The notes beneath the pieces were generated by a model, which worked only from the letters and a program-made list of their open reading frames with translations, searched no databases and was not told the origin of the DNA. The translations under genes and the position numbers were made by a program. From contig JALVUD010000013.1 of the NCBI GenBank assembly GCA_027035765.1, forward strand, positions 1 to 40,389: a DNA stretch of 40,389 bases. The letters run 5' to 3'. This document shows, in pieces, positions 1 to 40,389 of the stretch. The DNA comes from Campylobacteraceae bacterium. GTDB taxonomy: Bacteria > Campylobacterota > Campylobacteria > Campylobacterales > Sulfurovaceae. Position 1 is the stretch's first letter; every line of letters starts with the position of its first letter.

Positions 1-911
1 AGTTTTTGCTGTGGAGGCGGAGGGGGCGGCGGCGTGGCGTCTGACGGGGCGACAGGAGTATTTTGGCCGCTCGGGCCAAATCCCCGGGCCATCTCCTGCG
101 CCATGGCAAAACCGACACCCATCCCGGCCATATCGCTCAGACTTCCGCCTTTATCCAGGGCTTCGGCGCCCCGGTATTTGAGGTGCTCGTCCAGATTGCC
201 GGCGGCGGCTCGGCTGCTGCGGGTGTCGATCGCCTTCTCTACCGCTTCGGGCAGTGAAATGTTTTCCACCAGTATCCGCTCCAGCTTCAGACCGTACTCC
301 CTGAAAGCCGGGGCGATCCCCTCGGTGATGAAACGTCCGAAAGCCTCGTAGTTCGCCGCGAGATCCAGGGCAGGCGTGCGATCCTGCCCCAGTACCACCG
401 CCAGTTTGGAGACGATCTGGTTGGCCAGCTGGCTCTGAATCTCATCGAGAGTGAAGTGGCCGTCGGTTCCTACGATCTCCTGCATGAAAGTCCGGGGATC
501 CTCGATGCGGATTTCGTAACTCCCGAAAGCCCGCAGCCGAACCATCGCGAACTCGGGGTCCCGCACCGTAATCGGATTGCGCGTGCCCCATTTCAGATCA
601 GTAAAACGGGTCATGTTGAGAAAATAGACCTCCGCTTTGAACGGCGATTTGAAGCCGTGATCCCAGTGCTGCATCGTGGTCAGGACAGGCAGGTTCCCGG
701 TCTCCAGCTCGTAGGTCCCCGGCCCCAGGATATCGGCGATCTCCCCTTCGTTGACAAAGACAGCCGTCTGCCCTTCCCGGACGATCAGTTTGGCACCGTA
801 TTTGATCTCGTTCCCCTCTCTCGGGAAACGCCACACCATGGTATCGTGGCTATCGTCCGTCCAGGCGATGACATCGATAAACTGGCCGGTGATCCAGTCG
901 AAGAGCCCCAT
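1..911 (-). CDS. SPFH-domain protein (YdjI/virion-core-like), C-terminus cut by window edge
   Basis: I translated this frame by hand from the ATG at 911. About 303 residues are visible and the gene continues past position 1. It begins MGLFDWITGQFIDVIAWTDD, has an SPFH-like core (residues about 25-210), then a Gly/Met/Ala-rich stretch and a poly-proline linker (PPPPPPP) at the edge. In this family such a linker usually leads into a C-terminal zinc ribbon or similar small domain, which would lie outside the window. The start follows the telA-like stop codon with no gap, and a strong GGAGG lies within the end of telA, so the two are translationally coupled. SPFH proteins scaffold membrane or cytosolic assemblies; the substrate here is unknown. 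The link to the TelA/XpaC stress module is inferred from gene order. Confidence 0.75.
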   Translation of the reverse strand, partial: MGLFDWITGQFIDVIAWTDDSHDTMVWRFPREGNEIKYGAKLIVREGQTAVFVNEGEIADILGPGTYELETGNLPVLTTMQHWDHGFKSPFKAEVYFLNMTRFTDLKWGTRNPITVRDPEFAMVRLRAFGSYEIRIEDPRTFMQEIVGTDGHFTLDEIQSQLANQIVSKLAVVLGQDRTPALDLAANYEAFGRFITEGIAPAFREYGLKLERILVENISLPEAVEKAIDTRSSRAAAGNLDEHLKYRGAEALDKGGSLSDMAGMGVGFAMAQEMARGFGPSGQNTPVAPSDATPPPPPPPQQK

Positions 912-2075
912 CTACCCCTCCTTCCGCTCAATGGCTTTGGTCTCGGCACTTTCCGTTCCACGCTCCAGGGCGGGAGCCTCCCGTTTCGCCTTGACCGCCA
1001 TCAGCGCCTCTTTGAGCTTCTGCTCGGTCTTCTGCAGCTCCACCACAGCGGCGGCGCGGGCCTTTTTGCCCTCTTCGGCAATGCGCAGCGAATCGTTGAG
1101 CGTATCGATGAGGGTCTGGTTGGCCTTTTTGATGCTCTCGATATCGAAGATCCCCCGCTCCATCTGCCGGCGCACTTCGGCGTTGGCTTCCCGCAGCCCC
1201 TCGGCGTTGCGCTCCAGCAGTTCGTTGGTCAGATCCGAGGCTTCCTTGATGGACTTGGCCGCATCGTGGCTGCGGAAGATCGTAATGGTCTGAGCCAGCT
1301 GGTTGCGCCAGAGAGGGACGGTATTGACCAGGGTGGAACTGATCTTGTTGATCAGCGATTTGTCGTTCTCCTGGATCAGGCGGATGCTCGGCAGCGCCTG
1401 CATGGCCACCTGCCGCGAGAGGCGCAGATCGTGCACCCGGCGTTCGAGATCGTCCCGGAAGGCGCGGATCTCCTTGAGCTCCTGAATCGCGAGCATCTCC
1501 TGGCCTTCGGCTCTCTTTTCATATTCGGGAATCGTCTGTTCATCCAGCTCTTTGAGCTTCTGCTCCCCCGCAGCGATGTAGAGCTCGAGTTTCCGGAAAT
1601 AGTCCAGGTTGGCATCGTAAAGCTTGTCCAGTGCGATAACGTCGCTCATCAGCTGCGCTTTGTGCCGCTCCAACTCGTTGGCGATCACGTCGATCTGATT
1701 GCGGACCTCTTCATACTTCTGAATGAAGGTCGCCAGGGGCTGGGCATGGCCGAAAAGTTTCTGCCACCAGCTCAGCTTCTGATTGGGATCGAGGGCGTCG
1801 ATATCGAAGCCGCGGATCGCCGCAACCATATTGTTGAGTACCTCCCCGGCCGCTCCGGTCTCCTGGTTTTTCACCCCCTCCAGCATCCGGTTGGAGATCT
1901 CGTCGAGTTTCGCCTGTGCCGAGGAGCCGAAGTAGATGACCGAGTTGCGATCTTTGGGATCGAGCTCCCGCATCGCCTGCTCCACCTCGCTCTGCTCTTC
2001 GGGCAGCGGAGCCGGCGGCGTAGGATCTTTTGCTTCGATGCGCTGTTCGACCTGCTCTTTGATCTTGCTTTCCAT
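912..2075 (-). CDS. TelA/KlaA-family toxic anion resistance protein
   Basis: The product is 387 residues, typical of the TelA family. It is almost entirely charged helix and coiled coil (for example ELERHKAQLMSDVIALDKLY and the C-terminal TLIDTLNDSLRIAEEGKKAR). Family landmarks include the LSWWQKLFG segment near residues 80-90 and the VPLWRNQLAQTITIFRSHDA segment in the C-terminal half. There are no signal peptide or membrane segments, so it is probably cytoplasmic or peripheral. TelA was named for tellurite resistance, but chromosomal members act in general envelope or anion stress and the molecular role is not settled. It lies 25 nt after the xpaC-like gene and abuts the SPFH gene, so the three form one operon. 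Confidence 0.85.
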   Translation of the reverse strand: MESKIKEQVEQRIEAKDPTPPAPLPEEQSEVEQAMRELDPKDRNSVIYFGSSAQAKLDEISNRMLEGVKNQETGAAGEVLNNMVAAIRGFDIDALDPNQKLSWWQKLFGHAQPLATFIQKYEEVRNQIDVIANELERHKAQLMSDVIALDKLYDANLDYFRKLELYIAAGEQKLKELDEQTIPEYEKRAEGQEMLAIQELKEIRAFRDDLERRVHDLRLSRQVAMQALPSIRLIQENDKSLINKISSTLVNTVPLWRNQLAQTITIFRSHDAAKSIKEASDLTNELLERNAEGLREANAEVRRQMERGIFDIESIKKANQTLIDTLNDSLRIAEEGKKARAAAVVELQKTEQKLKEALMAVKAKREAPALERGTESAETKAIERKEG

Positions 2076-2100
2076 AAGTATCGTTCTCCTTCTTTTGATT

Positions 2101-2922
2101 TTAATGTTTCAACTGCTCTCTGAGCGCATCGATCTGGACATCCAGATCGAAAAGATCGTTCGACCGCAGGCGTTCGAGTTCCTTTTCGAAGCGCAGCTTC
2201 GCATCCTCCAGCAATGAGAGGAGACGCGTCCGGATACTTTCCTCGATCAGCGTGCTGTCGAGATCGTTGTACTGCCTGATGACCGTTCTGATCCCCTCCA
2301 GATAGACGACGAGGAATTTCCTGGCGACACGGATATCCCTGGGATCGGCCTTGAGGGTGTCGAGAATCTCCCGGGCGTTGGCCACGGCGTGATCCAGCGC
2401 CTGTTCCAGGCGCGGGTCACGGATCTCTTCTTTGGCTTCGACGATCTCTGCCAGTGTCGCTTCCGCCTCGTTCAGGCTTTTCAGCAGCAATTCGGGTTCG
2501 ACGCCGCTGTTTCGGGGAAGTTTGTCCCGCCGGGGATCAAGACCGTAATTGAGCAGAACCCCGGCACTCGTCAAGACAGCGAGAAAGAGGCTCCGGAAAA
2601 CCCCTGCCCCGTCCACGAGAAACGCCAGCAGGAAAACTGTGATTCCCAGAGTGAGTGCGCCGACACTTTTGTAAGGAAAAGGGGCTTTGCAGATGACCGC
2701 TTCCTCGTACCTGTGACCTTCACGCAAACCTCTGTCGATCAGCGTCACACTTCCCGCAAAAAGCGCAAAGAGACCCAGTTTTACGAGAAAGCGACCGTAT
2801 TCCGCCTCGAAAAGGGAGGCGGCGACGGAAAAAAAGAGCGGAAGCAGGAAAAGATAGAGCAGCCAGGGGCGTCGCGCGAAACGTTTGATCTTTTTGCCGT
2901 TGAGTCGAACCGCTTTGGACAT
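2101..2922 (-). CDS. XpaC-like (5-bromo-4-chloroindolyl phosphate hydrolysis family) membrane protein
   Basis: The product is 273 residues from the chosen ATG at 2922, which has AGGGG six bases upstream. In-frame starts at 2928, 2937 and 2961 are possible but lack this spacing and would run into the upstream small ORF. The N-terminus is basic (KKIKRFARRPW) and is followed by about four hydrophobic segments (YLFLLPLFFSVAASLF, FLVKLGLFALFAGSVTLI and two more around residues 90-130). A soluble helical C-terminal half carries DSTLIEESIRTRLLSLLEDA. XpaC homologues sit next to telA in many bacteria, as here. The family name comes from a phosphatase-indicator phenotype, and a true enzymatic activity is doubtful. 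It most likely anchors or modulates the TelA partner. Confidence 0.75.
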   Translation of the reverse strand: MSKAVRLNGKKIKRFARRPWLLYLFLLPLFFSVAASLFEAEYGRFLVKLGLFALFAGSVTLIDRGLREGHRYEEAVICKAPFPYKSVGALTLGITVFLLAFLVDGAGVFRSLFLAVLTSAGVLLNYGLDPRRDKLPRNSGVEPELLLKSLNEAEATLAEIVEAKEEIRDPRLEQALDHAVANAREILDTLKADPRDIRVARKFLVVYLEGIRTVIRQYNDLDSTLIEESIRTRLLSLLEDAKLRFEKELERLRSNDLFDLDVQIDALREQLKH

Positions 2923-2936
2923 TCGCATCCCCTGCA

Positions 2937-3014
2937 TCAAAAACTTTGGGCGATGCTCCACCCCAGCGCGTAGAGCAGAAAAAGCGTGCCAAAGACCCGA
3001 TAGTAACTGTTCAT
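2937..3014 (-). CDS. Putative 25-residue membrane peptide upstream of xpaC
   Basis: A 26-codon frame (ATG at 3014, TGA at 2937) encodes MNSYYRVFGTLFLLYALGWS followed by IAQSF, a single hydrophobic helix. An AGGA lies about eight bases before the start, and the stop is 14 bases before the xpaC start, the spacing expected of a co-translated leader ORF. No homologue is recognised. It may be a real small membrane protein of the TelA/XpaC/SPFH operon or a chance frame. Confidence 0.4.
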   Translation of the reverse strand: MNSYYRVFGTLFLLYALGWSIAQSF

Positions 3015-3202
3015 GACAAATCCTGCGAAAGTTGATCTACGTGATTGTATCAAAAATGTGAGGATCGCTTTGCCTTCGATCTGTAGTGACAAAGATGGGA
3101 GTGCACCCGGTTCCCGGCAAGCAGTCGGTACGGCGGGAAGCCAACGATCCGGGTCTTTTTTCTTCTCTACAAGTCGGAACCCCTCTCCTCTGCGTCATCT
3201 CG
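3015..3202. other. Intergenic gap with a decayed palindromic repeat
   Basis: No gene is seen. The stretch 3108-3155 contains GGTTCCC followed by GGCGGGAAGCCAACGA, which resembles the better preserved repeat at 15536-15575 (GGTTCCCACCGTCCCC then GGCGGGAAGCCATAC). It is probably a decayed copy of the same family. The promoter of the small ORF/xpaC operon should also lie here, but I cannot single one out. Confidence 0.3.
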
Positions 3203-3844
3203 CTACCGGATGTCGTCCGCTCCGGTGCCGAAGACCCGGTCTCCCGCATCGCCCAGTCCCGGGACGATGTAGCCGTGCTCGTTGAGCCGGTCATCGAGGG
3301 CCGCGGCGTAGATCTGCAGATCGGGATGGGAGCGGTTGAGGGCCTGGACCCCCTCGGGCGCCGCCACCAGACAGACAAAAACGATCTCCCTCACTCCGTG
3401 GGACTCCAGATGGGCCACCGCCGCGGATGCAGAGCCTCCTGTCGCCAGCATGGGATCGATCAGGATCACCGGATGGGTCCGTGCGGCAGAGGGGATCTTG
3501 GAGTAGTAGCTCTCGGGCTGTAGGGTCTCTTCGTTGCGCTGCATTCCCAGGAACCCCACCGGACTCTCCGGCAGCATCTGCATAAAGGAGCCCAGCATTC
3601 CGATCCCCGCCCGCAGGATCGTCACCAGGACCGGCGGTTTGGCCAGACGGTTGCACTCCGCCGTGCCCACCGGGGTTTCGACCTCGACCGGCACCGAGTC
3701 CAGCTCCCGAGTCACTTCGTAGGTCATCAGCAGACCGATATCGTCCAGCAGCCGGCGGAACTCGTGCATGGGCGTGCTCTTGTCCCGCAGCAGCGAGAGC
3801 TTGTGTCGGATGAGCGGATGTTCGATGAGATGGAGATTCTTCAT
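3203..3844 (-). CDS. upp: Uracil phosphoribosyltransferase
   Basis: The product is 213 residues, normal for Upp. It converts uracil and PRPP to UMP in pyrimidine salvage in the cytosol. The PRPP-binding loop VILIDPMLATGGSA is present, as is the C-terminal uracil-binding region (YIVPGLGDAGDRVFGT). The start ATG at 3844 is preceded by a strong AGGAGG. It is divergent from the uracil permease at 4149, so the pair makes a natural uracil uptake and salvage unit. A large foldback sequence separates the two. Confidence 0.97.
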   Translation of the reverse strand: MKNLHLIEHPLIRHKLSLLRDKSTPMHEFRRLLDDIGLLMTYEVTRELDSVPVEVETPVGTAECNRLAKPPVLVTILRAGIGMLGSFMQMLPESPVGFLGMQRNEETLQPESYYSKIPSAARTHPVILIDPMLATGGSASAAVAHLESHGVREIVFVCLVAAPEGVQALNRSHPDLQIYAAALDDRLNEHGYIVPGLGDAGDRVFGTGADDIR

Positions 3845-3891
3845 GGGGGGTCCTCCTAAATATTATTGGATTGATTATCACCGATTCTTCC

Positions 3892-4066
3892 TTAAACCCA
3901 TTCTATGCAGTAGAAAGTGCTTCAGATGCGTCGATGCTCGGCGTGAAGGGGTGTCGGAGAGAAGCGCAGGCGCACCTGGAAGGTGCGTTGAGCATTCGCT
4001 TCGATCGCCCATCCCGCCGATGATCGATGCAGATGAGGTGCTGGCTAGTGCATAGAGTGGGTTAAA
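3892..4066. repeat. Long imperfect foldback between upp and uraA
   Basis: The 175-base region folds back on itself. Its left end (TTAAACCCATTCTATGCAGT) matches the reverse complement of its right end (TTTAACCCACTCTATGCACT) closely, and similarity continues inward for about 60 bases per arm at roughly 80% by eye. The centre contains a smaller perfect hairpin, CGCACCT GGA AGGTGCG (3971-3987), nested in GAAGCG/CGCTTC. Putative -10 boxes of both flanking genes lie just outside its ends, for example GATAAAAT near 4073-4080 for uraA. It may be a MITE-like element or a leader structure. The window holds no second copy. Confidence 0.7.
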
Positions 4067-4148
4067 TGTATGTGATAAAATGCTCCGAACGTCCCTTTTC
4101 ACCGCTTGACTCCACCGAGTCCTCTTCCATCGATTGCAAGGAGTACCG

Positions 4149-5435
4149 ATGAATCCGACCGACTACCGCTTCAGAGCGAGGGATGCTCTGGTAGGCCTTC
4201 AGTTCCTCTTCGTCGCCTTCGGGGCCCTGGTCCTGGTGCCGATCCTCACGGGTCTCGATCCCAATGTCGCCCTCTTCACCGCCGGATTGGGGACCCTGAT
4301 CTTCCAGCTCACCACCCGGCCCAAAGTTCCGCCCATCTTTCTCGCCTCCTCCTTCGCCTTCATCGCGCCCATCATCTACGGCGTGCAGAAGTGGGGGATC
4401 GCCGGGACGCTGAGCGGTCTGGTGGCTGCCGGACTCTTCTACGGTCTGCTGAGCCTGCTGATCCGCCTGCGGGGGAGTGATTTCATCCTCAAGCTCCTGC
4501 CGCCGGTGGTCACCGGACCGGTCATCATGACCATCGGTCTGATCCTGGCGCCCGTAGCGGTCCATATGGCCACCGGCCACACCGGCGACGGCAAGACGGT
4601 CCTGGTCCCCTTCGGCACCGCCATCACCGTCTCCATGATCACCCTCGCCGCGACGATCCTGGCGACCCTGCTGGGTCGGCGGATGATCCGACTGCTGCCG
4701 ATCCTCATCGGACTGGTGGTCGGCTACGGCGTCGCCCTGCTCTTCGGGATCGTCGATTTCGGTCCGATCCATAAAGCCCCTTTCTTCGCCGTCCCCTCCT
4801 TCGTCACCCCCGAACTCAACTGGGAAGCGATCCTCTACATCCTCCCCATCGCCATCGCCCCGGCGGTGGAGCATATCGGCGATATGCTGGCCATCTCCCG
4901 GGTCACCGGCGAGGACTACCTGAAAAAGCCGGGCCTGCACAAGACCCTGCTGGGCGACGGACTGGCCACCAGTGCCGCTTCGTTCCTCGGGGGGCCGCCC
5001 AATACCACCTACTCCGAGGTCACCGGCGCCGTCACCATCACCCGGGCCTTCAACCCCGCCATCATGACCTGGGCGGCGATCTTTGCCATCATCCTGGCCT
5101 TTTTCGGGAAGCTCGGAGGATTCCTCCAAACCATCCCCGTCCCGGTCATGGGCGGGATCCTGCTGCTGCTTTTTGGCGTCATCGCCTCGGTGGGGATGAA
5201 CACCCTGGTCCACGCCCGGACCGACCTCAGCGAACCCCGCAACATGATCATCGTCTCCCTGATCCTGGTCTTCGCCATCGGGGGGATGAGCTTCGATTTC
5301 GGCGGGGTGGCCTTCAGCGGGATCGGGCTGGGAGCCGTCACGGGCATTCTGCTCAACCTCCTCCTCCCCAAAGGGCGCCCCAGCGACGAACCGGAGCTGG
5401 AAGAGGCCATCCCCCCGATGGAGACCGAGCTCTGA
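4149..5435 (+). CDS. uraA: Uracil permease, NCS2 (nucleobase:cation symporter-2) family
   Basis: The product is 428 residues from the ATG at 4149, preceded by AAGGAG with good spacing. It is a polytopic inner-membrane protein with many hydrophobic segments, as expected for the 14-helix NCS2 fold. The family signature lies near residue 285 (ASFLGGPPNTTYSEVTGAV), with the conserved substrate-binding Glu region AIAPAVEHIGDM upstream. It imports uracil with protons and feeds the divergent upp. A GC-rich hairpin follows the stop. The gene symbol rests on context and family; xanthine specificity is less likely next to upp. Confidence 0.92.
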   Translation: MNPTDYRFRARDALVGLQFLFVAFGALVLVPILTGLDPNVALFTAGLGTLIFQLTTRPKVPPIFLASSFAFIAPIIYGVQKWGIAGTLSGLVAAGLFYGLLSLLIRLRGSDFILKLLPPVVTGPVIMTIGLILAPVAVHMATGHTGDGKTVLVPFGTAITVSMITLAATILATLLGRRMIRLLPILIGLVVGYGVALLFGIVDFGPIHKAPFFAVPSFVTPELNWEAILYILPIAIAPAVEHIGDMLAISRVTGEDYLKKPGLHKTLLGDGLATSAASFLGGPPNTTYSEVTGAVTITRAFNPAIMTWAAIFAIILAFFGKLGGFLQTIPVPVMGGILLLLFGVIASVGMNTLVHARTDLSEPRNMIIVSLILVFAIGGMSFDFGGVAFSGIGLGAVTGILLNLLLPKGRPSDEPELEEAIPPMETEL

Positions 5436-5437
5436 TC

Positions 5438-5460
5438 GAGGGCTGTGCGCCCTCTCCTTT
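5438..5460 (+). terminator. Hairpin terminator after uraA
   Basis: GAGGGC, loop TGTGC, GCCCTC, then TCCTTT. A six-base-pair GC-rich stem followed by a short pyrimidine run lies three bases after the uraA stop and before the aspS promoter. Confidence 0.6.
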
Positions 5461-5474
5461 CAGCCCCTTTGCGC

Positions 5475-5480
5475 TATAAT
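5475..5480 (+). promoter_or_regulatory. -10 element of aspS
   Basis: A perfect TATAAT in the context TTGCGCTATAATCGCG lies 31 bases before the GTG start of aspS. No clear -35 box is seen, which is common for Campylobacterota promoters. Its position shows that translation cannot begin at the in-frame ATG at 5445. Confidence 0.7.
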
Positions 5481-5510
5481 CGCGCCAAATTCTTAGCATC
5501 AGGAAACACT

Positions 5511-7286
5511 GTGAGAACCCATTACTGTGATGAAATCACCGAAGAACTCATCGGTCAGGAAGTGACCGTCGCCGGCTGGGTCGCCAGCCGACGCGACCAT
5601 GGAGGGGTCATCTTCATCGACCTCCGGGACAAGGAGGAGATCGTCCAGCTCGTCTGCGATCCCGCCGACAGCGAAGCGGCCCACCGCATCGCCGATCAGG
5701 TTCGCGACCAGTATGTCCTCGTCGCCACCGGCAAGGTCAGAGCCCGGGGCGAAGGGCTGGAGAACCCCAACATCAAAACCGGCAAAGTGGAGATCGTCGT
5801 CAGCGAGCTGAAGATCGAGAACGCCTCCAAACCGATGCCTTTCGAACTGGGGGACGAGAAGGTCAACGAGGAGATCCGGCTCAAGTACCGCTATCTCGAT
5901 CTGCGGACGCCGAAGATGCATCAGATCTTCCGCCTCCGCTCCCAGGCGGCCATCGCCGCCCGCAACTCTCTGGCGGAGCTGGGCTTCATGGAGGTGGAGA
6001 CACCGGTGCTTACCAAATCCACCCCCGAAGGGGCCCGGGACTACCTGGTCCCCAGCCGGGTCTGGCCCGGGGAGTTCTACGCCCTGCCCCAGTCTCCCCA
6101 GCTCTTCAAGCAGCTGCTGATGATCAGCGGCTTCGACCGCTACTTCCAGATCGCCAAATGTTTCCGCGACGAGGACCTGCGGGCCGACCGCCAGCCCGAA
6201 TTCACCCAGATCGACGTGGAGATGAGCTTCTGCGACCAGGAAAAAGTGATCGAAGTGGCCGAACGGCTGATCCGGGATATCTGGGCCGCCTGTGACCAGT
6301 GGAAGAAGCTCCCTGCCCAGTTCCCGAGAATGACCTATGACGAAGCGATGGAGAAGTACGGCTCCGACAAGCCCGACCTGCGTTTCGGCCTGGAGATGGT
6401 GGACGTCATCGACATCTTCGAGCGCTGTGACAACGAGATCTTCAGCACCATCGCCAAATCCCCCAAAAAGAACCGCATCAAAGCCCTCAAAGTCCCCAAC
6501 GGCGACAACATATTCTCCAAGCGCCAGATGAAAGGCTTCGAGGATTATGTCCGCAAGTTCGGTGCCCAGGGGCTGGGCTACTTCCAGATGAAAGAAGAGG
6601 GACTCAAGGGGCCCCTGACCAAGTTCTTCACCGAAGAGGACCTGCAGGCGATCATCGAGCGCTGCAAGCTGCAGGTGGGTGACGTCGTCTTCTTCGGCGC
6701 CGGGGAGAAGAAGGTGGTCCTGGACTATATGGGCCGTTTCCGCCTCTACCTGGCGGAGCTGATGGAGATCATCCCCGAGGGAGAGTTCAAATTCGTCTGG
6801 ATCGTCGATTTCCCCATGTTCGAAGTCGAAGAGGGCAAACTCAAAGCGCTCCACCACCCCTTCACCATGCCTAAACTCAACGAAAAAGGCGGGCTGGATT
6901 ACGAAGAGATCGAGGACCTCAAATCGGTCGCCTACGATCTGGTCCTCAACGGCACGGAGCTGGGCGGCGGATCGATCCGTATCCACAAGCCCGAGATCCA
7001 GAAAGAGGTTTTCAAGCTTCTGGGCATCAGTGACGAGGAGGCCCAGGAGAAGTTCGGCTTCCTCCTGGAGGCTCTGGAGTTCGGCGCACCCCCGCACGGC
7101 GGCTTCGCCATGGGCTTCGACCGGATGATCATGCTCCTGGCCGGCACCGAAAGCATCCGGGACGTCATCGCCTTCCCCAAGACCCAGCGGGCCCAGTGCC
7201 TCCTGACCCAGGCCCCCAGCCCCGTGGATCCCGAACAGCTCAAAGAGCTCCATATCCGCCTGCGGCAGCGCCCGACGGCGGAGTAA
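5511..7286 (+). CDS. aspS: Aspartyl-tRNA synthetase, bacterial type (probably non-discriminating)
   Basis: The product is 591 residues from the GTG at 5511, which follows AGGAAA and the TATAAT at 5475. An upstream ATG at 5445 would precede the promoter. It starts with the anticodon-binding OB fold ([20 protein letters not shown]), followed by the class II core with motif 2 ([20 protein letters not shown]), a bacterial GAD insertion, and motif 3 near the C-terminus ([15 protein letters not shown]). It charges tRNA-Asp. Campylobacterota generally lack AsnRS and use this enzyme with GatCAB to make Asn-tRNA, so a non-discriminating enzyme is likely; that part is inference from lineage. A structured repeat begins at its stop codon. 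Confidence 0.97.
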
Positions 7287-7432
7287 CTGATGTTACGCAC
7301 TTATCTGAAAAACCATCTAAGAGAGGTTTTGCTGGGTGGCGACAAAGGAGCGCCCAACCCCAAAGGGGCGCCAACGGCGTTCGCGACTGCCAGAGCTACC
7401 CAGCAAAACCGACAATTGTGCGTAAGATCAGT
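7286..7432. repeat. Structured palindromic element, copy A
   Basis: This 147-base foldback begins at the last base of the aspS stop. The outer inverted repeat is ACTGATGTTACGCAC (7286-7300) against GTGCGTAAGATCAGT (7418-7432), one mismatch. The inner 13-bp perfect stem is GGTTTTGCTGGGT (7325-7337) with ACCCAGCAAAACC (7398-7410). Inside it lie TGGC/GCCA, an unpaired GACAAAGG, a variable hairpin with CCCC AAA GGGG, and the conserved segment GCGTTCGCGACTGCCAGAGC. Copy B at 32206-32326 shares the inner sequence but has a different, still fully paired stem. It could be a non-autonomous mobile element or a structured RNA. Confidence 0.8.
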
Positions 7433-7441
7433 AAGTAAGAG

Positions 7442-7460
7442 GAAAGAGCGTCGCTCTTTC
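7442..7460 (+). terminator. Hairpin, possible aspS terminator
   Basis: GAAAGAGC, loop GTC, GCTCTTTC forms an eight-base-pair stem just downstream of the palindromic element. Its T content on the 3' side suits a terminator, although no long T run follows. Confidence 0.4.
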
Positions 7461-7535
7461 AGTCATTAGTCATTGGCCATTCGTCATTGGGGAGAGGCTT
7501 CCAACCCAATGACCAGTGGCCAATGACCAGTGACT
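7461..7535. repeat. Inverted heptanucleotide repeat array between aspS and adk
   Basis: Four 7-mers (AGTCATT, AGTCATT, GGCCATT, CGTCATT; 7461-7488) face four 7-mers in the opposite sense (AATGACC, AGTGGCC, AATGACC, AGTGACT; 7508-7535), so the whole can form a long hairpin. The period is exactly seven bases, like the short tandemly repeated repetitive (STRR) sequences known from cyanobacteria. A near copy lies at 34539-34612. It ends only 17 bases before the adk start. Confidence 0.85.
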
Positions 7536-7552
7536 AAAACAAAGGATAATTC

Positions 7553-8152
7553 ATGGCAAAAAAACTCTTCCTCATCATCGGAGCCCCCGGTTCCGGCAAA
7601 ACCACCGACGCGGAGATCATCGCCGAGCGCAATCCCGACACCGTCGTCCACTACTCCACCGGCGAGATGCTCCGCCAGGAGGTCGCCAGCGGCAGCGAGC
7701 TGGGCAAAGAGATCGAAAGCTACATCTCCAAAGGAGCCCTGGTCCCCCTCAACATCGTCATCGACACCATCATCAACGCTGTCAAGAACGCGCCCAAAGA
7801 CATCATCCTCATCGACGGATTCCCCCGCAGCACCGAGCAGATGAAAGCTCTGGACGAGATCCTGAAAAACGAGAAGGATGTAGAGCTCAAAGCGGTCATC
7901 GAAGTCCGGGTCAGCGAAGCGGTAGCCAAAGAACGGATCCTGGGCCGGGCCGAAGAGGCCGAGGTCAAGCGCAGCGACGACAACGAGGAGGTCTTCTATC
8001 AGCGGATGAAAATCTACCTCGACCCTCTGCCCGAGATCGAAAAGTTCTACCAGGAGAAGGGACTGCTCAAGATCATCGACGGCGAGCGCCCCATCGAACC
8101 CATCGTGAACGAGATGGAGGCCTTCGTCAAAGAAAAAGCCGCCGAAGGCTGA
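7553..8152 (+). CDS. adk: Adenylate kinase (short-LID type)
   Basis: The product is 199 residues. It has the P-loop GAPGSGKTT (residues 10-18), the AMP-binding motif [10 protein letters not shown], the DGFPRS motif near residue 88, and a short LID ([13 protein letters not shown]), so it is the short type without a zinc-binding LID. It interconverts AMP, ADP and ATP in the cytosol. The start has GGATAA just upstream. The leader is short because the heptamer array ends 17 bases earlier. Confidence 0.96.
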
Positions 8153-8206
8153 TCCTCCGGAATCCAACGGCACTCCACTTCTCAGAACTTTACGGATTAG
8201 ATCGCT

Positions 8207-8228
8207 TTCTCCTGAAGAGAAAGCCCGG
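8207..8228. terminator. Hairpin in the adk to aldolase gap
   Basis: GCTTTCTC, loop CTGAA, GAGAAAGC-like sequence gives a compact eight-base-pair stem about 55 bases after adk. There is no T run, so termination activity is uncertain. Confidence 0.3.
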
Positions 8229-8264
8229 AGTCAGTCAACGAACATGCCCCATCCACCCTCATGC

Positions 8265-8270
8265 TACAAT
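8265..8270 (+). promoter_or_regulatory. -10-like element upstream of the class II aldolase gene
   Basis: TACAAT in ATGCTACAATAGGGG lies 33 bases before the start at 8303. No convincing -35 box is seen. Confidence 0.4.
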
Positions 8271-8302
8271 AGGGGTATATCCAGCCAAGGGAGGAACCCG
8301 CC

Positions 8303-9484
8303 ATGCTCAACCGTTTCGACCCCCAGGCCTCCGCCGGACTCTCCCCGCTGGAGCTGCGGGTCTATACCTCCCGCCTCCTGGGACAGGAACCCGACCTGGT
8401 CCTCCACGGCGGGGGCAACACCTCCGTCAAGATCGACGACACCCTCTACGTCAAAGGCAGCGGCTGGAACCTGGACACCATCGAAGCCCCCGGATTCGCC
8501 CCCGTGGCGATGGATGCTCTGCTGGAGATGGCACAGAGGGAGCAGCTCAGCGACACGGAGATGGTAGCGCTGCAGCGAGAGGCCCTCCGTGACCCCAACG
8601 CTCCCAATCCCTCCATCGAAGCGATCCTCCACGCCCTGATCCCCTTTGCCTACGTGGATCATACCCATGCCGATGCGGTGGTGACCATCTCCAACACTCC
8701 CGACGGACGGCGGCGGCTGGAGAAGCTCTACGGCGAAGGGATGCTGATCGTCGATTACGTCATGCCCGGTTTCGAACTGGCCCGGACCGTCAGAGAGCTG
8801 ACCGAAGGGATCGACTGGCAGGCGCTGGAGGGGATTCTCCTCATGCATCATGGCGTCTTCACCTTCGACGACGACGCCCGGCGCTCCTACGACCGGATGA
8901 TCGGGATCGTCACCCGGGCCGAGGAGTATCTGGAATCGCAAGCCCCTCTGCACCTCGCCGCGCCGGAGGCCGAACCGATCGCCCCCGGGACCCTGACGGC
9001 CCTCTCCGAAGCGGTCTCCGGACTGCGGGGCACGACGTTGGAAGCCCGCTCTATCCAGTCCCCGGAAGCCCTAGCCCTCTCCCACCGTCCCGGAGTGCGG
9101 CGTATCGTCCACAGCGGGGGACTGACCCCCGAACATGTCATCCGGATCAAACCCTTTCCCGCTCTGCTCAATCCCGACCGGCCCCTCGAGGGGATCGACA
9201 GCTTCGCCGAAGAGTACGAAAGCTATTTCCGGACCCATGCGGAGCCAAAACACCGACGGCTCGATCCCGCCCCGCGCTGGGGGGTCATGCCGGGCCAAGG
9301 CGTCCTGATCTTCGCCGCCGGCGAGAAGGAGCGGCGTATCGTCACCGATATCGTCGAACATACGATCCGTGCCATGCTCCGTGCCGAGCAGATGGGGGGA
9401 TGGCACAGCCTCAGCCCCGCCGAGCTCTTCGCCATGGAGTACTGGGAGCTGGAGCAGGCCAAACTGCGCAAAAAAGCTGATTAA
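8303..9484 (+). CDS. Stand-alone class II aldolase (aldolase half of the bifunctional aldolase/SDR family)
   Basis: The product is 393 residues, with AAGGGAGG before the start. The class II aldolase/adducin fold is clear: the phosphate-binding region LVLHGGGNTSVKIDDTLYVK (residues about 33-52), then DHTHADA supplying an HxH metal pair near residue 119, then ILLMHHGVFTFDDDARRSY with the third His. The C-terminal region, including EYWELEQAKLRKK, matches the linker that in bifunctional aldolase/short-chain dehydrogenase proteins leads into the Rossmann domain. Here the protein stops at that boundary, so the dehydrogenase half is missing. Relatives cleave ketose phosphates such as rhamnulose 1-phosphate; the substrate here is unknown. 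The next gene is an LsrG-like protein, and an AI-2 kinase lies nearby. Confidence 0.82.
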   Translation: MLNRFDPQASAGLSPLELRVYTSRLLGQEPDLVLHGGGNTSVKIDDTLYVKGSGWNLDTIEAPGFAPVAMDALLEMAQREQLSDTEMVALQREALRDPNAPNPSIEAILHALIPFAYVDHTHADAVVTISNTPDGRRRLEKLYGEGMLIVDYVMPGFELARTVRELTEGIDWQALEGILLMHHGVFTFDDDARRSYDRMIGIVTRAEEYLESQAPLHLAAPEAEPIAPGTLTALSEAVSGLRGTTLEARSIQSPEALALSHRPGVRRIVHSGGLTPEHVIRIKPFPALLNPDRPLEGIDSFAEEYESYFRTHAEPKHRRLDPAPRWGVMPGQGVLIFAAGEKERRIVTDIVEHTIRAMLRAEQMGGWHSLSPAELFAMEYWELEQAKLRKKAD

Positions 9485-9500
9485 TTTTCAAGGAGTCACT

Positions 9501-9794
9501 ATGGTTGTCAAACAAGTCACGTTCATCGCCCAATCCGGCCACGAAGAGCCCCTGCGGATCCTGCTGCGGGACATGGTGCAGCCCTCCAGAGCCGAACAGG
9601 GCTGTCTGCGCTACGATATCTACGAGATGAGCAAGATCCCGGGCCACTTCGTCGTGGTGGAGGCCTGGGAGAGCGAGGAGGCCCTGGAGGGACATCGACA
9701 CTCTGAACACTACCTCTACTACAAAGCCAACTACGAAGTCCACACCGCCGAAAAGTACTCCCAGGAGCTCACCCCTCTCTTCGAAGAGTTCTGA
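9501..9794 (+). CDS. ABM-domain protein, LsrG/YgiN-like
   Basis: The product is 97 residues, start ATG 9501 with AAGGAG eight bases before, and it lies 16 bases after the aldolase, so they are probably one transcript. It is a single ABM (antibiotic biosynthesis monooxygenase) fold with the usual EQGCLRYDIYE, HFVVVEAWESEEALEGHRHS and HYLYY segments. The superfamily holds quinol monooxygenases (YgiN) and the phospho-AI-2 isomerase LsrG. Sequence alone does not decide between them; the nearby AI-2 kinase favours an LsrG-like role, which is inference. Confidence 0.7.
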   Translation: MVVKQVTFIAQSGHEEPLRILLRDMVQPSRAEQGCLRYDIYEMSKIPGHFVVVEAWESEEALEGHRHSEHYLYYKANYEVHTAEKYSQELTPLFEEF

Positions 9795-10266
9795 GCCGCA
9801 CTCGGCGCATCTGATTCGGTACGGAAGCATACACACCAACGCCCCGCCTATCATCCCTACCGTCTTGGTGGAAACGCATACGGGAGTACAATCTACCAAA
9901 ATTCTTCCACTTTGATCAGAACTTTATATTTTCTTCTCTCGTTCCATGCTCTGCGTGGGAATGTATACGCAAACCCCAACGATCCAAAACCGCCCTGGAA
10001 CCGATAGCATGTCTATAGGAATAGAACCCTCTGAAAACCGGATCGATAAGTCTATCTTTTCCTCCAATAGCGGAACATTTTATATGGATAACGGCCGTAT
10101 TGCCGATAGCACAAAACAAAGGATAAGGGGATTTCGTATGAAGATTCAGTAGAATAGGACATAATATGTCATTTTGTCATGGTATTGGAAATAGCAGCAC
10201 ATTTCAAATCTTCTGCTATTTGGGGATATTAGGGGTGTTTGGTATAAAAATTTCATACTATAAATA
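9795..10266. other. Non-coding, repeat-derived stretch at the border of the AT-rich insert
   Basis: I see no credible gene. Decayed palindromes are present: CCCTACCG..GGTGGAAACGCATACGGGAG near 9858-9890, and GTTCCATGC TCT GCGTGGGAA (9940-9961) followed by TGTATACGC, a form of the REP-like repeat CGTTCCCACGC..GCGTGGGAATGC seen in many proteobacteria. Near 10022 is CCCTCTGAAAA, also found at 15604 and 32204. A 9-base inverted repeat, AAATAGCAG/CTGCTATTT, lies near 10189-10222. AT content rises from about 9900 onward. An AT-rich promoter-like region (TATAAA near 10257) precedes the HNH gene. Confidence 0.45.
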
Positions 10267-10273
10267 GTTATGT
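10267..10273 (+). other. Integron-type core site GTTATGT at the start of the nuclease insert
   Basis: GTTATGT fits the integron core consensus GTTRRRY and is the exact reverse complement of ACATAAC at 10992-10998. In integrated gene cassettes the leading core and the R'' box of the trailing attC are complementary because they come from one circular site. It lies 20 bases before the HNH start. Confidence 0.45.
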
Positions 10274-10292
10274 GTCACAAGAGGAGTAGTAA

Positions 10293-10997
10293 GTGACGTT
10301 TGAAGATTGGATGAGACATCGAGGCTTATCAGAATCATCCATAAAGAAATATGAGGGTGCAATTAGCGGCGCAATGTCCGAGTGGGCCATTGATGGCGGT
10401 ATTATGGATGGGCCTCTTACATCTATTTTGAGTCATAGTCGTTTTGAAGCCATTGCCATTAGGTTGAGAGAACTTCCAATCTATCAAGAGCGGAATGAAC
10501 GTGGCCACAATATGTACAATAGTGCATTGAATAAATATGCAGAATACCTACTTGAAGGATTTGATTCAGACATAGAGACGGATGTTGAAGAAATACTGTC
10601 CGAAGATAATATTACTGACACAGAAAAAGCAACATTACTTAAAACCAGAATAGGGCAAGGAAGCTTTCGTCAAAAATTAATATCAATTTGGGGAGGTTGT
10701 GCTGTAACAGGGTATAAGGATGCAACAATGTTGGTTGCTTCGCATATTAAGCCTTGGCGTGCATCATCAAATGCTGAACGGCTTGATGGTTACAACGGTT
10801 TGCTTTTGTTGCCTACTTTAGATAAGGCTTTCGATGCTGGTCTAATATCATTCGATGAAACAGGCAAAATAATGATTTCGCCTTTTCTTCAATCACCTGA
10901 CGAATTAGGCATTACTGACTCAATGGCAGTTAAACTAAAAAGTGAGCATCAAGTGTACATGGAGTTTCATCGTGATTCAGTGTATCGCAACACATAA
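10293..10997 (+). CDS. HNH endonuclease of restriction type
   Basis: The product is 234 residues. The GTG start at 10293 follows AGAGGAGT. The N-terminal 100 residues are helical (FEDWMRHRGLSESSIKKYEG) as in restriction-like HNH proteins. The C-terminal HNH_2-type domain is recognised from GCAVTGYKDATMLVASHIKP (residues about 140-160), then the NGLLLLPTLDKAFDAGLISF block. It should cleave DNA with a single metal ion; the final catalytic position of the motif appears non-standard and needs alignment. No methyltransferase lies beside it, unlike most type II systems, so it may act on modified or foreign DNA. The stop codon is embedded in the ACATAAC box of an attC-like site. Confidence 0.75.
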   Translation: MTFEDWMRHRGLSESSIKKYEGAISGAMSEWAIDGGIMDGPLTSILSHSRFEAIAIRLRELPIYQERNERGHNMYNSALNKYAEYLLEGFDSDIETDVEEILSEDNITDTEKATLLKTRIGQGSFRQKLISIWGGCAVTGYKDATMLVASHIKPWRASSNAERLDGYNGLLLLPTLDKAFDAGLISFDETGKIMISPFLQSPDELGITDSMAVKLKSEHQVYMEFHRDSVYRNT

Positions 10998-11074
10998 CAA
11001 GGCACTCGTTCATACGCAAACTACGCTGCGCTTCATTTGCGCCGCACAGCTTGGTCATTCGAATCTACTTAGAA
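10992..11074 (+). other. attC-like recombination site between the two nuclease genes
   Basis: The R''-like box ACATAAC (10992-10998) is followed by AAGGCACTC, an imperfect hairpin with CGCAAA..TTTGCG (11017-11043) and then AGCTTGG (11048-11054), the order typical of attC sites. It ends with CTTAGAA (11068-11074), complementary at six of seven positions to the TTCTAAC box after the next gene. The spacing from AGCTTGG to the last box is longer than usual, so the site is either degenerate or wrongly delimited. It contains the only GC-rich stretch between the two AT-rich genes. Confidence 0.45.
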
Positions 11075-11090
11075 TAAAGAAAAGAGAAAA

Positions 11091-11840
11091 ATGGACAAGG
11101 CATTGTTAAGCCATATTAAGGGTCATTTGCGGTCAGCTGTTGCACTAAAACAAGCAATGGATGCTGCGATTTCTTCTGCTAACGAAACCCATTGGAGATA
11201 TGTTGGATATCGGTCCTTCATGGAAAAGTATCAGCAAATAGTTACTTCTGTATCAAAAATAGTCGAAATCACCGCTCCAATAGGGACTTGGGATATTAGT
11301 AAAGTAAAAAGTTCTTTTGAGACTCCAGGACTCCTCCAGAAAGAATATTTTGAAGCTGTTTATACAAATCTTCTCATTTTGATTGCCTTTCTAGAACATA
11401 CACTTGGGGTTAAGTCTGATGAAACAAGAAGTCTGGTCGATTTTTTTCAAGCAAATATGCGAAAAGCTATTTTCGAAACGCCTAAGTATGAAAAGCAAGT
11501 CCAAGATGTTATAGAACAACTTCTAATTGGGCGTGGTATGAGCAGAGGAATTGACTATGAGAGAGAAAAGGGACGTGTAAGAGTATCAATAAAGGAGGTT
11601 GTGCCAGATTTTATCATTTACAGGCTGTCCTTAGCTATTGAAGTGAAATTATGCAAAAGTTCGTCAAAAGCCAAGTCTATAGTTGATGAAATCAATACTG
11701 ATATCCAATCTTACAGTAAATCGTATGATAGAATTGTTTTTATTGTCTATGACATAGGAGGAATCCAGAATGAAGAAGAGTTTAAAAATGGTCTTGAGAC
11801 AGAGAATGGAAATATTCAGGTAATTATAGTAAAGCACTGA
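11091..11840 (+). CDS. Putative PD-(D/E)XK nuclease, AT-rich
   Basis: The product is 249 residues, preceded by AAAGAGAAAA. Residues 1-160 are helical with no recognised domain. The C-terminal part carries a likely PD-(D/E)XK core: VVPDFIIYRLSLAIEVKL gives PD, then E-V-K after one beta strand, followed by a helix (SIVDEINTDIQSYSKSYDR) and a strand (IVFIVYDIGGI) in the expected order. Proteins of this build are found in restriction and other defence loci. Composition and codon use match the HNH gene upstream and differ from all other neighbours, so both arrived by transfer. Function is inferred from the motif only. Confidence 0.65.
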   Translation: MDKALLSHIKGHLRSAVALKQAMDAAISSANETHWRYVGYRSFMEKYQQIVTSVSKIVEITAPIGTWDISKVKSSFETPGLLQKEYFEAVYTNLLILIAFLEHTLGVKSDETRSLVDFFQANMRKAIFETPKYEKQVQDVIEQLLIGRGMSRGIDYEREKGRVRVSIKEVVPDFIIYRLSLAIEVKLCKSSSKAKSIVDEINTDIQSYSKSYDRIVFIVYDIGGIQNEEEFKNGLETENGNIQVIIVKH

Positions 11841-11865
11841 AATTCTAACAATTGGGTGCACTTTG

Positions 11866-12060
11866 TACTGGTTCCCACCGTCCCCTGATAGGAACCCATA
11901 CGAGACTCTCTGTGAGTACAACAAACGTTCCTATTGCTAATATAACCCCTGAAAAGAACTGCAAGCTAAACAACGTAAAAATCGGAGAGTATCAAAGGAT
12001 GACAAGATATGTCATCTAGGTACTCCCGCCAAGATGGTGGGAAGGAGAGGAAAGTGCCCC
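11866..12060. repeat. REP-like palindrome remnants between the nuclease gene and the cupin gene
   Basis: The left end, GGTTCCCACCGTCCCC..GGAACCCATACGAG..CTCTGTGAGTACAACAAA, is closely similar to 15536-15590. A perfect hairpin GATGACA AGATA TGTCATC lies at 11998-12016. The right end, TCCCGCCAAGATGGTGGGAA (12024-12043) then GGAGAGGAAAG, matches the palindrome at 15663-15683 and its flank. The same two modules in the same order at both loci suggest one composite repeat in different stages of decay. Confidence 0.6.
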
Positions 12061-12071
12061 ATACCACCCCC

Positions 12072-12443
12072 TCACTCCCAGACAAAAGGCTGTCCCGGCT
12101 CCCAGTCGATATAGACGCTGTCCTTGAACTCCAGATGGGGGGCCTTGACAAAGACCGCTTTGAAATCCTTCTCCGAAACGTTGCGAAAATAGTGTGCCTC
12201 TCCCGGTTCGCAGATCAGATAGTCTCCGGCCTTCAGCAGCACCCGTTCGCCGTCGACCCAGACTTCGCACTCCCCCTCCAGCGCCAGAAAGGACTCCTCC
12301 TGATGCTCGTGCCGATGGCAGGGATGGGATTCGCCGGGGGTGATCACCACGATCCCCAGATCGACCCGTTCTCCCTTGGTCAGGTATTTGGGGCCGTGGT
12401 CCCCGAAGCGATATTCATGTGCCTTTTCGGATGTCAGTTTCAT
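12072..12443 (-). CDS. Small single-domain cupin protein
   Basis: The product is 123 residues from the ATG at 12443, which overlaps the lsrK-like stop as ATGA; an in-frame GTG at 12461 lies within lsrK and is less likely. The cupin motif 1 is ITPGESHPCHRHEHQEESFL with metal ligands His, His and Glu, and motif 2 is PGEAHYFRN. Such proteins are often sugar or sugar-phosphate isomerases or regulators. Coupling to the AI-2 kinase suggests action on the same metabolite, which is inference. The C-terminus (YIDWEPGQPFVWE) is acidic and aromatic. Confidence 0.75.
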   Translation of the reverse strand: MKLTSEKAHEYRFGDHGPKYLTKGERVDLGIVVITPGESHPCHRHEHQEESFLALEGECEVWVDGERVLLKAGDYLICEPGEAHYFRNVSEKDFKAVFVKAPHLEFKDSVYIDWEPGQPFVWE

Positions 12444-13999
12444 AGTCCCGGTGCCCTCCACATCGATGTCGTCAATCCCCTGTCAACCAGGGGGAGCTGC
12501 GTATCGTAGATCTCCCGCCAGCGCTCCGCCTGCTCCCGGTAGAACCCGAAAAGGGACGGATCCGGCTCGCAGTGACGTGCCCAGCGGACCAGCCGATCCG
12601 CCGCTTCGGTGAGGGAGCCGTAGATCCCCGCTCCCACCCCGGCGGCAAAGGCCCCGCCCAGCGCCGTCGCCTCCGTCACTTCGGGGATACGGATCTCCCG
12701 GCCCGTCACGTCGGCCAGGATCTGAGGCCAGAGCTCCCCTTTGGCCGCGCCGCCGGCAAAGACCAGATGATCGCTCTGGACCCCGGCGAAGTCGAAGATC
12801 TTCTCCAGGTTGAGTGCCGAGACAATGGCCGCATTTTCCTCCAGCGCCCGGAACATCGCCGCCTTGACCGGTCCCTCCAGCGGCAGGTTGACAAAGGAGG
12901 GTGCCGCATGGTACCAGCGGCCGTATTTCATCGTATCGGAGAAGATCGGCACGATCCCCAGAGAACCCGGCGGTACCTGCGCCGCCTCCCGCTCCATCCA
13001 GGTGTAGGGATCGATCCCGGCATCCGATGCCTTTTCCGCTTCACCCTGGCAGAAACTGTCCCGGAACCAGCGCATCACCAGACCGGTGAAAAAGGTGATC
13101 CCCTCCGCCTGGGAGAGGCCGGGGACGACATGGGGGTTGATCCGGATGTTCATTGCCGGATCGCTGCTTGCGGCGGGGACATTGACGATCTGCTGCCAGA
13201 AGCTGCCCCCAAGGATGGCGCTGTCTCCTTCCCGGACGATTCCCAGTCCCGCACTGCCCAGCTGCACATCCCCGCCGCCGGCCACCACCAGGGTCTCCGG
13301 GCTCAGCCCCGTCGCCGCTGCCGCTTCAGCCGTCACACGGCCCAGAACGGTGCCTGTCTCGACCACCGGCGGGAAGAGATCGTCACGCAGATCCGCTTTC
13401 CTCGCCAGCTCCGGGGCCCAGTTGCGCTCGGCCAGGGAGAAGATCCCCGAGGTTCCGGCGTTGGAGGGTTCGGCGGCGACCACACCGCTGAGACGGGCCA
13501 GGACCCAGTCGCTGATCATGGTCATGGCGGCGGCCTCTTCGTAGATCTCCGGACGGTGACGGCGTACCCAGAGCAGACGCGGGATGGCTCCCAGCGCAAA
13601 GGTCTGGCCGCTGAGTGCATACCCCTCCCGCTCCAGCTCCGGAAACTCCCGGTGAAGCTCCGCCACCTCCCGGGAGGCCCTGGCATCCACATTGGCCACG
13701 GCAAAGAGCTCCCGCCCCTCCCGGTCATAGAGGACAATCCCCTCCCGCATACTCGTCGCCGAAACCGCGGCGATTTCGGAACTGTCAACACCGGAAGAGG
13801 CAAATGCTTCACGGATGCACTCCACCGTCAGTCTCCAACCTGCCTCCGAATCGAAACTCATGGAGTCGGGGACCCCCGGCTCGCTCCGGTGGTGCCACTC
13901 CCGCTGTCCGATCCCCCGCTGCCGACCCCGGGTATCGAAGATCACCGCCCGGACGCTCCCCGTCCCCGCATCGATGGTCATCAGGTATCGTTCCGCCAT
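12440..13999 (-). CDS. lsrK: FGGY-family kinase, LsrK-type autoinducer-2 kinase
   Basis: The product is 519 residues, close to the 530 of enterobacterial LsrK, and it resembles that protein along its whole length. Shared blocks include DAGTGSVRAVIFD at the N-terminal ATPase motif, AAVSATSMREGIVLYDREG, VDARASREV, MISDWVLARLSG, GGGDVQLGSAGLGIVR, FRALEENAAIVSALNLE, LWPQILADVTG and the terminal VDRGLTTSMWRAPGL. LsrK phosphorylates the AI-2 precursor DPD with ATP, trapping it in the cytosol. The match is far closer to LsrK than to xylulose or glycerol kinase. No lsrACDB transporter, lsrR, lsrF or luxS is in the window. The gene overlaps the cupin gene by four bases and is divergent from mqo. Confidence 0.88.
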   Translation of the reverse strand: MAERYLMTIDAGTGSVRAVIFDTRGRQRGIGQREWHHRSEPGVPDSMSFDSEAGWRLTVECIREAFASSGVDSSEIAAVSATSMREGIVLYDREGRELFAVANVDARASREVAELHREFPELEREGYALSGQTFALGAIPRLLWVRRHRPEIYEEAAAMTMISDWVLARLSGVVAAEPSNAGTSGIFSLAERNWAPELARKADLRDDLFPPVVETGTVLGRVTAEAAAATGLSPETLVVAGGGDVQLGSAGLGIVREGDSAILGGSFWQQIVNVPAASSDPAMNIRINPHVVPGLSQAEGITFFTGLVMRWFRDSFCQGEAEKASDAGIDPYTWMEREAAQVPPGSLGIVPIFSDTMKYGRWYHAAPSFVNLPLEGPVKAAMFRALEENAAIVSALNLEKIFDFAGVQSDHLVFAGGAAKGELWPQILADVTGREIRIPEVTEATALGGAFAAGVGAGIYGSLTEAADRLVRWARHCEPDPSLFGFYREQAERWREIYDTQLPLVDRGLTTSMWRAPGL

Positions 14000-14199
14000 A
14001 CTGCCTCCTTCTCTGTAAAAATGATGCCGGAACTCCGGTTAGAAGCGGTTGACACCGGAATCGGAAATATCACTGAATGTCTGAAAATCCGACTCTCGAC
14101 AGGAAAAGAGGATTCAGTCCGAAATTTCGGTATCTGTCAGCAATCTCGAAGCGAGAGTGGATAAGAATACCCGATAGGTCATCATAAAAAAGGGAGAAA

Positions 14200-15522
14200 A
14201 TGATCATCAACAAAACTTTCGACACGGCCATCATCGGCGCCGGGGTAGCGGGAAGCGCCCTGCTCTACACTCTGGCACGCTATACCGACATCCGGGAGGT
14301 GATCCTTTTCGAAAAATATGAAGAGCCCGCCCTGCTCAACTCCAGCCCCAGGGCCAACTCCCAAACACTGCATATCGGCGATATCGAGACCAACTACACT
14401 CTGGAGAAGGCCCGTACCGTCAAACACAACGCCGCAATGATCGCCCACTACATCACCCGCTTCGGATACGAGGAGCGCATCGGCTTCCGGCGGGACAAGA
14501 TGATCCTGGCCGTGGGAGAGGAGGAGACGGCACGGCTGGAGGAGCGCTACAGGGAGTTCTCCGAACTCTTCCCCTACTATCGCCGGATGGAGGGCGACGA
14601 GCTCCGGGAGAGGGAGCCGATGCTCATGGAGGGACGGGAGGAGAAGGTCCTGGCCCTGGGCGTCGAAGGAGAGATCACAACAGTCGACTTCCAAAAGCTC
14701 AGCGAGAGCTTCATCGAGAACGCTCTGGAGAGCGGCAAAAACATCCAGATGCACTACAACGAGGAGGTCACCGAGATCCGGGAGGCCGACGGACTCTTCG
14801 AGATCGTCACCCCCAACAGCACCTACAAAGCCCGCAGCGTCGTCGCCAACGCCGGGGCCTACTCCCTGCTCTTCGCCCAGCATCTGGGGTACGGGAAGAA
14901 TCTGGCGATCCTGCCTATCGGCGGCAGCTTCTTCTTCACCACCCGCAAGCTCCTCAACAGCAAGGTCTACACCATGCAGCATCCCAAGCTCCCTTTCGCC
15001 GCCGTCCATGCCGACCCCGACATCACCGCTGACTGGAACACCCGTTTCGGACCCACCGCTTTCGCCCTGCCCAAACTGGAGCGCTACCGCCAGGCCCACA
15101 TCATGGACCTCCTCGAAGCGATGGACATCGGCAAGGATACCCTGGAGGTCTACTACAACCTGCTCAAAGACAGCACCATCCGAAACTACATCTTCCGCAA
15201 CTTCCTCGACGAGCTGCCCTATGTGGGGAAAAACGTCTTCGTCAAAGATGCAAAAAAGATCATCCCCTCCATGACCGCCGACGATCTGGTCTTTGCCGAC
15301 GGCTATGGTGGAATGCGTCCCCAGATCATCGACAAAAACACCCATCAGCTCCAGATGGGAGAGGCCAAGCTCACCGTCGGAGGCGCCATCTTCAACATGA
15401 CCCCCTCCCCCGGCGCCAGTACTTCCCTGGCCATCGCCGAGAAGGATGCAAGACAGATCTGCGACTTTCTGGGGAAACGCTTCGACGAAGCGAAGCATCG
15501 GGAAGAAATTGTCGGGGAATAA
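14200..15522 (+). CDS. mqo: Malate:quinone oxidoreductase, Helicobacter-type FAD enzyme
   Basis: The product is 440 residues, preceded by AGGGAG. The N-terminal dinucleotide-binding motif is AIIGAGVAGSALLYTLARY, followed by NSSPRANSQTLHIGDIETNY, a block shared with the H. pylori Mqo. Further shared blocks are KVYTMQHPKLPFAAVHADPD, RFGPTAFALPKLER, the VRP-like GYGGMRPQIIDK and FNMTPSPGASTSLAIA at the C-terminus. It oxidises malate to oxaloacetate and passes electrons to menaquinone at the inner membrane. There is no membrane helix, as expected for a peripheral enzyme. Confidence 0.88.
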   Translation: MIINKTFDTAIIGAGVAGSALLYTLARYTDIREVILFEKYEEPALLNSSPRANSQTLHIGDIETNYTLEKARTVKHNAAMIAHYITRFGYEERIGFRRDKMILAVGEEETARLEERYREFSELFPYYRRMEGDELREREPMLMEGREEKVLALGVEGEITTVDFQKLSESFIENALESGKNIQMHYNEEVTEIREADGLFEIVTPNSTYKARSVVANAGAYSLLFAQHLGYGKNLAILPIGGSFFFTTRKLLNSKVYTMQHPKLPFAAVHADPDITADWNTRFGPTAFALPKLERYRQAHIMDLLEAMDIGKDTLEVYYNLLKDSTIRNYIFRNFLDELPYVGKNVFVKDAKKIIPSMTADDLVFADGYGGMRPQIIDKNTHQLQMGEAKLTVGGAIFNMTPSPGASTSLAIAEKDARQICDFLGKRFDEAKHREEIVGE

Positions 15523-15535
15523 CTTCAGTTTTTCT

Positions 15536-15697
15536 GGTTCCCACCGTCCCCGGCGGGAAGCCATACCTGGCTCTGTGAGGACGACAAAACAATCTCTTAT
15601 GGAGCCCTCTGAAAAAATGGAAGTCGGAAAGCATGCAGGGGTGACTACGTGTGTTGGAGGCATTCCCACCGAGGCGGTGGGAACGAGGGGAAAGACT
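15536..15697. repeat. REP-like palindromic repeat between convergent mqo and hemC
   Basis: Left module: GGTTCCCACCGTCCCCGGCG then GGAAGCCATACCTGG and CTCTGTGAGGACGACAAAA. Right module: the nine-base-pair hairpin TTCCCACCG AGG CGGTGGGAA (15663-15683), flanked by GGCA on the left and CGAGGGGAAAG on the right. The right module is the commonly seen CATTCCCACGC..GCGTGGGAACGAG type of REP-like element. Lying between convergent genes, it may also stop transcription from both sides. Confidence 0.7.
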
Positions 15698-15704
15698 AGA
15701 ACAA

Positions 15705-16661
15705 CTACAGTCGTTCGGGGCGTTCATCCTTGAAGGCGAGTTTTTCCGCCTCGGCCAGGAGTTCCAGGGCGCCGTCGTCGATCATCTTCTGTGCCAGTCG
15801 ACCTCCGGAACCCTCCGCCTCTTCCGGAGGAAGAAGCAGCTCCTCGTAGAGGACTTTGCTGCCGTCGGGGTAGCCCAGCATGGCCCGGAGGTCCAGCTCT
15901 CCATCGATCAGACGACGGGCATTGACCGCCACCGGGGCCGAACAGCCCGCTCCCACCGCCGATACGAACTCCCGCTCGATATCCGTACAAAGGTGCGTCA
16001 CCGGATCGTCCAGCTCCATGGCGATCTGTCGGACCGTCTCGTTGCCGGTGACGATCTCGATCCCCAGTGCCGCCTGGCCCATGGGAGGGATCATCCACTC
16101 CAGCTTCTGGACATGGGGAATCTCCCGCAGCAAATCCAGGCGCGCCAGGCCGATATAGGCCAGGATGATCGCATCGTATTGTCCCTCCGCCAATTTCCGA
16201 AGGCGGGTATTGACATTGCCCCGCAGATCCTTCACCTGCAGATCGGGGCGCCGCTGAAGCAGCTGCATCCGACGCCGCAGACTTGTCGTCCCGACGACGG
16301 CCCCTTCAGGGAGTGCTTCAAAGGATGAAAACTGATGCGAAAGAAAGACATCGCTCTGATCCTGCCGCTCGGTGATCGCCGCCAGCTCCAGCCCCTCGGG
16401 AATGAAGGTGGGGACGTCTTTGAGGGAGTGGACCGCCAGATCGGCACGGCCTGCCAGCATCTCATCCTCCAGCTCCTTGGTAAAGTGCCCTTTGCCGCCC
16501 ACCAGGGCCAGAGGGCGGTCCAGAATCTTGTCACCCCGGCTGGTGATCTCCTCCAGCTCCACGCTGATCTCGGGGTGGGCCTTTTCGATCCTCGCCTTGA
16601 TGTGGTAAGCCTGCCAGAGTGCCAGCTGACTGGCCCGGGTGGCAATGGTCAGTTTTTTCAC
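15705..16661 (-). CDS. hemC: Porphobilinogen deaminase (hydroxymethylbilane synthase)
   Basis: The product is 318 residues. It polymerises four porphobilinogens to hydroxymethylbilane in haem synthesis. Landmarks are KKLTIATRASQLALWQA at the N-terminus, the catalytic Asp region HSLKDVPTF near residue 80, the Arg-rich TTSLRRRMQLL, RGNVNTRLRKL, and the dipyrromethane-binding Cys240 in GAGCSAPVAV. It is the last gene of the minus-strand run that also carries hemA, 17 bases after the Dsb-like gene. Confidence 0.97.
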   Translation of the reverse strand: MKKLTIATRASQLALWQAYHIKARIEKAHPEISVELEEITSRGDKILDRPLALVGGKGHFTKELEDEMLAGRADLAVHSLKDVPTFIPEGLELAAITERQDQSDVFLSHQFSSFEALPEGAVVGTTSLRRRMQLLQRRPDLQVKDLRGNVNTRLRKLAEGQYDAIILAYIGLARLDLLREIPHVQKLEWMIPPMGQAALGIEIVTGNETVRQIAMELDDPVTHLCTDIEREFVSAVGAGCSAPVAVNARRLIDGELDLRAMLGYPDGSKVLYEELLLPPEEAEGSGGRLAQKMIDDGALELLAEAEKLAFKDERPERL

Positions 16662-16677
16662 TTGGACCGCCTAGGTG

Positions 16678-17505
16678 TTATTTGAGATATTTTTTGTATT
16701 CGCTGCGTCCGGCGTCATATTTGCCGTCGAAGTAAACCGTAGGCGTACCGCGTACCATCATGGAAGCGGCCTTCTTCATATCTTCCCGAACCGCTTTTTT
16801 ATACTCGGGCTTGTCGATATCTTCGGGTTTAAGATCGATTCCGAGCTGCTGTTTGATCGTCGCAAGAATCTTCTTTTCGTCAGTCAGCCGCGGATCGATC
16901 TTGAGCTGATAGAGCTTCATCGCCTCGTCGGTCTTTCCCTGGCTCTGCAAGTGCTCCATGACCCGGGTCAGGACCTCGGAGACCGGGTGGAGGCTGACCA
17001 GAGGCATGTGGTAGTAGTAGAGGGCCACTTTGTCGGGATGGGCCCGGACATCCTTGAGCAGACCCGGCATGTAGTTCAGGCAGAAGGGACACTGGGGATC
17101 GGAGAAGACGACAATCTTGTGGGGGGCATCGGCCTTGCCGGCCACCAGATGTCTCTTGTCGTAGAAATCGGCGGGCATGGTCGGTTTGATCTCATTGCGT
17201 AGGTCCCGGCCGGTTTTCATATCGATCAGTGACATGGCCGCCAGCTGATCCTTGCTGTTGACGAAGACCATCTCGGGTACTTGCTGTTTTTTCTTTCCGA
17301 CGGCCAGGTCCATGGTGAACATGTAGGCTTTCCAGTCGGGACGGCCCTCCAGAGGCTGCTCGGCGATCTTGGTCACTTTTTCGACCTTGATCCGGGGATT
17401 CTGTACCAGGGTATGGCGAACGAAGTTCTCCAGGTTGAATTCAGCGGCTCCGGCGATCAGAGTCGCCGCGATCAGGCTCGTCGATAATTTCCACATCGAT
17501 GACAT
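16678..17505 (-). CDS. Exported thioredoxin-fold thiol:disulfide protein (DsbA/DsbC/DsbG-like)
   Basis: The product is 275 residues. The ATG at 17505 is chosen because AAGGAG lies seven bases before it; the in-frame ATG at 17520 precedes that site. A signal peptide (MWKLSTSLIAATLIAGAAE) is followed by an N-terminal region of about 100 residues that may mediate dimerisation. The thioredoxin domain has CPFC at residues 139-142 in VVFSDPQCPFCLNY and the cis-Pro segment GTPTVYFDGKYD near the C-terminus. It is a periplasmic oxidoreductase or isomerase. The first 25 codons or so overlap the end of fxsA, giving translational coupling. Confidence 0.85.
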   Translation of the reverse strand: MSSMWKLSTSLIAATLIAGAAEFNLENFVRHTLVQNPRIKVEKVTKIAEQPLEGRPDWKAYMFTMDLAVGKKKQQVPEMVFVNSKDQLAAMSLIDMKTGRDLRNEIKPTMPADFYDKRHLVAGKADAPHKIVVFSDPQCPFCLNYMPGLLKDVRAHPDKVALYYYHMPLVSLHPVSEVLTRVMEHLQSQGKTDEAMKLYQLKIDPRLTDEKKILATIKQQLGIDLKPEDIDKPEYKKAVREDMKKAASMMVRGTPTVYFDGKYDAGRSEYKKYLK

Positions 17506-17875
17506 TGTTTTCTCCTTCATTAAATGGGTCGTGAGTTGCTTTGGGTGTCGGTCGGATTCTAGCGAACAAATGTAAATAGAGTGTGTAAAGCAGCAGACCG
17601 ATTCCTATCAGGTCGGTCAGCACTCCGGGAATGATCAGCAGAATCGCCCCCAGCAGATAGGCCATGGAGGCGTTGTGGACATCACGGATATCGAAATGGC
17701 CGAAGTTAAAGGTCTGGAAATTGTTCCAGAGGGCATAGGGCGACAGGCGCAGCAGCAACGCTCCGATCACCATGGTCGAAAGGATCCAGACCACGCTCCA
17801 CCCGAAGCCGATCATGATCCCCACTTTCAGGGAGACAAAGAGTTCGGCGAAGAAGAGCAGGACCAGGAAGATCAT
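17441..17875 (-). CDS. fxsA: FxsA family inner-membrane protein
   Basis: The product is 144 residues. Three hydrophobic segments are seen: the N-terminal IFLVLLFFAELFVSLKVGIM, GWSVVWILSTMVIGALLL, and AYLLGAILLIIPGVLTDLIG. The last carries the family signature IPGVLTDLIGIGLLL. The C-terminal tail is polar and acidic (ENNVIDVEIIDEPD). FxsA of E. coli affects phage T7 exclusion, and its cellular role is otherwise unclear. It lies one base after proS, and its 3' end overlaps the Dsb-like gene by about 65 bases. Confidence 0.85.
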   Translation of the reverse strand: MIFLVLLFFAELFVSLKVGIMIGFGWSVVWILSTMVIGALLLRLSPYALWNNFQTFNFGHFDIRDVHNASMAYLLGAILLIIPGVLTDLIGIGLLLYTLYLHLFARIRPTPKATHDPFNEGENNVIDVEIIDEPDRGDSDRRSR

Positions 17876-17876
17876 C

Positions 17877-19592
17877 TCAAACCCGTTTGAGGACCTCGTC
17901 CGCCACCGCCTCTACCGCGACGTCGAGACGTTCCAGCCCGTCCCGGACGATCAGCTCCACCTGCCCCTCCGCCAGCTTCTTGCCCACGACGATCCCCAGT
18001 GGGATGCCGATCAGTTCGAAATCTTTCATTTTGAAGCCGAAGCGCTCCTTGCGGTCGTCCAGCAAGACCGCCACCCCTTTGGCACTGAGAGTCCGATAGA
18101 GGGCCTCAGCCGCTTCCCGCTCGGTGTCGTTGGCGATGTTGGAGACGATGATCTCCAGATCGAAGGGGGCGCTCTCCCGAGTCCAGATGCATCCCCGGTC
18201 GTCATGGTGCTGTTCGATGATCGCCGCCAGGAGCCGGGAAACCCCGATCCCGTAGGTCCCCATGACAAAGGGACGGCTCTTGCCGTTTTCATCCAGGAAG
18301 GTCGCACCCAGCGGTTCGCTGTAGCGGGTCCCCAGCTGAAAGATATGCCCCACTTCGATCCCCTTGGTATAGTGGAGCCGGCCGCCGCAGCGGGCACAGC
18401 AGTCCCCTTCCTGCACCGCGACCAGGTCGGCAAAGATATCGCCAAACTCGGGGACCGTCACACCGATACGGTGGTAATCCTCCCGATTGGCCCCCATGAT
18501 GAGATCGGATTCACCTCTGAGCTCTTTGTCGATGCGATAGCTTATTTCCTCGGGCAGGTTCTCGAAGCCCATATACCCCGGCGTCAGTCCGGCAGCCCGA
18601 AGCTCCTCTTCGCTGACGTCGATCAGTTCGTTGGCACCCACGGCGTTGCAGGCTTTGGTCTCTTCCAGCTCGTCATTACCCCGGATAAAGAAGAGCACGA
18701 TCGCCTCTTTCCCCTCGTCATAGAGCGCTTTTTTCGCTACCGCTTTGATCAGATGGTGCGGATCGAGATGGAAAAATTCCGCCAAGGCGTCGATGGTGGT
18801 CACCCCGGGAGTGTGAAACTCCCCTTCGCTCATCTCCGGAGCTTCCCCTTCCTCATACTCCGGGGCCGCTTTGGGAGCCCGGACCGCCGCTTCGATATTG
18901 GCACCGTAGTCGCACCCTTCGCAGACGACGATCGTGTCTTCACCGCTGTCAGCCAGGACCATGAACTCTTTGGAGCCGCTGCCGCCGATGGCGCCGCTGT
19001 CGGCTTCGACGACCCGGAAATCGAGCCCCAGGCGGGTGAAGATCCGGCTGTAGGTCGCCTCCATATGATCAAACTCCCGCTTCATATCCGCCTCGTCCTT
19101 GTGGAAGCTGTAGCCGTCCTCCATCAGGAACTCCCGGCCCCGCATCAGACCGAAACGGGGGCGGATCTCATCGCGAAACTTGGTCTTGATCTGATAGAGA
19201 TGCAGCGGCAGCTGCTTGTAGCTCTTGACACTCTGGCGCACCAGGTTGACCATCATCTCCTCGTGGGTGGGGCCCAGGACGAACTCGTTCTCTTTCCGGT
19301 CGGTGAAGCGCAGCAGCTCCTTGCCGTACTTCTCGAAACGCCCGCTCTCCCGCCAGAGCTCGGCGGGGGTGACAAACGCCAGATCCACCTCCAGGCATCC
19401 GGCGGCATCCAGCTCCTCTTTGACCACCTGCCGGACCCGGTCCAGACTCCGTTTCCCCAGGGGGAGGAAGTTGTAGAGTCCCGCGCCGACACTCTGGATG
19501 AACCCGGCCCGCAGCAGATAGATATGGCTGGGGAGCACCGCGTCGCTGGGCGCCTCCTTGGCCGTGGGGATCAGCATTTTGGAAAATCTCAT
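17877..19592 (-). CDS. proS: Prolyl-tRNA synthetase, bacterial type with editing insertion
   Basis: The product is 571 residues. Class II motifs are visible: motif 1 and the TxE region ([16 protein letters not shown]), motif 2 ([20 protein letters not shown]), and motif 3 ([20 protein letters not shown]). The roughly 180-residue insertion between motifs 2 and 3 is the INS editing domain that hydrolyses Ala-tRNA-Pro. The C-terminal anticodon domain ends with VADEVLKRV. Its start overlaps the hemA stop as ATGA. Confidence 0.97.
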
Positions 19593-20890
19593 GATTGGGT
19601 GTCCTTTGTCTGAGTTTTGTAGGTTCTGGGGTCCACATCGCTGGTATCGATCTCGAAGATCTTCTTGATCGCCTCGATGGCCCGACTGCCATCGCTCTCT
19701 TTGGAGGCGAGGCGGAGATTTTTCGTGGGGCGATGCAGATATTTGTCAAAGGCCTGGGCCACCAGGTAGCGAACGTTGTCCGCCGCCGCCTCGGGGATGT
19801 GGCCTTTACGCAGAGCCCGCTGCACCTCCTCCTCCACGACCTCGGCAATCTCCAGGCGCATCTGCTTGATCACCGGTTCGACAGAGAGGGCCTGGAGCCA
19901 GCGGTAGAACTCCTCCACGTAGCGATCCACGATCTCCCCGGCTCGGAGGGCCTGCTCCTGGCGCAGGGCGTGATTGTTCTTGGAGATCGCCTGGAGATCG
20001 TCGATCCGGAAGATCCGGACGTCGCACTCGGGCATTTCGGCGATGTCCCGCGGAATCGCCATATCGAACCATAGGCGATCCAGCTCTTTCTCTTCGATCA
20101 TCTCGGGGGTGATGATCGGCTCGGGGGAGGCGGTGGCGGTAAAGAGAAGACGGTAACGGTTGAGATAGATCGGCAGCCGTTCCAGGCTCCCGACCCGGAC
20201 ATTCTCTCCCAGCTCCTCGGCCAGGGCCTCGGCCCGTTCCCGAGTCCGCGAGACCAGCAGCACGTCCGCCCCGGCACGGAGCAGGTGCTTGGCCGCCAGG
20301 CGCCCCATCTCACCGGTACCGACCACGATCCCCGTCATTCCCGCCAGGGAGCCGTTCATCAACTCCTGGGCCTGAGCTACGGCCACGGAGGCGATGGAGA
20401 CGGGATTTTCCGAGATATTGGTGGCGTTGCGCACCTCGGCGGCACATTTGACGGCATAGCTGACCACCCGGTTGAGCTCCCGCCCGGCGGTGCCGTTGTC
20501 GTAGGAGAGTTTGAATCCCTGTTTGACCTGTCCCGTGATCTGGGCCTCTCCGATCACCAGAGAATCCAGGGAGCTGACCACACTGAAGAGATGAGTGACC
20601 GCCTCTTGATCCTCATAGCGTTTGGCACTCTTCTCCAGCTCGTAGAAATTGATCCCCCGTGTCCGACTCAAAAGCCCCAACACCGCATGGAAGGTCGCGA
20701 AGTTGTCCCGGCTGGCGGTGACGATCTCGATCCGGTTGCAGGTATTGATCACGAAGGCCTCCAGAAGAAAATCGAAGGCTTCCAGGGTCCGGAGAAACTC
20801 CCGGATCTCCTCCTCGTCCCTGAAGGCCAGCCGTTCCCGCTGCTGCAGATCGCAGTGTCTGTAGTTGAAACTCACCACCTGGTAGTGCAT
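19589..20890 (-). CDS. hemA: Glutamyl-tRNA reductase
   Basis: The product is 433 residues from the ATG at 20890 ([20 protein letters not shown]); in-frame codons further upstream belong to the preceding gene. It reduces Glu-tRNA to glutamate-1-semialdehyde, the committed step of C5 haem synthesis. The catalytic Cys lies in [12 protein letters not shown], a [13 protein letters not shown] block follows, and the Rossmann motif is [16 protein letters not shown]. It starts two bases after the polyprenyl synthase stop and overlaps proS by four bases. Confidence 0.97.
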
Positions 20891-20892
20891 GC

Positions 20893-21789
20893 TCAGTAGT
20901 TCCTTTCGATCATCTTGCGGGCCATCGCCTCGAGCTCCGGTTCTCCCTCGCGGCGCATCAGAGCGATCGCCTCTTCGATCAGCCCCCGAGCTTCCGCCCT
21001 GGAGCGTTCCAAGGCCCCGGTTTCCTCCATCCGCTCCCGGATCCATGCCGCACTTTCAGGGGTGACCGGACGCCGATGCAGGGCCAGAAGCCGACGGCGA
21101 TCAGGCTCGGAGAGCGCGTCGTAGAGGTAGATGTAGGGCAGTGTGGTCTTCCCCTCCTCGAAATCGTGCATCGCCGGCTTGCCCAGGGCCTCGGCACTCT
21201 GGGTGATGTCCAGCAGATCGTCGATCATCTGAAAGGCGATCCCCAGATTACGCCCGTAGATGCGGTAGGCCTCCCGGTTCTTCCCGGCCAGAATCGCCGC
21301 CGCCTCCGCCGAGGCTTCGATCAGGGAGGCGGTCTTCTGGTAGATCATCTTCAGGTAGGCGTCACGGTCGGAATTGAACTGCTCCGAGAGCAGCACGTCC
21401 TGCCGCTCCCCAAGGCTCAATTCGATAACGGCATGGGAGAGGACCCTGGCCACCTGCCGGTCGATATCCACCAGCTCATGGAAGGCTTTGGCGTAGAGAA
21501 CATCCCCGAACATGATGGAGGTTTTGCTGCCGTAGAGGGCATTGAGAGAGGGGCGGCCGCGGCGCAGATCGGCATCGTCGATCACGTCGTCGTGCAGCAG
21601 GCTCGCGGCGTGGATCATCTCCACCACCGCCGCGGTCTTCACCGCGGCGGGACCCCTCCCGGCGATGGTGAGAATCAGCCGGGCCCGCAGGCGCTTGCCG
21701 GCTGGCAGCCGGCAGTAGAGCTCCTGTGCGTCCCGATCCTCCAGTTCGGCGATATACTGTCCGATTCTGCGTTCAACTGCCTCCAGCAC
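20893..21789 (-). CDS. Trans-polyprenyl diphosphate synthase (menaquinone side chain)
   Basis: The product is 298 residues from a GTG start at 21789. It has the two Asp-rich motifs of trans-isoprenyl synthases, LLHDDVIDDADLRRG (FARM-type, residues about 64-78) and FQMIDDLLDITQ (SARM-type), plus the GKRLRARLIL block. It condenses isopentenyl diphosphates for the quinone tail. It lies nine bases after the DUF2018 gene and two bases before hemA. Chain length cannot be read with certainty. Confidence 0.9.
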   Translation of the reverse strand: MLEAVERRIGQYIAELEDRDAQELYCRLPAGKRLRARLILTIAGRGPAAVKTAAVVEMIHAASLLHDDVIDDADLRRGRPSLNALYGSKTSIMFGDVLYAKAFHELVDIDRQVARVLSHAVIELSLGERQDVLLSEQFNSDRDAYLKMIYQKTASLIEASAEAAAILAGKNREAYRIYGRNLGIAFQMIDDLLDITQSAEALGKPAMHDFEEGKTTLPYIYLYDALSEPDRRRLLALHRRPVTPESAAWIRERMEETGALERSRAEARGLIEEAIALMRREGEPELEAMARKMIERNY

Positions 21790-21798
21790 CGGATCGTC

Positions 21799-22077
21799 CT
21801 ATTCGCACTGGGTGACGATGTTGCCCACCGTCTCGATGAAGAGGGAGTTTTTGCGGTTCTCGAACTCTTGGGGCTCTGTCGCGGCCATCGATTGGACATT
21901 GCGTTCGTAAGCCTCTTCCAATCCATGATCTTCCAGCATCTTCTCCGCTACGGCCAGACGCTCGATCAAACGCTCGATCTCCTGATCCACGATGTTGCGG
22001 TTGGCAGTGTGGAGGATCTGAAAGAAATTCTCTCTGGGGCTGGTCATCATAAAATCGTCATCGTCAAAAAGCTGCAT
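21799..22077 (-). CDS. DUF2018 family protein (HP0242-type)
   Basis: The product is 92 residues, mostly helix (NIVDQEIERLIERLAVAEKM, FIETVGNIVTQCE), with an acidic N-terminus LFDDDDF. The family is confined to Campylobacterota; its H. pylori member HP0242 forms an intertwined (knotted) helical homodimer, and its function is unknown. The gene heads the run toward the polyprenyl synthase, hemA and proS. Confidence 0.8.
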   Translation of the reverse strand: MQLFDDDDFMMTSPRENFFQILHTANRNIVDQEIERLIERLAVAEKMLEDHGLEEAYERNVQSMAATEPQEFENRKNSLFIETVGNIVTQCE

Positions 22078-22135
22078 CGTTCTCTCTTTGGTTGGGAATG
22101 GGTTTAATCAGCGGATTTTCTTTCAACTTTTGGAG

Positions 22136-22175
22136 GCAGGGCTATAGCCCTGCATGGCGGGAATGAATTCCCGCC
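22136..22175. repeat. Two palindromes, GGCAGGGCTATAGCCCTGC and GGCGGGAATGAATTCCCGCC
   Basis: GCAGGGC/GCCCTGC (22136-22153) and GGCGGGAAT/ATTCCCGCC (22156-22175) lie side by side, with a partial third unit ATTCCCGCCGG at 22191. The second resembles GCCGGGAA..TTCCCGGC at 30640-30659, where the stem bases differ but remain paired. These are REP-like palindromes upstream of the DUF2018 gene. The rest of 22078-22351 holds no gene that I can see. Confidence 0.65.
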
Positions 22176-22351
22176 TCCTTGAATAGAATGATTCCCGCCG
22201 GTTTAATAACACCGGATTCTCCCTAACCTGGGGTCTTGGAGATCCGATAGAATTTTTGGGAGATATTATAGCACCTTTGTAACGGGGAATGTGTTGAGGG
22301 CTGCACGCCGCTCGAGGGGGTACAGAAAGGGAGGAGCTAAAAAGGCCGGGC

Positions 22352-22873
22352 CTATTTCGCCGCCGGCTTCTGGGGAGGCTGTTGCTTCTGGAGCGCTTTC
22401 ATCACCAGTTTTTTGAGCTCTTCCCGGTGAGCGATCACCTTTTCCATACCGATCCGCCGCCCCTCGGCCATGATCTGAGGTGTCAGACGCAGGGCTTTGC
22501 GGCCGGTCGGGGTGCTGTAAAAAGCTTCAAGGTCTTTGAGCTCTTTGGGGGTGAAATATTTGGCATAGACTCTGGCCAGATCATTTTTGATAGCGTCCCA
22601 ACCGATATATCGGGCGTAAAAATCCCGGATCTCTTTTTTGATCTTTGCCAGTGCGGGTTGGCGTTTTACCAGTCCTTCGGTAGCCTGATCGACGATCTGT
22701 GTGTAGATCTTGGAGAGTTCCATGCTCTTGAAAAGTTTTTGGGCCTCCGCCACGGCAGCGGGATCGATCTTGGCCGCCTGCGCGGCAGGGGCAGCGGGCA
22801 TCTCGGCCATGGCCGTACTTCCCAGTCCCAAAAGGGCACACAGCAACAGGGGACTCAGCAGTTTTCTCTTCAT
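22352..22873 (-). CDS. DUF2059 family exported protein
   Basis: The product is 173 residues from the ATG at 22873, with AAGGAG upstream. A signal peptide (LLSPLLLCALLGLGSTAMA) is followed by an Ala/Pro linker. The DUF2059 domain follows, with the typical ending FYSTPTGRKALRLTPQIMAE, and the tail is Gln/Lys/Pro rich. It is probably periplasmic. Function is unknown. It lies alone, 65 bases from the end of the upstream operon. Confidence 0.75.
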   Translation of the reverse strand: MKRKLLSPLLLCALLGLGSTAMAEMPAAPAAQAAKIDPAAVAEAQKLFKSMELSKIYTQIVDQATEGLVKRQPALAKIKKEIRDFYARYIGWDAIKNDLARVYAKYFTPKELKDLEAFYSTPTGRKALRLTPQIMAEGRRIGMEKVIAHREELKKLVMKALQKQQPPQKPAAK

Positions 22874-22937
22874 CAAATCTCCTTGAAAATAAAATTATAG
22901 AAACAATGATAGCTGAATCTAATTAGAAATATATTTT

Positions 22938-23957
22938 TCAGAGAATCTCGCCGCCGCCCAGCAGCCGCTCCCCGTCGTAGAAGACGGCGAACTGCCCTCT
23001 CGCCAGGCCGTAGACCGGTTCAGCCAGTTCCACTTCGCCCCGTTCTCCCTCGATACGGACGCGGGCGGGGATGGCCCGGGTACGGTAACGGACTTTGACC
23101 TGACACTCGAAACTCTCCAGATCCTCGAAGAGGTTGATCCGGCCGATCTCGAAACGACGCTCCTCCAGCCGATCCCGGGTCCCGACGACGATCCGGTTCT
23201 GCGCCGGATCCAGGGAGAGGACGTAGTGGGGATCGTGGGCCCCGTGGACGGTAAAGCCCCGCCGTTTCCCTATGGTGTAGTGCATATAGCCTCGATGGGT
23301 TCCCACGACTTCACCCGCTTCGTTGAGCACCTCCCCCTCCCGGTCGATCTCCATGTGGCGAGCCAGGACCTCGGTGTAGTCGTTCTCTACGAAGCAGATC
23401 TCGCTGCTCTCTTTCTGGGTAGCGATATCCGCCAGGACCGGGATCCGAGCGGCGATCGCTTTGACATCCTCTTTGTGCCTCTCCCCCAGGGGGAAGATCA
23501 GCCGCGGCAGAACCTCCCGCCGTACCTCTGCTAGGAAATAGCTCTGATCCTTGTTACGGTCTACCGCCATATAGACGTACTGACCGTCACAACGCACATA
23601 GTGACCCGTAGCAATCTTGTCGATCCCCAGGGAGTCGGCGAAGGCCACCATCCGGCCGAATTTTATCTGACGGTTGCAGACTACACAGGGATTGGGGGTC
23701 CGGCCGGCCTGATATTCCCGGACGAAATAGTCGTAGACCTCCTCACGGAAATCCCCGGAGATATCCAGAAAATGCACCTCGATCCCGAGGTACTCCCCCA
23801 CCCGTTTCACCTTGGCGAAGTTCTCCCGGTGGTAGGCTTCGTTGTCGTGAAGTTTCATATAGACGCCGGTGACCTCGTATCCCTGCTCCTGCAGCAGCAG
23901 CGCTGTCACGGTGGAATCGACGCCGCCGCTCATACCTACCAGTACGTTTTTAGCCAT
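22938..23957 (-). CDS. mnmA: tRNA-specific 2-thiouridylase
   Basis: The product is 339 residues. The ATG at 23957 starts [20 protein letters not shown], with the PP-loop SGGVDS. The active-site Cys of [15 protein letters not shown] is near residue 95, and the second Cys lies in [14 protein letters not shown] near residue 190. It makes s2U34 in tRNA for Lys, Glu and Gln using persulfide sulfur. Its start overlaps the preceding gene by eight bases, so it is the last gene of the aroQ operon. Confidence 0.96.
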
Positions 23958-24408
23958 CACAACGCTCCCTGATCTGCAAACCATACCCTTCGGAGCAGCG
24001 GGCCAGTGCCGCCACCGCCACGGGTTCCTCTCCCCGACAGAGCAGGATCTGTTCGAAGACCGAAGGGGGAAGTTCGATCCGCTCTCCGGGCATTGCACGC
24101 TCTGCCGGGAGGACCGCGATCCTTCCCTCCAGCAGTACCCGTTTACGCTCCGCCAGATCCGGTTCCTCCTCGACACACTCTCCCACATACCATCCTTCGG
24201 ACGCCGGGTGAACCCGGGCGACCTTTCGGCCGTCACGGCGGATCTGGAGTTCGGGAAGCTGCCCGCCCAGATCGATCCAGGCCCCGGGGAGCAGACGCTC
24301 CAGATGCTTGCTCTTGAGGGAGAGTGGCTCCAGGCAGAGGCAATACTCCCCCTCTTTCAAGTGCCGCAGGCGGGAACGGTTGAGACGCAGCACCTGGGTC
24401 TCAAGCAT
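23950..24408 (-). CDS. Uncharacterised protein with two possible SpoA (FliN-like) repeats
   Basis: The product is 152 residues. No family is firmly recognised. Two halves share a pattern reminiscent of SpoA/FliN C-terminal domains: [20 protein letters not shown] with [16 protein letters not shown] in the first, and [19 protein letters not shown] with [20 protein letters not shown] in the second. Each reads as PG.xI.L, then a hydrophobic strand, then a GEEPVA-like turn, then EGxxxxI. It overlaps flhF by eight bases and mnmA by eight bases. Its place beside flhF makes a flagellar C-ring or assembly role plausible. This is inference from pattern and context only. Confidence 0.45.
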
Positions 24409-25462
24409 GGAGTTCTCCCGTGAAGGCGTCCAGGATCCGCTCTTTTTCCGCCGGGATCAGATCATCGGGGACCTTCTGGCCCGTGCTGAGATAGCTCACC
24501 GGCAGATGGCGCTCGGTCAAAAAGGCGATCAGATCCCCCACCCGCTGCGTTTCGTCAAATTTGGTGACGATAGCGTTTTCGACATTGATGAAGTTGAAGT
24601 GCTCGTAGATCTCACGGATATCCTCATATTTGGCGGTAGCGGAGATGACGAGGGAGGTGGAGATCTCCCGATCCCGGACGCTTTTGAGGAACTCCACCGT
24701 ACGGATCAGCCGGTCGGTGTCGAAGGGGGAGATCCCCGCCGTGTCCACCAGGATCACGTCGTAGTCCGAAAGGGCGTCCAACTGCTCCGCGAACTCCTCG
24801 ATCCGCTCCACCCGGCGATGCTCCAGGTGGAGGATCCGGGCGAAGTTGTCCAGCTGCTCGTAGGCTCCGGCCCGCCAGGTGTCGAGATTGATCAATGCCA
24901 CCCGATAGTCCCGATCCAGGAGGTAGCTGTAGCGTGCCGCCAGTTTGGCGATAGTCGTGGTCTTGCCCACACCGGTCGGTCCCACCATCATCATCACCCG
25001 GGGACGGGAGAGATCTTCGGGGACGATCCGCAGCCCCTCGTCCACCTCTTCCAGCAGATAGCTCAGCAGCAGCTTCTCATCCTCCGCCACCGCCGTCCCC
25101 AGCATCGGTTCCACCCGTTGCATCAGCCAGTCCCGGCGCAGTCCTTTGGAGCTCAAAAGCCCGACGACTTTTTCCACTGTCTCGGAGCTCTTGTCACGGA
25201 TCCCCGCCGCCGCCTTCATCCGCTCCATCTGATCCTGAAGCTCATGCATCTCACGGATCAGCTCCTCCTCTTCGCTCAGGCCAAGGCTGGCCAGATACTC
25301 CTCTTCGGGGACCGCCACGGTGATCTCCGCCACCAGCTTCCCGTCCCGCCCGACGGTCTGACGGGCCCGCAGCAGCTGCAGATCGCTGACATGGGGGTAC
25401 TTGGAACGGGCCAGGGCAAAAGCCTCTTTGGGTGTCGGGGCTTCGAAGGTCTCTTCGATCAT
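24401..25462 (-). CDS. flhF: Flagellar biosynthesis GTPase FlhF
   Basis: The product is 353 residues from the ATG at 25462, with AGGAG seven bases before. The N-terminal basic/B region begins IEETFEAPTPKEAFALARSK. The NG domain has the G1 loop GPTGVGKTTTIAKLAARY, then LINLDTWRAGAYEQL, VILVDTAGISPFD and the AIVTKFDETQRVGD region. FlhF directs flagellum placement and in Campylobacter also flagellar gene expression. The same frame is open upstream through folK without a stop, so a FolK-FlhF fusion protein can also be made. Confidence 0.93.
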   Translation of the reverse strand: MIEETFEAPTPKEAFALARSKYPHVSDLQLLRARQTVGRDGKLVAEITVAVPEEEYLASLGLSEEEELIREMHELQDQMERMKAAAGIRDKSSETVEKVVGLLSSKGLRRDWLMQRVEPMLGTAVAEDEKLLLSYLLEEVDEGLRIVPEDLSRPRVMMMVGPTGVGKTTTIAKLAARYSYLLDRDYRVALINLDTWRAGAYEQLDNFARILHLEHRRVERIEEFAEQLDALSDYDVILVDTAGISPFDTDRLIRTVEFLKSVRDREISTSLVISATAKYEDIREIYEHFNFINVENAIVTKFDETQRVGDLIAFLTERHLPVSYLSTGQKVPDDLIPAEKERILDAFTGELHA

Positions 25463-26050
25463 GGATTGGCTCCTTTTCTCCGGGGCCTGGGGCCCGGGGG
25501 CTTGTTGATGGTTTCGGGACGTTGTCGCTCTTTGGCGGGTGATCGATGGAGGCATCGCCTCCATCCGTGCCAGCGGGATCGTCACCGACTGACGCTCCGC
25601 CCATCGGGGATGGGGGATCGTCAGCTCCGGCCGATTCATCTGCCGATTCTCATAAAAGAGTATATCGATATCCAGGGTCCTGGGGGCGTCCTTGAAACTT
25701 CGAACCCGTCCAAAACGCCGCTCGATCTCCTGAAGCCGCCGCAGAAGCCGACGCGGGGGCATCGATGTCGCGATCCGCAGAACCGCATTGTGAAAATCGG
25801 GCTGATCCAGATAGCCGAAGGGGGGATTGACGAGGATCGGGGAACTCTCCAGCAGGCGCAGATCCTTCTGACGCTTCAGAAAGTGCCAGAGGTGTCCGAA
25901 ACGCCGCAGCGGATCCCCCAGGTTGCCGCCGATCCCCAGCCAGACCTCATGCTCCCCCTGTCGCAGTGCCTGTCGGGGACTCCGCCACGGAAAGAGCGGT
26001 GTGCGCAGCAGCGTCAGCTCAGGGGAGATGCTTTTGCGCAGGACTGCCAT
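25463..26050 (-). CDS. folK: 2-amino-4-hydroxy-6-hydroxymethyldihydropteridine pyrophosphokinase, in frame with flhF and lacking its own stop
   Basis: The frame starts at 26050 and gives 196 codons before the FlhF start, without a stop. HPPK landmarks are WLGIGGNLGDPLRRF near residue 40, SSPILVNPPFGYLDQPDFHN, and the signature FGRVRSFKDAPRTLDIDILF. FolK enzymes usually end soon after the IPHPRWAERQSVTIPL region; here about 30 further residues of low complexity (QQAPGPQAPEKRSQS) link straight into FlhF. It acts in folate synthesis. It begins six bases after the M24 peptidase stop. Either translation yields only a 549-residue fusion plus internally initiated FlhF, or a frameshift or sequence error removed the stop. 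Confidence 0.85.
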
Positions 26051-26056
26051 GAGGGT

Positions 26057-27079
26057 TTAGAGGACCTCGGCCCGTCCGCCCTGCATGACGACGGTGTCTT
26101 CGATCCGGATGCCGAACTCCCCGGGCAGATAGATCCCCGGTTCGACGGTATAGACCATGCCGTCTTCGATCCGGGTGCGGCTGCGGGTGGAGATGTAGGG
26201 CATCTCGTGGATGTCCAGCCCGACGCCGTGTCCGGTGGAGTGGACGAAATACTTCCCGTAGCCCGCCTTCTCGATCACCTCCCGTGCCAGGGCGTCGACC
26301 TGCCGCGCCTCCATGCCGCTGCGGGCCTTGGCGATAGCATGGTCGTGAGCTTTGAGCACCGTGTCGTAGGCCCGCTGGATCTTGCGGGACTTGAAACGTT
26401 GGACCGTGCCGAAATCGAACCCCTTGACCGCCCGGACCGTCCGGGTCCGGTCGGAGCAGTAGCGGCGGTATTTCACGCCGGCGTCCAGCAGAAGCAGATC
26501 GTCTTTTTTGAGCCTACGTTTTGTGGGGCGGGCATGGGGTTTGGCGGCGTTGGCTCCGATCGCCACTATGGGATCGAAGCTCAGCTCCCTTTTCCCCTCT
26601 TTGCGCAGGATCCGCTCCGCCAGGAAATGCAGGGTCCGTTCATCCTCGCCGAAACCCTCTTTGCCGAAAGCTTTGGCGATCTTGTCGAAGGCTTTGGCTC
26701 CGGCCCGGGCGGCCCGGGCCAGCATTTCGATCTCTTCCTTGGTTTTGATGATCCGCCGGCGATGGGACCAGTCGGGCTCGGCCTTCCAGCGGATCTTCCC
26801 CTTGGGGTCGAGGCGCCCGAAGGCGTAGCAGTCCCACTCTTTTGGATCGTAGGCGCAGCGTTTGATGCCCGATCTTTTCAGACGTTTCGCCACGGCCCCA
26901 TAAAGATCGGAGACGATCACCACTTCGGCCCCCCGGACCGCTTCCCTCGCTTCCACAGCGTAACGGCCGTCGGTGAAGAACCAGGCCTCCTCTCCCAGAC
27001 GCAGATAGACCGCGTTGTCGCAGCTGTAGCCGCATTCGTAGTAGAGGGCGCTCTCGTCCCGGAGGAGGATGTTTTTCAC
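26057..27079 (-). CDS. M24 metallopeptidase, Xaa-Pro aminopeptidase/dipeptidase type
   Basis: The product is 340 residues from a GTG start at 27079, four bases after the aroQ stop. The N-terminal creatinase-like domain (residues 1-110) precedes the pita-bread fold. Metal ligands are visible: LLLLDAGVKYRRYCSDRTRT (two Asp), HSTGHGVGLDIHEMP (His), YTVEPGIY (Glu) and GIRIEDTVV (Glu). It should remove residues before proline in cytosolic peptides. The same neighbourhood with aroQ and folK is known in other Campylobacterota. Confidence 0.88.
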   Translation of the reverse strand: MKNILLRDESALYYECGYSCDNAVYLRLGEEAWFFTDGRYAVEAREAVRGAEVVIVSDLYGAVAKRLKRSGIKRCAYDPKEWDCYAFGRLDPKGKIRWKAEPDWSHRRRIIKTKEEIEMLARAARAGAKAFDKIAKAFGKEGFGEDERTLHFLAERILRKEGKRELSFDPIVAIGANAAKPHARPTKRRLKKDDLLLLDAGVKYRRYCSDRTRTVRAVKGFDFGTVQRFKSRKIQRAYDTVLKAHDHAIAKARSGMEARQVDALAREVIEKAGYGKYFVHSTGHGVGLDIHEMPYISTRSRTRIEDGMVYTVEPGIYLPGEFGIRIEDTVVMQGGRAEVL

Positions 27080-27083
27080 CCGA

Positions 27084-27569
27084 TTATCCCTGCTGCTGCA
27101 TCTGCTGCTGGCGTTGGGCTTCCTGAGCCGCTTTGATCTCGTTCATGATCTGGGTGATCCCGATCATGGCCAGGTGGTAGCCGAAAGGCCCCATTCCGGC
27201 GATTACACCGGCGCAGACCTCGGCTGTGATCGATTTGCGGCGGAACTCCTCCCGGGCATGGATATTGGTCAGATGAACTTCGATCGCAGGGATCTGGACA
27301 GCGGCCAGGGCATCCCGGATGGCGATGGAGGTGTGGCTGTAGGCGGCGGGGTTGATGATGATCCCCTGGGCATCCCCCATGCACTCCTGGATACGATCGA
27401 CGATCTCCCCTTCCAGGTTGCTCTGGAAAAACTCGATCTCCAGCCCATTCTCTTTGGCGAAGTGCTTCATCTGCTCATGGATCTGCTCCAGCTTCATGGG
27501 TCCATAAATGTGCTGTTCGCGGACTCCGAGCATATTGAGGTTGGGGCCTTGGATGACGACGACTTTCAT
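27084..27569 (-). CDS. aroQ: 3-dehydroquinate dehydratase, type II
   Basis: The product is 161 residues from the ATG at 27569 ([15 protein letters not shown]), with AAGGA upstream. The catalytic Tyr loop follows ([10 protein letters not shown]). The substrate-binding segments [16 protein letters not shown] and [14 protein letters not shown], with the catalytic His at HLTNIH, are intact. It converts 3-dehydroquinate to dehydroshikimate in the shikimate pathway. The C-terminus carries an extra Gln-rich tail ([11 protein letters not shown]). It is the first gene of the operon that runs to mnmA. Confidence 0.95.
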
Positions 27570-27647
27570 TGAAATTCCTTTGTTGATGTGATTTTGAAAT
27601 AGGAGCATTTTATAGCAAAGGGGATTAAGGGGCGGTTATCGCAATGT

Positions 27648-27653
27648 TATAAT
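27648..27653 (+). promoter_or_regulatory. -10 element of mqnF
   Basis: TATAAT in ATGTTATAATCC lies 45 bases before the mqnF start. No clear -35 box is visible. Confidence 0.55.
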
Positions 27654-27697
27654 CCTGTTCCACATCGCTGCATATCAGTATCTATTGAAAGGCAAGC

Positions 27698-28921
27698 ATG
27701 ACAACCATTATCCTCCCCGACTATCTCTATACCCCCGAGGGCTATCTGCGGGAAAAGGCCGTGGCCTTCGATGACCGTATCCTGACGATCGACACACCGG
27801 AGCGACTCCGGGAGAAGTATCCCGAAGCGCCTTTGATCGACACCGGCAGTGATTCGATCCTCTATCCCGGCTTCATCAACGTCCATACCCATCTGGAGTA
27901 CTCCGCCAATCGCACCCGGCTGGAGTACGGAGATTTTCTCCGCTGGCTCGAGAGCGTCATCCGGGAGCGTGACACCCTGGTTCCCCAGGCCGACAACGCC
28001 CTGATGGAGGCCGCCTGCCGCCAGATGCTTCACTGCGGGATCACCGGCTTCGGGGCTGTCTCCACCTTCGGCACCGACCTGGAGGTCTGCCGCCGGGTCC
28101 CCCAGCGGGTGACCTACTTCAACGAGATCATCGGCTCCAATCCGGCAACCGTAGATATGCTCTATCAGGATTTTCTCCAGCGTCTCGACGCTTCCCGGAG
28201 CTGCTCTCCTGAGGAACGCATCACTCCCGCCGTGGCGATCCATGCCCCCCACTCCACCCATCCCGCGATGGTCCGACGGGCCGTGGCACTGGCCAGGGAG
28301 GAACAGCTTCCCCTCTCCGCCCACTTCCTCGAGTCCCCCGCCGAGCGACAGTGGCTCGAAGAGGCAGCGGGGGACTTCAAGCCCTTTTTCGAAAACTACC
28401 TCAAGAGCGATCGTCCCGTCACCACCATCGAGGCCTTTCTCAGCCAGTTCGACGGCTATCCTTCTCTTTTTGTCCACGCGGTGCAGACCACAGAGGAAGA
28501 ACGGGGCCATCTGGCCAAGCAGGGGCACCATGTGGCCCACTGTCCCCGCTCCAACCGTTTGCTCGGCTGCGGCCGCTACCCGCTGGAGGATCGGCGGGTT
28601 CCGGTAGCCCTGGCCACCGACGGACTCAGTTCCAACTGGAGCCTGAGCCTTTTCGACGAAATGCGAGCGGCACTGATGCTCCACTACCGGGCACCGCTGC
28701 AGGAGCTGGCCGATCTGCTGCTCAGAGCCGTCACCCTGGAGGCGGCCCGCTCCATCCGCAGCGAGGCCGGACGGATCGAGGCGGGAGCCCCCGCCGACTT
28801 CGCCCTCATCCGCCTGCCCCAGCCCTGCCCCCGGGAAGAGGATCTGGCCCTGCAGACCATCCTGCATACCCATCAGGCGGAACGGGTCTGGATCGCCGGA
28901 GAAGAACTTCCCCTGGAATAG
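27698..28921 (+). CDS. mqnF: Aminodeoxyfutalosine deaminase-type amidohydrolase (MqnF-like)
   Basis: The product is 407 residues. Amidohydrolase metal ligands are seen: FINVHTHLEYSA (HxH near residue 63), IHAPHSTHPAMV (His near residue 185), SAHFLES (His) and ALATDGLSSNWSLSLFDEM (Asp). This last block is typical of the futalosine-pathway deaminases of Campylobacterota. It removes the adenine amino group of aminodeoxyfutalosine in menaquinone synthesis. It is monocistronic by position. A related deaminase substrate cannot be excluded. Confidence 0.8.
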   Translation: MTTIILPDYLYTPEGYLREKAVAFDDRILTIDTPERLREKYPEAPLIDTGSDSILYPGFINVHTHLEYSANRTRLEYGDFLRWLESVIRERDTLVPQADNALMEAACRQMLHCGITGFGAVSTFGTDLEVCRRVPQRVTYFNEIIGSNPATVDMLYQDFLQRLDASRSCSPEERITPAVAIHAPHSTHPAMVRRAVALAREEQLPLSAHFLESPAERQWLEEAAGDFKPFFENYLKSDRPVTTIEAFLSQFDGYPSLFVHAVQTTEEERGHLAKQGHHVAHCPRSNRLLGCGRYPLEDRRVPVALATDGLSSNWSLSLFDEMRAALMLHYRAPLQELADLLLRAVTLEAARSIRSEAGRIEAGAPADFALIRLPQPCPREEDLALQTILHTHQAERVWIAGEELPLE

Positions 28922-28995
28922 AATCCCAGGTTCAGACATCGTCTGATGTTACCAAAAGTAAAGTTTGAAACTTTGAACCTCATAAGTAATTTTTA

Positions 28996-29024
28996 TTGTA
29001 AGCCTTTATTGATATAAATATTAT
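28996..29024 (+). promoter_or_regulatory. Sigma-70 type promoter of the yeeE operon
   Basis: TTGTAA (28996-29001) and TATTAT (29019-29024) are separated by exactly 17 bases in an AT-rich stretch, 42 bases before the first yeeE-like start. Confidence 0.6.
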
Positions 29025-29065
29025 AGAATTACAGACCCAATGACTAGATAAAGGAGTCCAACGAT

Positions 29066-29599
29066 ATGGAAAAGAAATACTGGAATCCCTACTTTGGAGG
29101 GGTGGTTCTGGGGACGATGCTTTTTCTCGTCTTCGCCATCGCTTCCCAGGGCTTCGGCGCCAGCGGGACTTTCTCCCGTGCCACGGCTCAGCTACTGGTC
29201 AACAGTGACAAGAGCTGGCTGGACAACGCCTACATCGCCAGCTACTTTCGCCACGGCGGCAGCGCGCTCAACAACTGGACCGTCATCGAGACGATCGGGA
29301 TACTCTTCGGCGGCTTCGTCAGCGCCCTGCTGGCCGGACGTCTAATGATCCGTCCCGACAAGTCGCCCGACTATCCGGTCGCCAAGCGCTTTCTCTGGGC
29401 CTTCATCGGCGGAATGATCATCGAGTTCTCCACCCGTCTCACCCGTGGCTGCACCAGCGGCCAGGGACTCGACGGGATGGCCACCTTCTCGGTAGGGACC
29501 TGGATCTTCATGTTCGCCGTCTTCGGCTCGGCGTTGATCTTCTCGCCCCTTTTCCGCAAGCAGTGGGTGGGCGGCGAGAAAAAAGAGGGAGGTGAGTGA
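29066..29599 (+). CDS. YeeE/YedE family sulfur-compound carrier, first half
   Basis: The product is 177 residues, preceded by AAAGGAG. Four or more hydrophobic segments surround the family motif FSTRLTRGCTSGQGLDGMAT (residues about 115-135), with its conserved Cys. YeeE/TsuA proteins carry thiosulfate through a cysteine-lined pore in the inner membrane. Here the family's usual fused protein is split into two half-size genes. It overlaps the second half-gene by one base at TGATG. It fits a sulfur-oxidising or sulfur-assimilating lifestyle. Confidence 0.85.
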   Translation: MEKKYWNPYFGGVVLGTMLFLVFAIASQGFGASGTFSRATAQLLVNSDKSWLDNAYIASYFRHGGSALNNWTVIETIGILFGGFVSALLAGRLMIRPDKSPDYPVAKRFLWAFIGGMIIEFSTRLTRGCTSGQGLDGMATFSVGTWIFMFAVFGSALIFSPLFRKQWVGGEKKEGGE

Positions 29600-30198
29600 T
29601 GGATTTCATTCTGCCTCTTTATAAAAACGCCCTCATCAGCCCTGAAGCGAACATGTTTTTCGCCGTCGTGATGGGCTTCGCCTTCGGTTTCGTCCTGGAA
29701 CGCACCGGTTTCACCCGCTCCCAGTACATCGCCGATACCTTCTACTTCCGAAGCCTCGCTGTGCCCAAGATCATGGGAGTGACGGTCATCACCGCTACGA
29801 CGTGGTTCATCATCTTCGCCTGGATGGGATGGATCGACCTCAGTGCGCTTTTCACCCCCAAGACCTACGTCTGGCCCTATCTCTTCGGCGGAATGCTCTT
29901 CGGCCTGGGGATGGTGATGTCGGGGTACTGCCCCGGTACCGCCGTGGCGGGTCTGGGAACGGGAAAAAGTGACGCCCTGGTCTTTCTGCTGGGACTTTTC
30001 GGCGGGGCGTTCCTCTACTTCCTGCTCTATCCCATGATTGCCGATTTCGCCTCCAGCAGCAATCTGGGAGTCCTCAAACTCCACGATCTCTTCGGAGGCA
30101 ACGAGTACATCTCATACATTCTGACCGTACTGCTGGAATCGGGAATCATCGGCTTCCTGGTCCTGCTGCAAAAACTGACAAACAAAGGAGAAAAATAA
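29599..30198 (+). CDS. YeeE/YedE family sulfur-compound carrier, second half
   Basis: The product is 199 residues from the ATG at 29599, preceded by GAGGGAGG. The in-frame GTG at 29596 is also possible. Hydrophobic segments are separated by short loops. The conserved Cys motif is GMVMSGYCPGTAVAGLGTGK (residues about 106-125), and RTGFTRSQYIADTFYFR is a typical family loop. It should pair with the upstream half to make one carrier. The stop is two bases before the next start. Confidence 0.86.
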   Translation: MDFILPLYKNALISPEANMFFAVVMGFAFGFVLERTGFTRSQYIADTFYFRSLAVPKIMGVTVITATTWFIIFAWMGWIDLSALFTPKTYVWPYLFGGMLFGLGMVMSGYCPGTAVAGLGTGKSDALVFLLGLFGGAFLYFLLYPMIADFASSSNLGVLKLHDLFGGNEYISYILTVLLESGIIGFLVLLQKLTNKGEK

Positions 30199-30199
30199 T

Positions 30200-30595
30200 A
30201 TGAAAACCAGTCCCGTAGCCGTCGCCGGCGGTATCCTGATCCTCATCGGCGGTCTGGCCCTGGCCTTCTACACCGGTACCAACGGCCAGGCCCTCGTCGC
30301 CGCCAAAGCCAAAGCGGTGGAGAAGTATGTCTCCATGACCGAAAAAGCCCTCAATTCCGGAGACCTGAAACAGGCGGAGAAGTATGCCAAAGAGGCTCTG
30401 GCGGTCGATCCCAGAAACCGCCAGGCTCTGGGCGAGTTCAAAAAGGTCGCCCTGGCCTCCTGCCCCAAAGCGGCCCCCGCACCCGCAGCGGCCCAGCCTG
30501 CCGCCGCTCCGGCAGCCAACGCCGCCAAACCTACAGCCGCCCCGGCCGCCGCCAAGCCTGCAGCGGAATCCGAGGAGGAGATGGGCTGTATCTAA
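30200..30595 (+). CDS. Membrane-anchored TPR-like protein with two C-terminal-half cysteines
   Basis: The product is 131 residues, preceded by AAAGGAG. One transmembrane helix (residues about 6-24) is followed by a TPR-like helical pair (KYVSMTEKALNSGDLKQAEK, then YAKEALAVDPRNRQALGEF). Then come Cys88 in LASCPKAAP, a long Ala/Pro linker, and the penultimate Cys130 in EEEMGCI. No family is recognised. It is the third gene of the YeeE operon. The cysteine at the very C-terminus on a flexible arm recalls DsrC-type sulfur carriers (which end in GCV), an analogy rather than homology. The orientation in the membrane is uncertain; with an N-in anchor the cysteines face the periplasm. Confidence 0.7.
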   Translation: MKTSPVAVAGGILILIGGLALAFYTGTNGQALVAAKAKAVEKYVSMTEKALNSGDLKQAEKYAKEALAVDPRNRQALGEFKKVALASCPKAAPAPAAAQPAAAPAANAAKPTAAPAAAKPAAESEEEMGCI

Positions 30596-30639
30596 TCACT
30601 CTCTCTATGCGTATTGGGCAAATAGTTCAAACCTGATTG

Positions 30640-30687
30640 GCCGGGAATGATTTCCCGGCTCCAAAAGAAGGCGTTGCAAAGCAACGC
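30640..30687. repeat. Palindromes GCCGGGAA/TTCCCGGC and GCGTTGC/GCAACGC
   Basis: GCCGGGAA TGAT TTCCCGGC (30640-30659) and GCGTTGC AAA GCAACGC (30671-30687) lie 45 bases after the YeeE operon, between convergent genes. The first is a variant of the 22156-22175 palindrome. Both may act as terminators. Confidence 0.6.
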
Positions 30688-30694
30688 ACACCAA

Positions 30695-30722
30695 AATTCT
30701 CCATTCCCAATTCTCCATCCTC
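30695..30722. repeat. Heptanucleotide repeats (AATTCTC / CATTCCC)
   Basis: Four consecutive 7-mers are read: AATTCTC, CATTCCC, AATTCTC, CATCCTC, followed by AATT. The exact seven-base period links them to the arrays at 7461, 32820, 33023 and 34539. Confidence 0.75.
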
Positions 30723-30789
30723 AATTACACTGGTGCCACCTATGTGACGTCAGTCCTTCGCGTTTTCTTTTTTCTTTACTTCGTTTCTC

Positions 30790-30817
30790 TTTTTCTTTGT
30801 CGCGAAACAAAGAAAAA
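30790..30817. repeat. AT-rich hairpin TTTTTCTTTGT/ACAAAGAAAAA
   Basis: An 11-base-pair perfect stem with loop CGCGAA lies within a longer pyrimidine/purine inverted repeat, about 60 bases from the end of hisD. With runs of T on both strands it could be a bidirectional terminator for the YeeE operon and hisD. Confidence 0.6.
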
Positions 30818-30869
30818 ATAAATGAAGAGGAAGGGCTGAGAACTAACGAGGGGATCTACCCACTATCCG

Positions 30870-32165
30870 CTACTCACTCTCCAACCGGATCCTCACACTC
30901 GCCTCATGGGCGGTAAGCCCCTCGGTATGGGCGAGGAGAGCGCAGGGTTCGCCCAGCTCCCTGATCCCCGCTTCACTCATCATGATCAGCGAAGATTTCT
31001 TCAGAAAATGCTCCACACTCAGGGGGGAGTAGAACCTCGCCGTGCCGCCGGTGGGCAGGGTGTGGTTGGGACCGGCGATATAGTCGCCGATGGGCTCGGG
31101 GGTGTAGCGGCCCAGGAAGATGGCCCCGGCATGCTTGATGCTGCCCAGCAGCTCCATGGGCGAAGCGGTCATCACCTCCAGGTGCTCGGGAGCGATCCGG
31201 TTCATCAGATCCACCGCTTCCGCCATATCGGCGGCAACGATGATGGCCCCCCGCTCTTCGATCGATTTGCGGGCGATGGCCTCACGTTCCAGGGTCTTCA
31301 GGGCCTTCTCCACCTCGTCGTTGACCCGGTTGGCCAACTCCGCATCCTCGGTGATGAGGATCGAGCTGGCCATCTCGTCGTGCTCCGCCTGGCTCAGCAG
31401 ATCCATCGCCAGCCAGTCGGGACGCGCCGTGGCGTCAGCCAGGATGCCGATCTCGCTGGGTCCGGCGATCATGTCGATGTTGACCTCGCCGTAGACCAGC
31501 TTTTTGGCCGTGGCGACGAAGATGTTGCCCGGCCCGGTGATCACGTCCACCTTGGGGATCGTCTCGGTCCCGTAGGCCATGGCCCCGATGGCCGATGCGC
31601 CGCCGACTTTGTAGACCTTGTCGATCCCGCAGAGGTGGCAGGCGGCCAGCAGCAGTTCGTTGATCTCGTTGTCCGGAGTGGGCGTACAGACTACGATCTC
31701 CTCCACTCCGGCGACGATGGCCGGCACAGCGTTCATGAGCAGGGAGCTGGGATAGGCCGCCTTGCCGCCGGGGATATAGAGCCCCGCCCGATCCACCGGT
31801 GTGACCCGCTGCCCCAGCATGGAACCGTTTTTTTCGTACTCGAACCAGGAGCGGGGCATCAGCTTCTCGTGATAGGCCTTGATCCGGTCATAGGCCAGAT
31901 GCAGAGCCTCCCGAAGCTCCGGGCTGATGGCTTCGTAGGCCATTGCCATCTCCGCCGGATCGACCTGCAAAGCCGCATCGTCGGCAGGCTCCCAGCGGTC
32001 GAAGCGGGCGATATGACGGCGCAGGGTGGCATTGCCCCCCTCCCGGATCTCCCGAAGCAGCGTCGCCACCACCTCCGTCACATTGTCGATATCCATCGCC
32101 CCCCGTTTGAGAAGCTCTCCGAACTCCGCCGAAAAATTTTCATCGCCGCTGTAATAGATTTTCAT
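30870..32165 (-). CDS. hisD: Histidinol dehydrogenase
   Basis: The product is 431 residues, normal length. It performs the last two oxidations to histidine with NAD and zinc. Landmarks are VDRAGLYIPGGKAAYPSSLL, KVGGASAIGAMAYGTETIPK, VDVITGPGNIFVATAKKLVY, DMIAGPSEIGILAD, LLSQAEHDEMASSILIT (zinc and catalytic residues), and AGPNHTLPTGGTARFYSPLS. No other his gene adjoins it. Confidence 0.97.
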   Translation of the reverse strand: MKIYYSGDENFSAEFGELLKRGAMDIDNVTEVVATLLREIREGGNATLRRHIARFDRWEPADDAALQVDPAEMAMAYEAISPELREALHLAYDRIKAYHEKLMPRSWFEYEKNGSMLGQRVTPVDRAGLYIPGGKAAYPSSLLMNAVPAIVAGVEEIVVCTPTPDNEINELLLAACHLCGIDKVYKVGGASAIGAMAYGTETIPKVDVITGPGNIFVATAKKLVYGEVNIDMIAGPSEIGILADATARPDWLAMDLLSQAEHDEMASSILITEDAELANRVNDEVEKALKTLEREAIARKSIEERGAIIVAADMAEAVDLMNRIAPEHLEVMTASPMELLGSIKHAGAIFLGRYTPEPIGDYIAGPNHTLPTGGTARFYSPLSVEHFLKKSSLIMMSEAGIRELGEPCALLAHTEGLTAHEASVRIRLESE

Positions 32166-32205
32166 CGCTGTCTACCTTTTTTTGATTTATGCTTCAAATT
32201 GAACC

Positions 32206-32326
32206 CTCTGAAAAATGTCCAAGAGAGGTTTCACTCGATGGCGACAAAGGAGCGCTCAACCCGTGAAACGGGCGCTTGCGTTCGCGACTGCCAGAGCTAT
32301 CGAGTGAAACCGGTTGTTTTTCAGAG
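32206..32326. repeat. Structured palindromic element, copy B
   Basis: The outer stem is CTCTGAAAAA (32206-32215) with TTTTTCAGAG (32317-32326). The 13-bp stem is GGTTTCACTCGAT (32227-32239) with ATCGAGTGAAACC (32299-32311). The interior repeats the order of copy A: TGGCGACAAAGGAGCGC, then a variable hairpin (CCCGT GAA ACGGG), then GCGTTCGCGACTGCCAGAGC. The variable stems differ from copy A yet remain perfectly paired. It lies about 40 bases upstream of the hisD start. Confidence 0.8.
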
Positions 32327-32360
32327 CACTCAATTAGTCATTAAGCCTTTTGAGAGAACT

Positions 32361-32440
32361 CGTCATTCCGGACTTGATCCGGAATCCGGTGCCTCAACTG
32401 CACATGAAGCCGTGGATCCTGAATCGAGTTCAGGATGACG
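32361..32440. repeat. Foldback repeat CGTCATTCCGGA...CAGGATGACG
   Basis: CGTCAT (32361-32366) pairs with ATGACG (32435-32440). Inside are TTCCGGA CTTGA TCCGGAA (32366-32384) and ATCCTGAA TCGAG TTCAGGAT (32416-32436). I recognise this general pattern (GTCATTCCGGACTTGATCCGG and its variants) as a palindromic repeat found in many unrelated proteobacterial genomes. It occupies the hisD to desulfhydrase gap immediately beside copy B. Confidence 0.7.
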
Positions 32441-32449
32441 GTGTTTCCA

Positions 32450-33385
32450 TCATTTTCTCTCTAAGTGGCTTCCATTCAAAATTTCATCCAACTTTGGATA
32501 TTTCCGCCGATATCGCGGCAGCATGCTTTCGTTTCCCTTGAGGCCGCCCTGGTGGAGGTAGAGGATCTCTCCTCGCATTTTGTCACGACGTTCGAGCAGG
32601 GTCAGCCATCCTTTGGGATCGTAGAGCAGATCAAACTCCACACCCGTTTGTCGATACAATTCTAGCCAAAGTTGGTAAAACTCCCGGTAGAGCCTGCCGA
32701 AATAATACTTCCTGGGAAGATCGACGATCCGGGGCCAAAATGACGAATCGGGTTCGAGCATGGCGAACTGCTCCCGCAGATAGTCGGCATCTCCGACACA
32801 CGGGACAGTGACTACGTGAGTGAAGAGCGAAGAGTGAAGAGTGAGGAACTGCAATGATTTTTGAAGGTAGAGAGCTGTGGTTCCGGTGCCTGAGGGGAGA
32901 AAGACTGTCAGCTTCGCGACCCCCCGCTCCCGCTGCCAGTTGATGATCTCCTCGGCCAGAATACGGATTCCCTCTTCGGCTTCGGGCTGCCGGCCGCCCT
33001 CTTCGATGAAAAGCACCTCCTCTTCCCATTTCTCATTTCTCATTACTTTTTTCTCATTAAAAATCGTTCCGTTCTCCAGGGCGGCACGGTAGTTGCCCTG
33101 GGGATTCTCTCTCAGATAGGCGGGGATGTGATCGACAAAATATTCGAACTCCCAGCCTCGAAGTCTGGCCAGAACCGAGAGGGAGTACATGGCGTTGGAC
33201 TGGGGGGATCCGTAGGAGACCAGTCTGCGGATCTGCGGGAGATCCCGATGGAGCCAATAGTGAAGTTTCCTCGCTTTGTTGCCGGAAAAATCGGGGTGGA
33301 TCCGGTCATCCCGTTTGAGGAAACAGCGCCGACCCTCGACGGTGATTTCCTCGACCGGCGTCGGTACCTTCCATGAATGGATCAT
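32450..33385 (-). CDS. PLP-dependent D-cysteine desulfhydrase / ACC deaminase family protein
   Basis: The product is 311 residues from the ATG at 33385, with GGGGAG before it. The PLP Lys lies in HPDFSGNKARKLHYWL near residue 38, followed by YGSPQSNAMYSLSVLARLRG. The phosphate-binding loop is LPSGTGTTALYLQ near residue 165. The family breaks down D-cysteine or ACC, or acts on related amino acids. Two heptamer-repeat tracts lie inside the gene. They encode a segment around FNEKKVMRNEKWEEEV and a segment around FLTLHSSLFTHVV, so these look like inserted or expanded surface peptides. The frame remains open, but activity may be altered. It is divergent from nrdB. Confidence 0.75.
   Translation of the reverse strand: MIHSWKVPTPVEEITVEGRRCFLKRDDRIHPDFSGNKARKLHYWLHRDLPQIRRLVSYGSPQSNAMYSLSVLARLRGWEFEYFVDHIPAYLRENPQGNYRAALENGTIFNEKKVMRNEKWEEEVLFIEEGGRQPEAEEGIRILAEEIINWQRERGVAKLTVFLPSGTGTTALYLQKSLQFLTLHSSLFTHVVTVPCVGDADYLREQFAMLEPDSSFWPRIVDLPRKYYFGRLYREFYQLWLELYRQTGVEFDLLYDPKGWLTLLERRDKMRGEILYLHQGGLKGNESMLPRYRRKYPKLDEILNGSHLERK
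32820..32847. repeat. Heptamer tract inside the desulfhydrase gene (GTGAAGA type)
   Basis: Four 7-mers are read on the plus strand: GTGAAGA, GCGAAGA, GTGAAGA, GTGAGGA. On the coding strand they encode part of LTLHSSLFT. The tract is purine-rich and unlike the surrounding codons. Confidence 0.75.
33023..33057. repeat. Heptamer tract inside the desulfhydrase gene (TTCTCAT type)
   Basis: Five 7-mers are read on the plus strand: TTCCCAT, TTCTCAT, TTCTCAT, TACTTTT, TTCTCAT. On the coding strand they give NEKKVMRNEKWE. The two tracts lie about 175 bases apart in the same gene. Confidence 0.75.
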
Positions 33386-33445
33386 CAAAAACTCCCCGCT
33401 GTCGGGGGCCTGTCAGGGGCCCGGCGATCTTTTATTTTTCTGTCG

Positions 33446-33451
33446 TATAAT
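33446..33451 (+). promoter_or_regulatory. -10 element of nrdB
   Basis: TATAAT in GTCGTATAATAACTCC lies 46 bases before the nrdB start, and ends the region shared with the divergent desulfhydrase gene. Confidence 0.6.
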
Positions 33452-33496
33452 AACTCCACTTTCTATAAAACAATTCAGAAAAGAGGTAGAGCAGAT

Positions 33497-34510
33497 ATGA
33501 AACCTGAACACTATTATAACCCCCACGGCGAACCGATCATGGATGAGAAGATCTATGGCGGGAATCCCACGGGATTCGTCGATTTCAACCGGCCCCGCTA
33601 CAAGTGGAGTGTCAATATCTATGACCTGATGAACGCCAACACCTGGTTTCCCTCCGAGGTCAATACCGTCAACGAAAAGAAAAACTTCGAGATGCTCACC
33701 GACAATGAGCAGGCGATCTACAAACTCACCTTCGCCCAGCTCAGCTTCAACGACAGCGCCCAGGAGGAGTATCTCTCAGATTTCCGGCGCCTGGCCAACA
33801 ACCGCCTGGTCAAGGCAGCCATCAGCCTCCAGATCATGCAGGAGGTCAACCACTCCAAGAGCTACGCCGTACTGCTGGATGCCGCCGGAAACTCCGACGA
33901 GGTCTTCGACCTCTACAAACACGATGCGGCCCTCAACCGCAAAAACCAGCGCATCGCCGAGCAGTTCGCCCGCTACATCGACGGAAACTCCGCCGACGAG
34001 ATGCTGCTGAGTGCCATGGCCAGCGTCAACCTGGAGGGGATCTATTTCCTCCTGGGATTTAGCTACATCTATGTTCTGGGAGACAAAGTCCCCGGTGCCC
34101 GGGATATGATCAAATTCATCGCCCGGGATGAGATCAATACCCACCTACCGCTTTTTGCCAACATCTTCAAAACCATCTACAAAGAGAACAAGATCCCCGC
34201 CGCCATCGTGGACAAAGCCTACGCGATGATCAAAGAGGCGGTGGATATCGAACTGGAGTACGGAAAGTATCTGCTGGAGAACTATCCCATCATGGGTCTG
34301 ACAGAGGAACTGATGGAGCAGACGGTCTACAACTATGCCAACGACCGCCTCAACAAGATCGGCCTGGAGCCCATCTTCGAACAGAGCGGTGAAACCTATC
34401 TGCAGAAACTGGTGGAAAAACACCTGCGTATGAACGATGTACGCAGCAACTTCTTCGAGAGCAACGTCAGCAACTACGCCAAATCCAGCATCGATCTGGA
34501 TGACTTTTAA
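33497..34510 (+). CDS. nrdB: Ribonucleoside-diphosphate reductase class I, beta subunit
   Basis: The product is 337 residues from the ATG at 33497; in-frame codons before it precede the promoter. The diiron and radical motif is MQEVNHSKSYAVLLD, where Glu, His (+3) and Tyr (+7) have the E. coli E115/H118/Y122 spacing, so a tyrosyl radical is expected. Other ligand regions are LTFAQLSFNDSAQEEYLSDF and RDEINTHLPLFANI. The C-terminus ends SSIDLDDF, the kind of acidic tail that docks to NrdA. nrdA is not in the window. A strong terminator follows. Confidence 0.94.
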   Translation: MKPEHYYNPHGEPIMDEKIYGGNPTGFVDFNRPRYKWSVNIYDLMNANTWFPSEVNTVNEKKNFEMLTDNEQAIYKLTFAQLSFNDSAQEEYLSDFRRLANNRLVKAAISLQIMQEVNHSKSYAVLLDAAGNSDEVFDLYKHDAALNRKNQRIAEQFARYIDGNSADEMLLSAMASVNLEGIYFLLGFSYIYVLGDKVPGARDMIKFIARDEINTHLPLFANIFKTIYKENKIPAAIVDKAYAMIKEAVDIELEYGKYLLENYPIMGLTEELMEQTVYNYANDRLNKIGLEPIFEQSGETYLQKLVEKHLRMNDVRSNFFESNVSNYAKSSIDLDDF

Positions 34511-34540
34511 CGAGAGGCTTTTGGCCTCTCGGGTTGTTAG
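34511..34540 (+). terminator. Terminator of nrdB
   Basis: CGAGAGGC, loop TTTTG, GCCTCTCG (34511-34531), then GGTTGTT. An eight-base-pair GC-rich stem directly after the stop. Confidence 0.75.
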
Positions 34541-34612
34541 TCATTCGTGATTGGTCATTGGAAGAAACGGAAACATTCAATCCAAATGACTAATGACCAG
34601 TGACCAATGACT
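34539..34612. repeat. Inverted heptanucleotide array between nrdB and fba
   Basis: AGTCATT, CGTGATT, GGTCATT (34539-34559) face AATGACT, AATGACC, AGTGACC, AATGACT (34585-34612). It is the same family and layout as 7461-7535, again in a short gap between genes. Confidence 0.85.
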
Positions 34613-34641
34613 CGGTATTGAGAAAGATGTTCTCAATACCG
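34613..34641 (-). terminator. Twelve-base-pair hairpin over the fba stop codon
   Basis: CGGTATTGAGAA, loop AGATG, TTCTCAATACCG. The stem includes the last codons and the stop of fba on the minus strand. It has no T run; it may protect the 3' end or terminate together with the adjoining repeat. Confidence 0.55.
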
Positions 34642-35712
34642 ATCGATACAGTTCAGTTCTTCAAAAGCCAGAACCACCCGATCCCGCATCGACTCTTCGC
34701 CGGCTCGCAGCCATTTGCGGGGATCGTAGTACTTCTTGTTGGGCTTGTCCTCCCCTTCGGGGTTGCCGATCTGGCCCTGGAGATAGTCGTGATACTTCGT
34801 CACGTATCCCCGTACACCGTCCCAGAAGGCCCACTGGGTGTCGGTGTCGATGTTCATTTTCACCACCCCGTAGCTGATCGCCTCTTTGATCTCCTCGGGG
34901 CTGGAACCGCTTCCGCCGTGAAAGACGAAGCTCACCGGTTTGGGGCCGGTATGGTGTTTTTTCTGAATGTACTCCTGGGAGTTGCGCAGAATCTTGGGCT
35001 CCAGATGGACATTTCCCGGCTTGTAGACACCATGCACGTTGCCGAAACTTGCCGCGATGGTGAAACGGTCGCTGATGGCGCTGAGACGCTCCCAGGCTTC
35101 GCAGACCTCTTCGGGCTGGGTGTAGAGGGCGGCATTGTCCACGTTGGTATTGTCCACCCCGTCCTCTTCGCCTCCGGTGATTCCCAGCTCGATCTCCAGG
35201 GTCATCCCGATTCGGCTCATCCGCTTCAGATAGGCTTCGCAGGTGGCCAGGTTCTCCTCAAGCGGCTCCTCGGAGAGGTCCAGCATATGGGAGGAGAAGA
35301 GCGGCTTACCCGTCTCTTCGAAGTGTTTTTCACTCGCCTCCAGTAGCCCGTCGATCCAGGGCAGGAGTTTCCGCGCGGCGTGATCGGTATGGAGGATGAC
35401 CGGGATGCCGTAGGCTTCTGCCAGAGTGTGGACATGTTTCGCCCCGCTGATGGCCCCTAGGATCGCTGCCCGCTCACCCTCGTTGCTCAGCCCTTTGCCG
35501 GCATAGAAGGAGGCCCCGCCGTTGCTGAACTGCACAATGACGGGAGAATGGACCTTCGCCGCCGCTTCCATGACCGCGTTGACCGAATCGGTTCCGACTA
35601 CATTGACCGCGGGGAGCGCAAACTCCTGTGCTTTGGCAATCTCGAAAATCTTCTGCAGATCATCCCCGGTAACGACACCTGGTGCGACCAGGTCTGAAAT
35701 CTTCTGACTCAT
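34633..35712 (-). CDS. fbaA: Fructose-bisphosphate aldolase, class II
   Basis: The product is 359 residues from the ATG at 35712. It has the zinc-site motif VILHTDHAARKLLPWIDGLL near residue 105, the second zinc region EIELGITGGEEDGVDN, and the C-terminal FVFHGGSGSSPEEIKEAISY and KMNIDTDTQWAFWDGVRGY. It works in gluconeogenesis and glycolysis. It lies downstream of the PEB4-like genes, as fba does after peb4 in Campylobacter jejuni. Confidence 0.95.
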   Translation of the reverse strand: MSQKISDLVAPGVVTGDDLQKIFEIAKAQEFALPAVNVVGTDSVNAVMEAAAKVHSPVIVQFSNGGASFYAGKGLSNEGERAAILGAISGAKHVHTLAEAYGIPVILHTDHAARKLLPWIDGLLEASEKHFEETGKPLFSSHMLDLSEEPLEENLATCEAYLKRMSRIGMTLEIELGITGGEEDGVDNTNVDNAALYTQPEEVCEAWERLSAISDRFTIAASFGNVHGVYKPGNVHLEPKILRNSQEYIQKKHHTGPKPVSFVFHGGSGSSPEEIKEAISYGVVKMNIDTDTQWAFWDGVRGYVTKYHDYLQGQIGNPEGEDKPNKKYYDPRKWLRAGEESMRDRVVLAFEELNCIDRY

Positions 35713-35731
35713 CCTTCCTCTCCTCTGTCGA

Positions 35732-36376
35732 TTATTGTTTGGCCTGTTTCTTCGTACTCTTGGGAGCTGGTTTTTTCTGAGTCTTCTTCCTGCCGGCCGC
35801 TTTGGGTTTGGGGTTGTAGTCGATCTTGGCATCCTTCATCACCTGCTGGACGAACTTCATCTTTTTCAACTCTACGGCAATGAGGGGCTTGACCTTCTCG
35901 AAGGGAACGATTTTCCCGGTCTTTTTGTCTTTGAAAAGCTTTTTCCGCTTCTCGTACTCTGCCTTCAGCTCCTCCTCGGTGACCGGAATCTTGACGGCGT
36001 TCTTGCGGATCCACAGCTCAGCATCCGCCATATACTTCTCGGGAACCGAGAGCTCTTTCTGCGCTTTCTTCTGCAGCTCTTTGTAGTGCTTGCGGATATA
36101 GAAGTCGGTCCAGATCGCCAGTTTCTCCTGACGGCTCAGCTCTTTGGCCGCCATCCGGGTCAGGAGCTTCTGCTTGGCCAGCTCCTGGATCACCCGCTTG
36201 CGATCCTTCTTTTTCAGCATCGAATAGTTCGCCCGTCCCCGGGTGACACGTTTGACGAAGGCATCGGCCTCTTTCTGGGTGATCTCATAGCCGTTGACAG
36301 TGGCGATGACCTTGGCGGAGAGCGCCGACATACCTGTAAAGAGGGTCAACAGGGCGATCGCTGCGATACGTTTCAT
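35732..36376 (-). CDS. PEB4/SurA-like exported chaperone lacking the parvulin domain
   Basis: The product is 214 residues. A signal peptide (IAAIALLTLFTGMSALSAK) leads into VIATVNGYEITQKEADAFVK, closely parallel to the N-terminus of the next gene upstream. A helical SurA_N-type region follows. There is no parvulin-type catalytic domain; instead the protein ends in a very Lys/Pro/Ala-rich tail (AAGRKKTQKKPAPKSTKKQA). It is probably a diverged tandem paralogue of the PEB4 gene that kept only the chaperone part. It is periplasmic by inference. Confidence 0.75.
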   Translation of the reverse strand: MKRIAAIALLTLFTGMSALSAKVIATVNGYEITQKEADAFVKRVTRGRANYSMLKKKDRKRVIQELAKQKLLTRMAAKELSRQEKLAIWTDFYIRKHYKELQKKAQKELSVPEKYMADAELWIRKNAVKIPVTEEELKAEYEKRKKLFKDKKTGKIVPFEKVKPLIAVELKKMKFVQQVMKDAKIDYNPKPKAAGRKKTQKKPAPKSTKKQAKQ

Positions 36377-36456
36377 TCTTTGGATCCTTTTTCTGCTTGA
36401 TATGATGATAGGAATATTGTAAACCCAAACCGTGGAAAAACGGCTGAGTTATCCGA

Positions 36457-37326
36457 TTATTTGGAAGATTTCCCTTTGGCGGTATCCGATCCTTCGATCT
36501 TGATATCGGCATTCTTTTTGAGGAGGTCGGTCTCCTGTTTCATCTTCTCGGCAAAACGCTGTTGCTTGAGCGCCGCAATGACCCGGTCTTTGATCTTCTC
36601 GAAGGGGATTTTCTGGGCTGCCGTTTTGTCTTCGACATAGATGACATGCCAACCGAACTGTGTCTTGACCGGCTTGAGGGTGATCTCTCCCGGTTTCAGA
36701 GCGAAAGCGGCCCGGGAGAAGGGAAGAACCATCTGCTCCTTGGTGAAATACCCCAGATCTCCCCCTTTGGGGCCGGTGGGGCCGGTAGACTCTTTCTTGG
36801 CCAGTTCGATGAACTTCTTCTTCAGCGCTTCACCCTTGAGCCCCTTGAGCTGATCGATGATCTCCTGCGCCTTTTTCTCATCTTTGAGCAGGATATGCCG
36901 GGCATGGACACGTTCGGGCATCGTGAACTTGTCGGCATTTTTCTGATAGAACTCTCTCGCTTCACTCTCGCTGACGATAATCTTGTCGAACTGCTGCTTC
37001 GCCCAGGCGTTGATCATCAGTTTCTTTTTGGCCAGATCCAGCATACGCCGGAAGTCAGGGTTTTTCTCCACTCCGGCCTTCTGGGCAGCCTCCGCCAGTA
37101 CCTCCGTCTCGATCATTCCGTCGAGAACCTTCTTTTTGGTTTTGGGATCGAGCATTTCATAGGTAATCGGCTGGTTGGGCATACTCTGCTGTAAAAAGGC
37201 ATTGAGGTCCTCTTTGGTGATCTTGTGACCGTTGACCGTGGCCACCACGTCGGAGGCCGACAGCCAGGTCCCTCCCAGCCCCAGACAGAGTGCCGTGACG
37301 GCAAGGGTTCTTTTCATTTTTGTCAT
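36457..37326 (-). CDS. PEB4-type peptidyl-prolyl cis-trans isomerase / periplasmic chaperone
   Basis: The product is 289 residues, with GAGGAAG before the start. A signal peptide (TLAVTALCLGLGGTWLSAS) is followed by a SurA_N helical region (residues 25-135) with VVATVNGHKITKEDLNAF. The parvulin domain (residues about 137-245) begins ERVHARHILLKDEKKAQEII and includes GPTGPKGGDLGYFTKEQMV and TQFGWHVIYVED. It helps fold outer-membrane proteins. The nth - peb4 - fba order matches Campylobacter. Confidence 0.88.
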   Translation of the reverse strand: MTKMKRTLAVTALCLGLGGTWLSASDVVATVNGHKITKEDLNAFLQQSMPNQPITYEMLDPKTKKKVLDGMIETEVLAEAAQKAGVEKNPDFRRMLDLAKKKLMINAWAKQQFDKIIVSESEAREFYQKNADKFTMPERVHARHILLKDEKKAQEIIDQLKGLKGEALKKKFIELAKKESTGPTGPKGGDLGYFTKEQMVLPFSRAAFALKPGEITLKPVKTQFGWHVIYVEDKTAAQKIPFEKIKDRVIAALKQQRFAEKMKQETDLLKKNADIKIEGSDTAKGKSSK

Positions 37327-37448
37327 TTTACTTCCTCTCTTGGTTGATTTTGTTTGAAGTATATCGACTCATATTAAATCGTTCATTAACTGTCCAGGCC
37401 CGTTCTATGCTAAGATTCGACACATTCCATTCGCGAGGACGACACAGA

Positions 37449-38111
37449 GTGGCTCAGAGAAAAAGAATCAAACTGGCGACACGCAAAGAGATCGAAGCGA
37501 TCAAACAGCTGCTGCTGGAACACTACCCCGACAGCGTGACCGAACTGCACTACCGCAATCTCTATGAACTGCTGGTCTCGGTCATGCTCTCTGCCCAGTG
37601 TACCGACAAACGGGTCAACCTCATCACCCCGGCTCTTTTTGAAAAGTATCCCGATATCCCCTCCCTCGCCCAGGCGGATGTGGAGGAGGTCAAAGAGTAC
37701 ATCAAAACCTGTTCCTTCTTCAACAACAAAGCCAAAAACCTAGTCGCCATGGCCCGGATGGTCATGGAGCAGTACCATGGAGAGATCCCCCTGGACGAGA
37801 AGGAGTTGGTCAAACTCCCCGGTGTGGGACAGAAGACCGCCCATGTTGTCCTCATCGAATATACCGGTGCCAACCTGATGGCGGTGGATACCCATGTCTT
37901 TCGGGTCGCCCACCGGCTGGGGCTCAGCGATGCTCCCACCGTCGAGGGAACCGAACGGGACCTGGTGCGTAAATTCAAGACTGATCTGCACCGTCTCCAC
38001 CAGGCGATGGTGCTCTTCGGACGCTATATCTGCAAAGCGGTCAAACCGGAGTGTGATCGTTGTTTTCTGACGGAATATTGCAAGAGTAAAGAGAGCTTCA
38101 AAGCAAGGTAA
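37449..38111 (+). CDS. nth: Endonuclease III (DNA glycosylase/AP lyase)
   Basis: The product is 220 residues from the GTG at 37449, preceded by GAGGA; a -10-like TATGCT at 37406 argues against the earlier in-frame start codons. The helix-hairpin-helix KLPGVGQKTAHVVL carries the catalytic Lys, and the catalytic Asp is in MAVDTHVFRVAHRLG. The iron-sulfur cluster ligands follow as C-x6-C-x2-C-x5-C (CKAVKPECDRCFLTEYC). It excises oxidised pyrimidines from DNA. It is divergent from the PEB4 gene. Confidence 0.95.
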   Translation: MAQRKRIKLATRKEIEAIKQLLLEHYPDSVTELHYRNLYELLVSVMLSAQCTDKRVNLITPALFEKYPDIPSLAQADVEEVKEYIKTCSFFNNKAKNLVAMARMVMEQYHGEIPLDEKELVKLPGVGQKTAHVVLIEYTGANLMAVDTHVFRVAHRLGLSDAPTVEGTERDLVRKFKTDLHRLHQAMVLFGRYICKAVKPECDRCFLTEYCKSKESFKAR

Positions 38112-38120
38112 GGAGAGACA

Positions 38121-38246
38121 ATGATCGGTGAATATATCAACAGCGGCCTGATGCTGCTGATCCTGGCGGCGGCGCTTTGGATTCTCAAGAGCCCCAAAAA
38201 GGAAAAGAGAAAACCTGACACTACCCCGACGGAAGAGGAGGAGTGA
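38121..38246 (+). CDS. Small single-helix membrane protein after nth
   Basis: A 41-residue frame starts at ATG 38121 with AAGGAG eight bases before, nine bases after the nth stop. It begins MIGEYINSGLMLLILAAALW, one transmembrane helix, then a basic segment (KSPKKEKRK) and an acidic end (TPTEEEE). The ribosome site and operon position support a real gene. No family is recognised. Confidence 0.65.
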   Translation: MIGEYINSGLMLLILAAALWILKSPKKEKRKPDTTPTEEEE

Positions 38247-38256
38247 GCCGCCCGAG

Positions 38257-40221
38257 CTACAGTTCGCAGGCTTCGTCGCTGCAGTAACGGCTGCCGACCC
38301 CCTCGTGGCCACTGAGCCGGCTCCAGTCTATGGTCGGCATCTGTGCGGCCCGGCGGCGGTATTCACTCTCGCTGATCCGTTCGTAGGGCATCTGGGGATA
38401 GGCACCTCCCGGCCGCCGCGGCAGCAGGGAAGCGGATTTGATCACCGGGGCGAAGAGAGCGAGCATCTGCTCCAGCTGGGGGCCCTCTTTTTCCGGATCG
38501 AAACTGATCGTGCAGCTCACCATGTTGTCGCTCCACTCCCGCTGCAACATCGCCAGCAGGGCAAACTGCTCCCAGGCGGAGACCGAAGCCGCCTCCCGGG
38601 TCTTGCCCTGATCGATGGGAAATTCGAAAACCGTGGTACTGTCGCTGTAGCGGTCAGGCTCATGGGGGACACCCGCCTCTTTGAGCAGTGCGGCAATCTT
38701 CGTCTCGCTTCCCACCCGCATCCGGCGAATGGCATAACGGTAGGGCGGGAAATTCATCCCCGAGCTCACGCCCGCCAGCTGGCTGATGGTCCCCGAGGGC
38801 TTGACCGTCGTCACCCGCAGCGACGCAGGCACTCCCGCCTCCTCGGCCCAATGCCGGTTCAGGTGCCGAACATGGGCGTACCCTTTGCGCAGCAGCCGGG
38901 TCAGCGCCGCCGCCCCCCGACGGTCCAGCAGATCGGCGATCCCCGAGATGCTCACCCCGATCCGGCGGTTTCGTGCCACGACGGCATTGGTCTCCGGACG
39001 ATGGGTGGGATGCAGCGTCACCGTCGAAGCGTAGAAGGTGGCGAACTCCAGTGCCCGGAGGAATGCCTTTTCATTGCCGCAGCGGGAAGGAAAGACCTCG
39101 GAGAGGTTGCAGAGCTCGAAACTCTCCAGGGGGATCTCGGCACAGGGGTTGCTGAGCCAGGCCCGATCGGGCGAGAGATCTCCGTATCGGGCATAGCGCT
39201 GGACATTGATGCGATTGAGGATCCCCGGTTCACCGTTTTCCAGTATATGGGGAACGATCCGGGAGAGCTTTTCGAAATCTTCACCGGTTTTGAGGACCAC
39301 CGTGTTGTTGGAGATCCAACCGATCTCTTGCCGTTCCGGATATTTTTTGTAATCCTTGAGCTCCAGAAAGGTGGGGTCATCCAGAGAACCCAGTGCCATC
39401 TCAGCACTGCGGCGGATATTGCCCGCCACCACACATTCACCGATGGCGTTCATCACATCGACGGTACAGCGGGTCCTGTCGATCTCCCCGGCTCCGTAAC
39501 GCTCCAGGATCTCTGCCAGCGTGGCATGAAGCTTTCTGAGCGGTTCCGGGCCGGCGGCAGTTCCGCCGAACCCTTTGATGGGAGCCCCCGCCGGACGGAT
39601 CAGACTGTAGTCGAAGCTGTAGCGGGGTCCGCCACGCAGATAGCTCTCGAGCAACAGGCGGACCGATGCGACCCATCCCTCCCGGCTGTCAGGAATCACG
39701 AAGCGCTTTGCCTCGCCGGAGGGTCGGCGGACCTCTGTGCCTTTCCAGGCGGTGTTGAAGCCCACCCCCACGCCGCACATCAGCATATCCATCAGCCAAT
39801 CGGCTGCGGCGATCAGGTCGTCGGTATCCACCGCACCGCAGTTGTTCAGTGCGGCACTGCCCCGCTGATAGACAAATGCCGTCCCCATCGCCCAGAGCCC
39901 ACGCCCCGGCGGCAGCCAGTGCATCTCGAACATCCGCTCCGCCATCTCCGCCGCATACTCCTGCCACCGAGCGTCCTCCCAGGCCAGACCGTGGCGCAGG
40001 TAGTGGTCCTTTCTCAGGGAAAAGACCCCCTCGATCACCCGGATCACCGTATCGGGCCAATGTTCCTGACTTCCATCAGGCTTGAGACGGCTGTAGGTCC
40101 GATAGTAGACCGCCTCCCCGAACGCTCCGAAACCAAACTCCGCTTTGCGCCGCTTCAACGTCTCTTTGACCGAAGAATCAAGCGAGAAACGCTCCGTCAC
40201 CGGACAGCACCCCTCCGCCAT
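38257..40221 (-). CDS. nrdJ: Adenosylcobalamin-dependent ribonucleotide reductase, class II monomeric type
   Basis: The product is 654 residues, with GGAGGGCACG before the start. It resembles the Lactobacillus leichmannii-type triphosphate reductase. An N-terminal ATP-cone-free core has the first redox Cys in SAALNNCGAVDTDD and the loop MLMCGVGVGFNTAWKG. The radical Cys region is SNPCAEIPLESFELCNLSEV, followed by TTVKPSGTISQLAGVSSGMN. The C-terminal shuttle pair is C-x4-C in YCSDEACEL. It makes deoxynucleotides without oxygen but needs B12. It complements the oxygen-dependent NrdB at 33497. A transposase tail lies just upstream. Confidence 0.9.
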   Translation of the reverse strand: MAEGCCPVTERFSLDSSVKETLKRRKAEFGFGAFGEAVYYRTYSRLKPDGSQEHWPDTVIRVIEGVFSLRKDHYLRHGLAWEDARWQEYAAEMAERMFEMHWLPPGRGLWAMGTAFVYQRGSAALNNCGAVDTDDLIAAADWLMDMLMCGVGVGFNTAWKGTEVRRPSGEAKRFVIPDSREGWVASVRLLLESYLRGGPRYSFDYSLIRPAGAPIKGFGGTAAGPEPLRKLHATLAEILERYGAGEIDRTRCTVDVMNAIGECVVAGNIRRSAEMALGSLDDPTFLELKDYKKYPERQEIGWISNNTVVLKTGEDFEKLSRIVPHILENGEPGILNRINVQRYARYGDLSPDRAWLSNPCAEIPLESFELCNLSEVFPSRCGNEKAFLRALEFATFYASTVTLHPTHRPETNAVVARNRRIGVSISGIADLLDRRGAAALTRLLRKGYAHVRHLNRHWAEEAGVPASLRVTTVKPSGTISQLAGVSSGMNFPPYRYAIRRMRVGSETKIAALLKEAGVPHEPDRYSDSTTVFEFPIDQGKTREAASVSAWEQFALLAMLQREWSDNMVSCTISFDPEKEGPQLEQMLALFAPVIKSASLLPRRPGGAYPQMPYERISESEYRRRAAQMPTIDWSRLSGHEGVGSRYCSDEACEL

Positions 40222-40273
40222 CGTGCCCTCCTTGTCTCCGGTATTTCAAACCGTTTTTTTCATTGGCTCTAGA

Positions 40274-40389
40274 CTAGCAGCCCTTTCTTTTGAGATACTT
40301 CGATAGCCTCTGATTGAGGATATTATACATGGTTTCGTTGGACTTCCTCCAGCGGAACTCGCACTCCTTGAGATGAACTTCAAAGTTTT
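40274..40389 (-). CDS. Transposase C-terminal end, probably IS1595 (ISXO2-like), cut by window edge
   Basis: Read on the minus strand from the right edge, the frame gives NFEVHLKECEFRWRKSNETM, then YNILNQRLSKYLKRKGC, then TAG at 40276-40274. HLKECEFRW followed by a short helix is typical of the end of ISXO2-like transposases. The rest lies outside the window, so I cannot tell whether the element is intact. The stop is 52 bases before the nrdJ start, so insertion has replaced or shortened the native nrdJ leader. Confidence 0.6.
   Translation of the reverse strand, partial: NFEVHLKECEFRWRKSNETMYNILNQRLSKYLKRKGC

Follow-up and report, generated by a model that had tools for sequence, protein, structure and literature searches.

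Introduction

CALINs, which are integron cassettes occurring without an integrase gene (intI), are thought to originate either through loss of intI or through off-target insertion of cassettes (PMC8618304; PMC9024848). They have been reported in other vent Campylobacterota, namely Sulfurovum sp. NBC37-1 and Sulfurimonas autotrophica (PMC10295459), and IntegronFinder 2 by default recognizes them by two attC sites and no intI (PMC9024848). Storage of anti-phage defence systems in integrons has also been described (Darracq 2025; Getz 2025; Kieffer 2025; all as cited in PMC12444791). Integrons in Campylobacterota, CALINs, integron decay and the carriage of defence genes in cassettes are accordingly already described.

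The locus examined here lies in a stretch of 40,389 nucleotides (contig JALVUD010000013.1 of assembly GCA_027035765.1, hereafter the window) from a bacterium of the Sulfurovaceae. As in CALINs, cassettes are present without intI, but the locus differs from them in keeping a recognizable attI and in possessing no more attC sequence than one decayed site and half of a second. It does not reach the at least two attC sites without intI by which IntegronFinder 2 defines a CALIN, and it gives no covariance match; falling below the two-attC default, it is probably missed by that program. In common with the integrons described as defence stores, the window holds cassettes of defence type, although here they are fixed in a decayed campylobacterotal integron and their defence role is predicted. 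We propose that the insert very probably represents what remains, at the attI-proximal end, of a chromosomal integron now devoid of its integrase, and that it carries an HNH nuclease cassette and probably a second nuclease cassette.

Results

An AT-rich insert between the ABM and cupin genes

The relative G001 (L009), with a 95% identical lsrK, has no insert at this place: about 30 bases lie between its cupin and ABM genes. Because of this spacing, about 2.28 kb of the window can be recognized as foreign (Table 1). The ends of the insert are approximate, as the intergenic stretch between the two genes is short and has itself diverged. Within the genus, lsrK was found by this search in G000 and G001 only, and gain of the insert is consequently not polarized against its loss. 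The G+C content is 0.35-0.41 within the region and 0.55-0.69 outside it, and both nuclease genes are intact. Inspection of both junctions by eye revealed neither an IS end nor a target duplication. Dispersed repeats (such as TCTCGTTCCatGCTCtGCGTGGGAATGtATAC and GGTTCCCACCGTCC...) occur at 9856-9918, 9938-9970, 11868-11925 and 15534-15588, and those flanking the remnant are also present near integrons of relatives (L109, L116).

An earlier, sequence-only reading of this DNA had pointed to its AT-richness, to a series of cassette-like motifs and to the search for an empty site in relatives, all of which are borne out. GTTATGT precedes the GTG start of the HNH gene by 19 bases (20 had been given), and its exact complement ACATAAC, overlapping the HNH TAA stop, is followed by AAGGC, a hairpin and AGCTTGG; gene 2 is bracketed by CTTAGAA and TTCTAAC (11843-11849). 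The extent first assigned, 10267-11849, proves too narrow, since it left out the attI region described below. GTTATGT and ACATAAC occur once each in the window, and a GTTxxxx motif paired with its complement around the HNH gene arose in 0.9% of shuffles in which the flanks were shuffled. Taken alone, the pair is evidence of limited weight and suggestive only.

Table 1. Features of the insert, in positions of the window
Feature	Position	Strand	Remarks
Entire insert, as delimited by the empty site	9795..12071	.	Between ABM and cupin genes; ends approximate
attI site with intI/cassette promoter region, an internally shortened copy	10060..10269	+	Assigned by homologous copies; ends ...ATAAATAGTT
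Left cassette joint GTTATGT (G^TT)	10267..10273	+	Cassette homology of L039 and L040 begins at exactly 10267; short match in L041
Cassette 1, predicted HNH endonuclease, 234 aa, GTG start, intact	10293..10997	+	PF13391, E 3.5e-11
attC of cassette 1, decayed, by homology	10992..11063	+	1R ACATAAC 10992-10998; 2R ATTCGAA 11057-11063 (expected GTTRRRY)
CTTAGAA, candidate start of cassette 2, ambiguous	11068..11074	+	6/7 complementary to TTCTAAC; alternative ATTCGAA at 11057 (end of attC 1)
Probable cassette 2, predicted DpnII/MboI-type PD-(D/E)XK nuclease, 249 aa, intact	11091..11840	+	PF18742, E 3.9e-14; PADLOC Aga_Helical-REase, E 5e-11
Left half of the putative cassette-2 attC (TTCTAACAATTGGGTGCAC...)	11843..11867	+	Cut off by dispersed repeat starting at 11868

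The leader of the insert corresponds to the attI region of related integrons

The leader in front of the HNH gene is 75-78% identical to copies located at two other loci of the same genome (on contigs C2 and C47), in congeners and in members of the family. About ten more copies were found in the family, mostly ending in ...AATAAATAGTT (...TATAAAATGTTCACACAATAAATAGTT) and then followed by different genes, with those at C47, L113 and L115 being degenerate or shifted at the GTT end. Averaged over pairs of copies, identity falls from 75% in the last 46 bases to 35% in the first 30 bases after the GTT. At its other side, the leader of the congeners G006 and G008 directly adjoins the start of an intact IntI gene read from the opposite strand (P0001; the two copies are 96% identical), and in G004 intI is represented by N- and C-terminal fragments only. 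Sites of attC type lie downstream of attI in relatives (L110 3809; L108 5058 and 5813), where the covariance model R1 described below finds them at 32-39 bits, two of these three sites belonging to its training set and L108 5813 lying outside it. Moreover, one cassette that directly follows attI in G006 follows an attC in G004, with an identical GTTATACTTAC joint (GTT). Most of these relatives are represented by draft assemblies, with contigs that break off shortly past attI.

On the basis of the abutting intact intI, the downstream attC sites and the common cassette joint, we assign the leader by homology as attI together with the adjoining promoter region. The congener integrons (G006 C42, G008 C32 and G004 C61) have this region in common with the window but differ from it in that intI beside attI is intact (G006, G008) or broken (G004) and in that the cassettes are different ones; in G006 and G004, intact attC sites were found as well, unlike in the window.

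The HNH gene is probably transcribed from a promoter within the attI region; on the + strand ahead of the gene, a simple scan returned no sigma-70 match. The attI region also includes a 33-bp inverted repeat, AAATAGCAG...CTGCTATTT, at 10189-10221, which is largely conserved in the other copies and is perhaps a candidate protein binding site or regulatory hairpin.

The HNH gene belongs to a family of integron cassettes

The closest homologues of the HNH protein come from Gammaproteobacteria (Zhongshania, 85%; Methylotetracoccus, 76%) and from a proteobacterial MAG (70%). In all three cases the homologous gene sits behind an attC-type end (...GCGTTATGTGTCA, ...TACGTTATGTGTCA and ...GGCGTTATGTGACA), and homology to the window (L039, L040, L041) runs from GTTATGTG / GTTATGT onward, with none before it. 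Cassettes are joined at G^TTRRRY, a pattern to which cassette 1 conforms, and its left joint is common to the homologous cassettes behind attC-type ends. Judged by these comparisons, the HNH gene is an integron cassette.

The attC of cassette 1 has lost its crossover base

The segment spanning the end of the HNH gene (10992-11059) aligns without gaps to an attC of the Thiolapillus brandeum plasmid pTBH13 (NZ_AP012275.1), with 61 of 68 bases identical and a local score of 101, as compared with 22 for the rest of the window. Copies of this attC type are 88-89% identical in two Campylobacterota genomes and 79% identical in a third, and the pTBH13 type is 93% identical to an intact Campylobacterota site. 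The cargo of the plasmid array is likewise defence-like (TIR, caspase, FRG and toxin-antitoxin genes). The array differs from the window in being plasmid-borne, in having many cassettes and in retaining an intact GTT, whereas the crossover GTT in the window reads ATT (11057); no cassette of HNH or DpnII/MboI type is annotated in it. The plasmid (L077) measures 13.5 kb and has no annotated intI; roughly nine attC sites are interspersed with its small cargo genes, which form TIR/caspase, FRG, cytidine deaminase, GrpB and toxin-antitoxin cassettes.

Where the segment in the window departs from one pTBH13 attC, four of the seven changes are CG to CA on the top strand, equivalent to C to T on the bottom strand. 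The bottom strand is the one that folds during recombination, and these changes may represent a deamination signature.

The covariance model R1 was built from 22 attC sites, with the window and C2 sites held out; as the full-length alignment yielded no RNAalifold structure, an arms-only alignment was used instead, and this showed strong covariation. The model assigns 30-39 bits to many recognized attC sites, including the non-training sites L108 5813, L041 4342 and L049 8637, and 13-21 bits to divergent ones (L048, L040, L039, L028), for which it is weak. The attC in the window scored at background even in an unfiltered search, and matches across the whole window were at chance level. Over the entire host genome, in which other attC sites were to be sought, R1 reported a single one, at C2 (16 bits, E 4.5). 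An Rfam search at the gathering score produced no match, and a home-made attC scan gave output that was mostly noise.

R1 scores low on divergent sites, and the attC in the window is known by homology and not by structure. The sequence-only reading had itself named a score no higher than background as evidence against cassettes, and such a score is what was found. We attribute it to decay because of the homology to verified attC sites, and by this homology the element reads as a true but decayed attC.

The host assembly has three attI loci and no integrase gene

No intI exceeding the TIGR02249 cut-off was found in the 47-contig host assembly, the best match reaching 58 bits against a cut-off of 265. 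Searches of this genome with PF00589 and TIGR02249 returned only Xer-like or other tyrosine recombinases, and an IntI from a congener used as the query led to the same two best places only, neither being a close IntI. The gene is absent from the assembly, and a copy could at most lie in an assembly gap. More broadly, an IntI over the cut-off is present in 21 of 298 Campylobacterota genomes.

The three attI loci of the host genome (window, C2 and C47) all lack intI, and the congeners G004 and G006 have two or three attI loci. At the C2 locus (L028 3495-6260), an AAA ATPase, a PIN-like protein and others are encoded in a cluster ending in attC. The C47 locus (L027) carries FRG and GmrSD_N cargo, with no attC seen, and of intI shows an N-terminal trace only. 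Orthologous C2 loci of G000 and G001 share their flanks and differ in their cassettes, as expected of integrons. The orthologous C2-type integron of G001 (L113, contig C187) contains a nuclease-like cassette and a terminal attC reduced to its left half, a decay of the same kind as that of cassette 2 in the window.

Such a multiplicity of intI-less attI loci could also mean that attI and its cassettes were copied or moved as a unit, without intI, by way of the dispersed palindromic repeats that lie on both sides of the remnant, rather than that intI was lost in place. The empty site in G001 is compatible with an event of this kind. However, both flanks show C47 and C2 to be orthologous to congener loci, one of which (L108) still has a broken intI, as fits loss in place, and the junctions of the insert bear no visible trace of a target duplication or IS end. 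We consider transfer as a unit possible, if on the whole improbable, and favour loss of intI from an integron that stood at this site.

Gene 2 is probably a second cassette

The stretch behind gene 2 resembles the left half of an attC. It contains CTAACAATnGGnTGCAC, a pattern chosen after the fact, which is found at this one place in the window and has an exact counterpart in a true G004 attC (L108 5058). The right half was not found, and R1 scored this site at background. A 16-mer from this site that matched one viral contig was rejected as a terminator-like hairpin.

Gene 1 alone might be a cassette, gene 2 having arrived separately and CTTAGAA and TTCTAAC having come to flank it by chance. 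Consistent with this, no relative of gene 2 was found in a recognized cassette, a search of 397 Campylobacterota genomes giving weak hits only, and no homologues were detected in plasmids, phages or viral contigs; in addition, the start joint is ambiguous between CTTAGAA and ATTCGAA, and no complete attC was found behind the gene. Yet gene 2 occupies exactly the position of a next cassette, in the same orientation and with the same composition, its 3′ end shares the above pattern with a true attC, and a half attC also terminates the orthologous C2-type array in G001. Separate arrival therefore seems to us unlikely, and the matching ends and half attC suggest that gene 2 is probably a cassette.

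Both genes are predicted to encode defence nucleases

VcaM4I is an EVE-HNH modification-dependent endonuclease (PMC7897488), and residues 100-233 of the HNH protein match it (PDB 6yex) with an E value of 3.5e-37. The two HNH domains are homologous, and the catalytic block ASHIKPW...NGLLL...DKAFD is invariant in nine homologues of the window protein. Unlike VcaM4I, the protein has in place of the EVE sensor a helical domain of 90 residues that matches no known sensor (EVE, SRA, wH). Because the structure model is confident only to about residue 90, with the HNH domain poorly modelled, the N-terminal domain alone was read; it has a weak likeness to Xer recombinases (Foldseek probability 0.87, E 0.53). 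Our best guess is that the HNH protein would serve as a type IV enzyme, restricting foreign DNA in a modification-dependent manner.

The single-sequence structure model of gene 2 was unusable (pLDDT 44.5), and no solved structure related to it by sequence was found. Read directly from its sequence, the protein seems to keep a PD...EVK motif, and it is probably another defence nuclease.

Discussion

We infer the following order of events for the former integron in the window. A recombinase of the IntI family would have integrated the HNH cassette into attI at G^TT, with the second nuclease cassette probably added behind it. Later, intI would have been lost, attC 1 would have lost its crossover G, and attC 2 would have been truncated. 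Through these three changes the genes would no longer be excisable and would have become immobile in the AI-2 locus, where the ABM and cupin genes flank them. With intI lacking and the crossover base of attC 1 mutated, recombination activity is expected to be absent.

The sequence-only reading had envisaged an integrase-less array of two nuclease cassettes outside an integron. The searches of the host genome agree with it that the integrase is missing, and the HNH gene, with its homologous cassettes and decayed attC, stands as a cassette, whereas for gene 2 the support is weak, consisting of matching ends and half an attC. The location outside an integron has to be abandoned: an attI region adjoins the cassette, which makes the locus an integrase-less integron remnant and not an insertion at an unrelated site.

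The latter type of event, in which an IntI acting in trans places cassettes at a secondary (attG-type) site where no integron ever stood, is a recognized route to CALINs (PMC8618304), and it would accord with the lack of intI nearby and in the genome and with the empty site in G001. At such a site the junction would lie in neither attI nor attC DNA. In the window, the left junction is instead a 210-bp attI region that is present beside intact intI in congeners, and not random DNA, which largely refutes off-target insertion and makes it very improbable here. That an ordinary AT-rich horizontal insert acquired its cassette-like motifs by chance, as short motifs alone might, has a negligible likelihood in view of the 68-bp attC homology, the repeated attI and the homologous cassettes elsewhere.

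What is unusual about the former integron in the window is that attI has been retained while intI and the attC crossover have been lost. What is new is a remnant that is marked by attI and missed by attC searches, together with the presence of several attI loci per genome. A more doubtful reading of these loci is that the genus keeps several separate attI platforms in each genome, supplied in trans, now or in the past, by one IntI; if true, single defence cassettes would be distributed among several chromosomal loci, where attC decay would fix them after the loss of intI.

Cassettes can thus persist after their integron has decayed, in a state that would escape standard attC searches, and such remnants can be located through their attI sequence. 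As one genus holds intact, broken and integrase-less integrons, some of them at orthologous loci, the fate of defence-type cassettes after the loss of the integrase becomes traceable.

Follow-up and report, generated by a model that had tools for sequence, protein, structure and literature searches.

A split YeeE-type transporter accompanied by a membrane-tethered arm with a conserved Gly-Cys end, a probable sulfur importer with its own carrier cysteine

YeeE/TsuA with its partner YeeD/TsuB (6LEO, 8K1R) belongs to the same transporter family as the genes described here and has pore cysteines, at positions 293 and 91 according to the accessible text of the SoxT paper (PMC11582611). The cysteine of the small partner YeeD/TsuB works beside the YeeE pore (PMC11073785, accessible part). 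The same SoxT paper, in its accessible part, describes PmpA/PmpB and YedE1E2 as pairs of short YeeE halves, each half having one conserved cysteine; the PmpA/PmpB halves are of about 130 aa each, and that text describes no C-terminal Cys arm. The periplasmic carrier SoxY (SoxYZ, PF13501) has a mobile C-terminus that bears a Gly-flanked cysteine, and its GGCGG end is an established sulfur-binding C-terminus (PMC6067878, accessible text). Two published loci come close. In Ca. Thermonerobacter psrABC is followed by two PF04143 domains and a rhodanese, the order that we find in several loci of our sample (L095 and L131 are examples); this gene order is thus already known, and the accessible text of its description (PMC6338057) says nothing of a lost catalytic cysteine or of a cysteine at the C-terminus. 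Hden_0679, encoded beside soxT1A, is a periplasmic thiol protein with a Cys motif at the very C-terminus, but it is of the DsbA/thioredoxin type with CxxC motifs and its transporter is a full-length SoxT (PMC11582611, same accessible part). The YTD cluster of sulfur disproportionators was considered and set aside: its two hypothetical and its DsrE-like proteins were modelled as a DsrEFH-like complex, not as an arm protein (PMC13047784, accessible part). In the accessible parts of the open-access literature we found no description of a C-terminal Cys on YeeE partners or of a YeeE-rhodanese fusion.

The operon studied here lies in a window of 40,389 nucleotides (the whole stretch of DNA that was analysed), which is contig 13 of a 2.03 Mb genome. 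In a scan with YeeE-A the closest named relatives of the window were Nitratifractor sp., a member of Sulfurovaceae, and other Campylobacterota metagenome-assembled genomes. YeeE is split, and its partner is membrane-anchored and predicted to lie outside, unlike YeeD, a TusA-type protein that sits in the cytoplasm at the transporter's exit. The features, all on the plus strand, are as follows.

29066-29599, plus strand: YeeE-A, PmpA-like C-terminal half of YeeE, 177 aa (ORF; PF04143)
29450-29452, plus strand: codon (TGC) of the predicted YeeE-A pore cysteine Cys129 (from the sequence)
29596-30198, plus strand: YeeE-B, PmpB-like N-terminal half of YeeE, 200 aa (ORF; PF04143)
29929-29931, plus strand: codon (TGC) of the predicted YeeE-B pore cysteine Cys112 (from the sequence)
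30200-30595, plus strand: Gly-Cys arm protein, 131 aa (ORF; orthologues and alignments; AlphaFold2 model)
30212-30280, plus strand: predicted membrane helix, residues 5-27 (AlphaFold2 helix; hydrophobic segment with Lys in the N-tail)
30284-30460, plus strand: TPR-like helical region, residues 29-87 (AlphaFold2 helices; weak TPR matches below cut-off)
30461-30463, plus strand: Cys88 codon (kept in a minority of orthologues)
30470-30583, plus strand: disordered low-complexity arm, residues 91-128, with an acidic patch at its end (pLDDT; linker conservation)
30584-30592, plus strand: terminal Gly129-Cys130-Ile131 (Gly-Cys invariant in orthologues)

Both halves belong to the YeeE/YedE transporter family, scoring above the curated cut-off of 27 bits of Pfam PF04143 (Sulf_transp). 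YeeE-A (76.4 bits) covers positions 174-307 of the 310-position profile, the C-half, and YeeE-B (53.6 bits), which begins with a GTG overlapping the YeeE-A stop, covers positions 4-143, the N-half. Separate genes for the two halves are the arrangement of the PmpAB type, and the length departs from that type, with 177 and 200 aa here against about 130 each. Each half has a single cysteine, Cys129 in RGCTSGQ of YeeE-A, invariant in 14/14, and Cys112 in GYCPGTA of YeeE-B. A profile built from YeeE-A relatives matches residues 235-313 of StYeeE (6leo), and by family alignment Cys129 would correspond to pore Cys293 in the YeeE of S. thermophila and Cys112 to pore Cys91. A selenoprotein of the YeeE family, whose Sec lies in a GUxSG motif, is listed in a review (PMC13188914, accessible part); this Sec position probably equals the YeeE pore position and may be a sign of its reactivity. 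The flanking genes checked in the window encode an amidohydrolase, a 3-dehydroquinase and a histidinol dehydrogenase, with no sulfur gene among them, and a promoter and terminator scan of 28850-31000 gave counts at shuffle level.

The third gene encodes, in this order, a membrane anchor, TPR-like helices with Cys88, an Ala/Pro-rich arm and the end EEEMGCI followed by TAA. The earlier note had described such a protein (TM helix, TPR-like region, Ala/Pro arm, MGCI end) behind a split YeeE pair, and the open reading frames and the AlphaFold2 model bear this out. The model (mean pLDDT 65, pTM 0.41) has helices at 5-27, 29-53, 56-69 and 74-87, and its pLDDT is below 50 from residue 91 on, as expected of disorder. 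The TPR assignment is by likeness: the protein alone scores 17.5 bits against a TPR cut-off of 27, and a profile of its relatives matches designed TPRs. No match to SoxY (PF13501) or to the DsrC profile was obtained at E values up to 1, so that the SoxY fold is not found, while the Gly-flanked C-terminal cysteine typical of SoxY is present in all Campylobacterota orthologues (28/28). A match to the TcdA/TcdB pore (Pfam E 1e-4, 21.3 bits, under the cut-off of 27) was rejected as compositional chance.

To define the orthologues, 100 relatives were searched with the arm protein, which gave a match in 23 genomes; 17 of those matches are complete orthologues behind a split YeeE and one (L012) is cut. 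Six further rows (L021-L026, E 0.002-0.008) were dropped as chance TPR or Ala/Pro matches, as were many weak rows inside other proteins in a profile search of 397 genomes of the class. In that search the arm-protein profile and the YeeE-A profile were strong in the same eight genomes. Among 28 aligned orthologues, Gly129 and Cys130 are invariant, although the arm after A86 varies from 22 to 52 residues and the mean fraction of the commonest residue falls from 0.54 in the helical region to 0.29 in the linker, against 0.92 at positions 128-130. An invariant end on a drifting linker looks like a functional tail, and judged from these sequences the Gly-Cys end is more than a chance feature. The earlier note had asked whether Cys88 and Cys130 are invariant; this holds for Cys130 and fails for Cys88, which is present in 12/28. 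Its penultimate cysteine applies to the 12 closer relatives with a final Ile, while in the other 16 the cysteine is the last residue. Orthologues lacking the C-terminal cysteine, by which the note proposed its idea could be refuted, were sought and none was found among complete Campylobacterota genes.

A terminal selenocysteine produced by stop read-through was considered. In the 24 GC-ended genes listed, of which 18 belong to the YeeE type and six to a second GC-ended family, it was rejected: their stops are TAA or TAG and never TGA, and the codon of the terminal Cys alternates between TGT and TGC. TGA does serve as the stop of some partners in other phyla. The second small GC-ended family (L057-L062 and L073, the latter at 8461-8856 on the minus strand) comprises proteins of 110-132 aa that end in QFEGC or QYEGC (7/7), several with apparent cleavable signal peptides by reading. 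Their operon encodes a PhsA-like molybdoenzyme and a PsrB-like FeS protein, followed in several cases by a Rieske protein, a cytochrome b and a multihaem cytochrome c; in L073 the gene stands back to back with a YeeE arm operon. Other neighbours recur around the Campylobacterota arm genes. A repeat protein is encoded directly 3' of the arm gene in L008, L010, L011 and L013 (Sel1 repeats in L011), and a desulfoferrodoxin/superoxide reductase-like gene directly 5' of the arm operon in L078, L079, L080 and L083 (PF01880 for L080).

To see which partners carry the tail in the wider subfamily, loci were collected with YeeE-A alone, a scan blind to the tail that confirmed 567 relatives, and the best 80 were analysed; these are the top of the ranking, are not independent and include many close relatives and many Anaerolineales. 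Five loci were set aside as incomplete (L064, L065, L075 and L083, cut or with an assembly gap, and L135, cut), which leaves 75 complete partners, and L152 (G421), with an internal TAA in YeeE-A at a short contig end, enters no count. In these best 80 of 567 loci, 74 of the 75 complete partners have a cysteine within the last three residues. All 21 complete third genes of the 25 Campylobacterota-type loci (L064-L088) end in GC or GCI, and the partner there is the TPR-like protein. The 55 loci of other phyla (L089-L143) comprise 35 in which YeeE-B is fused to a rhodanese-like domain, all 35 ending in GC plus 0-2 residues; 19 with a separate TM-anchored rhodanese, 18 of which have the tail cysteine; and the cut L135. 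The cysteine of the CP[GT]T motif of YeeE-B is present in 35/35 fusions, again among the best 80 of 567 loci. Endings include KKKEGC, GGGCG, SGGCG, SMGC, GGCGG and GGCG, and two partners have endings much like that of SoxY (SGGCGG in L108, GGGCGG in L110). By the record labels of these best 80 of 567 loci, the arm is fused to or anchored beside the transporter in about a dozen phyla. Three loci were kept in the counts although possibly mis-binned, namely L098 (a 'Heimdallarchaeota' MAG), L070 ('Cyclobacteriaceae') and L071 ('Thiotrichaceae').

As background, the best 80 loci contain 579 complete non-overlapping ORFs with a length of 150 aa or more. Of these, 47 end in GC plus 0-2 residues; judged by inspection, 44 of the 47 are YeeE partners, two are SoxY and one is unrelated. 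As a further control, 21 Campylobacterota loci (L153-L173) of another split-YeeE subfamily were sampled: a C-terminal Cys was found in 0/20 loci with ORFs listed behind the pair (L166 has no listed ORF), and in L156 an ORF that lies upstream of the YeeE genes has the end KKCI. Two plasmid or genome records outside the sample differ in what they say. Behind YeeE-B of Gemmatirosa kalamazoonensis (plasmid search) stands a separate rhodanese, Cys-less apart from its end RRRGC, which agrees with the sample. Plasmid pSCD of Sulfuricella denitrificans (L185) disagrees, since its related YeeE pair is followed by an unrelated gene and is without an arm protein; the tail is thus not universal. The pSCD pair has RGCTSG and CPGT motifs and adjoins an FAD-binding oxidoreductase and an RND pump.

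Individual loci deserve mention in their own right. The exception among the separate rhodaneses, L103 (4997-5578), is the sole complete partner of the 75 without any cysteine, and a second contig of the same MAG (L106) carries a copy ending in RDGC. The L098 MAG, labelled Heimdallarchaeota, encodes an 83-aa TM protein ending in EEEEGC (4110-4358); a dead rhodanese with a GC end and a secreted one with two domains are encoded next to it. The L070 and L071 contigs carry the Campylobacterota-type operon and sit within that clade, by mis-binning or transfer.

The rhodanese partners retain the fold and have lost the reactive residue. PF00581 matched in 32/35 fusions and in all five separate partners scanned, and the active-site column holds no catalytic Cys in any of the 54 partner domains (Ser in 36, Gly in 8, Asp in 7, and Asn, Ala and Pro in one each), while 53 of the 54 have the tail Cys. 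Seven secreted rhodaneses from the same loci, taken as reference, all have the catalytic Cys (7/7). This suggests a shift of the reactive cysteine out of the rhodanese loop and onto a mobile arm. For the fusion protein of Vibrio hangzhouensis, an AlphaFold2 model (mean pLDDT 83.7, pTM 0.78) has YeeE-like helices, an extra TM helix at 210-234, a rhodanese and a disordered tail from 413. In Foldseek rhodaneses were listed first with modest E-values (5e-3 or weaker), and by VIA-align the best rhodanese match reached Z 12.2 (2.1 A, 102 aa), while 8k1r, the complex of YeeE with YeeD, scored Z 9.9 (3.0 A, 178 aa). A YeeE-A tree of 63 rows (60 of the 80 loci plus three outgroup rows) places the TPR type in a single change on a weakly supported branch (29/0). 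Fused and separate rhodaneses are interleaved in it, with at least two changes each forced by well supported branches, so the Gly-Cys tail outlives domain fusion or fission.

The side of the membrane was read from the charges around the helix. The 35 fusions have 170 Lys/Arg in the 20 residues before the added helix against 76 in the 20 after it, with an excess before the helix in 32/35. In every separate partner and every protein of the TPR type, the short N-tail that precedes the single hydrophobic segment contains one or more Lys/Arg; the difference around the helix is small or absent in them, and their topology would follow from the signal-anchor rule in its usual form. On these charges, and on the apparent signal peptides of the second GC-ended family, the tail is predicted to be periplasmic.

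The genes around the system are often those of sulfur metabolism. Secreted rhodaneses of two types occur in 7/25 and 6/25 Campylobacterota loci, and in the other phyla a PhsA/PsrA-like molybdoenzyme (20/55), a PsrB-like FeS protein (20/55) and NrfD (19/55) are encoded nearby. The molybdoenzyme of L095 scores 545 bits against PhsA, under the cut-off of 694, and upstream of L116 and L102 lies a member of the octaheme tetrathionate reductase family TIGR04315 (586 and 551 bits against a cut-off of 375). SoxY is found in 19/19 genomes with the system, which may be general in these families, and that of the window's genome ends in VGGCGG. A separate observation concerns G000, where contig 26 encodes a TusA domain fused to a MerT-like membrane domain (L183, 1498-2190; PF01206 and PF02411) at most 2.5 kb from a selD match with an in-frame TGA.

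Taken with the earlier note's picture of a tethered Cys arm paired with a Cys-lined YeeE, which gains from the invariant cysteine (28/28), its recurrence on unrelated partners and on a transporter half, and the sulfur-enzyme neighbours, these data make it probable that the operon encodes a split YeeE-type sulfur importer with a dedicated, membrane-tethered, SoxY-like cysteine arm that presents sulfane sulfur to the pore. YeeE-A and YeeE-B would form the pore with one cysteine each. The N-terminal helix would anchor the arm protein and hold its small helical domain at the periplasmic face; the flexible arm ends in Gly-Cys. The terminal Cys would most likely take up sulfane sulfur or a thiosulfate adduct in the periplasm, the source being an active secreted rhodanese, Sox or a thiosulfate- or polysulfide-converting enzyme, and the arm would swing this sulfur to the pore mouth, from where it may pass by the pore cysteines to the cell interior. 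In other phyla the tail sits on a rhodanese-fold domain without catalytic Cys, separate or fused to YeeE-B. Binding of the sulfur donor may be the task of this fold, with the cysteine provided by the arm; where a TPR-like hairpin takes the place of the rhodanese, an active secreted rhodanese is often encoded nearby. The tail is disordered in both AlphaFold2 models (arm protein and V. hangzhouensis fusion), and no reach into the pore is visible in them. Further observations count against this reading: the window's flanking genes that were checked, none of them for sulfur, the L103 partner without cysteine, the pSCD pair without an arm protein, and the TusA/YeeD type, cytoplasmic partner of classical YeeE, which is below cut-off or missing in seven of 19 genomes that have the system. 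Import as the direction is in line with the characterised split YedE1E2, which speeds the import and not the export of zero-valent sulfur and needs both cysteines (PMC10812762, accessible part).

A bolder form of this reading is possible, and we put it forward tentatively: a covalent swinging-arm transporter, in which the rhodanese Cys has been relocated to the tail, loading takes place in the periplasm and unloading into the two-cysteine pore, as a group-translocation of sulfur. Sulfur would reach the tail either within the emptied pocket of the rhodanese or from another, active rhodanese. The part open to exchange would then be the docking module, whether a TPR-like hairpin or a rhodanese and whether free-standing or fused, and not the Gly-Cys arm.

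A different cargo, selenium, tellurium or a soft metal, with the terminal Cys, the free carboxylate and the acidic patch as ligand, appears unlikely. It would fit the highest NCBIfam score of YeeE-A, which is to the selenium YedE/FdhT model (52 bits, far below the cut-off of 350), a neighbouring multihaem cytochrome that resembles ExtM of a selenite/tellurite operon (301 bits against a cut-off of 800), and the selenoprotein SaoC, which ends in Cys-Cys-COOH and is encoded beside ABC transporter parts (PMC13188914, accessible part of the review). However, six of the 19 genomes that have the system score below cut-off for selD, and G013, G023 and G032 of these six are near-complete. The context is one of rhodanese, SoxY and PhsA-like proteins, and not all tails share the acidic patch: several of those in other phyla are Lys-rich.

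Transport in the opposite sense has quite a low probability in our estimate. The pore would pass sulfane sulfur out and the arm collect it for Sox, for PhsA/PsrA-like enzymes or for octaheme tetrathionate reductase; enzymes of these periplasm-acting types are encoded beside many copies, and the arm is predicted on the outer side. In seven of the 19 genomes that have the system, near-complete G013, G023 and G364 among them, the TusA/YeeD acceptor is missing or scores below cut-off. Against such a relay stand the import by YedE1E2 given above and that of thiosulfate by classical YeeE (PMC11073785, accessible part).

We consider it just as doubtful that the arm handles no cargo and is a redox gate or sensor, whose tail Cys forms a disulfide or mixed polysulfide with a pore Cys and thereby closes the channel or signals. 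The arm is long and disordered, and 14/35 fusions have only two cysteines, those of the pore and the tail; yet a rhodanese fold and secreted active rhodaneses recur together with the arm, which suits cargo handling, and a gate would presumably have no need of Gly-flanked, SoxY-like endings.

The DsrC/TusE-like two-cysteine carrier of the earlier note, to which the mobile C-terminal arm with its Cys and the Cys88 of the window and near relatives had pointed, is highly improbable, because Cys88 is kept in only 12/28 and a conserved second cysteine is lacking, the family match is absent, the arm is predicted to be periplasmic and Cys is last, not penultimate, in 16/28. The C-terminal GGCGG arm of SoxY is the better analogy, although, unlike SoxY, the arm here is of another fold, membrane-tethered and tied to YeeE, by way of a TPR-like protein, a dead rhodanese or a fusion.

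For a sulfur importer with its own cysteine arm, the reading that we prefer, the point of interest is how periplasmic sulfur is passed to YeeE/SoxT transporters: according to the SoxT paper, thiosulfate's second sulfur atom gets into the cytoplasm 'by unknown means' (PMC11582611, accessible part). The conserved arm makes a periplasmic hand-over of sulfur to YeeE/SoxT testable by one point mutation. If the reading is true, a transporter with a built-in carrier arm would join the sulfur carriers SoxY, DsrC, TusA and LbpA, and a family of rhodaneses without catalytic cysteine would be explained.
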